Of a stretch of DNA of 64,000 nucleotides, positions 1-64,000 are shown in pieces. Location of the stretch: assembly GCF_018143015.1 (NCBI RefSeq), contig NC_054742.1, forward strand, positions 59,342,853 through 59,406,852, read 5' to 3'. Source of the DNA: Lytechinus variegatus (taxonomy: Eukaryota > Echinodermata > Echinoidea > Temnopleuroida > Toxopneustidae). The notes beneath the pieces were generated by a model. That model was not told the origin of the DNA and searched no databases. It worked only from the letters and a program-made list of their open reading frames with translations. Each line of letters begins with the position of its first letter. The stretch's first letter is position 1. A program made the position numbers and the translations under genes.

Positions 1-9
1 AATACCTAC

Positions 10-75
10 CTCATATTTCAGTTGTTCCACCTCACAGCAGAGAGACGCAAATACCGTTATGACTTTGTTGAAGAT
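10..75 (-). CDS. WASHC4: WASHC4 coding exon 4
   Basis: 66 bases, 22 codons, residues 87-108, ending in KYE before a GTAGGT donor at 9-4. [13 protein letters not shown] matches vertebrate NKVITVYAALCCE. Later exons lie left of the window. Confidence 0.93.
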
Positions 76-3000
76 CTGTGATATGTAAAATATCAAGAAA
101 TATATCCTCAGTTCATCAAGAACATAACATGGTAAATTGCTGATCTACACACACCTTGTACAGTTTCCGTTTGGTTTCATCTCACATGGTCTAAATCCTC
201 ACTCATCTACAACCAGTTTGTCTATTAACCATTTGGTCCAATTGCCAAGATTTAGCCCATTCACCCTTCTGTTTAATTGCCAGTTAGGCTATACCTATTT
301 TGTCCAATACCCATCTGGTCTAACACCTCCTTGTCTGTATGGTAAAGATGAACTGTATATGAACCAACTTTTCATTTGACAAAGTGAAAATACAATATGC
401 AGACAAAGTGGAAATTGGACCAACTGGCCATCAAAATTAATGACATAAAGACCAAGTGATGGTTGGACTTGGACCAGCTGGTAATTACGTAGACCAAATT
501 TATAGTGCAGGCCAAATATGATCAGCCCATCTGGTAATAGAATGTCTGAGAAGTTGACCAATTGCTTCTAGACCAAACAAATTAAAACCACATGAGACAA
601 CCAAACTACACAATGTCATACATAGTGCATGCAGAAATATATATATATATATTTTTTATTTTTATGTATTGGATTCAATGAGATGCAAAACGTACAAGTG
701 CTTTGCAATATTTACGGGGGGGGGGGGGGGGGGGGGGGGTTCAGAACTAAAAAATGCTAATGGTGAAGACAAATCATCACTTAACTGCTATATTAAAAAT
801 GGTGTTTCAAAAAGACTCACATGATATTTATTTCACAGAAACTATGACCTGATGATACAAACTTTGGAAAAAGATCCCCCCTCAACTACAGCCACAAAAG
901 TTTGCAATCAATCTCTTAATTGCAATGGCCAATCAAAATAAATGTTGTATGAATGCTTTGCTCAAAATACTGACAAGAACCAATTAGAATTGTTATTCCA
1001 TATTTGATATCCATCAAAACCCCTTGTATTACATAACCATCTATGATACTTGATAGATAAAATAGCACATTGTAATCATTTGTGTTTCAATATTTGTGTA
1101 ACTCTAAAATTTCAATCAATTCAAATTCCATAAAAACAAACAAATTAATATTAGAATGTAATCATAAAGAATGTTTGAACCACATTTTAGTGGTTCTACA
1201 GTTGAACAAACTTAATCCCATTTTTTTTTACAAACAAAAAAGATCCATACAGGCTGACGGCAAGTAAAACTAATTCACATTCATGTAACAATAGCAAAAT
1301 AAGAGACCTGTTACAGTTTATAATCAAACAGCGATGTCTTATCCCTACATACATATGCACTTTTTAATATAGGATTTGCACTAAACATTTATGTACTTGC
1401 TTTTTAAAAGATAAAATTAATTCTTAATTCCATTACACTAAAAAAAAATTTGAGCAGATTATCATGTCTAGACACCTCGAGATCGTTTCCTGCAGATCAA
1501 CATTCATTAAGCATTTGAAGGAAAGGTGTGTCTCATAATCATTTTACTCAGTCGTACATGGCCAAATCATTCATGCAGATATTTCATAGTAGGTCAATAA
1601 AAGTTGGATACATGCTCCGAATGCTATAAGAAATGGTAGAAAGCACCATTTAAAATGAATGTCTGAGCAGATTTCTAGCATTATCAAAACAAAGATGAAA
1701 CCAAAGAATTCAGCATCCACTAGAGGAATATGTAAGCAAAGTTTGGACTTGATCCCTAAAGCAGTTCTAACGTTATTATGGTGAAACTTGTCTGTTATTA
1801 CTAAGGTCACACTTTTTATTAACTTTTTTTCCTACAAGAACAAGATTCCAGATACGTATGACCTCTGCAACCTTTGACCGAGGACACTAAACATAATCAG
1901 ATCAACATCATTCCTATAAATGCATACTTGGAGAATTTGAAATTAACTGTAAAAATGTTTTTTCATGTATTTCAAGAACAAAAGACAGACAGATGGACAG
2001 CCCGGAAACATAATAGACCTGATTTCACAAGGGTGGTTTTGATAACCCACGGTTGAGTCCATGGTTTATGAAGATTTCCTGCATAAATTACACTTACTTT
2101 ACCGCGTATATTTATTTAAATATCCAATGCGCTATTTTATTCATGAGTCCACTGTTTTGAATTTATGAGTCCACTCTTCAAACAGTAGACTCATGAAAAG
2201 AATAGCGTATCTAACCATGGTAACAGGCATCAGTTTGGTGCACTGTGATAAAAGCGTGCATCAGCATTGGACATTTTTTTAACATACGTGGTAAAATAAG
2301 CATAATTCATACAGGAAATCTGCATAAACCATGGGTTTTCAAAACCATCTTTGTGATTTCGGGCCAATGCCTCCAGCAACGCCTATGGTGGGCGGAGATG
2401 AACCTCCAAAGAATCTGTAAGTTACTTAGCATTGATGCACATTCCTCCATTCCATTCCATTCCATGCACTTGTTTCTACTTGGCATGCGAGGAATAGAAT
2501 GAAAATGTGTATCTTACATATTCCTTGTTGTCAGTCTTGATGAGATCCAGCAAGGAGGTCTGTTCACATGGTAGATACTGGTGAAAGAAAAGATAAACAC
2601 ACACATTGTTATATAGAATAGTATGAACAATGCATAATGAGATTTACAAAGCAACGTCTGGTTTCATAAATAATTATAAACAAATGAATGATTTCAATAA
2701 TAATTTCACTATCAGCACATCATAATTATTTCAATAGCTTTAAAAGAGATTTATAATGTGGACCCTAGTATCCGGAAAGCAGTCACATTCCACAATCTTT
2801 GAAGAGTGAAATATATAACAAAACAGACTGGACAGAGGAATCTATTCCAGGATAGTATATATCCATATTTTTTGTCTCTAACAATTTTCCTTGATTTTGA
2901 ATGACTGAGAAGCACTGTTGTTATGGTAACTGTCAGAAAAAAGGTTACATGAAATGCTCCCCCGTCCCTCATAATGACAAAGACTTATTTATTTAAAAAC

Positions 3001-6000
3001 TATAGAATAAATGAAACTAAAAAACAACAACACTAAATTCATTTCTTACAAAAAAAATAGCATAGCAAATTTCTCTTGCAATTTTTAAATTGTTAATAGA
3101 TCAATTAAAAAAAGCTGTAGTATATAAGTTTATACTTCTTTTTTGATGATTTGTGTACATACATGAAGATTGATTTTGGACCCCCAAATTAGACTTGCAA
3201 TTGACTCCAAATTTAATGCAATGTCAGTCTTATCAGTCTTTTAAATATATTTTACGATGTCTTCAGACTGAATAATGAACATTATAGTAGTAATACAACC
3301 AGTTACAAGTTTCAATTCAAAAGATTGGCAAGATGGCATTTGTATATGAATGTGGTCTAGATTAATTGACCCTGTCTTAGTTCCTTGTTGGGTCTTTGGA
3401 ATAATACAAAATTGGAAGAGAGGGGCTACTGTAAACATTTCACTCTTTTTGTGTATTTTCATTCAGTATCCTGTAAAAATAATAGAATAATCCACTTGTA
3501 TAGGTTGATATAATTATCAGAGTTAACAACACCTGTAGAACTATTCAAAGATTGGAGTCTGGCTTGCTTGCATACAGTGCATACAGTCTCCATTCACTGG
3601 GGGAGTATCCCGGCAATGAACTGATGGTTAACATTACTTACTTGTAATGAGATGGGATCGAGAGTGAAATCCCACACATCCCCTATGGAGTCATCCAAGG
3701 CATCTTCAATTCCTTTTAACTGACTAGCATACTCTTCAAGGAACTTCCCATACTTCCTCAGTTGAACCTCACCAACAATTTCTGTAATATAAAAAGTATT
3801 GAAATACATGATTTTTCTATGAAAATTACATCAATAATACCATCATTTCTTGCATTGTAAATTAAACTACTTCTATCCTAAACTAGGTAAAATAAACAGG
3901 TTATCACTCCTTAAAAAAATAAAATATAGGAAGGACTAAAGCCCCCCCCCCCCCCCCCCCCCCATTGACATTTCTTTTTTCAATTTTGGAACAATCCAAT
4001 TTCTATTTTCTAATTCCGCAGTCTTTCCAGCCTCCAATATGCCACAGTATTATTAGGGCAAAAAGTTTGTCACATAAGCTGAATCAAAGAAATTCTCATT
4101 ATCAAACTACATGGTAATAGAAATTGCACTAGTGTACACCAATAGCCATGCATATAAATACATATTAATTCTGCATGCAAATGATATACCTGGATTGTGT
4201 CAGCTGTTTCATTCTACAGACATTTATTCCAATTTTTAAAAAAATAGTAAAAAAAATGACTCTTTTTGTGAATGACTACTAGTGAAATATATATACATGT
4301 ACCAGTGCACCATATAAACCCCCCAAATATCTAACACAGAAAGAATGTATACAATTTTAATGGTAACCATTGGTTCTTCTACATTACAAGATTCACTGCA
4401 GGCATTTTTTATTTCAGTTTGGGGACTTTTCACAACTTATTGCCTAACCCTGCAACATTGGATAAGCTTTAACATTGCAGCGGGTTGGGAATTTCCAGGG
4501 CTACTGAACTGGGCCCTGAACCCCCATTTAATTTTCCCCCTGATTCAATGGTTGTGAACTCTTGCACACACGTGTAACGTGCATGCACTAGTTGGAACAA
4601 GGAGGCCTGTCTGATACTTTCCATGTCAACGTTAACCAGACCGGAGCGTTTCGTCACAGGAAGCTACAATTAGGGTGTAAGGACATGTAGAAGAAAGCTC
4701 CCTGCTTAGTTTAATACTCAAGTAGTATGAATGAGGCATGTTCACATCCTGGTGGACTGAATGGTTCAGCCTATGAGCAGCTTGTTAAGTTCGTATTCTT
4801 AGTGAATACTGCATGGAATAAACCAGAGCTGCCAACTTGAACAAGAACATTTCAGTATCTTCAAGGCTGAAAATCAGCATTTTGGTGAGGAAATTAGTAT
4901 TTTCACAGGAATACCATAAGACAACACAAACACATATATACTGAATTTTAAGAAATCAGTATTTTGCATGAAACCATCAGTATTCTTCTCTATTTTCAGT
5001 ACTACATGTAAATATGGAAATCAGTACTTCTTGGCAGCTCTGAATAAACCCATTTGGTATGGTCTACCACAATGGACATTCACAAGAAACAACCTTACAG
5101 CTCCCTGCTTTAGAGAGAAATGAAACATTTGGAACAAGTGGGCTTGTCCTCCAATTGGCAATGCAATGTCCAAAGATGTGTGATGTCATGTGTGATGTTA
5201 CATGTGAACAACTTTCCCTTTGATGGACTATAAAATGCCCCAAAATGTCTCTTTTTGCCCTTTCTTATGGTGATACAAACTCTTTATTTCATAATGTACA
5301 TGTATTCTTTGAAAATCTGTATAAAATGCCCTCCTGATAGATGTGATAAAAGAGGCAGTTTATTAAGTGAAATGTATACAATTTAAGTAATTGCAAAGTT
5401 GTTCACATGTGACATCAAACATATTTGTCGCATTGCCAAGAGGAGGATCTACATTCAATACCGGTAATGATCTAAACTTCAAATGCTCATAACTTTCATA
5501 TATTCATTTTTTTTTTCAAACTTTCATTGATCTGCTTCTTTGATTTTTCTGATTTGCACAAGCTATCTTGCTCCAAAGGTTCCATTTTCCTTCAAAGGTG
5601 AGGTTCACCCTGACAAAAATTTTGTTGTAGAAATAGCAAAAGAAATAATGAAAATATTGGTGGAAGTTTGAAGAAACTCCATCAAATTAAAAAAACAAAT
5701 TATTGAAAGTTTTTTGGGGGGGTTTGTGACATCATGTATGAGAACAGCTTTCCATGTATTCATGAATAAAAAAGAAAATCAATGAAATATCATTTTCTAA
5801 ATTATAGAGGAAAAAATGTTAACTGTTTATATTTCCCATCTCTCCCTAAAAAGAAAAAAAATCTTGATTTAGTCATCATGAACCATTAAGAAATTGAAAT
5901 TTGTTCATTTTATATTACATAACATATAGGGCAGCTGTGTATGACGTCATATCTTAAATTAGGGAAGATGGGGTAAGTTGAGCCACCACCCCCAGGCTAA

Positions 6001-9000
6001 TAATAGAGAGATTTCGATTGTCTGCGACTGCAACGTTATTTCTAGTTCACCGAAGTGGTGACACCGCTCGTTCAGTATCACGTTCGTACATTGATGAAAA
6101 CAGTTTCGACTTAATCGACGTACCTGTACTGGGCCCGTACCAGACCACAGCATATACCAGCGTGATAGCGAGCGGGCCGTGGGCCGATGCTCGGCCGGAG
6201 AGTCAGGCGCAGCATCACCCTACGAACCAGTGGGGCGACTGAGGGTGCAACACTTGCACTCTTGCGAAAAAAAACCCCAAACCCAGTTTTTTTTTTAATA
6301 GAAGATCAATTACCTATCGGATATGTAGTGTCTGAAAACAGGACACACTAAATGTAATGGAAAAGCTGGTAACAAGCAGTATTTGCAGTTTACCAGCACT
6401 GCTAAATCAACGAAACTCAATTGTTGATGCGGCTTCATTCATTTTTGCTAAGCTTGGATGACGTCATCATGCACGAACAAGCGCTCGTTCGAGCACTATG
6501 ACAGCGAACGTCAAAACCTTCAAATACGAGTCACAGATTTGGGCAGTGAACGAGAAGGCTCGTCACAGAATACTTCGCGCATGCGCAGTGCTCCCAAAAT
6601 CCCTTAATCTCGTACGTCCACATGGCTCGTCTCAGAAAACGAAAGCTCTCAAATGAATGAGTCAGACATTGTGGTAGTGTCATGTATTGATGACCCATTG
6701 CATAACACTTAACCCAACCACTTTATTTCCACCCTTACGTCAAACCCCCGTTTGGAGATAGACTGCAGTTCAGATTGCAAACTGCAGTGTTTTACCCCCA
6801 ATTTTCATTTGAAACTCTCAATAACATTTCCAAGCCCTGATTAACCCTCTTGGCCAGGTAATCCCCGTTGTCTCAATTTCACCTCCACAGGCCAGTAAAT
6901 GAGCGTTGAGCCAAGGACGAAATGATAAACAACAGCTGTGCTATTACGTAAGACTTCTCTGCCTGTAGTAGGACCTTCGGAATGAAATTATTATATTCGA
7001 TATTTAATCACGTTTTTAAAGGCATATTGTATTCAGAAATCCAATGTTAGTCCATATCAATTTCGAACGAAGAAAATCGACCTTTCATCATGTTCGAACA
7101 AAAAGTACTTTTTTAGAGGGAAAAATACAAATTTCAGCCAAAAAAGTAAAAAAGGGTGTGAAATAGATAAGTGCTTTTGACCAACACACGTTCTTTAAAT
7201 ATATTATAGAAATACAAACAATATTGTTAGTCCAGGCATGGATTCTCATTCTTTTCATAGCTTTTTACATGATGAATGCATAAGAAAAGTGTGGATGTGA
7301 AAATATCGAATTAAGTTCGGACTGGGGTAATTTAAGCAAAATCAACATGGGGCAAAGTTGAGCCATGTTAATTCTTATGGTGATGTATAATAAAAAATTT
7401 AAAAAACGTAAAAAGCCATTGATATGCAGGCAGAAAGGAGCAAAATTCACATGACAGTTCTTTTGCTTTAAGAATTAGCAAGTGAAAATACTTTAAATGA
7501 AAAATTGACATCCTGTTCTTCCGCATACATTTTGTACATAGTTTTTGTAGCTCAACTTACCCCAGATGGTGGCACAACTTACCCCATATGGGCAAGTTGA
7601 GCCATTTGACATCAGTTTATTCAAAGGTCACGATAACTTTTAGGGTGGGGGTAGAAAGTTATATATCTAGGTGAAAAACATTTCCCAAGAATCAAATAGG
7701 GGAATCCAGCCTTGGCCATAAAATGTTATGTTGGGAAGGAGAAAAATACATTAAAGATAAATTCCAGTTCTGGTAACGATCTCAAAATGACTTTTTACAA
7801 AATCTATATAATGACCACCCAAGTGTCCGTTTGTATGAATAAAAATATGTGCCAAAGGATTCTAGAAGAAATTGTGCAATTGCTGAGAAATAAGCAAAAT
7901 AAGCGCGGATTCGGTCACTTCCGTCGGGTCTTTATTCCAGCAATAATAATACACTGTCCCACGCGTGCCTATCTGTGTTGGTGATCGTCAGTGTGAACAT
8001 TTTTCAACGTAAATTTCAAGATTTCACAAAGTTCAGTATACTAGATCCTCGATGATATTCTGACAATTAAGCCTGGTTTTACAGACTTTCTCATGAAATC
8101 AGTGTTTTACTGCAACTACTGGCTTTTCTCTTTAAACAGAATGGTGAAGGTTTGAAAGAAATCGGACAAGCAATGAGAAAGTTATAGCTGCTTTAAATTG
8201 AGATCACTGATACCCTTTTCATAAACCTATCCTCCAATTAGCCGCCTAAGAGTAATGCGGATAATTCAATAAAAATTGCATTCATAAACTCCGAAAATAA
8301 GCCGCATTATTTTTACGAGCGCCCGTCCTGAAAAAGGCGGATAATCACCATGACAACTGGACACGCCCCCTCCGATGCGGTTGTGTTGGAAAAGGGTGAC
8401 CTTGTGACCGCACCATGGCAATTATCCGCATTATTTGGAAATGCGTTCATAAACTCAAAATCTTATCCCGATGCTGCTATTATGCGGATAATAGCAGCAT
8501 CAGAGTAATGCGGATAACTCTTGTCCTCCTCCAATTTACGACCAAATTATGCTGCTATTAGCCGCCTAATTCATTTTAATTGGGTTTATGAAAGGGGTAT
8601 GATACTATGTAGATTTCCAATTGGCAACTGTGTAAGTAAATTATGACAAGGGGCAAGGACAACTTTCCCATAGGCCATGTACCTACTTTATTATCAGGGA
8701 TTTGTGGTTTTCTCCTAAGTACCCATTCCCCTGGGGCAGTAATCTAAATATAACCCAGGTAGTATATTGTAGTATGTCCTCATGAAAGAAAAATATAATT
8801 TGAAATAAAAGTTTTGGGAAAAATGACATTTTAGCTATAATATGTATTGGAGTACATGGAAGAGTAGTCCTTGCCTACATCACTATGACATCCCATATGC
8901 GGCCAATTTGAAGTCTCCATGGGTATAGTGATTACCAATATTTACAACTTTTAAAAATTCATAACTTTCTTGTTGTTTGTGCAATATTGTTCAATCTTCA

Positions 9001-12000
9001 CCTATAAACTTGTCTGATTTTTCTTTTCCTTATAAAAACAAGTTTTTATTTGGGTTGGATTCCCCTTTAAAGGCAGGGTACTTATTTCTACAATATTACT
9101 AGCCATATCAATTCTAACATGCAAATGGATTTTTTTTCTCAAACATTTGCAAATTTTTTTTATAGTAATTTTACAGCAAACTTTTCATCATGGTAAAATT
9201 CCTCTTCAATAGGCACTCAAGTAGAATCAGACATGTTCACATCCTTCTATGGTGAACTTAATTCCCTTGTCTACAAGCAGTTGGTCTAGTTCTTAGATAC
9301 AAACATATATCCATTTGGTCCACTGTGATCTATATTACAATTTGTCTAATATTCCAATTTTGATTGGTTTAATACCCAGTTAATCTAATGTCTATTTTGT
9401 CTTCATGTACACTGTACTTAACTCCTACTTTGTCAAATGAAAAATTTGGTTCACAAAATATAATTCTACCAACCAAGTGGTATTAGATTTAGTGAATATG
9501 AGACAAAGTTATGGGTACATGTACATGTAGGCCCATAACCTAACTGTAAATATACAAAGTGGTAAGTGGGCTTAAATAGTATAGTAATCAGACCAAATGG
9601 TTAACATACAATATGGTTGTAACTTAACTAGAATAAGACCAAGTTAATTTACCAACTTAATGTTTTTTAATTCAAAGAATTTATGCATTAGCTGCATGAA
9701 ATACCCACCAAAGTTTGACAGAATATTCCATTTCTATAAATTGTAAACATTAGTCTCTGATCAAGACAACATTATCAATGATCATCATTAAATCTATGCA
9801 GTAATAAAAAAATCTCATTCAAGATTTAATTTATGATTTTGATGCAATCCTGATCCAGTGGAACATTTGAACAAACTTTAACCAAGAAAAAAAATTAATA
9901 AACAAACTAAACTTCGAACATGTACAAGAATCTACAAACTGAATTCTGATATAGAAACACAGTATTGCTGTACACTGTGTCAAGTGATAAAGTGTAAAAG
10001 TTATATGCTCTATTAAATCTTTGAACTGTCTTTTATTAAAATATGAGGGCAAAAAATATAACATGAAGTAAATTTCTCCCTCATAATTTTCACATGCATC
10101 AACATCGGAATGTCATGTACATTCTGCATGAATTTTCATTATCATTTATAAAATGGGGGCAACAATGTTTTTGGACATAAAATCCATCTCAGACAGTCAA
10201 ATCTGCATGAATGCTATCACATTGGACAATGGACATTCATAGAATACCCCTGGCTGTCTCACCTGCATAATTTCATTTTAGCAGCAATTTTGACTTTCAA
10301 CAAATTTCATATCAAACATTTTCTCTCTTTAGTTTAGACCATGTGAATTTAATCTAAAGCCAAGGCCACTGAGGGCTAAGGTTTAGGGTGCCATGTTGAC
10401 TAGCCCCAATGCCCATCTTATTTCCCTTTTCTGTAAAATCATTGGTCTAAATACTGATCAGGTAGGGTGCCACCCTCTGCATCATCTCCTACTTCGAACG
10501 ACCATGTCAAGATCAATGGAGACATTCAGGGACCCATTCACAATGGAGAATCAATAATTCGTTCCGGACTTCAGGTAGAAATTGGTTCTAGAATAAGTTT
10601 GCTAAAGGTAATATGTATAACTGGTTTTTAAAAATAGGTTAAATTTTTCTTAAATTGGGCTGGCTTCAGAAGTCTACTTTTGTAAAAAAAAAACAAAAAA
10701 CAAATACAATACTGCTCATTAGCTGGTGACAACAAAACCATTAGAGTTTATTGCATTCCAAATAGGATGTCACAACACATTCAACATACTAGTAATGTGA
10801 TGAATCTTTTCACACATCTTTCACTCTATGCTTGCCTGTGATCTGCCTCAACCTTGGGATTTATCAATATGTTTGAAAATTGTAAATAAGATCAAAGCAA
10901 AGTGAACTTAAAATGATGGGAGAAGCTAAATCTGGCTGGGAATTTGATGACTTTCCAGAAAATATAAATGTCATCATGAATAAACTTTACTTCTTTTTTA
11001 GTTTCACTAACGAGAATATCTAGGCTAAACAATCAACTGAACCATAGAATGAACATGAAGAAAAAACATTTAAAAAGTATTGTATAAGGAGACTGTGCGA
11101 AGCAGAAAATGAAAGGATAGAAATGTAGAGGGAATGTGAAACCTGAGATAAGAATGTAAAGGCTAGCCTAAAGCAGAAGATGAATAAGGAGTCAATATGG
11201 AAGTAGTGGGATCAAAGGTAGCCTTGAGGACCCACTACGTGATGATATTTTTTAACATGGGCGGAAATCTGTCACCAAAGGTAGGGGGGACCAGAGTCAG
11301 AGACTGGAAAATTTGGCAAGCCAAAAAAAAGGTCATCACACCAAATGTAAGGTCATTTTAACCCCAGAAATTGACAAGCACAAAAATTAAAATGTTTTCA
11401 CCAAAACTGTAAGGTCATATTAACAAAAAAAAATATAAAAGGTTTTCACCCAAAATGTGTAATGTCATTTAGTAAAAAATACAGGTATTATTTCGGTTGT
11501 GAATGATGTTTTTTCTCCATCATAAAAGACCCAAAATAGTAGGGGGCACTTTATATTGTGTCCCCCCCTATTATTTTTGGTACAGGGGTACACGTCCCCC
11601 TGGGATTTCCGTCCACGTTTTTTAATACTTGTACAAAAATTTGTAAAAATATTTTTAAATATCATCATGGAGTTCTCAAGGCTAGATCAAAGCCTTGTCA
11701 AAGGGAGGCAATTAGAATTAGAAACATTGATTTCTTTGTGTTCTATAAAATAAATCCGGCATTATCGTGATATTGGGAACCACCGTTCACTTCACACAGC
11801 AGCGCTTTATTCAGTCACACGCACGGTTCCCTATTTCCACCTCCATTCACTTTGTACACAAGTGCGCATACACAAATCTACGAGTGGTTCCCAAACCATG
11901 ATTTGGCCATAAATTCCTTCACAGAAATGCAAAAAATGCAAAATCCCTAGATTAAGTGTTTTGCTGGACTTTGTCTTTGAGTCATGTGAACTGATAAAAC

Positions 12001-12579
12001 AGGAACATTGCCAAATCATGTTTGGCTGCTACAGTGAGTGTCCAACTCCAAGTCAAGCACCAAGTCAGTCTGTCTCTCTCACCTCGGATCTCAGACTCAG
12101 TCATTGTCTGGGAACCTCCCACTTTTTTTTCTTATCATGATGTTAAAACCAGCCCCGCCCCAGACTCTGTCTTATTTACAAAAAGATGCCATAATGATTA
12201 TCACTGGATAAAATAAAATAAAAACAAGTCTAGTGATTTAGTTGTTGTAACAGTCCCATTTTTTAGCTGTGCACATCACAGCTCATCACCCTCGGGCCTC
12301 GGCCTCACAGACAGACACAGTCACAGTGATCAATGCACAGTGTAGTGCTACAATCTACAGCAGCTAGCAGTACAGGCCTCAATTGTGTCATGTGATCCCA
12401 AACAACATCCGCCTCCGAGCTCCGACCCGATCCACCCGCTCGCACAAACTCACTTATACAAAGTTGTTTTCGACATTCATACTTTATCAAATATGAAATT
12501 AACTAAATACTGAATACTTACTCAAAGAGCCGTCATCAAATTTATCAAATTCCCAGCCAGATTTAGCTTCTCCCGTCAT
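10..12579 (-). CDS. WASHC4: WASHC4 (SWIP), WASH complex subunit 4, 5' part of gene
   Basis: Four coding exons give the first 108 residues; the rest lies beyond the left edge. WASHC4 is a large (about 1,170 aa in vertebrates) scaffold subunit of the endosomal WASH complex, which activates Arp2/3 for actin-driven cargo sorting. Seen here: N-terminus with [10 protein letters not shown], then [44 protein letters not shown] and [20 protein letters not shown], each close to the remembered human sequence ([28 protein letters not shown]). Splice phases chain exactly: exon 1 ends with one base, exon 2 supplies two, exons 2 and 3 end in phase 0. All introns are GT-AG. Intron 1 is about 8.7 kb and full of MITEs. 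The identification is very secure; the expression level and 5' UTR cannot be seen. Confidence 0.95.
137..600. repeat. fold-back element made of GGTCTAA/AGACCAA words
   Basis: In WASHC4 intron 3. The left half repeats words such as TTGGTCTAAT and TTGTCCAAT on the plus strand. The right half carries their complements (AGACCAA, GGACCAACTGG). The centre, near 358-385, reads GAACCAACTTTTCATTTGAC, and its complement recurs at 9425-9455. Two further members lie at 9230-9650 and 54260-54690. It behaves like a degenerate fold-back MITE family; I see no coding potential. Confidence 0.5.
636..740. repeat. (AT)n tract followed by a run of more than 20 G
   Basis: A short (AT)n run at about 636-652 is followed by an uninterrupted poly-G run near 716-739. 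Such tracts are length-unstable and prone to sequencing error. Confidence 0.85.
741..1850. other. WASHC4 intron 3, nothing recognised
   Basis: AT-rich intronic sequence with no exon-like segment, RNA gene or clear repeat that I could support. Confidence 0.6.
1855..2420. mobile_element. fold-back MITE nested in an older dispersed repeat
   Basis: The outer repeat (GACCTCTGCAACCTTTGACC near 1860, then a run of CAGACAGATGGACAG near 1985, then GGTGGGCGGAG near 2388) resembles the copy at 22620-22985. It is split by an inner element at about 2024-2360. The inner arms CACAAGGGTGGTTTTGA and TTTCAAAACCATCTTTGTG are inverted, followed inward by TTCCTG and CAGGAAAT. A short ATTT flank may be the target duplication. 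Confidence 0.6.
2518..2577 (-). CDS. WASHC4: WASHC4 coding exon 3
   Basis: 60 bases, 20 codons, residues 67-86 ([20 protein letters not shown]). Donor GTAAGA from 2517. It corresponds to the vertebrate LLPYEQSSLLELIKTENK segment. Both ends are phase 0. Confidence 0.92.
2600..3630. other. WASHC4 intron 2, nothing recognised
   Basis: AT-rich intron between exons 2 and 3. No exon, RNA or repeat structure that I could support. Confidence 0.6.
3642..3781 (-). CDS. WASHC4: WASHC4 coding exon 2
   Basis: 140 bases, acceptor TTACAG before 3781, donor GTAAGT from 3641. It completes the split lysine codon of exon 1 and encodes residues 21-66, including [19 protein letters not shown], the most conserved part visible. 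Ends in phase 0. Confidence 0.95.
3943..3963. repeat. poly-C run
   Basis: About 21 consecutive C in WASHC4 intron 1. Confidence 0.9.
4824..5042. mobile_element. hAT-type MITE with CAGAGCTGCCAA termini
   Basis: Perfect 12-bp terminal inverted repeats, CAGAGCTGCCAA at 4824 and TTGGCAGCTCTG ending at 5042. It is flanked by AATAAAC on both sides (4817-4823 and 5043-5049). Termini starting CAG plus a 7-8-bp duplication fit the hAT superfamily. It is non-coding and internally rich in AATCAGTATTTT words. A truncated relative ends in TTGGCAGCTCTG near 42491-42502. Confidence 0.85.
5140..5950. repeat. two degenerate fold-back repeats in WASHC4 intron 1
   Basis: TCCTCCAATTGGCAATGC near 5149 is mirrored by GCATTGCCAAGAGGAGGA near 5435, bounding one fold-back of about 300 bp. 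A second repeat starts near 5596 (AAAGGTGAGGTTCACCCTGA), typical of a MITE end. It contains the GTGACATCATGTATGAGA motif shared with other elements here. Confidence 0.5.
5942..6660. promoter_or_regulatory. CpG-rich block with CRE and NRF1-like sites
   Basis: Perfect CRE octamers TGACGTCA occur at 5942-5949 and 6459-6466. CGCGCATGCGCA at 6576-6587 matches the NRF1 consensus. CpG density is clearly higher than in the flanking intron. These are typical of animal promoters, so this could be an internal promoter or a transposon-borne regulatory module. A 74-codon reading frame (6018-6242, plus) lies here but is not recognisable. Promoter activity is inference. Confidence 0.4.
5970..7585. mobile_element. 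1.6-kb element with GGGGTAAGTTGAGCC termini
   Basis: GGGGTAAGTTGAGCCACCAC at 5970 is inverted at 7568-7585 (GGTGGCACAACTTACCCC). Further copies of the terminal word occur inside (GGGGCAAAGTTGAGCC near 7351, GCTCAACTTACCCC near 7552) and just outside (GGCAAGTTGAGCC near 7591). This fits a non-autonomous DNA transposon or a nested pair. The left part is CpG-rich and is described separately. Confidence 0.55.
7698..9068. mobile_element. DNA element with AGGGGAATCC termini
   Basis: AGGGGAATCC at 7698 and GGATTCCCCTTTAA ending near 9070 are inverted. A second, inverted copy of the right half begins at 63600 and runs off the window. Shared words include the ATATAACCCAGGTAG and GCGGCCAATTTGAAGTCTCC regions. 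The element is interrupted by a smaller MITE at 8211-8599. Non-coding. Confidence 0.65.
8211..8599. mobile_element. MITE with TACCCYTTTCATAAACC termini, nested
   Basis: TACCCTTTTCATAAACC at 8211 and GGTTTATGAAAGGGGTA ending 8599 are inverted. They are flanked by TGA on both sides (8208-8210, 8600-8602). Removing it restores ATCACTGATACTATG in the host element. Inside are repeated GCGGATAAT / ATTATCCGC words giving a strong hairpin. A 3-bp duplication suggests a PIF/Harbinger-like mechanism, though TGA is not the usual TWA. Confidence 0.8.
9230..9650. repeat. fold-back element of GGTCTAA/AGACCAA words, copy 2
   Basis: The left half carries TTGGTCTAG and TTGGTCCAC words; the right half carries CAGACCAAATGG and AAGACCAAG. 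The centre near 9425-9455 is the complement of the centre of the 137-600 copy. Confidence 0.5.
9650..10245. other. WASHC4 intron 1, nothing recognised
   Basis: AT-rich sequence with no supported feature. Confidence 0.6.
10246..10312. repeat. solo end of the GTCTCACCTGC tandem-repeat element
   Basis: CTGGCTGTCTCACCTGCAT followed by a decayed copy of the terminal segment (TTTAGCAGCAATTTTGACTTT). It is similar to 30838-30900 and the complement of 59895-59960. Only one terminus is present, so it is a fragment. Confidence 0.6.
10898..10951 (+). pseudogene. inverted duplicate of WASHC4 exon 1
   Basis: 51 bases (10898-10948) match the sense strand of WASHC4 exon 1 and its last 15 untranslated bases (12594-12544) with a single mismatch, but on the opposite strand, about 1.6 kb away inside intron 1. 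After GAATTTGAT the copy lacks a 9-base AAATTTGAT repeat and then diverges. It keeps the start codon and opens a 36-codon frame (10913-11023, [14 protein letters not shown]...). It has no donor at the exon 1 position, so it is not a usable alternative first exon of WASHC4. Confidence 0.8.
11225..11620. repeat. dispersed repeat with GTCCCCCCTATTATTTTTGG
   Basis: Segment rich in AAGGTCAT words and a TTTCTCCATCATAAAAGACC / GTCCCCCCTATTATTTTTGG region. It is shared in inverted form with 27285-27500 (CTACTATTTTTGGTCTTTTA). Probably the end of a transposon; family not identified. Confidence 0.5.
11750..12500. other. WASHC4 intron 1 start, no gene recognised
   Basis: Moderately GC-rich sequence next to exon 1 (GGAACCACCGTTCACTTCAC, CTCGGGCCTCGGCCTCACAG). 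It could hold intronic regulatory sequence. I see no coding or repeat structure. Confidence 0.4.
12522..12579 (-). CDS. WASHC4: WASHC4 coding exon 1
   Basis: Starts at ATG 12579-12577 and encodes 19 codons plus one base ([19 protein letters not shown]). It ends at a strong GTAAGT donor (12521-12516). The [10 protein letters not shown] stretch matches the vertebrate N-terminus (WEFDRVDDGS), which fixes the start. About 51 bases of this exon recur inverted at 10898-10948. Confidence 0.92.
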
Positions 12580-12920
12580 TTTAAGTTCACTTTGGAAGTC
12601 AGTTGCAGACGGAATTGGAGTCGTAGCGGTTCTCAATTTTTTTTTGCCCAGTGAAAAATCAGCTACGGAAACTCGGCCCCATTCGCTTAATCGGGGGGGG
12701 GGGGGTACGTAATTAGTCTCAGGGATTCAGGAATTTTCAAAGGGGACCCAAAATTTATTGTGAAATTTGGGGGTTGATATTGTGAGGGAGCAAATTAATT
12801 GAGGGGAGAGTGTGTAGGAATTTGTCCCCCTCCCCCTCTGGCTATAGCATGTCTTTTTCATTTTTTTCACATTCTTCACCAGCCAGTGCCGCCATATTAC
12901 CACTTGCCATGAGCTTTATT

Positions 12921-13395
12921 TTAAAGGAAAAGTCCACCCCAACAAAAAGTTTATTTGAATAAAAAGAGAAAAATCAAACAAGGATGACACTGCAAATTTC
13001 ATCAAAATCGGATGTAAAATAAGAAAGTTATGACACATTAAAAGTTTCGCTTAATTTCACAAAATATTCTTTGCACATCCCGGTCGGTATGCAAATGAGG
13101 GAACTGACGACATCATTCACTCACTATGTCTATTCTTTTGTATTTTAGTATATGAAATGTGAATATCAATGTCCTGTGAAACACTTAAGTCCTTGAACAT
13201 TTGGAATTGCCATTGTTTAACATTCTATGGGTCAGTCAAATTGTCAAATCTATAAAATTTAAATAATGTTTAATTCAAACAATAAAAAACAAAAGAAATA
13301 GTGAGTGAGGGACATCATCCATTCTCTCATTTGCATGTGAATAAATTGTGCATCTAACTATTTTGAGCAAAACTTTAATATGTGATAACTTGGAT
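12921..13395. mobile_element. fold-back MITE, AAGTCCACCCCAACAAAA family, truncated right arm
   Basis: Starts TTAAAGGAAAAGTCCACCCC and continues with AAATTTCATCAAAATCGGATG and TGTAAAATAAGAAAGTTATG. The inverted arm appears near 13310-13385. A longer copy is at 33859-34786. The right terminus is missing here. Confidence 0.75.
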
Positions 13396-13900
13396 CCGCC
13401 AATGGGTCAGAAGAACGAATAAAAAAATATATCAATAATACTACTTCGGTACATGAATTTCTTTTAAAATAATATTTTATTTGTCTTACTCTTTCAAATC
13501 AATAAGTTTCACAATTCATATAAATCAAAATTTTATACATGTATACGAAACAAATAATGAGATTACTAGAATTTTTTTACAAATGAATTTAATTGCCCAA
13601 TTTCTCTTCCATAATTTGAAAGCAGAGGGGGGGGGGACATATCAATCGACAAATAAAAAAAAACAGAATTCGTTTCCCTGAATATATAAATAATCATCTT
13701 TTGCACAAGAAAATATTTTAAAGGTTAATTAGAGGAAGGTTATTAGCCTAAAAGCGTCCCTACACACTCATCTTACCCACACCCCCCCCTCATCTTTCTC
13801 CCCAGACACTGCTCACACAAGTTCAATTCAACTCAACACCACCCCCCCCCCCTCCCTAAAAATACTGCGCCATCTAGTGTCTTTATAGGAGAAGCGATTG
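13396..13900. other. intergenic, low-complexity
   Basis: AT-rich DNA with C/G runs near 13626-13635 and 13785-13855. It lies in the divergent WASHC4-HIGD1 interval. No gene seen. Confidence 0.5.
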
Positions 13901-13904
13901 CGTA

Positions 13905-14027
13905 ATGAAACCGTACCGGTGAAGAACGAAGAACACGAACGTCGGCGACTGAGGTCTGAGCTGAAGTTGGGATCTTAAAATCATCAAGAAACCATTTTCT
14001 TCACATTTCCGTGTTTGTCCTGCTTGT
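13905..14027 (+). promoter_or_regulatory. possible HIGD1 promoter and untranslated first exon
   Basis: A CpG-containing segment (GAAACCGTACCGGTGAAG, AACGTCGGCGACTGAGG) precedes a GTGAGT donor-like site at 14028-14033, upstream of HIGD1. An acceptor-like TTTTTTTAAAG ends near 15859, 47 bases before the ATG. An untranslated exon spliced to that site would fit. Only a transcript could confirm this. Confidence 0.3.
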
Positions 14028-14296
14028 GAGTGGTCATTTCAAAAGTATTTATAAGTTATTCTCTCACTTCCATGTCTTGAAACTTTCTGTTATTCGTTTT
14101 ATTAATAAGTTACTTGCTCGAATTTTGTCTCGATCAAGCCTTCATCAATTCAAGGCAAGACAACCATGTCATGAATGAATGAATGACTGTAATACGTCAT
14201 AGTATGCGTACGTGCAGTTTTGGACATGCGTGTGTTTTCCAAATCTTGCTTACATATTTACAACGCCGAAACCGGCAAATTTGACTTAAACACAGT

Positions 14297-14910
14297 GGCC
14301 CGTATTCTGAAGTCAGGTTTAACTTAAACCATGGTCTAAGTCTGGTCTAAAATTATGGGAAGCCAGATACTCGAAAATTCTGCTTATATTGTATATTTTA
14401 TTATATTACTATTCTGTTTCCTTTACTTTCATAATGAAGAAAAATACTTCAAAATACTTCAGTTATCATTCACAGACAATTCTGGCGTCATATGAGTTAA
14501 TAAATTTGATGTATATTGTTAGGGAATTGTACCCCAATTGGCTCTCCATAGTTAAACCACAACTTTAAACCAGGGTTTAACTTAAACTCAGGTTTAAAGT
14601 TGTGGTTTAAGTATGGGAAGCCAAAAGTCATGAAAGTATCAAAATTTGTATTAAGTTGTATGTTTCTTATGTTTACTGTGCTCTTTCCTGAGTGATTCAT
14701 TGATGGTGAAGACAATCATCTATTTATACTTCCTACACAATTATGAATGATATGAGAGCCGAATGAGCTGAAAGTATGATATCTCTACTGTTAGTGATTT
14801 TTTGTAACAATTGCCTTGGCTGTCCAAACTTAAACCACAACTTTAAAGTTTTAATAAACCTGAGTTTAATTCAAATTTTTAATCTTCTTGGGTTCTTCGG
14901 GATACGGGCC
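14297..14910. mobile_element. MITE with GGCCCGTATTCTGAA termini
   Basis: GGCCCGTATTCTGAAG at 14297 and CTTCGGGATACGGGCC ending 14910 are inverted. The inside holds several copies of GTTTAAACCTGAGTTTAA-like words and TATGGGAAGCC. AGT flanks both ends and may be the duplication. Related copies are at 52877-53455 (GGCCGGCATTCTGAA) and, decayed, near 19341-19490. Confidence 0.7.
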
Positions 14911-15129
14911 AGTATCATTATTCATTAAATTTGTGGCAAGTCTATGATTAAGTTATGACACATATCTAGACGACTAATGTAGCAGCCTAGAGATCTAGCC
15001 ATTTTATGCCTGACAAAGTCAGTTGAGACTTGAGTTGAGTGCAAGAATCTTCAATCTTGGACTAAAAATGGAGGCAGATCAACCCAGACATGCCAGAAGA
15101 AGAACCCAAGAAGATTAAAAATTTGAATT
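14868..15129. repeat. 30-bp perfect inverted repeat, arms 14868-14897 and 15100-15129
   Basis: The right end of the preceding MITE (AATCTTCTTGGGTTCTT at 14881-14897 plus flank) is repeated exactly in reverse complement at 15100-15129 (AAGAACCCAAGAAGATT...). Identity ends sharply on both sides. Confidence 0.85.
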
Positions 15130-15344
15130 GAATTGCATTTTGGAACAGATTATCTAGAATGACTTAATTTAAAATAAATGATAATTATAAAAGAGCATCA
15201 TTTACACTTTCCAATGATGCAATAATATTTGATTTCACTTGAGGATAAAGTGGTTAAATTCTTTAAGAAAGTCTCACAATTCACGAGATTTTGTAAGTTA
15301 GAGAGTTGAATTCAGCAAAATGCAAGAGAGGGCTAGAATAAATC

Positions 15345-15600
15345 TTGCTTATTTGCTCATTAGCATAGCATAGGGCTCTGCAGTCTGGCTGAAAGTGGGG
15401 ATGTGACATCATCCCACCAAATGAATATTTATGATGATGTGCACATCGCCAAATGTAAAAATTAAATAACTTCGCTGTTTGTCTTCAGATTTTGATGAAA
15501 TTTTTCGCATTTTGCTTTGTGAATTTTACTTCATTTATCTTTATACGTTTTTACCCAGAGTACCCCCTTCGAAGCTATGACAGTGTTGGAACTGTGAGGG
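15345..15600. mobile_element. half MITE of the GGGATGCTCCAGGCTG family
   Basis: GTGGGGATGTGACATCATCC, AAATGAATATT and a terminal TTTTCGCATTTTGCTTTGTG segment match the right halves of 37094-37836 and 42943-43382. The left half and outer terminus are absent. Confidence 0.6.
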
Positions 15601-15905
15601 TTAAAACCAAAATTCTACCATTTTTTTTCAGAACAGTGTCGATATTGCCAGATGTGGAAGCGGGACATTTGCCATGGAATGGGAATCACCTTTAGTTACA
15701 GCTTTCAAATGAATTTGATGAATGAAGTGATAGTACAATGAATTAAATCTGATATGGTTATTCATTGGGGTTGTTTTTCTTACTTTTCCCAGAAATCTGC
15801 TGGCCCCATCACCTTGCAAGAAATTGTGACAATTGGACATATTTTTTTAAAGCAAAATCAGGATATTTGGAGAGCCATATTTCTTCCCTCGATCATCTTT
15901 CCATA

Positions 15906-16005
15906 ATGTCTAGACCCATACCAAGGATAGAGTATGAAGACTACAATGAATCACCAACTGAAAAGCTGAAAAGGAAAGTTATTGCTGATCCATATGTTCC
16001 TGTTG
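15906..16005 (+). CDS. HIGD1-like coding exon 1
   Basis: 100 bases, residues 1-33 plus one base of Gly34. Donor GTAAGG at 16006-16011. Encodes the acidic N-terminus and the KRKVIADPYVPV motif. Confidence 0.92.
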
Positions 16006-17167
16006 GTAAGGATTTCTCATATTTTTTACTTGTTTACAATAGTAATAAAGGGGTGGGGGACAAGGAAAAACAATTCTTATGAGAAACAACTTTTATATAA
16101 TCACAATGTACAGGAATATATTTCTTATACTGAATTCCATGATTTGTTAATAAGTGATTTTTTTTAAAGTTCAAATAAATCGATAGAAAACATTAGTTAC
16201 TCATGGAATGTTTAATGAAATGAGAGTTATAGAACTTTTTTAACACAATGAATTTATAAATATTTTGATGGAAGCAGGGGTTTTGAAGTTTTTGAACTCA
16301 AACAAATTTCTATACCTTCTGATTGAAGCAGAGGAATAGAAATTTATTTTAAAATCAAAATGATTACTGGAAGCAGAGGTATTGCAGTTTTTTAACTCAA
16401 ATGAATTGATAAACATTCTGATGGAAGCAAGAGTATTGAAGTTTTTGAACTCTTGTCTTGTCATGCTGTTGAAGCCCACAATCAAAATGTTGATTATTAT
16501 GGCTAAAATAAAAACCTCAAATACTTTTCAACAAATATAAATCAAATAATCCGATAAAAGCAAAGGTATAGAATTGTTTAAATACTCAATTGAGTTAATA
16601 AACATTCTGCTGGAGGCAGAGGTGTATAGATTTCAATTATTCTGTTGTCTGTTTTTCTGTTGACTCCCACAATCAAAGTTTTGATTGTTATGGCCAAAAA
16701 ACAACAAATCAAATTAAATTTATAATCATTCTGATGGAAGTGCATTGGAGCTTTATTCATTTTGCTTTTATTTCAATGCAGGAATATAGAAGTTTTTGAA
16801 CTCTTGTCTTAACATTTTGACTTTCTGTCGAAAGCCACAATCAAAGTGTTAATTTTTATGGCACCCCCAAATGTTGTCATTAACATTCCGATGAAAGCAG
16901 GGACCGTATAGAAATTTTCGTACTTGAATGAATTGTTATAGTGCATTAGAACCATATTTATTTCTATATCATTCGAATGCAGGTATCCTTGGTTTCTGCG
17001 GAGCCTTAGCATGGGGTGCCTACTCGTACAAGAGCCGTGGTAACACATCTACTTCCATCTTCCTAATGAGACTTCGAGTGGTAGCCCAGACTTGTGTCGT
17101 TGGAGCAATGGCTGTAGGAGCAGGAGTGACAATGATGAAGAGCTTTTCCTCAGAAAAGAAATCATAA
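15906..17167 (+). CDS. HIG1 domain family member 1-like protein
   Basis: Two coding exons encode 94 aa, against 93 for human HIGD1A. HIGD1 proteins are small inner-mitochondrial-membrane proteins that associate with respiratory complexes (mainly cytochrome c oxidase) and respond to hypoxia. Residues 19-34 contain EKLKRKVIADPYVPVG, matching the vertebrate KLIRKAKEAPFVPVG. Residues 35-50 and 68-85 form two hydrophobic segments separated by the YKSRGNTSTS loop and MRLRVVAQ, the HIG1 signature. The tail is lysine-rich (EKKS). MSRPIP at 15906 was chosen because the upstream in-frame extension is unlike the family. The splice is phase 1 inside the glycine codon of VPVG, GT-AG. The gene is convergent with RSU1. 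Whether it is HIGD1A, B or C cannot be said. Confidence 0.93.
16240..16982 (+). repeat. imperfect tandem repeat filling HIGD1 intron
   Basis: Repeated units of roughly 55 bp (some fused into about 110-130 bp) share AACATTCTGATGGAAGCAG, AGGTATAGAA and TTTTGAACTCAAATGAATT. Longer units add CCCACAATCAAAGTTTTGAT. About ten diverged units run directly into the real splice acceptor. Confidence 0.75.
16983..17167 (+). CDS. HIGD1-like coding exon 2
   Basis: 185 bases after acceptor GAATGCAG, completing Gly34 and encoding both transmembrane segments up to TAA at 17165-17167. The acceptor lies in the last unit of the intronic tandem repeat. Confidence 0.93.
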
Positions 17168-18955
17168 ATCCTATCAGAGACAGTATGATACATATTAATG
17201 CCAAATTGAGGAATAGGAAAAGGAGACAAAGCTTCATTTGTGTCACCTTGTAATTCAGATGTCAGCCTTTGCATTTTTCTTGAATGTGTTTGAGGCCTTC
17301 ATATATACTTTTAATTACATGTACATGTAAAGGCTCACATCCCCAGCTCACATTCTTAACTCGCTTTAGCACTAAAAAAATACATTTGGCCCACTTTACT
17401 GTTATTGGTTGCCAATATTTTTTTAAGTTAAAAGAATATGAGCTGTTAAAATTATCAAATTGAAGGTTTTTGTTCCTTCATGACTCGTCTATTTAAAAGA
17501 ACAAATGAAAGATATCTAGCTTTCAGATGCACATTCGCCATTTATAGCATAGCTTTTAAAATGTCCTTGAGAGATCAAAGGTAGTGAGCTAAGATGTTTT
17601 TAAGATCTGCTAAATACATATTTATTCTATTTTATGCTGTGACAGCAATATGAAAAAAAATATTTTGTAATAATGACAAAAGGAATTTGGTTGCTGCTAT
17701 TTATGAATGTTTATGATTTAGAAACCAATATAAATCGTCTCCTAAAATTTGTGTTTAATTTGCAATTGACATCTTGTGGAAATATGCTTCGATGTAAAAT
17801 TTGTAAGCACAAATTATTTCATTTTACTAGATAAATATTTTGGGTCAATAATCTTTCAATCTTTCTGGATCATTTAAAGAAGGATGTTAGGCTGACTTTT
17901 AGGGGTTGGTTCATTTTTTATTCTAGTTCGTTTTGTTGTACTTTGGTTCCTCTTCATGCAAATCTTTGCAGGGAAAATCCATAAACAAGAGGATATGGAA
18001 GCATTACTAAATATAGTCTTCTCTTGCCAGAACTATATGTTTCCTGTTAAAGTTGCATGATAATATTGAAACATTGTGATATTGAAACTTTAGTAAATGG
18101 ACAAAGTTGGGTCCATGACATTGTCTATCAATATTGTACACTTTATTGAGGTTTTAATGTGTTTCTTATCAGACAATATATCTGCCTGGAAATGCTATAA
18201 AGAAGAGACACTATTCATCATTTCATCAATACAATTCACCAAGGTCTGTGGAAAAGAGTGATAAAAATGTCATCCCAATACCAATATTTTATCCCCCCCC
18301 CCCCCCCCCCTCTTCTTAATTCTGTAAGTCTCAGCTGAAAAGTAGTATGTGAACATTACTTGGCAGTGTTTGGCATTTATTCATTGGGGGTGATGATATG
18401 TTGCTGTATATATATATATTTCTTTACAGTTTATGATAATGTGTAATATCTTTCAGCTTTACTTCCTGACATTGTCACCAATAGGATGTGAAGAATAACT
18501 CAAATAAGCTTCCTGAAGTAGCCTATATTGAAATTATATATTGTACTCATACTAAAGCATAAAATATTTCCCTAAAACACATTTCAACTCTAAAAAGACA
18601 AAGACTGAATTATTTTTTAATCCTAACAAGATGGGGGCCCTCTTAAAAGTCTTTTAAAAAGTTGTGCAAAACTTAAAAGAAAAAAAAGTCATGTAATGAT
18701 GTAACTTGAAGTTGACATGTTACAGATGTATCACAAAAAATCTCAAGGAGGCAAATATGTAAGGGTTAGAGCCAGTTTGATTTTTTTTAAATTATGTTTG
18801 GAAAGAGAATATATTTGCTTAGTCTATTGAGACCAAACACACATCTATGATTGCAGTGAATAAAAAGTATATTTTGAGACAAAATTGTTAATGTAAGATA
18901 AAAGTGACTGAAATAAAACTGATGTAAATCAATAGATGTGCAAGACTAATATTTT
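17168..18955 (+). other. HIGD1 3' UTR and downstream sequence
   Basis: AT-rich, unique-looking sequence after the stop codon. AATAAA at 18912-18917 (GAAATAAAACTG) is one candidate poly(A) signal; others are possible. It contains a poly-C run at about 18293-18311 and a short (AT)n at 18408-18419. No further gene seen. Confidence 0.4.
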
Positions 18956-18960
18956 TTTCT

Positions 18961-19135
18961 GTGGCGGATCCAAGATATACCAAAAGGGGAAGGGGGCATA
19001 TAGACAAGCAAAATGGTCGAAGGTCACTATCATAGTAATTATTTTGCTTTTAAATACCCCCAAGTTTTAACAAGCAAAGAATAGAGTAAAAAATGGTGGG
19101 AATATGCCCCAACCCCTATCCTGGATCCATGCCTG
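18961..19135. mobile_element. small MITE with GGCGGATCCA...TGGATCCATGCC ends
   Basis: TGGCGGATCCAAGATAT at 18963 is mirrored by TATCCTGGATCCATGCC near 19116-19133. Arm words AAAAGGGGAAGGGGGCATA and AATATGCCCCAACCCCTAT pair. A decayed end of the same type (CTTGGATCTGCCCCT) lies near 36417. Confidence 0.6.
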
Positions 19136-19340
19136 GATGTTTTTATCTTCGGTTTTAGTATGGAAATATATTATTTTAATATGTTTTGTTTGACATTTAG
19201 ACTGAGGATAGATTCTATGAATCTTTTTAATTTTTTGTTCCCATTGGATACATTTAGTATAGTTTTGTTTACTTGTGAGTTAATATGATTGGTGGATACA
19301 TGGAACTGCTGTTAGTCATTCAAGAAAGGCATGAAAACCA

Positions 19341-19500
19341 TCACTAGTCCTTCAGTCCAATATTAGAAACACGGAGTAAAATTTATACCATGCTTTAGTC
19401 AGACCATCGTTGGTGAATCGCAACAAGGTTTATTTCATGGACTAAAGTTCGGTCCGGCTAATTAAACCATGGTTCAGATTTTGGCCAGGTCTTTCTAGAC
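19341..19500. repeat. decayed relative of the GGCCCGTATTCTGAA MITE
   Basis: Words ATGCTTTAGTCAGACCATC, CATGGACTAAAGTTC and ACCATGGTTCAGATTTTGGCC resemble the interior and end of the 14297-14910 and 52877-53455 elements. The ends are unclear. Confidence 0.4.
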
Positions 19501-22500
19501 CTCCTTTGCTTATTACTATGAAGTAATATCCTTTGATCCCAGTACCCTGTATATGTTTTTACCATCGACAACTCCCCAACCCCCCCCCCTCCCTCTACCA
19601 AGCCACGTTTCAATATTCTTCATTTTTATGCATGTGAAATTTACACCCTTTTGAGTTGTAACCAGGCTGTTGAAATATACACCATTTTTTTAAACTCAAT
19701 TATTCATCAGATTTTATTTGCTTGTAAGTGTCAATCTATATTCTAGATAATGCATATATATGTGTACATGTCTCTGTAGCATTGATTACCAAAGCCGATT
19801 AGTATGAAATTTGTGAGTGTAAATTCATATGGATATGGTTTAAATTATAGATTTGAAAAAAAGAAAAACCAACCAAGACTTGTTCTTATTCTATTTTTGA
19901 TGGCTTGATTTATGAGTGGAAGAAAGCTCTAGGGAAAGGAATACTTTGAACCATGTGTGTGTGTGTGTTTGTGTTCGTGCTGGGTGATTTTTTTTATTAT
20001 TTGGGGGGGAGTGGTAGGTGTGAGAAAGTGTGTGTGTGTGGGGGGGTGTGGGTGAGGTATGGGAGTCAAATCATTTCATTTTCTCATTCCTCCTTTATAT
20101 TTCTTTTATTCATACAACTGTTTCTCTCCCCCGTCCCTAATCATCATTTAAAAGCCTTTTCTTCCCAAAGTCCATGTCACTATTCCCATTCATTTACTAG
20201 TTTATAGAAATATGTATGCCCTAAAACAGAAGTACAGAGAGTATGAAATAAAAATGTAATGTATGGGATGAAATTTGCAATTAAAAAGAAAAATAATGAA
20301 AACATTACCAAGAGGGGGCAGCAGATATCTAAAAAGCAATATTCATTTTTCTGTAATTTTCGAGGAACTCTTTGCACACTGCTCTTTTGAAATATTGGAT
20401 GGAACTCTAAATAAAATTCTAAATTTTAAAAATCTTTTCCCAAAGATTTAGGCAGTAGACTACGGCATTCTGTAATTGCAATTCATAAACAATGGCTGGC
20501 TTTAACAGGACACCAATAATAAAAAACAGCTCACAAGTGAGAGATTACACAAAAATTACTACAAAATTTATTTTGATTGCTATAAAATAAATCAAATATT
20601 AGAAAGCATGCTTACACAGTCAATATTCCGAAATTGATGATATAAGTTTATGATACAAAAAATTTTAATGTCAAGGCATTCTCAATTCAATATCTGTTTT
20701 TGTTCAATGAATTTCAAATTAAAGTACTTCACTGGCATGATATCCCACAGTTGCAATTAAATTTGCTTATGGATACATAATACATTGTATCTCTCTGGAT
20801 GGAAGTTTTCATTCATTACATTAAGATTGACTTACATAGCTCTAACACCTAATCTGATGTTTTAAAACGATCAAAATCATATCATTATAGTTAAAAACAA
20901 TAAGTGATAATTGTTCCAGGATCAGCTTCATTTAAAGTGTTTTGCTGTCATAACGTAAACATCGACCAAAAACAAAAGTTCAACCAACTTTGATATCATT
21001 CTATGATATTTTTCCATTCTTATCGCAATTTCAAAATAATGTCCTTTCATTTTAATTGCTATTCAAATCCAGCAAAAATCTATAATAGGGTACTGAGATT
21101 GCGAAAAAAAATTCTAATTCATAAAAAATGTAAATATGAAATTATAAATAAACATTTTGTCTCTTTTGTGGAGAGACCCCCCCCCCCAAAAAAAAAATAA
21201 AATGAACCTTCAACATTTAGAATAACAATTTATGTGAAAAATATCACTCTTACACGAGAAATGAGATGACTATTAAATCAAATTTACAAAATAGCACCAA
21301 AGAAAGAAATCTTGACAAATCTACTATGATTTTACTGAATTCAGAATATTCTTAACACTCAATCAGTGCTTTACATATTTACCTACAAAATTTATGTGAA
21401 AAGCAATATATTACTGTTACATGGTTTCAACGACAGCAAATTCTAAAAGAGCATGCAAACAGACAAGCAAACAATAAATAGTGTAATAATGTCACAACTA
21501 TAATATCAATTATATAAGTTAGGATTCTACAAGTATTTACAAATAATTTTTAAGGCGGGGGGCATGCCGCCCTTCCAGATAACTAATGACTTAACAGAGA
21601 TGTACATGTATGTCATTCTGGTAGAAAGTTAATTCAGTATTTTTGACATGAAATTAAGCTCTTGCACGATTACATAATCTCTTCCTTTTTGCATCCCTGC
21701 TCTCAATCTAAGCCATTAAATTGGGTCAAAGGAGAGACTATCCCACGCCCATGTGTTTCACTCTCCAGAACTTTTCCCCAATTAATAACAATTTTTTTGC
21801 CCCTAGCAGCAATATTGTTGATTTAAAGCTATTTCAGAGCATAAAAGGAAAAGATTAATGTGTCTTTGTTAATTTAATTCTACCTCTCCCCTGAAAACTA
21901 AATATATGCATAGCATTTTGTCCACACCTAATTTTTAAAGATAACATATTATAAGACGATGATGTGGATTGGTTGCCTACATGCATGTGACCGGTCATTT
22001 ATTTGGCCTAATGCGTAGATTTCCTAATGACCGGGGTCATGAGTAGAGTATAATGACCAGTTATGCATACAAATGAGGATAGTTTATAAAATAACAAGGA
22101 TCCACACCAAGATCTTATAAAACATAACACACATCACTTTGCTCAGGCATTAGAATAGTTACTCACACTTGTTTCCGTTTCAATAGTCCAAACGCCCTCG
22201 GCTATGCTATGCCTCGTGCGTGTTAGATGAGTTCCAAGGTACCCCATGCATGTGATTCTTGCTTTTGCCCTTGATGATTCATGCTCCTTGTATACTAGTC
22301 TTTGATAGATTGTATGTCACATTACTTAACTACATTTTTACATTTTGTCCAGAATTATTTTCATTTAATATCCACAGACAAAATAAAATAAACAAACTCT
22401 AACACAAAAAACCTACACATCTGAAATCCTTGCTCAATTAAACTATAAATAGTAAAGGAAGCACAAGTCTCTATTACTGGATAAAAATATAATACAAATA

Positions 22501-22600
22501 TATTCTTTTATGTCACCTGAAGAATACACATCCACTAATGGGTACCTTGATGAACTGAAACTTGCTTATCAACTGCACAGTCAGAGTTGAAATTTATGCC
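19500..22600. other. intergenic or RSU1 3' region, nothing firm
   Basis: AT-rich DNA between the convergent HIGD1 and RSU1 genes. It contains a (TG)n-rich stretch at 19955-20050 and a C run near 21177-21187. Part may be the RSU1 3' UTR, but no poly(A) site can be chosen from sequence alone. Confidence 0.4.
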
Positions 22601-22609
22601 AGATCAAGG

Positions 22610-22990
22610 ATACATTACACACCTAACTTCTGAAATTTTCAAATAGTGACCTCGATGACCCTTGAACATTGACCTCATGACCTGAAAATGTAATCAGATC
22701 ATCATCCTTCCTTTATGCATTCATGGGCCAAGTTTGAAGTTGAATCGTCAAATGGTTCTTTAGTTTTAATGAGAACAAAACATTTTGAGGTATATGACCT
22801 CTGTGACCTTTGACCTTGTGACCCCCTCATCGATCTGATAACTGTCACTCCTTTATGTATACTTTCTTAAGTTGATCAGTCAAATTGTTCTTTACATATC
22901 ACAAGAATGAAAATGGGATGACAGACGGACGGACAACCCCCAAAACATGATGTCTCTGGCAACTGTCTATGGAGGGTGGAGGCATAAAAA
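22610..22990. repeat. dispersed repeat with TGACCTTTGACCTTGTGACC
   Basis: Alternating CATGACCTGAAAATGTAATC and TGTGACCTTTGACCTTGTG segments, then ATGACAGACGGACGGACAAC and GGAGGGTGGAGGCAT. Same family as 1855-2030 plus 2362-2420. A known style of dispersed repeat in marine invertebrates; family not named. Confidence 0.55.
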
Positions 22991-23750
22991 CAGAAGAAGC
23001 ATCCAAGTCGACAGAAATCTCAATCTATGACAATGAATAAAGCTACTTAAATTCACCTACGTCCATCACACATTTTTCGCAATAGATAATCAATCACAGA
23101 TATAATAATCATTCCAAACAAATGCAGTTTGATTATGAAATTGAGAGCAAATGAAATTAAAGACATCATAATTAGTTGATTACATTTCGTAAGGCAAGTT
23201 ACTGACAAAGAACACAGGAAGATGAAAGGTAAAAATCACTCAAAATTCATGCTAATAAATACCAATTAAACTAAATATAACAGTCAGTTCTACAACAACA
23301 ATATACATTGCATATTATCAATCAATGATCTTAAAATGGAAATTCAGTAGACTACGTGTCAGAAATTCAAAGACAATTTTACTTACATAAAGAGAGAAAT
23401 TCAAACAAAAGGATGCTCAGGATTCCCCCCCCCCCTATATACTCAGTGACTGCAGTATCGACCAGCAATGTATTACAGAACATGTGCATTCACGCTTCAG
23501 AAAACACTCGTGCTTGGATCAATGCATCATTCTCCCACATGGAGTTTCAAGAGAAAGAAGGCAAACAGAGGCAAAAACACATTTACAGTATCTCTGTTTT
23601 CCTGAAAAGACTGAACATGGTCAATTGGCTGATTGTTGCTATGGTAACTCATCTCAATATCTCAAATAAAAAAAATGCCCATTTGTTAACACAATACCAT
23701 TTTCAAGTCACTAGAATGGGAATTTGGGAAGAGGGTTTTAATCAAAGACG
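22991..23750. other. RSU1 downstream, nothing recognised
   Basis: Includes a reading frame of 145 codons at 23356-23793 (plus) that runs into a hairpin and has no recognisable domain. I treat it as chance. Confidence 0.5.
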
Positions 23751-23753
23751 ACC

Positions 23754-23834
23754 AGAGAGACTGATAGAACTTGCTTCGTTCTTATTTAGATAAAAGAACG
23801 AAGCAAGTTCAGATAGAATTCTATCAGTCTCTCT
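23754..23834. repeat. long hairpin
   Basis: AGAGAGACTGATAG plus AACTTGCTTCGTTCTT (23768-23783) pairs with AAGAACGAAGCAAGTT (23794-23809) and CTATCAGTCTCTCT (23821-23834). The loop is about 10 bases, with a bulge of 11 bases in the right arm. Probably a small fold-back element in the RSU1 3' flank. Confidence 0.8.
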
Positions 23835-24202
23835 TGTCCTCTTAACCTTCAGTGATATTTTCGAAATATCCCTAACCAGAGGCACCAGAACATTCTATTC
23901 AAACAAAGCGTGGGAGGGGCAAACTTTTGTGTGTACCCACCCCCCTCCCATCTTTGTCTGAGCTGAATGCTCTGGCTCCATCATCCCTTATAGCTGTATC
24001 CTGACACCCGAGGAACACTCTAATTTCTAAAGTGAACTTTAACCCTCAATGACCTAAAGGTCAATTCTTTGATCATGAAGGGTTGAGTTGCATACAGACT
24101 TTGCACAAGTGGGTTGTATAGACCAAGTGGTAATCTCTTGGCCCGTCTAACTCTGTACTCTATTGAACTATCTTCCACAATGACAGTTTGTGACTCCAGA
24201 CT

Positions 24203-24302
24203 TTACTTCTTGCGATACACCTCCCTCCTACTGATCTTCTTGGCCTTAGCATTGGTCTTTGGTGGTGGTGCTGCTCCTGCTTCAACATGTCTGCGGTGCA
24301 AA
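24203..24302 (-). CDS. RSU1: RSU1 coding exon 8 and stop
   Basis: 100 bases after acceptor TTTGTCCAG, encoding LHRRHVEAGAAPPPKTNA and KAKKISRREVYRKK. TAA is at 24205-24203. Confidence 0.93.
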
Positions 24303-27300
24303 CTGGACAAAAATGAAGATAAAATGGAAAGGATTGAAGCCAAGTCCAAGTTCCAGTTTAGACATCTAATTTTGATAGGAAATGGTTGGAAGCAACTCTA
24401 AAGTGTTCATCATATGCCAGGGTGCTTATTCAGAACAAAGTTTGATTCAAATAATTCAGGTTTGCTGGAAATTAAATTTAACGACCACATGCTTTTCCTG
24501 GTGTAACTAACAAAGGAAAGCACATGTGGGACCAGACGGTAAACTAAAAAAGCATTTTTCAGAGAGTTTTATGCTCTTCCTTCGCTCATTACTCTGTAAT
24601 TACACATTTTCATGAAAAATAATTTAGGAGATGTCATTTATTTCTGTTTACAATTCTGTGAACATTTTGTTTTCTGTTGTTACCCACTACCAGAGTTTAT
24701 ATTTAATAGTTATTGAGAGGAAAAAGGAGTCTAAAACAAAGGTTAGCGATGGATCGTACACTTGATTGTGCAATGTGATTGGTTAAAATTCGCAGTACAT
24801 CATTAACCACAAGAAAGGATAACCGGTCGTTCGTAAAGTTGCTTGTAACTTTACAAAACCCCCTCTTTGGAGTCCAAAGAGAATCAAGGTCACGCTCTCC
24901 TTTCTATGTACTTACTACTTGTATGTTTCTGATCTGATGTAATCAAAGACATGTGACACACCCACTTGGAACTGATCAGCAATGGGTGGTACCCAAGGGT
25001 TGTTTTCTGCCTTCATGATGTTTCTTCCAGTAAACAGATCTAGCTTACCTGTAGTTTACAAAGGGGGAGGGGGGTGTAGAATACAGTTAAAATAAAAATG
25101 GTCATATTAAACAAAACAAAACTAGCACACCAATGATGTGGAGCTCATCCAGCATCTTGCAAAGAAATTTAAACAATTTTTAATTTCAGCCAAACTGACA
25201 CTGTAGTGAATTATATAGGTGACATACCGGTATATAAATTGAGGAAACAGAACTGAAATTGAAGAAATTACAAAGAAGCATTTTTGTGATTTATGAATAA
25301 AAAAAAATAGCATAAATAATTTTCGAGTAGAAATTTCTAAATGCTGTGTAGAATCTTAGTGAACCTCATGTAGCTCTCAGATGTGATTTTCTGTGATTTA
25401 TGAATAAATTTTGCATAAATTAGCATAAATAATTTCATACTCAAATTTCTTTGTAGAAGTTTGGTGAACCTCATGAAGATGGAAGAAAAAATAATAAAAA
25501 TCGGTCAACATATAAAGAAGGATTTTACGTGAATTTTTAAAAAATACGCATAAATAAGCATAACAATTTTTCAAATAAAAATTTCAAAATTCTGTGTAGA
25601 AGTTTGGTGAAATTCTTGAAGCTCTCCCAGATGGAAAACAATCAAAATAGGTCAACAAATAAATAAGAAGCATTTTTGTGAATTTTGAAAAATGTGCATA
25701 AATTAGCATATTTAATGAGTTTCAAAATTCTGTGTAGAAGTCTTGAATCCCCCACCTTGTGCTATCATATAAAGCTAACAGAATTGAAATCGGACTTGAA
25801 ATGATGAAGAAGAAGCATTTTGAAATGGACGAACGACAGACCACGGATGCCAAGCCACGGCATAAGCTCATCTGGCCCATGGCATATGGCCAGATGAGCT
25901 AAAAAATTGATATGCATGGTATTCAATATTGTTCATATGGATTTATTTAAAAAACACCAAGGAAAAAGAAATAAAATTCGTGCAAAAAATATAAAGATAT
26001 CTGTGATTGAAAAATCATAATTTAGTTTTTCTGCTGGGGACCTTAATTTTAACACATATGGAATGAAATTAAGTCTGTGTTTCTGGTCACTTTTTCACCT
26101 TTTTGAGGCATGAAATAATGATATTCAGGTGCAAATTTCAGGGCTTAACCTTTACAACATATTACAGACATGGTTAAAAAATGGCACCTTGCATTTTAGA
26201 TTTTTAAAAATTAAAGTCAATATCAATCAAAGTCCTTAAATAAAGAAATTCACAAAGCTACAAATGTTAGGAACACGAAATAAGCCTTGATAGCCAGTGG
26301 CCACCAGATAAAACCAGACATTCCAGAGCTGGCCAATGTAAGCTTTATTAGTGACTTACCCAGTTCATGGGGCAGAACTGTGATTCTGTTGCTTTGAATA
26401 TGAAGCTCTCTCAATTTCGGCAGATTTCCAATGGCTTTAGGGAGGGAGATCAGGTCATTGTCTCTAACACAAAGCTAAAATACAAAAGACATATTATTAT
26501 TATTATTTGTTTGGCGTCACCTGTGCCTGGGAGGCGAAAAGCGAACTGAATCACTATGACCCGCAGGTCTCTCTTCCCGATATAACTGATTGGGGGGAAT
26601 GCAGGTGGACCACTACACCGGGGTTTCCCCCTACTCTTATAAGAATAGTGCAGTGGGTTCTTAACATGCAAAGGTGGTGACTCTCCTCTACACGGAGCCT
26701 CCATTTAATGTCCTATCCGAGGGACGGAGTGTTTTCCATTGTAACATAGCCTGCATCTATGAAACATGGGAGAGACTTTTACACACAACGCACTGGCTTC
26801 AGTCATCCGCCCGGGGTGGACTCGAACCCACGATCTTTGGTTCGACGGGCAGACTGAGCCAACACCGCTTTCATGACATACATATGACATGATGAAGAGA
26901 CATACCTTCATATAATATAAAGCTAAGGGATTGTATACTGTCTCACTACTGAACAATCAACCTAATGCTTGTTATTCTCTAGGAAAAAAGAAGTTTATTT
27001 TAAAGGTTTGGTAATTTACAATAATATAAAGTTTGATATCCCATTTCATCCTCACTCACACATGAGCCATGTTTGGTATTGATCATTCCAATGGCTCATT
27101 AGTTATTTCCGGCCCCTGGTCCCCCTACATTTGGGGAGAGATTTCCTCCTTTGTATTTGAACTTACTGCCTATTGTGAGACAGGTGGACGAATGAAAGAC
27201 CCCAATAAATCACATCCCCACCAACCATCCAAGGTGGGAGGAGGCATAAAAAATCAAGAGTACTTAAGAATTTATTTGACCATGGGTGGAAATCCCAAGG

Positions 27301-30300
27301 GGGACAACGGGAAGCGTCCCCCCTACCCAAAATAGTCGGGGGACACAATATCAAATGTCCCCCCTACTATTTTTGGTCTTTTATGATGGAAAGAAATACA
27401 TCATTCAAAACTAAAATAAAACACTTTTTTCCTAGTCAAATTTATTTTGGTCTAAATGACCTTTTCTTTTCTTTTGCTTGTCAAATTTTCCGGCCCCTGG
27501 TCCCCCTACATTTGGGGAGACATTTCCTCCCTTGTATTTGAACTTACTGCCTAACTGAACTGTCTTTATTTTGTTGCTTCTTATCACACCACTACTAGGT
27601 ACTTAAAATGTACCATCTCTCTAAATATAATCTATTCCTGAGTTGCACCATTATGATTGCCCCAGCCCCCCCCCCCCACCAAAAAAAAATGTCCAGACAC
27701 TCAGACAGATACTTCCTTTCAATGAGACATTTCATGACATTTTTCAAGCTCATCTGACAATTTTTTTTTTATTATTATTCTTTATCATATTGTTAATGAT
27801 TTAAAGGAATTTGATTGTACTTCACATACATATTTTTAAAGTAAATAAATAATGAGGTGCAATTTATCTTTTTCAAAAAAATAGTTTGTTACTCACCACT
27901 TCTAATTTGCTCAGTTGTTCAATTTCTTCAGGAAGCACTTCAAAGTCATTGTCGCTGAGATATAGCGCCCGCAGTGTGTCTATTACAGAAAGATGTATTC
28001 ATTCAATGTTGTATAATAAAACGCAAATCAAACCAGAATAATGAGTATATTGGTATGAAATAATTAAAAGAAAAAAAAATCATTAAGCTGTGGAGTTACA
28101 CTTAACTTTACGCATGACTGCAACATGTTGTTAGGTGCAAAGTCAGCTAAAGAGTCGTCAATTATGTGTAAAGTCATTCGTAACTTACAGATTTATGAAA
28201 CCCTCATTAAGAGTGAGGGCAGGAATTTTAGATAAATTACGGTTTGAAGATTGGAATCCCTCTCCTTATGAATTTACTAGATTGGCAATTGTTATTTTGT
28301 GGATATCAAAAGTAGTCATGTGGTTACTCCCAGGGTAGTTGTGTATGAACATTGTTCTTATTTTCTTGCAAGTGTCATTTCAGACAGAGCCGCTAAACTT
28401 ACATCAAAGACAAAATATGAATACGGTATGTGCACATAGGCCATACATAAAAGGAATTAAAGTCCTGTAATAAACATTCTGAGGGGAAAAATTCATCATG
28501 TAAGTTGAAAAACATGAGAAAGAAGCAAAACTTTTCTGTATCTGGGATATCACTAATTTATCTAATTTGAATTGTTTTATAGCTCATTTAGCTTGTCTTC
28601 TTATTTTTTTCCTTCATTTTTCTTCTCCATAACATTTAGTTTAGGAGATGTGCCTCTCACTCTTATGCTTAGAAAGAATAATGGAAATGATTACAATATA
28701 AATGGAATAATTATAACAATTAGAATACAAGGAAGGAAAACAAAAGAGAAACAGAAAGGAGGTACATTAATTGTATAACTTACCTAATAAGAAGAAATTT
28801 CCAGGCAAGCTATTTTCATTGAGGTTGTTGTATGTGAGATCAAGTATTTCTAGTTTGGGAAATGATCCAAAGCCTCTAGGTAAGCTGTACAATCTGTTCA
28901 TGCTGAAATCAATCAATAATGATAACAATAATAATAGGCATTTCTATACCAAGAGCTACGTGCATCTATTATCTAATCCCAGGTACACTATTACCCCGAC
29001 TTTAGCTAGAGCTGCTATTCCACTGCTAAGTGCATTCAAGGATAACATTGTGCCAGGTCCCCATTCACCTAACCTGGGTTGAGTGCAGCACAATATGGGT
29101 ATATTCCATGCTGAAGGATAACAAGCCATGGCTGGGATTCAAACCCACGACCCTCTGATTAAATGATGAAATTTATACCATGACATGGTCGCAAAGAAGG
29201 AATCACACATGTGTCAACTGCCATGGATCTATTTTGGATGGATATTTCCTATTTCGTCAATAGATTTATTGTGAATGTCTCTGCCAATGTTGCTCAATAA
29301 CATTTTATACACGTTAATTTAGTTTGATCTCCCAAGGTCAGCCATCCAAATTAACTTAGCAAGCCATTGTGAGAAAGCTAAAGTAAAAAAAAAAGAATCC
29401 CTAAAGTTTTACTACTCTTTTATTAAGATCTTTTGTCAGCATGAAATGCACTTGAATGGGAAAAATGTCACCAGATAGGATTGCTTCGGACAGATCATGA
29501 TGCCATTGTCCATGAACCCCCGACTTGGGCATACTAAAAGCGGGTAAAAACATTGTAATTTATTTTAGCTTAAAATCCTTGTACTTTGATCTTATGTGGC
29601 AAAATAGATGATATAAAATTGAGAATGTAATTCATATAAATTGAAATTACATTGAAATGACAATGCCACCTTCATGGTAGTCTAGATATGGACGTTATTT
29701 GTTAGGACTCACTCACCTGCACCAATACATCAGTCCTCTCTCTTCTCACTTTCTCCTACTAGAAGGTGAAAAGAGAGAGGACTGATGTATTGGTGGAGGT
29801 GAGTGAGTCCAACAAATAACCATTAATGTCTAGATCTAGACTACCTTAATGGGGGAAAAGGTTTCAATGACTGTATAAATTTGTAAAGTTTGTCAACATG
29901 ATGAAAACTAAATCTTATGGGGCTCTGCAAGAATCTTACATTCAATTCGAAATTAAGTATAAGTCCAATTCCTATAATCTAAAAGAAAATTTGTTGTTGA
30001 TTTGCATCGAATACTTCAATTGCAACTCAACTTTCTTACAAAGTGATCTCACTCTTGATTAAGGGACTTATGCCTGATTTGCAATTGAATATAAGTTTCT
30101 TGCAACAGCCAATAAGAAATATAAGTTACAATTTAAGAGACTTACCCAACATTTAAGATTTTGAGATTTTGCATCGAGCTTATATTTGTAGGTAGCTCCT
30201 CTATGTGGTTGTTGAATAGGTTGAGGGATTCCAGATTTGTCAGCTCTACTATATGTGGTGGAACAACTAGATACAAAATGAATATACATGCATATTAATT

Positions 30301-32032
30301 ATATTTTACAACTTCAATATTTGTGCAAAGTAAATGGTGACTATAATTCATAGTTGGGTGCTGGAGAAAGCAATCTACACCGACATTAGTCTTGCATCAA
30401 ATAAATAACACTTGTAGCATATAGAGCTACTTAACCCTAAAAGGACTGGGCTATTTGAGATGTATTGAGGACTGGGAGGGGGGGCATAATGGCCCCCTTT
30501 TGATCCCGGCCGTCGTTCGCGCAATCGTGCATAAATTTGGCATGCACATTCTTTACCACATAAACTACAAGCTAGTATTAAAAAAATTCTGAAAAGGTTT
30601 CCACAGAGAAAAATTGCGAAAGCCAATTCTTCCTTATGCATTTCTTTGTTTTTAGAATTTATGTATATCTTTGTTTTTTCATCTTTCGTTTTTCATTGTT
30701 TCTTTCAATGGAAATTATTACAGACCATTTAACAACTAAATCAAACCCTAAATTAATTAAGCAGACCAATAAGAACGAAAAATAATCATCCTCTTATGAA
30801 TTTCATCATAGACTTTGTATACTAAGTATAACAAGTGGAATGCCTCTGGCCGTCTCACCTGCATCACGCGGTTCAATATAGCAGCAGTGCTGACTTTGCA
30901 TACTACTCTAACTCGCACAAGATGTTCAGTGATACATGGTTACTCTTATGTCCTCTTTTTATGAACTAGACCAATAAACTTACAGAGATATGATGGTTAT
31001 TCAACAAAAAACCCCAACATGGCCAAAGTTCATTGACCTTACATGACCTTTGACCTTGATCATGTGACCTGAAACTGGAACAGGATGTTCAGTGATACTT
31101 GATTACTCTTATGTACAAGTTTCATGAATCAGATCCATAAACTTTCAAAGTTATGATGGTAATTCAACAGATACACCCAATTCGGCTAAAGTTCATTGAC
31201 CTTTGACCTTGGACATGTGACCTGAAACACGCACAGGATGTTCAGTGATACTTGGTTACTCTAATGTCCAAGTTTAACGAACTAGACCAATAAACTTTCA
31301 AAGTTATGATGGTAATTCAACAGATACCCCCGATTCGGCCAAAGTTCATTGACCCTAAATGACCTTTGACCTTAATCATGAGACCTGAAACTTGCACAAA
31401 ATGTTCAGTGATGCTTGATTACTATTATGTCCAAGTTTCATGAATCAGATCCATAAACTTTCAAAGTTATGATGGGAATTCAACAGATATCCCCAATTCG
31501 GCCAAAGTTCATTGACCCTAAATGACCTTTGACCTTGATCATGTGACCTGAAACTTGCACAAAATGTTCAGTGATGCTTGATTACTATTATGTCCAAGTT
31601 TCATGAATCAGATCCATAAACTTTCAAAGTTATGATGGGAATTCAACAGATATCCCCATTCGTCCAAAGTTCATTGACCCTAAATGACCTTTGACCTTGG
31701 TCATGTGACGTGAAACTCATGCAGGATGTTCATTGATACTTGATTAACCTTATGTCCAAGTTTCATGAACTAGGTCCATATATTTTCTAAGTTATGATGA
31801 CATTTCAAAAACTTAACCTCAGGTTAAGATTTCGATGTTGATTCCTCCAACATGGTCTAAGTTCATTGACCCTAAATGACCTTTGACCTTGGTCATGTGA
31901 CATGAAACTCTAATAGGTTGTTCAGTAATACTTGATTAACCTTATGGCCAAGTTTTATTAACTAGGTCCATATACTTTCTAAGTTATGATGTCATTTCAA
32001 AAACTTAACCTCAGGTTAAGATTTGATGTTGA

Positions 32033-32065
<33 letters not shown>

Positions 32066-35000
32066 CGCCGTCGGAAAAGCGGCGCCTATAGTCTCACTTT
32101 GCTTCGCAGGTGAGACAAAAATGAGTCATTTTTGGCATGACATTGTCTCGTAAAAAGTCACGTGACGCCACGATGCTATACCCGTATGTTGCGAATTTGG
32201 TCTCAAAAGTTGCGCAAGACTTCAAAGAAAAAAGTCATAAAATTTTGCGCCACTATCTTTTTGCGTTTCGGAAATATCACGCAAAGCATTGAGAGGGGGC
32301 CATCATGGCCCCCCAGTCCTTTTAGGGTTAAAATAACCACAATTCGAAAGGCCGAGTACTTTATCATTGAAGTATCAGTCAAAGCTTCATCTTTTTCTTA
32401 CTTGCAAAGTCTTGCAAAAGGTTTGAATTCTTACAAATAATTTTAATATCAGTTTAAAGTAGAAGAGTTGCTCTTTCATATTCAAGTAAATTTTCACTTT
32501 CTGATTCAATCAGCTTTGAACCAACCCTTGAAAATTGGCATATTATTACTAGTATTTGTTACATGCACTGTAATGTTGAGGTATCTACACAGAGATAGAT
32601 CACCATCTACAAATTTCCCTCTTTTAACAAACACTGCATGTTCAATTTACAAAACAGGAGATAGGAATGACCACACCAAACCAGACAGAAGTATTTTTCA
32701 ATTTTCAAACATAATAAAGCCCGACCTTTGGCTTGCATGAACAACAAGGTCTATTCTAAATCAAATGCTGGAATTGGAAGGCAGCAAATTGAAGGGGAAG
32801 AAAAGTAGAATGTTTTCCAAGCTTACGAAAACCACTTCCCCTGAAAACTATAAAGTCACAGGAAATCGGCAGCACATTTTTTGTAACTGATCTGCTCTTC
32901 CTTTTCCGCATTATGCTCTTACTCTAGAATAAGCTCTTCCAGAAAAGGATGATTTAAGATTTAAGAATCATATGTAAAGGTCCTGTCACACTTTAACATT
33001 TTAAGGAAGTGCACATCAATGTACAGTAATCTATGACAAGCTTTTTTCAAATTATCTTTTGCTTGATATCAATAATTTCACTCTTGATAAGAAGAATTGC
33101 CATTTGTTAACATTACCAAAATATATACTTGACATCAAGAAATTTATCGGATTAAAACTTCAAACATTAAAACAGCTTGCCATACATACGGTAACGTATG
33201 CTGGCTAAAATTTTAGGGTGTGACAGCCTGTTTAGAGAGACGAAGAGAAATAGGTAAAGAAAGTGACAGATCTCAAAATTGAGAAAAAGAGATTGAGATA
33301 CAGAGAGAAAGAGAGGAGCAATTTGAAAATTATAGAACTTACCATCAATCTTATTGTGGCTCAGAGTCAGCCTCACAAGATTAGTGAGTGAAACTGAAAG
33401 AAAATATTGAAGATAAAGATCATTCATGAACACACATTTGACATATAACCCTCTGCAAATCAGGAGCATTGAGACATGTGCATAACATGTCAACATTATT
33501 GTAAGGAATGCCAATAAAACTCTACAATAACAAAATTCTGAAATTCATTACCACAATGTTTTTAGTGTTCAGGATTTTTTGGATGGACTTCCTTATTTTT
33601 ACTGGTTGGAAAATTTACATTTTTTTTACAGTGAACAACTGAACATGAAAGTTTTAGGACTTGTCTTAGGAGTACAAATGTAAATAAATTTGTACATTTT
33701 GATTTGAATTCATCTGGAGCTAGGCTAGATGCAGAGGACATTAACTATACACTCACATGTTAAAATATTCACAGCAACAAAAAATCAAGCAGAACATACA
33801 TGTATCAGCAAAGCCAGAGCCAAGGTTTGGCAAAGCACTGTCAAAAGAAGTGGAGTTCTTAAAGGACAAGTCCACCCCAACAAAATGTTGATTTGAAAAA
33901 AAGGAGAAAAATCCAACAAGCAAAATACTGAAAATTTCATCAAATACGGATGTAAAATAAGAAAGTTATGACATTTTAAAGTTTCGCTTAATTTCACAAA
34001 ACATTGAATTCACAAACTTGAATTTTGGGCATATTTTTCTATATGCCCTCTATTGGTGGAAACTAGTAATATGGCAAGAAAATTTTCATTTTTTGATCTC
34101 TATTTTTAATTAAGAGAAAATGATTTAAAGAATCAAATTGAAATAAGAGCCAAGTAGTATGAATAATAGCTGTTATCAAAACTGTCAGTGTAAAAAAATC
34201 AAGCATTTGCCCCAAAGAAAGAGAAAATAAGCCAAACATTGCCACCCTTATTTTGCCACACATGGAGATATAACTGAGAACAAGGTTATATTATAACCTT
34301 GTTCATTGAATGAGTGCCGGTATATGCACATCCTGGTCGGTATGCAAATTGGCAGACTGATGACGTCACCCACTCACTATTTCTTTTGTATTTTATTGTA
34401 TGAAATATTCTAATTTCTCCTCCTCGTCAAGTGAAACAAAATTTTACTTCTCCCTGAATGTGTGGAATTACCATTAATTTAATATTTTATGGTTAAATTA
34501 AGTTGATCCTTATTGTCAAATCTGTAAAAATTGAAATATTGTATTATTCATACAATAAAAAACAAAACTTCAAAAGAAATAGTGATGGACATCATCGACT
34601 CTCTCATTTGCATATCGCCGAGTTGTGCATTGAACTGTTTTGCGAAAAATAAGGGAAACTTAAAAATGTTATGACTTTCTTATTTTACATCCGATTTCAT
34701 GAAATTTGCAGCATTATTTTTGTTTGATTTTTCTCTATCGATTCAATTTCAAATCAACAATTTTCTGGGGTGGACTTGAACTTTAAATTCTAGTTTGTTT
34801 TTTTATGTTATAGATGTGTGAGCAGATCTAGTTCTACCATGCTATTATGATACAAATCCCATAAAATGCCATTTCATCACATTTTAAAAAGTGATTTGTA
34901 TCTGTGTTCACTCATCAGAAACATTTCCAAATTGCAAGACCGTGTACTGTTATGCCTACACTAATATTAATGAATGGGACCGGAGAAAAATACTTACACA

Positions 35001-35106
35001 GTCCTGGAATGTCCTGCAGTTTTGAAATGCTCTTATCTGACAAATCGAGATCCTGGTGCCTGTTTTCTCTTGCATCATCAACCTGTTTTTTGACAGATTT
35101 AGACAT
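24203..35106 (-). CDS. RSU1: RSU1, Ras suppressor protein 1 (complete)
   Basis: Eight coding exons, 831 bases, 276 aa (human 277). RSU1 binds the LIM protein PINCH in the ILK-PINCH-parvin complex at integrin adhesions and dampens Ras/JNK signalling. Seen: MSKSVKKQ N-terminus; leucine-rich repeats from about residue 38 to 205 (LTNLVRLTLSHNKID, LTNLESLNLFNNHIEELP, FPKLEILDLTYNNL, LRALYLSDNDFEVLP, RDNDLISLP, LRELHIQSNRITVLP); the cap AENNPWVPPIADQFQVGV; FDYIRSETYKY; and a basic tail KAKKISRREVYRKK. All match the family in order. Phases of all seven introns chain without a frame break, and all are GT-AG. Introns hold SINEs, MITEs and tandem repeats. The 5' flank has an ETS site and GC boxes. Confidence 0.97.
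24735..24870. repeat. decayed copy of the GTTTCATAAAGCTGTTCGTAA MITE
   Basis: GAAAGGATAACCGGTCGTTCG then TAAAGTTGCTTGTAACTTTAC resemble the arms of the elements at 60346-60516 and 62453-62622. The termini are lost. Confidence 0.45.
24916..25048 (-). CDS. RSU1: RSU1 coding exon 7
   Basis: 133 bases, residues 200-244: KLDLFTGRNIMKAENNPW then VPPIADQFQVGVSHVFDY. The donor was taken as GTAAGT at 24915 rather than GTAGTA at 24918, because this keeps Tyr244 (ETYKY), as in vertebrates, and the frame of exon 8. Confidence 0.94.
25100..25905. repeat. imperfect tandem repeat in RSU1 intron 6
   Basis: Four to five units of roughly 110-150 bp share AAATTCTGTGTAGAAGTTTG, GTGAACCTCATGAAG and TTGTGAATTTTGAAAAATG followed by GCATAAATTAGCATA. 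They end in CATCTGGCCCATGGC / GCATATGGCCAGATGAG, a hairpin near 25868-25900. Likely a transposon with internal tandem repeats. Confidence 0.6.
25906..26359. other. RSU1 intron 6 remainder
   Basis: AT-rich sequence; nothing recognised. Confidence 0.5.
26360..26474 (-). CDS. RSU1: RSU1 coding exon 6
   Basis: 115 bases, residues 162-200: LCVRDNDLISLPKAIGNL and LRELHIQSNRITVLPHEL. Acceptor TTTTAG lies about 17 bases from the (AAT)n tail of a sense SINE. Donor GTAAGT. Confidence 0.96.
26492..26875 (-). mobile_element. tRNA-derived SINE in RSU1 intron 5, sense
   Basis: On the minus strand: an A-box-like TGGCTCAGTCTGCCCG, a B box GGGTTCGAGTCCAC (plus-strand complement near 26818-26831), a tRNA-unrelated body (GGTCCACCTGCATTCC), and an (AAT)n tail at about 26492-26510. 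It is in the same orientation as RSU1. Pol III box spacing and the simple-repeat tail are diagnostic of a tRNA-type SINE. Confidence 0.88.
27108..27554. repeat. 65-bp direct repeat around a GTCCCCCCTA repeat
   Basis: TTCCGGCCCCTGGTCCCCC... at 27108-27172 is repeated almost exactly at 27489-27554, ending TTGAACTTACTGCCTA in both. Between them lies a dispersed segment shared with 11270-11620 (CTACTATTTTTGGTC). It looks like a segmental tandem duplication or an unusually long duplication around an insertion. Confidence 0.7.
27897..27979 (-). CDS. RSU1: RSU1 coding exon 5
   Basis: 83 bases, residues 134-161: TLRALYLSDNDFEVLPEE then QLSKLEV. Acceptor GTAATAG, donor GTGAGT. Confidence 0.96.
28080..28212. 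repeat. decayed MITE, GTTCGTAA family
   Basis: TTAAGCTGTGGAGTTACACTTAACTTTACG on the left (split for length: TTAAGCTGTGGAG, TTACACTTAACTTTACG) pairs loosely with TAAAGTCATTCGTAACTTAC and GATTTATGAAACCCTCATT on the right. The right end resembles GCTTTATGAAACACCCA. Confidence 0.5.
28784..28902 (-). CDS. RSU1: RSU1 coding exon 4
   Basis: 119 bases, residues 94-134: MNRLYSLPRGFGSFPKLE and LDLTYNNLNENSLPGNFF. Its acceptor TTTCAG is directly preceded by the tail of a sense-oriented SINE. Confidence 0.96.
28905..29165 (-). mobile_element. truncated tRNA-derived SINE in RSU1 intron 3, sense
   Basis: On the minus strand: GGGTCGTGGGTTTGAATCCC (B box), then TGTGCTGCACTCAACCCAGG and GGACCTGGCACAATG, and a (ATT)n tail reaching within about 10 bases of the exon 4 acceptor. 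The body matches the complete SINE at 42627-42922 (GTGCTGCACTCAACGCAGG). The A-box end is missing. Confidence 0.85.
29672..29846. mobile_element. near-perfect fold-back element, 80-bp arms
   Basis: GGTAGTCTAGAT, GTTATTTGTTAGGACTCACTC and CAATACATCAGTCCTCTCTC (left) are mirrored by GAGAGAGGACTGATGTATTG, GAGTGAGTCCAACAAATAAC and ATCTAGACTACC (right). The loop is about 13 bases (TTTCTCCTACTAG). High arm identity suggests a young insertion. In RSU1 intron 3. Confidence 0.85.
29919..30106. mobile_element. MITE, GGTGTTGCAAGAAA family, decayed
   Basis: GGGGCTCTGCAAGAATCTTA on the left and AAGTTTCTTGCAACAGCC on the right. Related to 40920-41142 and 56903-57117. It lies 40 bases beyond the exon 3 donor. 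Confidence 0.65.
30146..30266 (-). CDS. RSU1: RSU1 coding exon 3
   Basis: 121 bases, residues 54-94: VVPPHIVELTNLESLNLF and NNHIEELPTNISSMQNLK. Acceptor ATCTAG, donor GTAAGT. Confidence 0.96.
30428..32334. mobile_element. piggyBac-like MITE with TTAA duplication, interrupted
   Basis: TTAA + CCCTAAAAGGACTGGG at the left and CCCAGTCCTTTTAGGG + TTAA at the right form perfect 16-bp inverted termini with the TTAA target typical of piggyBac. The interior is split by the tandem-repeat element at about 30836-32120. Flanking parts align with the uninterrupted relative at 50556-51294 (shared AAGTCTTGCGCAACTTTTG in inverted orientation). No transposase. In RSU1 intron 2. Confidence 0.88.
30836..32120. 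mobile_element. tandem-repeat element with GTCTCACCTGC subterminal inverted repeats, copy 1
   Basis: Bounded by GTGGAATGCCTCTGG + CCGTCTCACCTGCAT on the left and CTTCGCAGGTGAGACAAAAA on the right. The core has six or so units of about 155-190 bp (GTTCATTGACCCTAAATGAC, CTTTGACCTTGATCATGTGA, TCCAAGTTTCATGAA, CAAAGTTATGATGG). It is followed by a (GCC)n run at 32034-32065 and CGGCGCCTATAGTCTCAC. The structure resembles tandem-repeat elements of the bivalve pearl / sea-urchin Tsp type, some of which are Helentron-related; this family link is inference. Confidence 0.8.
32335..33342. other. RSU1 intron 2 remainder
   Basis: AT-rich; nothing recognised. Confidence 0.5.
33343..33393 (-). CDS. RSU1: RSU1 coding exon 2
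   Basis: 51 bases encoding FSLTNLVRLTLSHNKID with split codons at both ends. Acceptor TTTCAG, donor GTAAGT. First leucine-rich repeat. Confidence 0.94.
33859..34786. mobile_element. fold-back MITE, AAGTCCACCCCA family, with internal insertion
   Basis: TTAAAGGACAAGTCCACCCC at the left and GGGGTGGACTTGAACTTTA at the right. Arms carry AAGAAAGTTATGACATTTTA / ATGTTATGACTTTCTTATTT. Compared with the copy at 12921-13395, sequence at about 34006-34324 is extra and is probably a nested insertion. It holds the palindrome AACAAGGTTATATTATAACC. In RSU1 intron 1. Confidence 0.8.
34998..35106 (-). CDS. RSU1: RSU1 coding exon 1
   Basis: ATG at 35106-35104; 36 codons plus one base (MSKSVKKQVDDARENR... to DIPGL). 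Donor GTAAGT from 34997. Confidence 0.95.
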
Positions 35107-35164
35107 TTTCGAGGATTACTTTCCAGTGATAATGATAAAAAGAGTAATATTTGGCTCAAGTCTG

Positions 35165-35275
35165 GTGTGAGTAGAAGGGTGTAGCTGTCAAACCGGAAGT
35201 GAATTCTTGCAGCATACAAGAAGTGGGGCGGGGTTAAGTTCAGCCGGGGGGGGGGGGCTAAGTGGGGCGGGAATC
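35165..35275 (-). promoter_or_regulatory. RSU1 proximal promoter: ETS site and GC boxes
   Basis: ACCGGAAGTG at 35192-35201 is a perfect ETS/GABP-type site, 86 bases upstream of the ATG. TGGGGCGGGG at 35224-35233 and TGGGGCGGGA near 35263-35272 are GC boxes. No TATA box is evident. This fits a TATA-less housekeeping promoter. Start site not determined. Confidence 0.55.
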
Positions 35276-35291
35276 GTGGCGGTGTACTGTC

Positions 35292-35358
35292 AAATCAGCA
35301 CTGACTTATAATTGAAGCTCCGAATTGAAGAGCTTCAATTATAAGTCAGTGCTGATTT
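35292..35358. repeat. perfect 29-bp inverted repeat, 9-base loop
   Basis: Arms 35292-35320 and 35330-35358 are exact reverse complements (AAATCAGCACTGACTTATAA... and ...TTATAAGTCAGTGCTGATTT). It lies about 190 bases upstream of the RSU1 ATG, directly beyond the GC boxes. Confidence 0.95.
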
Positions 35359-35485
35359 TGGATATAGAAATGCTGAAGAGACTACCCGGCTGTGTGAAAA
35401 AAAATAATTGAATAGATGAATAAATGAGATAACCGGGATATAAATTAGTGTGTGATGTCTGTGCATTTTTTTTATATAGATCCTG

Positions 35486-36031
35486 CCCAGGGGGCCACTT
35501 AAATTGACGAGTGGATACCATGCGCGACCAAAAAAACACGTAAAAAGGATGTCTTTTTCAGGATGGGGCACGTTACGTACGTAACGTGATAAGGGTGTCA
35601 AAAACACAAAATGAGGGAAAAGGGTATCTATTTCGCTAGGAAAATTACGTGTTTAGGGTCGAATTTGCGGGGATGATAAAACAAAATTAAATGTTTTATA
35701 AAGGATGTCCTTTTTGCCCCAACGTGTTTAGAGACCGATTTGCGCGAGGTGTAGAAGGTGGGGTCGTACTAATACATGAGCTCAAGCCGACGACCGAAGG
35801 ACCCGTAACAATAAAACATTCCTGTACTTGTTTAGGGGTTCATTTCAGGGAACATTTGCCAAGAGTATCGTTTTGTTACCAATACTTGTTAAGGGTAGGG
35901 TTTCACTCGCCAATACTTGTTAAGGGGTGCATTTTCAGAATATGGAAATTACGTGTTTAGGGTGCTTTTCGAGACCCCGGCCATGGTCGCGCATGGTTTC
36001 CACTCGTGAATGGAAGTGCCCCCCCCCCCGG
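35486..36031. mobile_element. hAT-like MITE with 8-bp duplication AGATCCTG
   Basis: AGATCCTG occurs at 35478-35485 and 36032-36039. Just inside, GGGGGCCACTT...ACGAGTGGATACCATGCG and CGCGCATGGTTTCCACTCGT are inverted. The interior has repeated ACGTGTTTAGGG / CTTGTTAAGGG words and the palindrome ACGTTACGTACGTAACGT. Non-coding. Confidence 0.85.
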
Positions 36032-36039
36032 AGATCCTG

Positions 36040-37093
36040 AAATGGTATCATAATCATAAAAAATTCAACCTTTTATTTCATTTTCTTTCTGTTTCTTAAT
36101 ATTTCTTGGTCGTATATAGGCCTATAACATTCAGTGCCCAAATCACCGAATATAGTTCACCTGGCAAAATGTTTATGTATAATATAGCAGAGAAATAATA
36201 AAAAGATACTATTGGTGAAGGTTTGAGGAAAATCCGTGAAATACTTAAAATGTTATTAGATTTTTTTTAATTTGTGATGCGAGCAGCTTCCCCATATGAA
36301 AAAAGTCAGTTTTTTTCGGGTACGAAATCTATCCTTAATTTGTGGTTGAAAACCTTTTTTTTTTGGCTTGTCAAAATTTTCCTCCAAAAAATTTGCCCCC
36401 CTCCCTTTTGGAAAATCTTGGATCTGCCCCTAGCTGAGAATGACAAATAGTCTACAGCTGGTATATGAGGTAGAGTATTTATTTTCCGTTTACAAACGGA
36501 TGGATAGGCCTAGCCCATATTCAGTTTTTTCAACATGACAGTACTGTACGTTCTTACATGGGGTCCATATTATTTTAGCTCACACTCAAGTAAAAATCTG
36601 GAGGAAAGCGTAATAAAACATTATTAGCATAAATTGAGGTACACAATTTCTCATTCTGTATAATTCTGACCTTTTTGCGAATCATTAAACTAACCAGGGG
36701 CGGCAGAGTGAAGTTGAAAGTGGGGGGGGACAGGGGAAAAGGGCATTTTTTCTTTAGAAAAGGGCACTATCTTTAACATGGCCGTGTGCAGATTTTTTTC
36801 GCTGGGGGCAGCAAGCATAAACTTTCAGTGGAAAAAAAAATCAAAAGAGAGGGGGCGAAGCGAACAAGTTTATCATTGATCATGTTGATGCGCTTTTACA
36901 TTTTAAGTGAAACTGATGAATTTTGTACTATTTTTGTGGAATTCTGTGAAAATCTGTATAAACAAAATGTCACTGATTTTTCAAAATTTCGGGGGGGGGG
37001 GTCAACTGCCCTCTGCACCCCATGCATGGTCTTAAAACAAAGTAAAAAAAAAGACTTATCTATAGCCTACTCACATGACTCATGAAACTTAAA
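36040..37093. other. intergenic, fragments of dispersed repeats
   Basis: Contains a fold-back fragment near 36165-36300, a TTTTGGCTTGTCAAAATTTT / CTTGGATCTGCCCCTAGC fragment near 36362-36433, and purine/G-rich pieces near 36700-37015. No host gene seen. Confidence 0.45.
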
Positions 37094-37836
37094 GGGATGC
37101 TCCAGGCTGAAAATATTTACATCTAAATGAATAGGGCAAACTTTGCGAAGAAAAATGCTGAAAATGTCATCAAAATCGGTAAATAGATAACAAAGTTTTT
37201 TGAATTTTAAATATTTGCATATTCCGATATGAAACAGTTCTTGGCATGAATATTCATTAGGTGGGCTGATGATGTCACATCCCCACTTTCCTTTTTCCTA
37301 TGGTATTAAATAAAATCATAATTGTGTCATTTCATATACTGTATAAATGTGCCTCCATTATTATAAAATAAAATGAAAAAGTTGTGGCAAAAAATGCCTA
37401 ATCCGGGGAGGGGCAGTCAAATAATTTGGTGTACACACGCGTGACACGAAAAACTTGTTTAGGGGCCGGATTATTTTTAACTTAGAGAAAAGGTCGTTTA
37501 GGGGGTGTTTAGAAATAATCTGGTCACGCGTGTGTACAGCAATACATGACTGCCCCGGGAAACTAATGCACTTAATCAGTTGTCAATCCAATAATTGTTT
37601 TAGTTCTTGGTAGAGAAATTTTGAATAAATCTAATCTCATATGATGAAATATAAAAGAACAATTAAGTGGGAATGTGACATCATCAGCCCACCTAATGAG
37701 ACATGCTCAAAACTGTTTCACGGGAATAATGCAAATCTATAAAATCATTAACTTCGTTTTTTGTTATTGGATCAAATTTTCAGCACTTTACTTTGTGAAT
37801 TTAACTCTATAAACATCTTACATTCCGGAGCATCCC
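37094..37836. mobile_element. MITE, GGGATGCTCCAGGCTG family, interrupted
   Basis: GGGATGCTCCAGGCTGAAAA on the left and CATTCCGGAGCATCCC on the right. Arms share TGATGATGTCACATCCCCAC / GGGAATGTGACATCATCAGC. An inner element at about 37403-37558 splits it. Related copies at 42943-43382 and 15345-15600. Confidence 0.8.
37403..37558. mobile_element. small MITE nested in the GGGATGCTCC element
   Basis: CCGGGGAGGGGCAGTCA and TGACTGCCCCGG form inverted ends; GTGTACACACGCGTGAC and GTCACGCGTGTGTACA pair further in. The two other family members lack this insert. Confidence 0.75.
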
Positions 37837-37939
37837 GTATAGGCACGTAGGATTGATTATACAAGTTTTTTTTTTCATTCATTATGCACTTGCAGAAGGA
37901 AGCAGAACCACGGCACTAAATAAAGAAAACGGGCGCTCA

Positions 37940-38290
37940 TCGGGCACGGAAATTTTTGTTTTTCAGGACAATAAACTTATCTGAGTGAAAAACAGACACC
38001 TATGAGATGGCAAAGGGGCACTCGTTAACACATAAAACAGGTCCTTCTCAGGTCAAAGGGGCACAGGACATTTCCTGAGGGGCACTTTCGGGGTAAAATA
38101 AAGGCAAGGGAAAATTTGCTCAAACACACAACGGGTCCTTCTCAGGTTAAAGTGGCACAGAACACGTTTGTGAGCTAGAGGCATTTTTTTTTTGGGGGGG
38201 CACTTATACGAGAAATGGCACTTGGTAAGGCCTATAACGGGCCCTCTTCCGAAAAAAGGGCACAATACACGTTCGTGAGGGGGTATTCTT
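37940..38290. repeat. about three diverged tandem units
   Basis: GGTCCTTCTCAGGTCAAAGG, then GGTCCTTCTCAGGTTAAAGT, then GGCCCTCTTCCGAAAAAAGG, each followed by GCACAGGACA / GCACAGAACACGTTTGTGAG / GCACAATACACGTTCGTGAG. Unit length is about 100 bp. Confidence 0.65.
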
Positions 38291-39020
38291 CTTGCGTAAA
38301 AAAGGACAACTTTTCAGTGCTTCAAAAAGTGTGGGGCCGAAAAATGGGTTTTGAGTAATAAATATTTCCTAATTTTAAGTGACACTCTGAATATGCAACC
38401 TCATTGTAAATTCAGATGCAGGTCTAAAAGGTGTACCCGTCATTCTAGAATCAGTGAATGAATATTAATGCTCATTGAAGGAAGTTGGAGATGAGTTCCA
38501 TTATGTGTGTTCTTTCTCTAGTAAAGAAAATATATACCCAATTTAGGACCCTGCTGTGTGTTTATCAAACATTGCCAAATGGGCAGATTGTAAAAGGTGC
38601 CATATTTAAAAAAAAACTTGTAAAATTCATCACAATAGTAATTTATAAAGGCTTTTTGATTATACAGTTACCAGAGTGAATGTATACTTGCAGCAGTGGT
38701 TGGACATTATGGTAGTGCGTTTTACACTGTAATTGTGCTACACACAACAATCAATATATTATAGTTTATAGTGGGCCCGGATAGTGGGTTTTGTTGTTAT
38801 TGTTGTTGAAAAGCTTTTGCAACGTGCGGTACTTCTACACATAGTCCGGCACATAGTGCAAAATATCCAAATAGGTAGGTACCCATGTCCATGTGTACGC
38901 AAATTCATTATAAATATGTTTTTGTCGAGACTGTCATACTGATCCCAATCGTGGTAGGGGTCGATAGAGTTTAATAAAAACTTTTCTCATATCTTTTTAT
39001 CATTTGATAACTGCTGCCTT
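38291..39020. other. intergenic, nothing recognised
   Basis: AT-rich sequence with a short (TTG)n run near 38790-38808. Confidence 0.5.
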
Positions 39021-39260
39021 GAAAAGTGTACGTGGGGGCGGGAGGAATAATTGTGCATATCCTCCCCCTCTCCGAAAGGGGGGGGGGGGTGTATCCCCCG
39101 GGATTAGTTGCAGACGACAGTAGTAGAAATACATGTAAGGGCATGTGGAGAGCGACACCCAGCCCCGGAGTGATACTCTCCCTCCCGTGCCCCCCCCCCC
39201 CACTGAACTAATATTTCTAGTTCAGTGCCCCACCCCCCCCCCACGGCGACCGCCAGCGCC
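39021..39260. repeat. GC-rich segment with poly-G and poly-C runs
   Basis: G runs near 39078-39090 and C runs near 39189-39201 and 39232-39241. ACTGAACTAATATTTC / TAGTTCAGTGCCCC forms a short hairpin. Reading frames crossing here are low-complexity proline strings, not genes. Confidence 0.6.
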
Positions 39261-39694
39261 AACCGGAGCTGAGCCGGAAGTAATTTTTAAACTCTACTGT
39301 CTCTCGCCCAGCCTTGGCGTTACTACCACTAAACTACTGTAGCAAAATTTATAATAATATAAAGGAGAGCCAGAATTCCTCCTTGGCCCGGATTGACCTA
39401 GAAATCTGCAGAAGATGAAATATTTACAATTTGGATTCTCAAAAGCCATGGAAGCCGGCTTGCACGATGCAATCATCATGCCCACGCCTGCAAGTAAACT
39501 GCATCATCACGGGCGCTGAGGCTGAGCTCCGGCAATGTTGACATCGCTCTCTGCGTTGTGGTGATACCTGGCTACACGTGCACGTGGCCGTGGCGTGGCT
39601 TAGGCCTTAGTCCACACACTCGTCACATGCATTTTCATGATTTTGAGGACCAGATTCAGGTAAATGCTGGGTGGTATTTTGAAAATTAATTAAA

Positions 39695-40020
39695 ATAATT
39701 AGAAGGAAAAAAATAAAGAATGAAAGAAAGGATGAAAGAGAGGGAGGGAATATGAAGGGAGGGGAGAATGAAAATAAAGGAAAAAATGGAAGGAGAGAGA
39801 ACGAAAAGAACAGAGAGGAAGGGAGAAGGAAGCAAAGAAAAGTTTAAGGAAAGAAAGAATAAAGGAAATAAAAAAAAATTAAAAAGAAGGAAAGAAAGGA
39901 AAATGAACAGAGAGTAAGGATCAGGAAAGAAAGGAAATAAAGATAGACGGAACAAAAAAGACAAGCAAGAAGGATGAAGAAAGGAGGATAGGAAAGAAAG
40001 AAAGAAAGAGGAAAGACAAT
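39695..40020. repeat. purine-rich tract (GGAAA/GAAAG)n
   Basis: Over 300 bases almost entirely A and G on the plus strand, with GAAAGAAAGAAAG words. Non-coding; long low-complexity frames on the minus strand are artefacts. Confidence 0.85.
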
Positions 40021-40439
40021 AACTGCAGTCTCCGCCTAGATTATAGGCTAGGAAATATGGGATGTCTGGTTACCCTGTCTCTAACACAGTAACAGGCCTA
40101 ACGTTAAATCAATCAACTAATTGAATTTAGAATCTAGACTATAATCCAAAATACGATCAAAATACAATTTCTTCATGTAATTCTTACATTCTAAACCCCT
40201 TTGGTTCCTTTAAATTGTTTAAATTTCAGAATCGACAGAATTCACAATTAGAAAATTGTGAAAATTTGCTTTTTAACGTGGTTAGAAGACGACCCTTGCA
40301 TAGATCTAGATCAGGGTGACCAGATTTCACAAAGTGAAATATGGGACAAAGCATGATGCATGAGTTCATCGACCAAGCCGGATCGACGGATCCACTTTAA
40401 TAAAAAAAAATAACAAAGAGAGCTACACTGTCTGTACAC

Positions 40440-40720
40440 AATGTTAGAAAAGGAAAGGGAGGGTGAATGAAAGAATGAAGGAGCGAAAGAAAAGAGGAAA
40501 AGAAAAGAGATAAATGGAGAGGAAAGAGACAAAATGAAGGAGGAAATGAAGTAAAGAAAATGAAGGAATATAAAAAAAGCAAAAAAGATCAGATGAAAGA
40601 AAGAATGAAAGAAATAAAGGTTTCTGTCATTCTTTGAAATGAATAAAGAAAGAAAGAAAAAGAAACAAAGGGAAGATGAATGAATGTGTGAAAAAAAATA
40701 TAAAGGAGAGAGGAAAAAAG
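40440..40720. repeat. second purine-rich tract
   Basis: Similar GAAAG/GGAAA-rich sequence, interrupted near 40620-40635 by TTTCTGTCATTC. Separated from the first by about 420 bases of ordinary sequence. Confidence 0.8.
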
Positions 40721-40919
40721 ACCTACATACATACTGATATTATTAGCGTCGTGTGGCTGTATCCACTGATATTTGGAAATAAGCACGCGTGTGGCTGGAT
40801 GGTAAAGACATGCATGTGGCTGTATACACTGCCTTAGTTAATTGTTTTCTCTAAACTATTTAGAGACAGATAACTATATAGATCCAACGCTAGATCTACT
40901 AAATGTAGACTAATAAAAA

Positions 40920-41142
40920 GGGTGTTGCAAGAAAATATTTGCAATCAATTTCAAATGTTGTGTTGTAATTTTACAAGTGATTGATCACTTTTAACTAGGC
41001 CTATAGCAAATCAGATTACACTCCTTGTTTTAAGGAGTAGATTTTCAATCAATAGCAAAATCGCAATTATGAATTAAGTTTAATACTTATGATTGAAATA
41101 GGGATCAAGTTGCAATTGATCGCAAGTTTCTTGCAACACCCC
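40920..41142. mobile_element. MITE with GGGTGTTGCAAGAAA termini
   Basis: GGGTGTTGCAAGAAAATATT at 40920 and AGTTTCTTGCAACACCCC ending 41142 are inverted, followed inward by GCAATCAATT / AATTGATCGC. Best-preserved of three copies. Confidence 0.8.
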
Positions 41143-42350
41143 ATAAGTTACATGTAAATTTGATAGAAAAGATGTCCCCTGACTCCGCTCACGCCTTGCC
41201 CTCAGGCTCCTCAGTCTGAGTCAGATGTAAAAAATTCTCCTTGAGTTGAATTAATGTTTTTAGAGAATAGATCTGATCAATTGCTATGATATTGCATTCA
41301 AAGAGTTATAGAAATTCCCAGAAAAGGAATGTAATGCATATTTATGGGTAGATTGGAGCCCTAAATTTGCATACTTTAAAACAACATCCGTTGAATTTAT
41401 TTTTAATTTTAGTTCCTTCTTTCTTATATGACATGGACCCTCCTCCAAGGACAGGTCATTCATTATGTAGGCCTTATTAAAAGTTATGCAACTGCCTTTA
41501 ACCTGTGTCCCATTTGTAAGGATTTGAGTACGTTTCATGTTGTTTTTATTATGTATCAATTTAGAAGTTCCAATTTATTTGCTTTGACTTATGAAAAATA
41601 AAACTAGATGTTGAAGTTTATTATTAGTCTTCAATTTTATAACTACAGATACTTCAGTACATGCATGTTATTTTGCCTTACATATAACTGGGACACTGCA
41701 TACAACGTGAATGGAAAAGTATCGGTTAAATAGTTTATTTTCATTATTCTTTTATGAAAGCCAAATTGTGCTGATTTTTTTTTTGTCTTGATGTCAATTC
41801 TTTTCAATGTTTTGAACAAATTCACAATAATGTGATCAAGATTGATTTCTTATGTATTTTTTGTTTTGGGACTTTCGTATGTATTTGCTTGTAATTACAT
41901 TCATGAGCAGACATGTACCTACTAATTAGGGACTACTACTCTACAGACCGTTGGTTTTTACAAAGTTTTTGCATTATGCAGAGTCTGAAATAGTGAGACT
42001 ATATTCACTATATTCACACTGTGACTGCCTCTTCTAAAAACAAGAGTTTGGCATTTTCACTCTAGACATACATGTACATGTAATTGGTTAAAGTGTCAAA
42101 TATGAGTCTGTGCTTGCAGACTAGGGGCCTAATGTCCCTTACATGTACGTACTGTAAGTCTGTAAGATGTACTTTTTAAAATGAAATTTACAATTTAATA
42201 AACAAAATATGCTCGTACAAAGTTATAATTCCTTTTATTTAAAACTTTACTGAAAATACAAGTATACAATGTAGTACAGTACCTTTCTTCACAGTCCAGT
42301 TCATCAATAGTTTCAGGGAATTTTTTTCATACTTTAATGGGAATGTGACC
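41143..42350. other. intergenic, nothing recognised
   Basis: AT-rich sequence without a supported gene. Confidence 0.5.
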
Positions 42351-42354
42351 CTGA

Positions 42355-42502
42355 ATTGGATTGTTCTAGAAAAATATGATTTTTGAAATGTTTAAAAATG
42401 ATGTTTTTTCACATTTGAAAACAAAAATAGGATTTTAGGCTTGAAAATGGGATAAAAAGATGTAAAGAATATGATTTTTTTCACAATTATGGTTGGCAGC
42501 TC
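42355..42502. repeat. truncated CAGAGCTGCCAA hAT-type MITE
   Basis: Ends in TTGGCAGCTCTG, with AATATGATTTTTGAAATG-like words like the 4824-5042 element. Only one terminus. Confidence 0.5.
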
Positions 42503-42626
42503 TGCATATTCATTGGATAATTATCAGTAGAGTTGCTGGTCACAAAATGAGGATTGTCCCAGTTTAATGTGTCTCAGTTTACAAATCCATGTATTACTCC
42601 ACACAAGTAATCTAGGAAAGCCGAGT

Positions 42627-42922
42627 GGAGCGTTGTGGCCCAGTGGATTAGTCTCCGGACTTTGAAACAGAGGGTCGTGGGTTCGAATCCCAGCCAGGGC
42701 GTAATTTCCTTTAGCAAGAAATTGATCCACAATGTGCTGCACTCAACGCAGGTGAGGTAAATGGGTATCTGGCAGGAATTTATTCCTTGAAACGCAGCGC
42801 GCGTAACAGCTGCACTACTAAAGCCAGGGTAATTATGCTGCATATACTGCAGAGCGCTTAGAGACTTCTGACAAAGTAAGTATTAAGCGCTATATACATG
42901 TAAGCAAGTATAATTATTATTA
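42627..42922 (+). mobile_element. tRNA-derived SINE, full length
   Basis: A-box-like TGGCCCAGTGGATTAGTC near 42636, B box GGGTTCGAATCCC near 42679, then TGTGCTGCACTCAACGCAGG, AGCGCTTAGAGACTTCTG, AAGCGCTATATACATG and an (ATT)n tail. The tRNA part does not fold into a standard acceptor stem, so it is a SINE head rather than a working tRNA. Confidence 0.9.
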
Positions 42923-42942
42923 GGAAAGTTCATTCACCTGTT

Positions 42943-43382
42943 TAAAGGAATGCTTTGGGCTGAAAATATTTCTATCTGAATAAATAAAAGTAAAATTCAC
43001 AGAGCAATAACAACTAACAAAGTTATTGAATTTTGAAGTTTATCAATATTTTTTTTAAAACAGTTACATGCACGTGATGACATTATCATGAATATTCATT
43101 GGGTGTGCTGATGATGTTACATCCCCACTTTCCTTTTCCTCTGAAACCTAATTTCATATAATAAAATACAAAGAATTAGTGGGGATATGACATAATCAGC
43201 CCACCTAATGAATATTCATAAAAAAGCCTATTTTTACTGTTTTACCAGAATAATGCGAATCTATAAAATTGAATAACTTTGATATTTGTTATCTGATTTT
43301 ATCAAATTTTCAGCATTTTTCTTTGTGAATTTTACTCCATTTATTGAGATATGAATATCTCCAGCCAAGACCATCCCTTTAA
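42943..43382. mobile_element. MITE, GGGATGCTCC family, uninterrupted copy
   Basis: AAAGGAATGCTTTGGGCTGA on the left, TCCAGCCAAGACCATCCCTT on the right. TGATGATGTTACATCCCCAC and AGTGGGGATATGACATAATC form the inner arms. Confidence 0.75.
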
Positions 43383-45330
43383 GTGCCAACGTGAAGAGTG
43401 TGCTAGTGAATGTAATTGTGTCAGGTTTCATAACAAGATTATTGGAAGACGTCAAGTTATAGAACATAGGTGGTGAACTCATGAAATTGAGGTCACTGAA
43501 TCAATTTTAGCACTCAATTTTGCAGTCTATGTCCCACAGCTGGAAGTGGAAAAAAAACTGTCCCTATAATCAAGGACAATCTCAATTTCGATTGTTTTTC
43601 ATGTTACTGTCAAGGGGAAAAAGCCAGAAAAGAATCGACTTCTGTACATATACATTTCTTTCTTTCTTAGGGTTTTTTTTATAGTCAGCTGGAGAAAAAA
43701 CATATTTTCCTGTACAAATAAACAATTCCTTTTTCCCCTCTGTAAAATCTGAAAAAGTTAGGTGTGGTTACAAAGAAACAATAATTTATTTTTCACGAAG
43801 GAGACCAATTTTTTTTTTGCCAAATGTTTAGGAACAACAGAAATTCGAATATATTTAATACAACTTTTGTTAGTTTAAAAACAGAAAATTTATTTTGTAA
43901 AGTTCTTAATAAAATTTAGAAGGTATCAGCATAGTTAGTTTAGTTACTTTTAATTTAGTAATATTTTTCTTCAAAAAAACCTAGTTTTGTGATGAAAAGT
44001 AGTTTTTACAACTTAAAATCCATGGAAAAAAATGTGCATGTAATTGTAATTGATCTTAATCATAATGTTTATAAATTTATGGCAATTAATAAATGATGTT
44101 CTATGTTCTTGGTCTTTTTTCTCTCAGTATTTCATTATACTTTTCCCCATTTTATAATTTCAATATTCAATACTACCATTTCATTGTGATTCTTTTTTCT
44201 AAAAAGAAAAATGTCCCTTGCTATACTCAATGTTGAAATTTTTGTCTGTCAATTTTTTTTTTTAAACATGACCCCCATTTTCAAGATGCAGCTTATTCAT
44301 GGCCGTGGTTTATTTACTGGAAAATATGGTACATTGTACTAACAAAATGTTATTTACAAATTTTCCTATTATCTACTTTTATCAACTATTTCCAATTATT
44401 GCCCTATCATTTTAAACTAACTTTTTATCTATTTCCAATTATTGCCCTATCATACTACTGTACACTAAATTTGTATAAGTAAATGTTGCTTACTACGTGT
44501 AACTAGAAAATTTTGTCAAAAGTCATATTGTTATTAGTTTGAATATGAGGCAAAGACTGTAATAGATGTGTTCTTTTTTTCTTTTTGCTGGTATATGGTC
44601 ACAATGTATTTAACGATGTACATGTATTTCTGCAACCTGAACCACTTTTGTCATTCTTCATTTACTGTGTCAATTACAAACTGTACATGTATCATCCAGA
44701 ATTGGTATAAACAAATTTCTAAAACTTACCCCTCTGAAACAATTGAGCGATGTCATTTTCTTTGCTTGCAAATATGTGATCGTTAATCCAACTTTTAAAT
44801 CCGAAACACGTCCTGCGCAATATCTAAGAATTCGACGTGAGAAAAATGATTGGAGATCATTTATCTAATGGTGAAATTCTGCAGCTAAACTGAATTGTTC
44901 AACTGAACTAACTCCTTTGAGTCCTTGCACCACTTGATTCGGTTTCCAGAAAAGAAAAATCAGTCTCCCTTAACAGTGTCCCCTGCTGTGGACGTCTCTG
45001 TCCTAATGGTCAGATATGATATCATTACTGTATAAACAATATGAGAAGAGCCTCTCCAATTCTGATGATGGGAATGACAGCGAGCTACTGTGTAGTTGGG
45101 GGAGGGGCAGACACTATCTTGTTATGAATGGGAAAGTACTTATATTCGAGCATGGATTTAGGTGGTGATTAATTTTAGGTTCAGCTGGGTTGTCCCTGAG
45201 AGAGAAGACCTAGCTGCCATCTCCATCAGCCCTAGTTGTCAAATAACTTGGCCTGAATTTACATGTATACATGTATTGAGTTGCCCCAGTTTGAAAAATC
45301 TTGTGATCAATCTATTAAATGAAAATGCAA
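43383..45330. other. intergenic, nothing firm
   Basis: AT-rich. One short direct duplication, ATTTCCAATTATTGCCCTATC at 44388 and 44431 (21 bases; shown as words ATTTCCAATTATTG, CCCTATC), is the only structure noted. Confidence 0.5.
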
Positions 45331-45333
45331 TTA

Positions 45334-45866
45334 TACCCTTTTTAGACAGGCTAAAATTTCCTTAACCCCGTACTATTGGTGGGGCTAAATGGCAATTTAG
45401 CCCCACCTATAGTACGGGGTTAAGCTTAGCCCACTTTCGTTTTACACAGCGTTTTTGCAAAGTGGGCTAACCCCACCTATAGTACGGGATTATTTGGCCC
45501 TGCAAAAAAGCAGGGTTATCCCACCAATTGCGGTGCTAAGAGCAATAGTACGGGGTTAAGATCGCATGTGTAAAACGAAAGTGGGCTAAGCTTAACCCCG
45601 TACTATTTGGCCCCACTATAGTACGGGGTTAAGGAAATTGTAGCGTGTGTAAAAAGTGTACGAGTGAAGCACTTGTACTACGAATGATCGACAAAAACCA
45701 CTAGTCCGGGGTTAGCGAGTTTCGTGTGTAAAAAGCAAGCATTCCTTATCCGGGGTTAGCAATAACAATTTGGCATGTGTGAAAAGGAAAAAAAATAGTA
45801 CGGGGTTAAGGATAGTACGGGGTTAGCGATAGTCCGGGGTTAAGAAAATCCTGTGTAAAAAGGGCA
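45334..45866. mobile_element. PIF/Harbinger-like MITE packed with TACGGGGTTA words
   Basis: TACCCTTTTTAGACAGG at 45334 and CCTGTGTAAAAAGGGCA ending 45866 are inverted and flanked by TTA (45331-45333, 45867-45869), the Harbinger target. The interior holds about ten copies of AGTACGGGGTTAAG or AGTCCGGGGTTA in both orientations, plus AAAGTGGGCTAA and TGTGTAAAA words. Confidence 0.82.
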
Positions 45867-45869
45867 TTA

Positions 45870-47062
45870 GTGGGCTATTTCCTTGGATTCATCATCAAGA
45901 TTACAGATTTGTTATATAATAACAAATACACAGTTTCAATAACAAGTTTACCATCTGCCAATCAGATTGAAGGATTTCAGTAGCTTTTAACTGTTATTGG
46001 AAATTTGTGCCGGTAACTCCTTGTTATAACAAGTTTTATGAAATTGGCCCCTGATTCTTTATTGGACAGTTATGTTTTTTTTAAAGCTGTCTATTTTGAG
46101 AAATGCAGATCCTAAACTCGCCATTCTTGTGAGGTTACAATCTGCATTTATGATCAATGTTTACGATCATTGTCTACGATCAGTATTGAAATGAAAATAT
46201 GTTTTCAATAATTGAGTATGACCCCCAACTAGGGAGTATGACCCCCAACTAGGGAGTATGAATGCACCCCAGCGTAAGAAATGCACATGAGGACGACGGG
46301 TGGATTTCGCTCTCATGACAACCTAAGTCGCCCTAAAATTCTCACAAATCCATGCTTTTGGTCTAAAACAAATCAAGGATCATTAAGAAAATCAATATTC
46401 TACTATAAATTTTCTTTTATGCCTTTAAAATGAAAGAAATAGCCCCAAAATCCTGCAATCACCCCAGTGTGGAAAAAAATTTAACCCCTAAAAAATTAAA
46501 ATGATTATCCTACATTGACGCACACACAGGCTGATGAAGACTCCCCTCATATTCTTCCAAAGTGTTATCTGTGTACATGATGTTGGTGTTGACAAGATAG
46601 AAAGTGTGTGCTAAGTGTTATTGAATGGGGAAGGAACTAGGAGATGCTGGGGTTGCAGTCTCATTTTATTTTCCTATTTGTTGGGGGTTTTAGCCATCAA
46701 GGAAAAATGTGACTGCTTTCTATGTGATTATGCAAATTAAATAATCATTAGGGTGTAATAATATTTTTAAATCTAATCCTTCAGAGATATTGAGAATCAT
46801 AAAATTCATGGATGTGTACATATTTTTTATAGGGTGTTTTTTTTTTTTGGGGGGGTGGGAGGGTTGAGAAATATATATTTGGGTTGTGAAAACAATATAA
46901 CTCTTGATGTTAGTTTTACACTACTCACTTCTCATTGTTTTGTCAATAGATGGAAATCTTTTTGAAATATAAGTTATTTTTAATAGGAGTATTCAGCCAT
47001 TGCCAAATGAGAGTGAAGTAATGAAGTCTTAAATTATAGACCTCTAGAACTGTTGGTTTCCA
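45870..47062. other. intergenic, nothing recognised
   Basis: Apart from the short duplications near 46150-46262, ordinary AT-rich sequence. Confidence 0.5.
46214..46262. repeat. two direct copies of a 22-bp unit
   Basis: GAGTATGACCCCCAACTAGG is repeated back to back, with a third partial start. Just upstream TACGATCATTG / TACGATCAGTATTG is a further short duplication. Confidence 0.8.
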
Positions 47063-48337
47063 TACTGTAGGCAGGCCTCTACAAATCTTTTTTTCGTCAC
47101 TTGCCCTGTTGGGCAAGTGATGAAAAAATTTGCTTGCCCGATAGAAAAAACTGCTTGCCCGATTTTTTAAATAATACCTGTTCACTTATTAATGAATTAT
47201 TAGTAACATTGTTTAATATTGTATGAGTTTTAAGTATTTTTTTTCACTATGCTTAGAATCTTGGGTGTGTGTGTGTGTGTGCGAGGGTGTGTTTGTGTGG
47301 GTGTGACTGTGAGTTGAACTTTGATATAAATGAATTCAATATCTACCGGTAATTTCTACTTCGCCTATTCCAGTACAATAACCTGTACTCGGCCGTGTAA
47401 TAAAGGCCCACATACCCTAACTTTTCCTGAAGTTCTTTGAAAACGCAGACTTCCACGAAAATTGCATTTCTCTATGGGGGAGTCTAAATTTGGTGAGAAT
47501 GTATTCATTAATAACTTAAATATACATGACAATGAAGAAATCATCAAACTTTATTGGAAGTTTTGAATAATATACCCGAAATGTAAACTCTGTCTGAAAC
47601 AGAAAATCACCATCATTGTGGCCTTTACTGAGCGAATTGTCCCCCAGAGCTCTGGCAGAGAGACAGAGCTCAGACTGGCTAGCTAGTATGCGCACGTTTG
47701 TGAGCCTCCCGCCGGCCTTGTAAAATAGATGGAGCTTTGTTTGATGATTTATTGTCTGATATTTACCTCATCCCCTCAAAAAGGGAAACAAATGAATTTT
47801 AAGTTATAATTAACAAATACGGCAAGTTATTTTGGATGTTAATAGGCCGTTTTGAAAAGCAAAGCCAAATGACATGACAACTCACCAATGCGAAGTTACT
47901 AGACTCTGTGATTTATTTCCTGTGTAGTTCTAATTATTTTATCACAGAATTGTGATATCGGAAGGTGGAAAATGTGCATTAGAAATTGCACATGGTGGTA
48001 GTCATAATGGACCCCTATACTACATTCAACTGTTTCCCGGCCATTGCGTTGATTTTTTTCATAACTGGTACCACACCGTACCATGTATGGAAATACGTGG
48101 TACAGAAAAAATAACGCAATTTCGGAATTTGAAACGGCGCTACTCCTATTTTTTAAGGCTTATTCATGATTTTGAGTGTGGATTTTGGATGATTTATGGA
48201 AAAACGAGGTACGGTACAGAAAAAAAAGACGCAGCAACCACTTGCCCGATCGGGCAATTGACTTTGAGAGGTGCTTGCCCGCACGTCATTTTCACTTGCC
48301 CCGGGCAATCGGGCAAGCGGGTTTGTCGCGCCCTGCT
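47063..48337. mobile_element. non-autonomous hAT-like element
   Basis: CAGGCCTCTACAAATC at the left and GGGTTTGTCGCGCCCTG at the right are imperfect inverted termini. CTGTAGG flanks both sides. Subterminal repeats of TTGCCCGATCGGGCAA-like words (CTTGCCCTGTTGGGCAAG near 47100, CACTTGCCCGATCGGGCAA near 48239, GGCAATCGGGCAAG near 48304) resemble transposase-binding arrays. A 129-codon frame at 47952-48341 spans the right end but has no recognisable domain. Confidence 0.65.
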
Positions 48338-50550
48338 GTAGGTAAGGTATTATGGAAAGCTGTGAAAATTTGTGAATCTTACGGAGCTGTATAACTTGTC
48401 AACTGAATATTTTGCTTCCGATAAGGTCTAAATTTCAAAATATATTTTCTAAAATAAATCTTGGCATTACCATTTATCTCTCGACTATTCTCAGTACATG
48501 TATTTCAAAAAAATGTTTCTTCCTATTAAGTGTCCATTCACTATTTGAAGGTAATTTCCAGTTTATTGCAGTTGTTATATGTATTCTAGTGAAGACACAT
48601 TAACATGCAGTTTATATCTTTGGGACTGCAGAAATCTGTTTGACTAATTAGACGTAAATGAAGCCTTTTACATAATCTGATCCAAATAAATCAATCCACT
48701 TGGCAAGTATTAAAGAACTTATGGAATGTTGTTTTCTGGAAACACCACTACCCAGCCCCACTCCTGCCCAAGGAAAATTCCTGCATATGCCTAAATTGAA
48801 TTTAAGTACTCTTTCATTAGGTAGGGGCTGAGCTATCTCAAAATCCATTTTGCTCTGCGGATTAATAGAGGAATTCATGTAGTACATGACAGCATGAAGC
48901 CAAGGTATCCATCTTCATTGCTGAATCAATTTAGGAGCCTAGCCTTGCAGGAGTGCAGCGTGTGACATTAATTTACTCCCACATCAATAGAAAAGCAGCG
49001 ATGACAAATAAGAGGCTTTTGTGGCTCTACTCGTCTCGATGTACGTTGATAGCTCAGACTGCTCTGTCTGGCATCCATATTTTCCTGTCACTTTGCATTT
49101 TAGATTGATAGGGTAAAAATGTTGAAACTTGAGATTTTCAAAGTTAACAAAAAAATTAACATAAGTGCCAAATTGTATTGGCGGTCATGATATTTAAAGA
49201 TCATTGTTATTCATTTTTTGTTTTGGAAAGATACGTGTACATATGAATTTGTGTTTCCTTTGCAATTTTGTAATGTGAAGATAAAAATTAAAGAGGGGAC
49301 CACATTAAAAGCATCATCAGTTTGAATGATAATGTTTTACACATCTTGTCTAGATTAATTTGTATTCTGATTAATATGGAAAAAAAGGGATCTTTTAACT
49401 TAAAATTTAAAGGATAATGTTTCAACACCATGCATATTGAATGGGGAAACAAGGGCTTGAAAATGTTTGAAGAGGGAATCAGATTTTTCATACCAGACTG
49501 ACCAGGATTTTTACTCTTGACTTTAGAATTGATGGAATAGTGCTTCAACATCTTGTATAGATTTGGCTGGTCAGTTTAGCTCATGTCCATTACCCAAATA
49601 TGTTGAAACTCAGCCCCTAGCCTAGCAAGCAGGTGCATACATGCTGTATCCATTACATTCCTACATCCATGCTCATGCATTCCAAACATGTCAGCATTTG
49701 TGTTTGTGAGTAGTCTTATCTGCAGACCTGTGTATGGAGAATTGTAATACATGTACATCCAGCTGAAATGTCTTTTTATATTGGGTTGTTTTTTACAGAT
49801 TTGTTTTTTTTTTCCTTTGTCTTTATTATGCCATTGTACATGTACAACTGTTTTAAAATATAATGCAACTTATTTATACATGTAAGATAAATGTTTGTTA
49901 TGAGATTGAGATCTACTAATCTTGAGAATTGTTTCAGAGTATTGAACCATTGCAAAACAAAGGAATGTACATGTAGACTACATATTTGCTCTTTTTAAAA
50001 CACCTTTTTAAATACTGTTTTATGTCTTTATTTTGCTCTTTGAAAAAAAAAATGTAAGAGTGTTATTTTGTTTAATTATCTTGAATGCAGGATACATGTA
50101 GATGAGGGGCAACAGACTTTCTATTGGCAGTTCCTAGTTGAAGCTCTTGCAGTTTGACTACATGTAGACAAAGTGATGGAGTAATGAGTTCCTTTTCAGG
50201 TATATTGTATGAATTGATTACTAATACTTTAAGAATTGTAAATGTCTGTCACCATTTTCCGACAGTCGGACAGATGGGACCACTTTGCCATATTAAACAT
50301 TTCTTTAATAACAGGGCAAACTGATATCAGGGTTGAAGAGAAAATGTTTTTCTTACGACCAAAAATGCTAATCAAATTTTGTTAGCAAACTTATTCCCTG
50401 TTTACTCTTCCATTGCATCTTTTTGAGAATGAAGAGTGTTTTTGTTTATTGCAGTGGACAGTTCAATGAGTAATTTCTGTTAGAATGAATAGCTATTATG
50501 AAATAAAAGGAGCCAACTCTGTTGTCTCCTTTTACTTCTGGCCAACAAAG
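48338..50550. other. intergenic, nothing recognised
   Basis: AT-rich sequence. TACATGTA words are common, but no gene or clear element was supported. Confidence 0.5.
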
Positions 50551-50551
50551 T

Positions 50552-51298
50552 TTAACCCTATCTAGGCCGGGGGGGGGGCCTCAACGAATCGCGCGATATT
50601 TTCGCAGCATGAAATTTTTTGACCGAGCCGCTTGCTGACTTTTTACTTTCAAGTCTTGCGCAACTTTTGTGACCAAATTTGTGTCACCCGGGTACGTGGT
50701 TCCGAAATTACGCAACATTATGTAGTGCATGTCAGACCCAAAATTGCTCAAAAACGTGATTTCGTGTACAAAGTCAATGCAGATTGTGTTTTTAACCAAA
50801 ATTCATAAATGCATGATTATTTTTAGTTTTGCTGGTCTAAATGTATTTATTTTATGCTTTTTATGATCACAAAAGAGTCCCCAACGAATTTCATTAAAAA
50901 AATAAAGAAAAACGAAAGGTCAAAAAACAAAGAAATACATAAGAAATTGCAAAAATCAATATAATACATAAGAAAAGATTTGTTATCGCAATTTTTTTCA
51001 TGTGCACTTGCTAAGAACACCACAAAGAGTTACTATACCAAAGATTAGTATATTTGGTGCATTATTCAGGGAGTTAGAGGAAAAAGTATGATTTTGCACA
51101 CTAATTACGCATAAATTAGCATAATCACTTAATAGCAATTCGCATGAAATAAATCACTATACAATCTTGTAGATTATGTCCAAGGCAACCCGTGTGCCAA
51201 TTTTCAGCGCGGTCGACGGCCGAGATCTTAAGGGGGGGGGCCTGGGAGGCCCCCCCGGCCATATGAACTCTCAAAATACCCCGGCCTAGATAGTGGAG
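50552..51298. mobile_element. piggyBac-like MITE, uninterrupted relative
   Basis: TTAA + CCCTATCTAGGCCGG at the left and CCGGCCTAGATAGTGG at the right (the right TTAA has decayed). The interior shares AAGTCTTGCGCAACTTTTG and GATTATTTTTAGTTTTGCTGG with the 30428-32334 element, in the opposite orientation. Confidence 0.75.
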
Positions 51299-51369
51299 CA
51301 TGTATTTATGAATCTGCATGAAGTAGGGTGGTGCATGGTAGTTGATTGAGCCTTCGTTCAGTCATTCTT

Positions 51370-51582
51370 TTGTAAATCTTGCAGAATTGATATTTCAACC
51401 CAATTGGTGAAATCATAATGTTAGCAAGCAACCAGAGGACAGATGGCTTAAGGTCCTCTCTAAGGGACCTGGTAATAAGGATTATTGCCTTACTATAGGG
51501 CGCTAGTGCACCAAGTGGAATTGAGCCCTGGTCTCTGGAATATGAAACCCCGGCTCTACCGACTGCATTATCGCGCCTCAAT
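51370..51582 (-). mobile_element. decayed tRNA-derived SINE
   Basis: On the minus strand: GAGGCGCGATAATGCAGTCG + GTAGAGCCGGGG (A-box region), CAGGGCTCAATTCC (B box, diverged), then GGACCTTAAGCCATCTGTCC. No clear tail. Confidence 0.65.
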
Positions 51583-51812
51583 AATTAACTACTCTCTCAG
51601 TGTCTTATACCGAGTTTCAATGATGGATTACAGCATATTATATCAAGAAATCAGAAAAATATTGTGTACAATAATGCTTCCTCAGTTTTGCCAAATGCTT
51701 TTACAGGGCACATTATTTCATTGTGTCAGAAACTCTGTTGACATGGTAATGACATATATGTATGATTGTGTTACCATTTACATGTTAAATGTTGTATATA
51801 TTCTATTTCTTT

Positions 51813-52032
51813 GCCCAATGATGTGAACCACAATGGTGAGGCTAGCCGGTGATTCTAACAACAAGCCTCTTTTCTTTTATCCTCTCCAAGCCCAGCTGTA
51901 TTATTTATCTATTTTCTGATTTGCCTACCTATGTTTCCCTGTCTATTCTTGGTCTTTGTTGGAAGGATTGCCGAAAAGCAGCTGATGATTTTCAGATTAT
52001 GAGAGCTGAGGGCATTAATGTACTGTACATAG
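51813..52032 (+). repeat. 220-bp dispersed unit, copy 1
   Basis: Begins GCCCAATGATGTGAACCAC and ends TTTTCAGATTATGAGAGCTG + AGGGCAT. Copies 2 and 3 in the same orientation are at 52628-52846 and 54715-54902. The central part is pyrimidine-rich (CCTGTCTATTCTTGGTC). Confidence 0.8.
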
Positions 52033-52340
52033 AGTTAGGCTTCAAATGAGCATTCAGTCAAGCCAAAGAACTACAAGTTTGTTTTCGTTTAAATTTTAGA
52101 CACTCATTGTAATTGTCTGAATAGTGAATAAATGAAAATAATGAGAAGCAAGCAACATTTAGTTATTGAATACACTGCATTTCAAGCAGTTCTATTCAGA
52201 AATGAGGAACAGCAATGTTTAACATTAAGTAAATAGTAAAGAGCTGAAACTTGAACTTGAATGATGAAGTGTATGTTCCTACATATTAAGATACTTTGCC
52301 TCATTAAAACCCACATTTTTTTTCTTCCTCTCTTATTCAG

Positions 52341-55300
52341 GTCGTGGTCTTCATGCCATGGAGTGGAACGTAGCTCTAGATTAACATTCAAAGATGAGGA
52401 AATGAGATACATGTAATACTGCATCATACGAATGCGAGTCCACCATATGATGAGAATGTAGGCCTACTTGCAGAGCCAGAGGTTTAACATGGATTTTATG
52501 CCTCTACATGTAGGTGAGGCATTAATTATCTTTATGCCAATTCAATGGCACACTACCAGTATTGAAGAATATTCTTGTCATCCTGTCTTGAGAAAAATGC
52601 ATGAGTCAATAGATCTAAAAATGCTGTGCCCAATGATGTGAACCACTATCTTGAGGCTAGCGGGTGGTTCTCACGACAAAGCCCCTTTCTCTTTGAACTC
52701 TGCTATATCATTCCTCTTTATTCTAATCTGAATTCCTCTCTGTTTTCCCTGTCTATTCTGGGTCTTTGTCGGAAGGATTGCCAAAAAGCAGCTGATGATT
52801 TTCAGATTATGAGAGCTGAGGGCATCATCTAATGTATATATAGTTTAGCTTCACTTTTATATCTTATCAATATTCTGGCCGGCATTCTGAAACCCAGTTT
52901 AGCCGAGGTCATGGACTAACTCTGTGCTAAAATTGTGGAAAGTGAAAATTTGTAAAAATTGTTGGGCATCCTATGTTTCTTATATCTACATGCTTTAATG
53001 GGGAATGACCACACTGGACCACACGGGTCGTGTGGTCCAGTGGTTAGAGCATTGGACTCATAATCGCAAGGTTGTGAGTTCGAATCCCAACTCTGCCATT
53101 GTCTCCACTTTGATAAAAAGGCCCAAGAGTGATATCTGTCGTCTATTACGTCAGCCACTATGACTGATTAACCTAGACGTAAAATGTTTCCAAGGTAACT
53201 GGTTCTATACCAGCTTGGCGTTTACCAGCAATAATTGCTGTCCTGCCGAGTTCCTACGGGAGTTACCACAAACAGAAACAGAAAGTATGTAAGTTATCAT
53301 TGTAAGACAATTTTGAATTTTTTGAATGAGACTTGAGGTGTTCAATTGATCTATGCTGATAGAGATTTGTGCCACCACAGATGTTATCCATAGTTAAACC
53401 ACAACTTTATTTAGATCAAAAGTTTAAATTCAACCAGAGTTCAGAATTTGGCCCTGGAGGCAGAATGACTTTAGTTTTCAATACTATGTTGTCTCAGTTG
53501 ATGAATAAAAACATCTACAAGTGAAAGATGAAATGAGCAATTTTTATTCATGCACATAGGAGGTTAAACAAAATTGTGATATATGTAAATATGTATGACA
53601 ATTTGCATGATGTAATTGAACCTTGGCTTATAAGTAATGAATTAATAAATTTGATTGGCATTGCTACTAGATACTTTATTGATCAACTCTCTTTTTTTCC
53701 CCTTTCTATTGAAGATAATGTTCTTACTTTGAGAAGACCATTCCTTCCCGAGGATGTAACAGAAGATCATACTTGATGTCAATGGCTGTATTCGTGAAGC
53801 AGCAGTGAAATGAGGATTACATTCCAGAGTAAGAGGTTTGATGTGACTTTATTGTATGTTTCCATATATTATCTTGTTCCAGAAATAGAGGTTATCCTGG
53901 GGCCCATCTTACAAAGAATTGCAATTGATCCAATCAATGGCAACTATGGAAAGCCAGCAAAGTCTACATATGAATGCATGTTTCTTCAAAAAAATTACTA
54001 GATATGAATGTATATCCATAAATTAATTGATTTCTTGACAATTTGGTGTGTTCTCCTTTGTTTACATTGGACATTGTGGAAATTTTTCTGTAGAAATAAT
54101 TATGACATTAATGGATTAACATAGAGTTACGATTGATTGGATCAATCGTAACAAGACAGGCATAGAAGTAGAATGAAATGTTTTTACTTCCATGTCCATT
54201 CCCATTGCCTTTTTACTGAAGTTTAAAAAAAAAGGGAAACACCAAAGACAAAGTAGAAATTAGACCAAGTGGGCTTTAGATGAATTGATAATTAGACCAA
54301 GTGGGACTTAAACCAAGTTTATTGTAGACCAAACAACAATTAAACTAGATGGGTTTTTCCCATTGATGTGGTGTTAGACATTGCACAATTAGTCTCTAGA
54401 CTACAACAATGCATTTATTTTGTAATAAACTGAAATTTACTTGAATTGATTATCTGAGAAACAGTCAAACTGCTTGTAGACCTAGTTAATATAAACTGTT
54501 TTTTATTTTTTTAAATTTTATTTATATATTTATTAAAATTCAATGCATAATCTATGATACACAATACAAATCTCTGATGAATATACACATTTTTTGCCCA
54601 TATGGTATTAGATTATCTGAAAAGACCAATTATTGTACATGAAGACCAAGTGAATTACCAATGTGGGAAGTAGACCACCTGCTTGTAGAACTAATTTATT
54701 CAAACCTTTTTTTTGCCCAATGATGTGAACCGCTATCTTGAGGCTAGCTGGTGATTCTAACGGGAAAGTTCCTTTCTGTCCTCCATCTTTAATCCTTCTT
54801 CCACTGTCTTGCCTCTCCACCTTCATTTTCTCGTCTTTGCTGAAAGAATCACTTTTGAGCAGCCGATGATCTTCAGATTATGAGAGCTGAGGGCATTGAA
54901 ATTTACTAGTAAGCATTCTTAAAACCAAATTGTATGCTTTAACCTGTTGGAGATCAGAATAACTTTGCTTTAACATGCTTTCCATAGGCTCCAGCAAATT
55001 CGGGTACGGTAGTTGTTTTGGGGGCAAAAAGAGACCTGGGCCCCGTCTTACAAAGAGTTGCGATTGATCCGATCAGCCACAACTATGGAAAGCCAGCTTA
55101 GTCAACATATGAAATACATGTGTGTTCAAAAAGAATTCTAGATATGATATGTATATTCATAACTTTTTTGATTTCTTGACAATTTAGTGTGTTCTTTGTT
55201 TGAAAAGGATGTTTTGCAAATTTACTGTAGAAAAAATTGACACTGATGGATTTCCATAGAGATATGATTGATGGATTAATCATAACTCTTAGTAAGACGG

Positions 55301-57386
55301 GGCCCTGGAATTTCAAATTTTGTGAATAATCCTGTTGCCAGTCATGTGTACAATATACTGTAAGTCATGAATGATCTTACGAAAATGCACATTTGTTATG
55401 TTTCGATGAATTGATTTGATTTACGTAACTTACGAATAGTGTTATTAAATTGTACCTAGGTGTCTGACATTTCATTATAAAACATACTTTCTTTAATTTT
55501 CTCTATTTTCACCCTTATACTTTTCTCCCTGTAGATTCTGGATAATCCAGACCAAATCCAGAAATGTCAAGGTAAATAATGTGAAACAGTCATTGTTTAT
55601 GCCATGCTTTACTTACATAGCTTCTTGATTGAATTTTACGTTTGGAGGATATTTATTTTGCTCCATCTATTAGTTCAGTTCAGTTCATTTTATTTCAAAT
55701 TCCATATAAAAATAACATTAAGAAAAATACATATATCTATACACAACAGAAAACAAAGATTAAACAATAATTTGGTATACATGGTATATACCTATAATGT
55801 TGACATATTGTAGTTTACAGGAATTAGGGGAAAGCCACAAAAAGCAAGATTGCTTGTCGAGCAGGCTACCCTAGAAGGAGGAAATAACTTATTGTTAATA
55901 TTGAAATAAAACCAGATATAAAAATAAAATTAACAGAACAATAGGACATTTGCTCCAGCGACATTTGATCCTACCGAAAATCCAAACGTAAACCAAAAAT
56001 AAACACTAATTCCAAACATAACCCTTACTTTAGTCCTTAACATTCTCACCTTCTGAATAAAAAAACCCTATAACGACCCTTTCCCTCACCTCATGTCTTC
56101 AGAGAAATTAGCAGAGGGGTAATTGCCACAGGGGCAAATGTTAAATGTTGTGTTACCATTTCTTAACTCTGAATACTTTCAGTATCGTGCTTTTAAAAAC
56201 ATTTTAAAAATGTTCATCATAATTAGAAGCAGCAGGTTTTAGCCAATGGCCATATCAAGAATACTGAAATCACATCTTCATGTACTTAACTTTTGTTTAG
56301 ACAAACTCTGTCGTGTTTTTATATTGTAAAAAATCATGTAGATTTCAGATTGCCCTGTGATGACAAAAGATGCCTTATTCTGAAACTGTGTGTGTAAACA
56401 GTCCAGCTGTCACCTTCCTGCATTCTAATACTTCTTCTCTTTCCCTTTTCTCACTTCTTTCAAACTCTATTCTTGTGACCTTTCTCTTATTCTCTCTGGA
56501 ATGTTTGCATTGTGGAACAGTTTGATGAAACTCAATGTCTGAGGGCAGAAATGGGATTGCTTTAATGAAAAGGTTTGGTAAAGAGTTCCACTGGCATGTG
56601 TTATAATACTGCAAATCATGGCATTTGATTGCCCGAGACTGAGACTTCATGAAATACATCCCAGTTTTCAAAATGTCAGAAATGATTATGATGTCCTGCA
56701 CTGTCGTTATTGTAGATATATGAGTCAGTAGTATGTTGAGAATTTATTTCAATCAATTCATGCAATTGTACGCTTGTTTGATTTAAAAGAGGCCACATTA
56801 AATCTTGAACTAATGGGTAGAAGAAAGATGAACTATTGAAAGTAAGATGCAATAAAAATCTTGAAACTAAGGACTTAGACTATGCTGTTGGCTTAGTCTT
56901 ATGGGACATTTCAGGAAAATATTTACAATCTATTGCATATTTCCATTGGAAGGTTACAATTGATGGATCAATTTTAACTTGAGTAAATCAATTGGTACTT
57001 ATTGTTCAAAAAAAGCTGACTGGTAATTAAATGCAAATTGCAATTAATTGCAAGACATGATTGATATTTGTAACCAAAATTAACTTGGTATTAATTGCAA
57101 TTCTCGTGCAATGCCCCATGAGACTGTAATTGTACGAGTTGTGCAATGATTAAGCAACTATATACTGTAACTTGTATTTGATTTTGATCACTAACATTAC
57201 TTTTATTATTTCTGTACTTCCTGTTTTAAGGTTGCACTATTTCTGGTTCAGGAGGAAAGGGCTTATTCAAATTTGGAGAAGTGCAGTTGGACTCAAAATC
57301 AAAGAGAAGATCTTGCTTCAGATGTTGCACATCTTTGGAATTCTCTTCCAAACCAACTTTGTAATTGTAACAACTTAGAAACCTGA
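52341..57386 (+). CDS. possible 3' end of an unrecognised gene (three exons)
   Basis: Three segments have convincing acceptors and consistent phases: 52341-52412 (after CTTCCTCTCTTATTCAG), 55535-55571 (37 bases, after ACTTTTCTCCCTGTAG, donor GTAAAT) and 57231-57386 (after CTTCCTGTTTTAAG, ending TGA). Read together they give ...RSSRLTFKDEEMRY, FWIIQTKSRNVK, VALFLVQEERAYSNLEKC, WTQNQREDLASDVAHLWN..., about 87 residues. The first donor (GTAATA) is weak. The last two segments are also open in a second frame (ILDNPDQIQKCQ..., ending at 57364). I do not recognise the protein and see no upstream exons. It may be chance. Confidence 0.3.
52628..52846 (+). repeat. 220-bp dispersed unit, copy 2
   Basis: Same start and end words as copy 1; GGAAGGATTGCCAAAAAGCA is shared. 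Confidence 0.8.
52877..53455. mobile_element. GGCCGGCATTCTGAA MITE containing a SINE
   Basis: GGCCGGCATTCTGAAACCCA at the left and GAGTTCAGAATTTGGCCC at the right are inverted. ATAGTTAAACCACAACTTTA matches 14548-14568 of the related element. The SINE at 53025-53290 sits inside. Confidence 0.7.
53025..53290 (+). mobile_element. tRNA-derived SINE with tRNA-Met-like head
   Basis: GTGGTCCAGTGGTTAGAGC (A box), GGACTCATAATCGCAAGG (anticodon-arm-like, CAT), GTGAGTTCGAATCCCA (B box), then GACGTAAAATGTTTCCAAGG, TACCAGCTTGGCGTTTACC and a CAAACAGAAACAGAAAG tail. The T stem is mispaired and there is no 3' acceptor strand, so it is not a functional tRNA. Confidence 0.85.
53899..54162. mobile_element. MITE with GGGGCCCRTCTTACAAAG termini, copy 1
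   Basis: GGGGCCCATCTTACAAAGAA on the left; ATCAATCGTAACAAGACAGG on the right. Interior GATTTCTTGACAATTTGGTG is shared with copy 2 at 55038-55305. Confidence 0.75.
54260..54690. repeat. AGACCAAGTGG word-repeat element, copy 3
   Basis: ATTAGACCAAGTGGG occurs twice, with AAACCAAG, TAGACCAAACAAC, GTAGACCTAG, AAGACCAAGTG and TAGACCACCTG words at irregular spacing. Same family as 137-600 and 9230-9650. Confidence 0.5.
54715..54902 (+). repeat. 220-bp dispersed unit, copy 3
   Basis: GCCCAATGATGTGAACCGC start; more diverged middle; GATCTTCAGATTATGAGAGC end. Confidence 0.75.
55038..55305. mobile_element. MITE with GGGCCCCGTCTTACAAAG termini, copy 2
   Basis: GGGCCCCGTCTTACAAAGAG and CTCTTAGTAAGACGGGGCCC are nearly perfect inverted ends, with GTTGCGATTGATCCGATCA / TGATTGATGGATTAATCATA further in. 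Confidence 0.85.
55672..55870 (-). repeat. possible LINE/SINE 3' end with ACTGA tail
   Basis: On the minus strand this reads ...GGAATTTGAAATAAAATGA followed by (ACTGA)n, a pentamer-type tail like those of some non-LTR elements. The body (AGCAATCTTGCTTTTTGTGG) is not identified. Confidence 0.35.
55871..56900. other. intergenic or intronic, nothing firm
   Basis: Includes a fragment with GGACATTTGCTCCAGCGACA ... GGGGCAAATGTT near 55945-56140 that looks like inverted-repeat transposon ends. A 108-codon minus-strand frame (56375-56701) has no recognisable domain. Confidence 0.4.
56903..57117. mobile_element. decayed GGTGTTGCAAGAAA MITE
   Basis: GGGACATTTCAGGAAAATATT (left; words GGGACATTTCAGG, AAAATATT) and AATTCTCGTGCAATGCCCC (right) match the ends of 40920-41142 with losses. 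Confidence 0.55.
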
Positions 57387-57678
57387 AACATGGACCTATC
57401 TGTCCTAGTAACTGTTTGAATAGCACTTCTTCAGCTTCCTACAGATAAATAGCACAATACATTTGCTGTTTATCATTGTGATAATGGTAATAGTATATTT
57501 ATAAGATATATATTTTGCCTATCACACTGAAACTAAATTTGCGGGTATAGAGTACTGAAGTGACATGAATTTTCCAAATTTGCATTTCAGCATTTTTGAT
57601 ACCATGTTTTGGTAGAGCATGATGAAATACCACCACTACCAAATTTGGTGCGAATTGGTCCATGGGGGCCTGAGATAT

Positions 57679-58765
57679 TGTGATGTGACAAGCACAATAA
57701 AAGATACGTCTTGACTCCAAGAGATACGGTTGCAGAGTGACTTTATTAAGGTGCCAATTGGCTAGCACAAATGTTTCACATCTCAACAGTAGATGGCGCA
57801 ATACAAGTATCCAGTATACGTACATCCCCCTTCCCTTGGTTTAAAAGACAGTGTTACAATATATCAACGTATTAGGAAAGCGATTTATAAGCACAAGAAC
57901 ACAGTTGATATAAACCTTGCTTTGTTTGTATAGGAAACATAAACAATATTTCACTTGAAAATTGTTATTATGCAGTAACATTTGTTGCCCTTTTTACCAA
58001 TAACTTTAAAGAATTATGGTCCTAATTCGTTTATCTATTTATTTATAATTTATCCATATAATATTTGAAGATACAGCTCTATTAGTTGCTGCTGTCAAAT
58101 ATGATACTTTTAAATGGTATACACATGCTACTAATAAATTGTTAAGCAAGTTACATGAACACAAAATATCATACATATGCATTAGGCTGGTTCCAAAAGG
58201 AGGGAAAAAGAGAGAGATTGAGAATGTGTGTATGTAGAGAGATTCGGATATCTCGCCTGTTCCTCCGAAACTCGCCACGTGGTGAGTTGATGAGGTGGCT
58301 CCTTGGTGACTCATGAGCATCAATAACGCGACCCTGGATCCACTCGCTTGGGCGCGCCTTAAATCATACTAGCTGGTCTGGCTCGAGATTTGGGAGGCCT
58401 TTGTTTCTCGATTTGGTATCGTGATGCATCGCTTGTTTACGCTGTCTTTCGGACAGCATCTGTCCTGCCGGAGGGACCGTGTGCGGCTATAGCAGCTCGA
58501 TGGGACATGGGAGCTTGCTTTGCAATAGCCGACTGTTTAACAGCTGTGCAGGAGCATGACCATCAGTCCCATCGATGGGCGTGTTCCTATACTCAAGTAT
58601 GGAGTAGAATGGGTCTTGTTTGCCTAGCTTTGCCTTTTTCATGAGGTTCTTAATCATCTGAATGGTTCTTTCCGCTTGGCCATTGCTTTGCAGGTACATA
58701 GGACTGGATGTTATATGGGTAAATTCCCACTGGCGTTCAAACTCTTTGAATTCTGAGCAATTCTG
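57679..58765 (-). mobile_element. Gypsy-type LTR retrotransposon fossil, 3' part
   Basis: A minus-strand fragment. One 146-bp LTR lies at 57679-57824, starting TG and ending CA, with an AATAAA signal inside. It is preceded in element orientation by a polypurine tract (complement at 57825-57840). The body includes an integrase segment around 58487-58765 with SNGQAERTIQMIKNLM and EYRNTPIDG, typical of Ty3/Gypsy integrases. The 5' half and the other LTR are absent. It is broken and looks old. The LTR edge is supported because the flanking repeat's homology stops exactly there. Confidence 0.8.
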
Positions 58766-58882
58766 AGCATATATATATTAACATATTGAGTTCTCTTGAT
58801 CTCTTTTTTGCCACTACAGACTTTTTATTCAAGTTCTTAGCTTTTTTGGCTTCTTTAGCAGTTTGTATTTCATCAAGTTCAT

Positions 58883-59957
58883 TTTTGTCTCACCTGCATA
58901 GCAGAGTGAGACTATAGGCGCCGCTTTTCCGACGGCGGCGGCTGCGTCAACATCAAATCTTAACCTGAGGTTAAGTTTTTGAAATGACATCATAACTTAG
59001 AAATTATATGGACCTAGTTCATGAAACTTGGCCATAAGGTTAATCAAGTATTACTGAACATCCTATTAGAGTTTCATGTCACATGACCAAGGTCAAAGGT
59101 CATTTAGGGTCAATGAACTTAGACCATGTTGGAGGAATCAATATCAAAATCTTAACCTGAGGTTAAGTTTTTGAAATGTCATCATAACTTAGAAAATATA
59201 TGGACCTAGTTCATGAAACTTGGACATAAGGTTAATCAAGTATCACTGAACATCCTGCATGAGTTTCACATCACATATTTAGGGTCAATGAACTTTGGCC
59301 GAATTGGGGGTATCTGTTGAATTCCCATCATAACTTTGAATATTTATGGATTTGATTCATGAAACTTGGACATAATAGTAATCAAGCATCACTGAACATT
59401 TTGTGCAAGTTTCAGGTCTCATGATTAAGGTCAAAGGTCATTTAGGGTCAATGAACTTTGGCCGAATCGGGGGTATCTGTTGAATTACCATCATAACTTT
59501 GAAAGTTTATTGGTCTAGTTCTTTAAACTTGGACATTAGAGTAATCAAGTATCACTGAACATCCTGTGCGCATTTCAGGTCACATGACCAAGGTCAAAGG
59601 TCAATGAACTTTGGCTGAATTGGGTGTATCTGTTGAATTACCATCATAACTTTAAAATTTTATGAATCTGATTCATGAAACTTGTACATAAGAGTAATCA
59701 AGTATCACTAAACATCCTGTGCGAGTTTCAGGTCACATGATAGATGTCAAAGGTCATGTAAGGTCAATGAACTTTGGCCATGTTGGGGTTTTTTGTTGAA
59801 TAACCATCATATCTCTGTAAGTTTATTGGTCTAGTTCATAAAAAGTGGACATAAGAGTAACCATGTATCACTGAACATCTTGTGCGAGTTAGAGTAGTTT
59901 TCAAAGTCAGCACTGCTGCTATATTGAACTGCGTGATGCAGGTGAGACGGCCAGAGG
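58883..59957. mobile_element. tandem-repeat element with GTCTCACCTGC ends, copy 2 (inverted)
   Basis: TTTTTGTCTCACCTGCAT on the left, TAGGCGCCGCTTTTCCGACG and a short (GGC)n, about five ~160-bp units (TTGAATTACCATCATAACTT, CATGACCAAGGTCAAAGGTC), then GCAGGTGAGACGGCCAGAGG + CATTCCACTT. It is the reverse of copy 1 at 30836-32120 and lies inside the hAT-like pseudogene. Confidence 0.82.
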
Positions 59958-60345
59958 CATTCCACTTTTTGTACCTTTTGTACGCAGTCTTCATGTTTTT
60001 CACCAAGGCTTGTGGAACAGGGTCATAGGTGACATCCTTTCTATTGAAATACTGCTTAGCAGACTGATTCCCAGCCTGCAATATGTATTTGACTGTCTGT
60101 ATCGCTGAGAATGTGCAGATTTTGATGCTAGACGTTTGTGCTGTTATTACATTGCCCATAATGCTGAAGGAACTTTCCACAGCAGGACCATGGAAACATC
60201 CCAACACTGCTTGGACACATTTCCAAATTGTTGGGTATTTCTCCCTGTTCAGTCTCCACCGGTCATCAATTTTTGTGTCTGCTGTTACATTTGGAAGCTT
60301 TGAATTAGAATTGTAGTGCTGAACCTCCAATTCATATGCTTCCAG

Positions 60346-60516
60346 GGGGGCGTTTCATAAAGCTGTTCGTAAGTTAAGAGCGACTTTAAGAACGACTGAT
60401 GATCCTTTCTTACGCGCTAAACCATTGCCAATTCAATATACCACTTACCGCAAGAAGGGATCACCAGTCGTTCTTAAAGTCGCTCTTAACTTACAAACAG
60501 CTTTATGAAACACCCA
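60346..60516. mobile_element. MITE with GTTTCATAAAGCTGTTCGTAA ends, nested
   Basis: GGCGTTTCATAAAGCTGTTC on the left and AGCTTTATGAAACACCCA on the right. AAGAGCGACTTTAAGAACGA pairs with TCGTTCTTAAAGTCGCTCTT. It splits the transposase pseudogene. Confidence 0.85.
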
Positions 60517-61140
60517 CCTGTTCATCCTCTCCCAAGACTGTGGGCAAGTGCCTTGGCAGTACTTTCATGTATCGTGCTTGGGTATGACCTCTGACAAGGG
60601 GGTCCAGCGCTGACACGCATCAAAACCTTGTTTGTTAAAGGCAGTTTCTGTTGCAAGCATTTCGCCATTGCGATGTAGGCTTTCTGGGCTTGAGTGAGAA
60701 AGTCTTTCCTATCCTCTTTCTTCACATGTTTTGAAAGTATTGTTTCTGCCTTTGTACCAATGAACATGTCCTGCAGATTGAGAAAATTTGCTTCACTGGC
60801 AACATCTACTTTTTTCAGCTGGCTGTCACTCATGAGTGCTTCTGGTTTCAAGTAGCATGCCAAGAATGACTTTGTTAGGTCAACAACCTCATCATGTAGC
60901 TTATGTATTTGTGTTTCCTTCTTTTGGAACACAAGTACATACTTCTTCAGAAGTGGTAAGGTGCTGCAATAGAACTCCAGTAGTATGTTTGTGTATGTGC
61001 GTTTAACAAATAGCTTGGCATTAATCCGTTCCTTTCATGCAGCTCCTTTGGTCAGATTTTTGCACCTGAGATTGCGCTGTATGTCTCTAATGGCATCCCT
61101 GGCCTCTTGCTCTAGAGCTCTTCTCATGTAAATTTCACCA

Positions 61141-61740
61141 CATACATGTGAGTGATGTGTCCGATCACTTGTTGGCAGAAACGCATAGTAGAAGAGAGTT
61201 AAAGCATCAAGCTTCGCGGGCCGGAGTTCCCTGGGTTATCCCACTGAGCTGGAAATACGCGCCTGTAAGCATGAATTGAATGCAGCCATCCACTGCAACG
61301 CGCGCACGGTCTGGTGGGTAATACAAAATGGCAGCGCCTATGATCAATACCGACCGTGTGCGATAAACTTCAAATAGCCGTCGAAGAATCAAGTTTTCGA
61401 ATGCATGACGGCAATTTTCATAAAAAGTAACGACAGCAAGTTGCCAGAACTTATAACTTTGTGTTAATTTCGGCGCAATGTTCCCTTCATTTTCTAGCAA
61501 TTTTTGCGAACAAGGCATTGAAAATAGACACCCTAACCCCCCTTAATTTTATACCGGATTTACATCGATCTCAGAGACCACCTATGTTGGTGAAAAAATA
61601 TCGGGAACCCAATAAATATCGGGAGAATATCAGGCCTGGCCTCATTGAAGTCAATGTATTGTTGGCATGGTTCCTAACTTTTAGAACCAACCCAATACTA
61701 GTAATACGCTGACTTCAATGGGGCGAATTATGTATTCATG
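61141..61740. other. intergenic, small hairpin near right end
   Basis: Moderately GC-rich 61200-61400 without a recognised gene. CATTGAAGTCAATGTATTG near 61644 is loosely mirrored by AATACGCTGACTTCAATG near 61701, probably a decayed fold-back. Confidence 0.45.
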
Positions 61741-61885
61741 AGGTCATATCTCAGGCCCCCATATACAGATTCGAATCGAATTTTGGTAGTGGAGGTATTT
61801 CATCATGCTCTACCAAAATATGGTCTAAAGAATGCTGAAAAAAAAAATATTTTATGACGTCATCACTTCTGTACTCTATTAGTAT

Positions 61886-62450
61886 TGTAAAGTACCCTTT
61901 ATTCAGATGAATACAGACAAACTTTCAATTGTTAGTGAAGAGAGAATGTAAGTGTACATGTAAAATTTTAAGGTTCCAAGTTCTTGCAGCAATAAAGTTC
62001 CTAAACTCAACAATTATGAATATTTTGTCATTGTATTTGTTTTAATGGGAGATTATTATACTTCAAAGGTTTCATGAGGTGCCCACAAGTTACAACTATG
62101 GTAATTTTCCATTATTGCAACTATCATGGTAATAGGAATCAGCAGCCAATTACAATCAACAGTCCATGATAGTTACAATAATTTTCAAGTTACGATAGTT
62201 GCTAATGCATGAGATTGAGGAAAGGAATTTATACTGTACACCCTGCAAACGTCGACCTCCTTTAAGTCATATAATCGCCAAACTGGGCATTATTTTAGAC
62301 CAGAATATATAAAACATATGTTGATATCACCATAGATTTCTGTGGATCCAAGAGATTTGACTTTGGCAGTCACCTGTATGTTTCATTCATTTCATTTATT
62401 TTCCATTAAATACTCAAAACAAATACAATTTTCAATCATAATTGTATCCT
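61886..62450. other. nothing recognised
   Basis: AT-rich sequence; ATGATAGTTACAATAATT words recur near 62100-62200 in both orientations (weak fold-back). Confidence 0.4.
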
Positions 62451-62452
62451 GG

Positions 62453-62622
62453 TGGGTGTTTCATGAAGCTGTTCGTAAAGTTAGGCACAACTTTACGTAC
62501 CACTGGTGACCTTTCTTGTGCCACACGATATATACCTATGTAGCTTTCTTAGCACCTGAGATCATGTTTCAGTTGTGCGTAAAGTCGTTCGTAACTTTAA
62601 AAACAGCTTTATGAAACACCCA
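62453..62622. mobile_element. MITE with TGGGTGTTTCATGAAGCTG ends
   Basis: Inverted ends TGGGTGTTTCATGAAGCTG and GCTTTATGAAACACCCA, flanked by CCTGG on both sides (62448-62452, 62623-62627). Inner arms GTTCGTAAAGTTAGGCACAA / TTGTGCGTAAAGTCGTTCGT. Same family as 60346-60516. Confidence 0.85.
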
Positions 62623-62629
62623 CCTGGAA

Positions 62630-63595
62630 TATTCTGAAGGGAAGGGCGTAAGTTGAATTATAACACATATTCTATTTCATTTCATGTTGTAAAGAATTTC
62701 ATTGCGTGATAGAAATAGTTTTAACTTAAATTGTTGTCAGGAAGCCATTTGATGAATCTGTATTAGTTAAGCACAACTTTACCCTTTCCACACTTTGCAA
62801 AATATACTGATAACACACTGTACACTATGTAAATAACATAATGGTCTGCATTGTATTCTCAGCACAACAATTTCATGGAGATATCACAAAACTGCTGTAT
62901 TTCGTAAATATTCAATAAGAAAACCTTCCACTCACATTTATGCTTTTCATGTTTACTTTGCGTAAAGTTGTATTCGGCTTTTCATATTTGACTCATGATT
63001 AAAAGTTTTGCATAATTTCAGCTCAATGAAACTTTCCTCAGAACTAAAATTATGAATCAGAGTATTAAATCAACTCTCTCTCTCTGTCACAAGCATTGAA
63101 AATGCACAAATACAGGTAAAGAAAAATATGTGATAATGTGCAACATTTATTAAAAATTGTAGCAAGGTCGTTCACATTTCATACTGGATTTGACCAAAAT
63201 CGATATATGATTTTGGTGGAACTAGAGTAATTTGCACTCAGTTCATCGCCCTAAATATTTCAATGCCATGAGGTGGCGGTTCTTCCATCTTTCTATTATT
63301 CAATGAAAACAATTACAAAACATCGATTGTATAAATCCAGTGGGAATATCTAATACTTTTGGCCCAACAAATAGTGATATTGATGACTAATATTCAACAA
63401 AAAATATATACAAAACCAAAAATTTGTACTCATTGACAGTGTAAGGAAAAAAAGTTCCTTGGCACCAACCAAGTTGACATTTTATAGTAATATTAAGAAT
63501 ATAAAACAATGTGATTGATACAGTCGTTTCTAAACACTTGGTTGTCTGTGTAAAACTTTTATCAGATTGAACAGGCCTACCAATATAAAAGTCAA
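62630..63595. other. nothing recognised
   Basis: AT-rich; no gene or element supported. Confidence 0.5.
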
Positions 63596-63599
63596 ACTT

Positions 63600-64000
63600 A
63601 AAGGGGAATCCTCCCTAAATTTTTTCTAGGAAATTTTTTTTCGAGTAAAAAGAATAATTAGACAAGTTGATGGGTAAAAGTTTGAACAATATCAGACAAA
63701 CAATATGAAAATTAGAAATGTTAAGATGTTGCAAGAGTTGGTAATCACTATACTAATGGAGACTTCAAATTGGCCGCATTTGTGATGTCACAGTGATGTA
63801 AGGCAAAGGCTACCCTTCTTGGTACTCCAATACAAATAATGGCTAAAACATTTTTTTTTTTCAATAATTTTACCTCAAATTATATTTTTCTTTCATGAGG
63901 ACATATAACAATAGGCTACCTGGGTTATATTTCGATTACCTGTACTGCCCCAGGGAAATATGTACTTGGAGGGAAACCACAAATCCATAATATAGTCTTG
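63600..64000. mobile_element. AGGGGAATCC element, partial at window edge
   Basis: Begins AAAGGGGAATCCTCCC and continues with GGAGACTTCAAATTGGCCGC and ATACATTTTTC-type words, as the reverse complement of 9068-8700. The rest lies beyond the window. Confidence 0.7.

Follow-up and report, generated by a model that had tools for sequence, protein, structure and literature searches.

Gene Model of RSU1

The window, i.e., the whole stretch of 64,000 nucleotides that was analysed, carries the gene RSU1. Its exons were searched for by tblastn with a human RSU1 protein sequence as a query, and the matches were found on the minus strand. Eight exons gave, once joined, an intact reading frame of 276 amino acids, and the product matched solved RSU1 structures with an E value of 5.7e-119, so that the eight-exon, minus-strand RSU1 of a preliminary description was confirmed. 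Acceptors of exons 2 to 8 are located at positions 33393, 30266, 28902, 27979, 26474, 25048, and 24302, respectively. Two of these exons are of special concern here, exon 4 (28784–28902, minus strand, 119 nt) and exon 6 (26360–26474, minus strand, 115 nt). Neither length is divisible by three, skipping of either exon would shift the frame, and the reading frame is unbroken with both included.

SINEs in Introns 3 and 5

Two SINEs in sense orientation to RSU1 lie against the acceptors of these two exons, as the preliminary description had it. SINE1 (about 26493–26872, minus strand) is a young insertion with a tRNA-like head in intron 5. Over 346 nt the copy shared 98.3% identity with the consensus, and 11 nt of the head are missing at the A box. 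Its tail, (AAT)5 at 26493–26507, ends 18 nt before the exon 6 acceptor. These 18 nt, ATGTCTTTTGTATTTTAG (26475–26492, minus strand), are not SINE; they are T-rich, end with TTTTAG, and comprise the pyrimidine tract and the acceptor. SINE1 is dispersed in many copies, with 397 exact 3' ends in the genome, many of them within a larger repeat, and a strict gapped pattern of the element had a single match genome-wide (L069). Besides the (AAT)n tail, the consensus contains the A/B-box-like motifs TGGCTCAGTCGG and GGTTCGAGTCC.

SINE2 (28914–29163, minus strand) is located in intron 3 and is old, 75–85% identical to the 40 other matches listed. It also has a tRNA-like head, and its 5' border is approximate, with clear homology from about 29163. 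The decayed (ATT)n tail ends at about 28914, 10–11 nt before the exon 4 acceptor, the border not being sharp. The last 10–11 nt of the intron (28903–28913, minus strand; border to the tail inexact), ATTGATTTCAG, contain TTGAT motifs, the A of which lies at 28913 in one and at 28909 in the other. The consensus has the 3' end GGCGCTATATAAATGCC(TATTAT)n, and 389 exact 35-nt 3' ends were recorded, which makes SINE2 a dispersed multi-copy element as well. Its head carries a B-box-like GGGTTTGAATCCC, and the 5' half of the head is indistinct in the RSU1 copy. The two elements belong to different families and differ in age. With multiple dispersed copies, tRNA-like heads and simple-repeat tails at the 3' end, both can be classified by sequence as tRNA-derived SINEs. 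ARAGORN found no tRNA in the 64-kb window, so for SINE2 the label rests on box motifs. No paper on the SINE1 or SINE2 family was among those listed by literature searches.

Target-site duplications were scored for 21 SINE1 copies, including the one in RSU1. The mean score was 5.0 versus 4.35 for swapped flanks, and a score of 6 was reached by 6 of 21 copies versus 57 of 420 swapped flanks; the RSU1 copy had a score of 6 (TATGTC). For SINE2, the candidate duplication ATTTCATCAT/ATTTCAGCAT was matched by 8–15% of random pairs under a hard mismatch penalty and by 2–5% under a milder one. An insertion of SINE2 that duplicated the exon 4 acceptor itself (the same 5' copy with ATTTCAG-CAT) was considered and rejected, as 2–15% of random pairs were equal to it and its 5' copy may, by eye, be part of the SINE head.

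AG Exclusion Zones and Branch-Point Candidates

According to Gooding 2006 (PMC1431707), the branch point is to be sought within the AG exclusion zone or in the roughly 15 nt that precede it. The zone of the exon 6 acceptor (26477–26520, minus strand) measured 44 nt, 28 of which come from SINE1, and that of the exon 4 acceptor (28905–28943, minus strand) measured 39 nt, with about 30 nt from the SINE2 tail. Both lengths are ordinary, the median of 49 dynein acceptors being 40 nt as measured over 70 nt, in a reference set that still contains at least one pair of near-paralogues (L039/L040) and may include wrong picks. This set was profile-anchored and picked automatically: 104 matches gave 50 with a score >2, and 49 after removal of one redundant. 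A catalogue built by alignment of paralogue reading frames in dynein genes was swamped by other repeats, and the profile-anchored set was used instead.

Candidate branch adenines of the UAAU type occur in the SINE1 tail at 26494, 26497, 26500, and 26503, and SINE1 has an additional GTGAC at 26517. In the SINE2 tail, candidates occur at 28917, 28920, 28923, 28929, and 28932. For both exons, all adenines that scored at least 3 of 4 for branch-like context at position −15 or further back are SINE bases. By usual splicing rules, and with tails that end less than 20 bases from the acceptors, the SINE tails should carry the branch point, and we infer that the branch points of introns 3 and 5 are probably SINE bases. 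Against this, a full-score (4/4) candidate at −15 to −60 was present in the five other RSU1 introns and in 24 of 49 dynein introns, but in neither intron 3 nor intron 5. The preliminary description had gone further and stated that both the branch point and the upstream tract must be located within or directly at the SINE tails. The exclusion zones, being mostly SINE, agree with this in general, but two parts of the statement did not hold. At exon 4, full-score TTGAT motifs are present at −11 and −7, unusually close to the acceptor and at or outside the SINE2 tail border, the branch point there may be non-SINE and very near the exon, and "must" is too strong; at exon 6 the pyrimidine tract is not SINE. 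The zone and the pyrimidine content of exon 6 are ordinary, and the exon 4 acceptor was the third weakest in a ranking against the 49 dynein acceptors. The acceptor score was uninformative on SINEs, since the SINE-free exons 3 and 5 scored about as low as exon 6.

The SINE ends were also placed in silico before the 49 dynein acceptors, and the presence of a branch-like motif within the AG zone was scored. When 10 nt of the acceptor were kept, the motif was found in the zone in 49/49 cases for sense SINE1 and in 49/49 for sense SINE2, versus 16/49 for random window DNA and 0/49 for antisense SINE1. With 18 nt kept, sense SINE1 gave 46/49 and antisense 17/49. Antisense SINE2 with 10 nt kept also gave 49/49, and orientation is therefore accounted for with SINE1 only. 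It is plausible, judged by this simulation, that sense SINE tails can supply splice signals.

Chance and Acceptor Preference

Random placement of two SINEs in the emptied RSU1 introns (9,415 nt) put both of them in sense orientation at ≤20 nt from an acceptor with P 5.5e-5, a value that belongs to a case chosen post hoc from a large scan and is not a genome-wide significance. At least one sense SINE within 20 nt of an acceptor was obtained in 1.5% under the same model. Under rough assumptions, a P of about 5e-5 corresponds to approximately half a gene per genome. The RSU1 value leaves room for a true bias and counts against a reading by chance.

Of 72 SINE1 copies, 2 had a strong acceptor-like site 5–40 nt past the tail, the control windows giving 3, 2, and 1 of 72, and the insertional preference suggested in the preliminary description is thus unsupported for SINE1. 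The first 10 nt past the tail contained 35% T and 52% pyrimidine, under a tail rule that strips leading As, and positions 10–30 contained 38–39% A and 45% pyrimidine. None of the 49 dynein acceptors had a SINE1 or SINE2 tail in the last 70 nt. At 29 nt beyond the tail, one SINE1 flank, L104, combined a good acceptor score with an open frame; this DNA looks repeat-like by eye.

Discussion

The junctions at exons 4 and 6 are, in our opinion, reasonably well explained as two chance insertions in sense orientation that were tolerated, the AG-free triplet tails giving a usable branch site. Members of two SINE families would have inserted in sense, at different times and by chance, into the last 10–20 nt of introns 3 and 5, and each insertion would have displaced the original branch point hundreds of nucleotides upstream. 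The insertions would have been tolerated because the SINE 3' ends are free of AG and finish in triplets, (AAT)n or (ATT)n, which would repeat branch-point-like UAAU or UUAU at the usual distance from the retained acceptor AG. At exon 6 the native T-rich tract would have been retained; at exon 4 the U-rich SINE2 tail would have replaced most of the pyrimidine tract, resulting in a weak acceptor. We infer this order of events, and likewise that RSU1 exons 4 and 6 are normally spliced. The presence of two such junctions in one gene could be a coincidence.

A SINE machinery that favours acceptor-like sites, a T-rich tract followed by AG, would make tail-acceptor junctions common in the genome. Two of the seven RSU1 acceptors have a SINE tail, both sense, and together with the low probability of random placement and the T and pyrimidine content directly past the SINE1 tail (leading As being stripped) this speaks for such a preference. 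It is nevertheless very improbable, given the SINE1 flanks that did not exceed their controls, the A-rich composition further out and the dynein acceptors free of both tails. Selection after random insertion near acceptors, where only sense tails that give a branch site survive and the survivors are biased to sense, agrees with the SINE1 transplants and, according to PMC3088655, with human SINEs being sense-biased at 20–200 bp from exons. But antisense SINE2 performed equally to sense in the transplant, and mouse SINEs are biased the opposite way in the same paper, and we regard this explanation as rather doubtful.

The insertions may instead harm splicing, so that exons 4 or 6 are skipped in part, much like the canine cases; the assembly would then represent a mildly harmful or polymorphic allele. 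In PMC3976383, SINEs of dogs that lie 15 bp (FAM161A), 35 bp (HCRTR2), and 9 bp (SILV) before an acceptor are connected with aberrant splicing or traits; SINE1 is young, and the exon 4 acceptor is weak. However, SINE2 is old and the RSU1 frame is intact, and therefore the splicing of exon 4, at least, has probably long been adequate, while exon 6 has an ordinary AG zone and pyrimidine content; damage of this kind seems quite improbable. It is also unlikely that SINEs whose (AAT)n or (ATT)n tails are free of AG serve in this genome as portable "upstream halves" of 3' splice sites, with arrays of branch sites, landing sense between branch point and acceptor. If so, triplet-tailed SINEs would escape the exclusion zone of mammalian poly(A)-tailed SINEs, and branch points would have been replaced repeatedly in old coding genes.

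Compared to known systems, the insertions in RSU1 resemble canine PMEL/SILV merle, FAM161A, and HCRTR2 in that a SINE lies no more than 35 bp from an acceptor, and displacement of the native branch point is mentioned for FAM161A (PMC3976383 and PMC7349775). The canine cases are associated with aberrant splicing and with traits, whereas RSU1 keeps an intact frame; the merle SINE is reversed and has a poly(A) tail, whereas both RSU1 copies are in sense and end in triplets. Branch points supplied by SINEs have been proposed already (PMC7969005). SINE bases were proposed or tested as branch points in MIR reporter tests in OGDH and in the MIR-AluSp exon of BLOC1S2 (PMC7969005 and PMC6822395). Those accounts deal with branch points that compete with others or with an exon newly formed, whereas in RSU1 the tail itself would be the source, and for two coding exons of an old gene. 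RSU1 with its two SINEs and kept frame is a natural test of a mobile-element tail replacing a branch point, with branching of lariats in (AAT)n or (ATT)n as a measurable prediction. If this is general, SINE tail sequence would help to set where the introns of a genome tolerate invasion. Around mammalian exons, transposable elements show zones of underrepresentation, and SINEs less than 20 bp from an acceptor count as rare and risky (PMC3088655); in mammals they can cause disease. Mammalian elements at such distance are found mostly at donors (PMC3088655), whereas RSU1, a single gene of a non-mammalian animal, has two at its acceptors.

RSU1 and its two SINE insertions

The searched genome was an assembly of 869.6 Mb in 33 contigs (G000), where the window lies at G000:C3:59342853-59406852. 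The eight-exon structure of RSU1 proposed in the preliminary description was confirmed; the joined exons gave an intact frame of 276 aa, with Ras suppressor protein 1 as the top PDB match (E 5.7e-119). Acceptors of exons 2 to 8 are located at 33393, 30266, 28902, 27979, 26474, 25048, and 24302, respectively, all on the minus strand. Neither exon 4 (119 nt) nor exon 6 (115 nt) has a length divisible by three, and skipping of one or the other would therefore cause a frameshift.

The two sense-oriented SINE tails described earlier at the acceptors of exons 6 and 4 were found in place. SINE1 occupies approximately 26872-26493 in intron 5, sense to the gene, with 18 nt between the end of its (AAT)5 tail and exon 6. 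In the RSU1 copy, 11 nt of the head are missing. Over 346 nt this copy shows 98.3% identity to the consensus, and among the matches listed 39 others share 94-98% identity with it, which indicates a young family. The SINE1 consensus terminates in ...GGTGACGCCAAACAAATAATAATAAT, and its exact 29-nt 3' end occurs at 397 genomic places. SINE2 is located in intron 3, also in sense orientation, with homology spanning approximately 29163-28914 and a decayed tail which stops 10-11 nt before exon 4. Its 40 other relatives among the matches listed showed 75-85% identity, i.e., SINE2 is older than SINE1. Their common 3' end is GGCGCTATATAAATGCC(TATTAT)n, found in an exact 35-nt form at 389 genomic places. 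Since the two elements differ in both family and age, they point to two independent insertion events. A second SINE2 copy, better preserved (84% identity to the query body), was observed outside RSU1 at 42625-42836 on the plus strand.

SINE1 is also carried by a larger dispersed repeat. One common 3' flank was shared by 39 of 80 sampled SINE1 3' ends from contigs C1-C3, namely the loci L075, L077, L088, and L111 together with 35 loci matching L075, which fall between L078 and L154. As about half of the sampled ends are thus inside the larger repeat, the number of independent insertions is lower than 397.

Branch point candidates and acceptor strength

By the AG-exclusion rule, as given in a passage of PMC1431707, the branch point is sought from the acceptor to the next upstream AG and about 15 nt beyond. 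The exclusion zones on the minus strand were 26477-26520 (44 nt) for exon 6 and 28905-28943 (39 nt) for exon 4, the median over 49 dynein acceptors from the same genome being 40 nt. The further 15 nt upstream are SINE sequence in both cases. Branch points have the context motif yUnAy, and adenines scoring at least 3 of 4 on it were considered branch-like, which is a crude scoring. At -15 or further, such adenines were found before exon 6 in ATAAT at -20, -23, -26, and -29 and in GTGAC at -43, all of them SINE1 bases, and before exon 4 in ATTAT, ATCAT, or GTTAT at -15, -18, -21, -27, and -30, all of them SINE2 bases. The sole adenine outside the SINEs in this range, at -18 before exon 6, scored 1. 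From the sequence, the branch points of introns 3 and 5 are likely supplied by the SINE tails. Two observations count against this reading. None of the SINE candidates in introns 3 and 5 reached the full score, against one candidate in each of the other RSU1 introns (5/5) and in 24 of 49 dynein introns. Furthermore, two TTGAT motifs with the full score precede exon 4 at -11 and -7, on the SINE2 tail border or outside it; branch points are usually farther from the acceptor. The proposal that branch points lie in or at the tails is a good inference for exon 6 and a fair one for exon 4.

Acceptors were scored with a PWM built from the 49 dynein acceptors. Exon 6 scored 5.1, 11th from the weakest against this set, and exon 4 scored 1.8, 3rd from the weakest. 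The SINE-free exons 3 and 5 scored 5.1 and 4.8; the exon 6 score is therefore ordinary, and a weakened acceptor is apparent at exon 4 alone.

Each SINE end was also transplanted in silico into the 49 reference introns, with the final 10 nt of each intron kept downstream; the readout was a motif score of at least 3 in the AG-free zone. A branch-like motif was present in 49/49 introns for sense and 0/49 for antisense SINE1, in 49/49 for SINE2 in either orientation, and in 16/49 for random window DNA. When 18 nt were kept, the counts were 46/49 and 17/49 for sense and antisense SINE1, 46/49 for both orientations of SINE2, and 28/49 for random window DNA. The sense tails are therefore AG-free and rich in motifs, and orientation matters only for SINE1 by this crude measure. 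Tolerance of both insertions may stem from these properties of the tails.

Chance and a possible preference for acceptors

Insertional preference, the other explanation offered in the preliminary description, was not supported by the SINE1 flanks. SINE1 3' flanks were taken from 109 copies, 29 from the first match list and 80 of 91 further places among 100 listed of the 397. Removal of 37 near-identical flanks left 72, of which about 68 are independent, as loci L015, L077, L088, and L111 still repeat kept flanks in shifted words; the RSU1 copy is outside the 72. A site was considered acceptor-like if its score exceeded the lower quartile of the 45 acceptors used for training. In the interval 5-40 nt past the tail, 2/72 flanks (L104 and L014) had such a site; three windows farther away gave 3/72, 2/72, and 1/72. 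Between 10 and 30 nt past the tail, the flanks had an A content of 38-39% and a pyrimidine content of 45%; over the initial 10 nt, where leading As were stripped by the tail rule, these values were 31% and 52%. This test concerns SINE1 only and rules out only a strong preference. No SINE1 or SINE2 tail was found in the last 70 nt before any of the 49 dynein acceptors. One of these acceptors (L055) has a short ATT run with no SINE match, and an antisense 84-nt SINE1-like body fragment (71% identity) lies about 80 nt before a dynein acceptor at L058.

When two SINEs were placed at random position and orientation in the emptied RSU1 introns (9,415 nt), both were sense and had their ends no more than 20 nt before an acceptor in 5.5e-5 of trials, and at least one did so in 1.5%. 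If approximately 10,000 genes carry at least two SINEs, an assumed figure, insertion free of bias would be expected to produce such a pair in about half a gene per genome. Given this expectation and a scan that sought oddities, the single RSU1 case is weak evidence of bias.

Comparison with known systems

For human and mouse, SINEs are stated to be rarer than expected at distances up to 100 bp from exons; of the elements less than 20 bp from exons, most are at donors, and just 10% of the full-length AluYs at this distance are near acceptors (passages of PMC3088655). In dogs, aberrant splicing or traits have been reported for SINEs located 15, 35, and 9 bp before the acceptors of FAM161A, HCRTR2, and SILV; for FAM161A, the explanation proposed there is that a putative branch point at -76 was moved to beyond -300 (excerpt of PMC3976383). 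The merle SINE copy is described as reversed, at an acceptor, and with a 15-bp duplication (excerpt of PMC7349775). SINEs were already named as a possible branch point source in a part of PMC7969005, where MIR copies were examined in a reporter, and a MIR-Alu pair is said to give a new exon its branch points (part of PMC6822395). RSU1 therefore adds a further example to a known class. It is less usual in that one gene has two such insertions, that they lie at coding exons required for the frame, and that their tails are triplet repeats.

Other repeats

Several other repeats were observed in RSU1. Intron 1 contains nested inverted repeats of 40-53 nt around about 650 nt (33859-34786), similar to a TIR DNA transposon, and intron 2 a tandem array (30910-32024) with units of about 153-192 nt; by eye, similar sequence occurs in dynein introns. 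In intron 3, about 500 nt upstream of SINE2, a hairpin at 29681-29834 with 74-nt arms, 82% complementary and 6 nt apart, resembles a small inverted-repeat element. Direct repeats of 67 nt in intron 5 (27106-27172 and 27487-27553; 97% identity, 381 nt apart) resemble the termini of a small element. A third tRNA-like head (GCGTTGGCTCAGTTGGTATAGG), with no match in the SINE1 or SINE2 search, was seen near a dynein gene at L074:8264-8525. Dynein heavy chain genes appeared as near-equal match pairs, the two members of each pair being on one G000 contig (C3:8.18M/7.93M, C3:2.44M/1.16M, C4:37.40M/33.69M, C2:55.09M/57.86M, and C8:41.11M/41.79M), on opposite strands in four of five pairs, and may be recent duplications or uncollapsed haplotypes.
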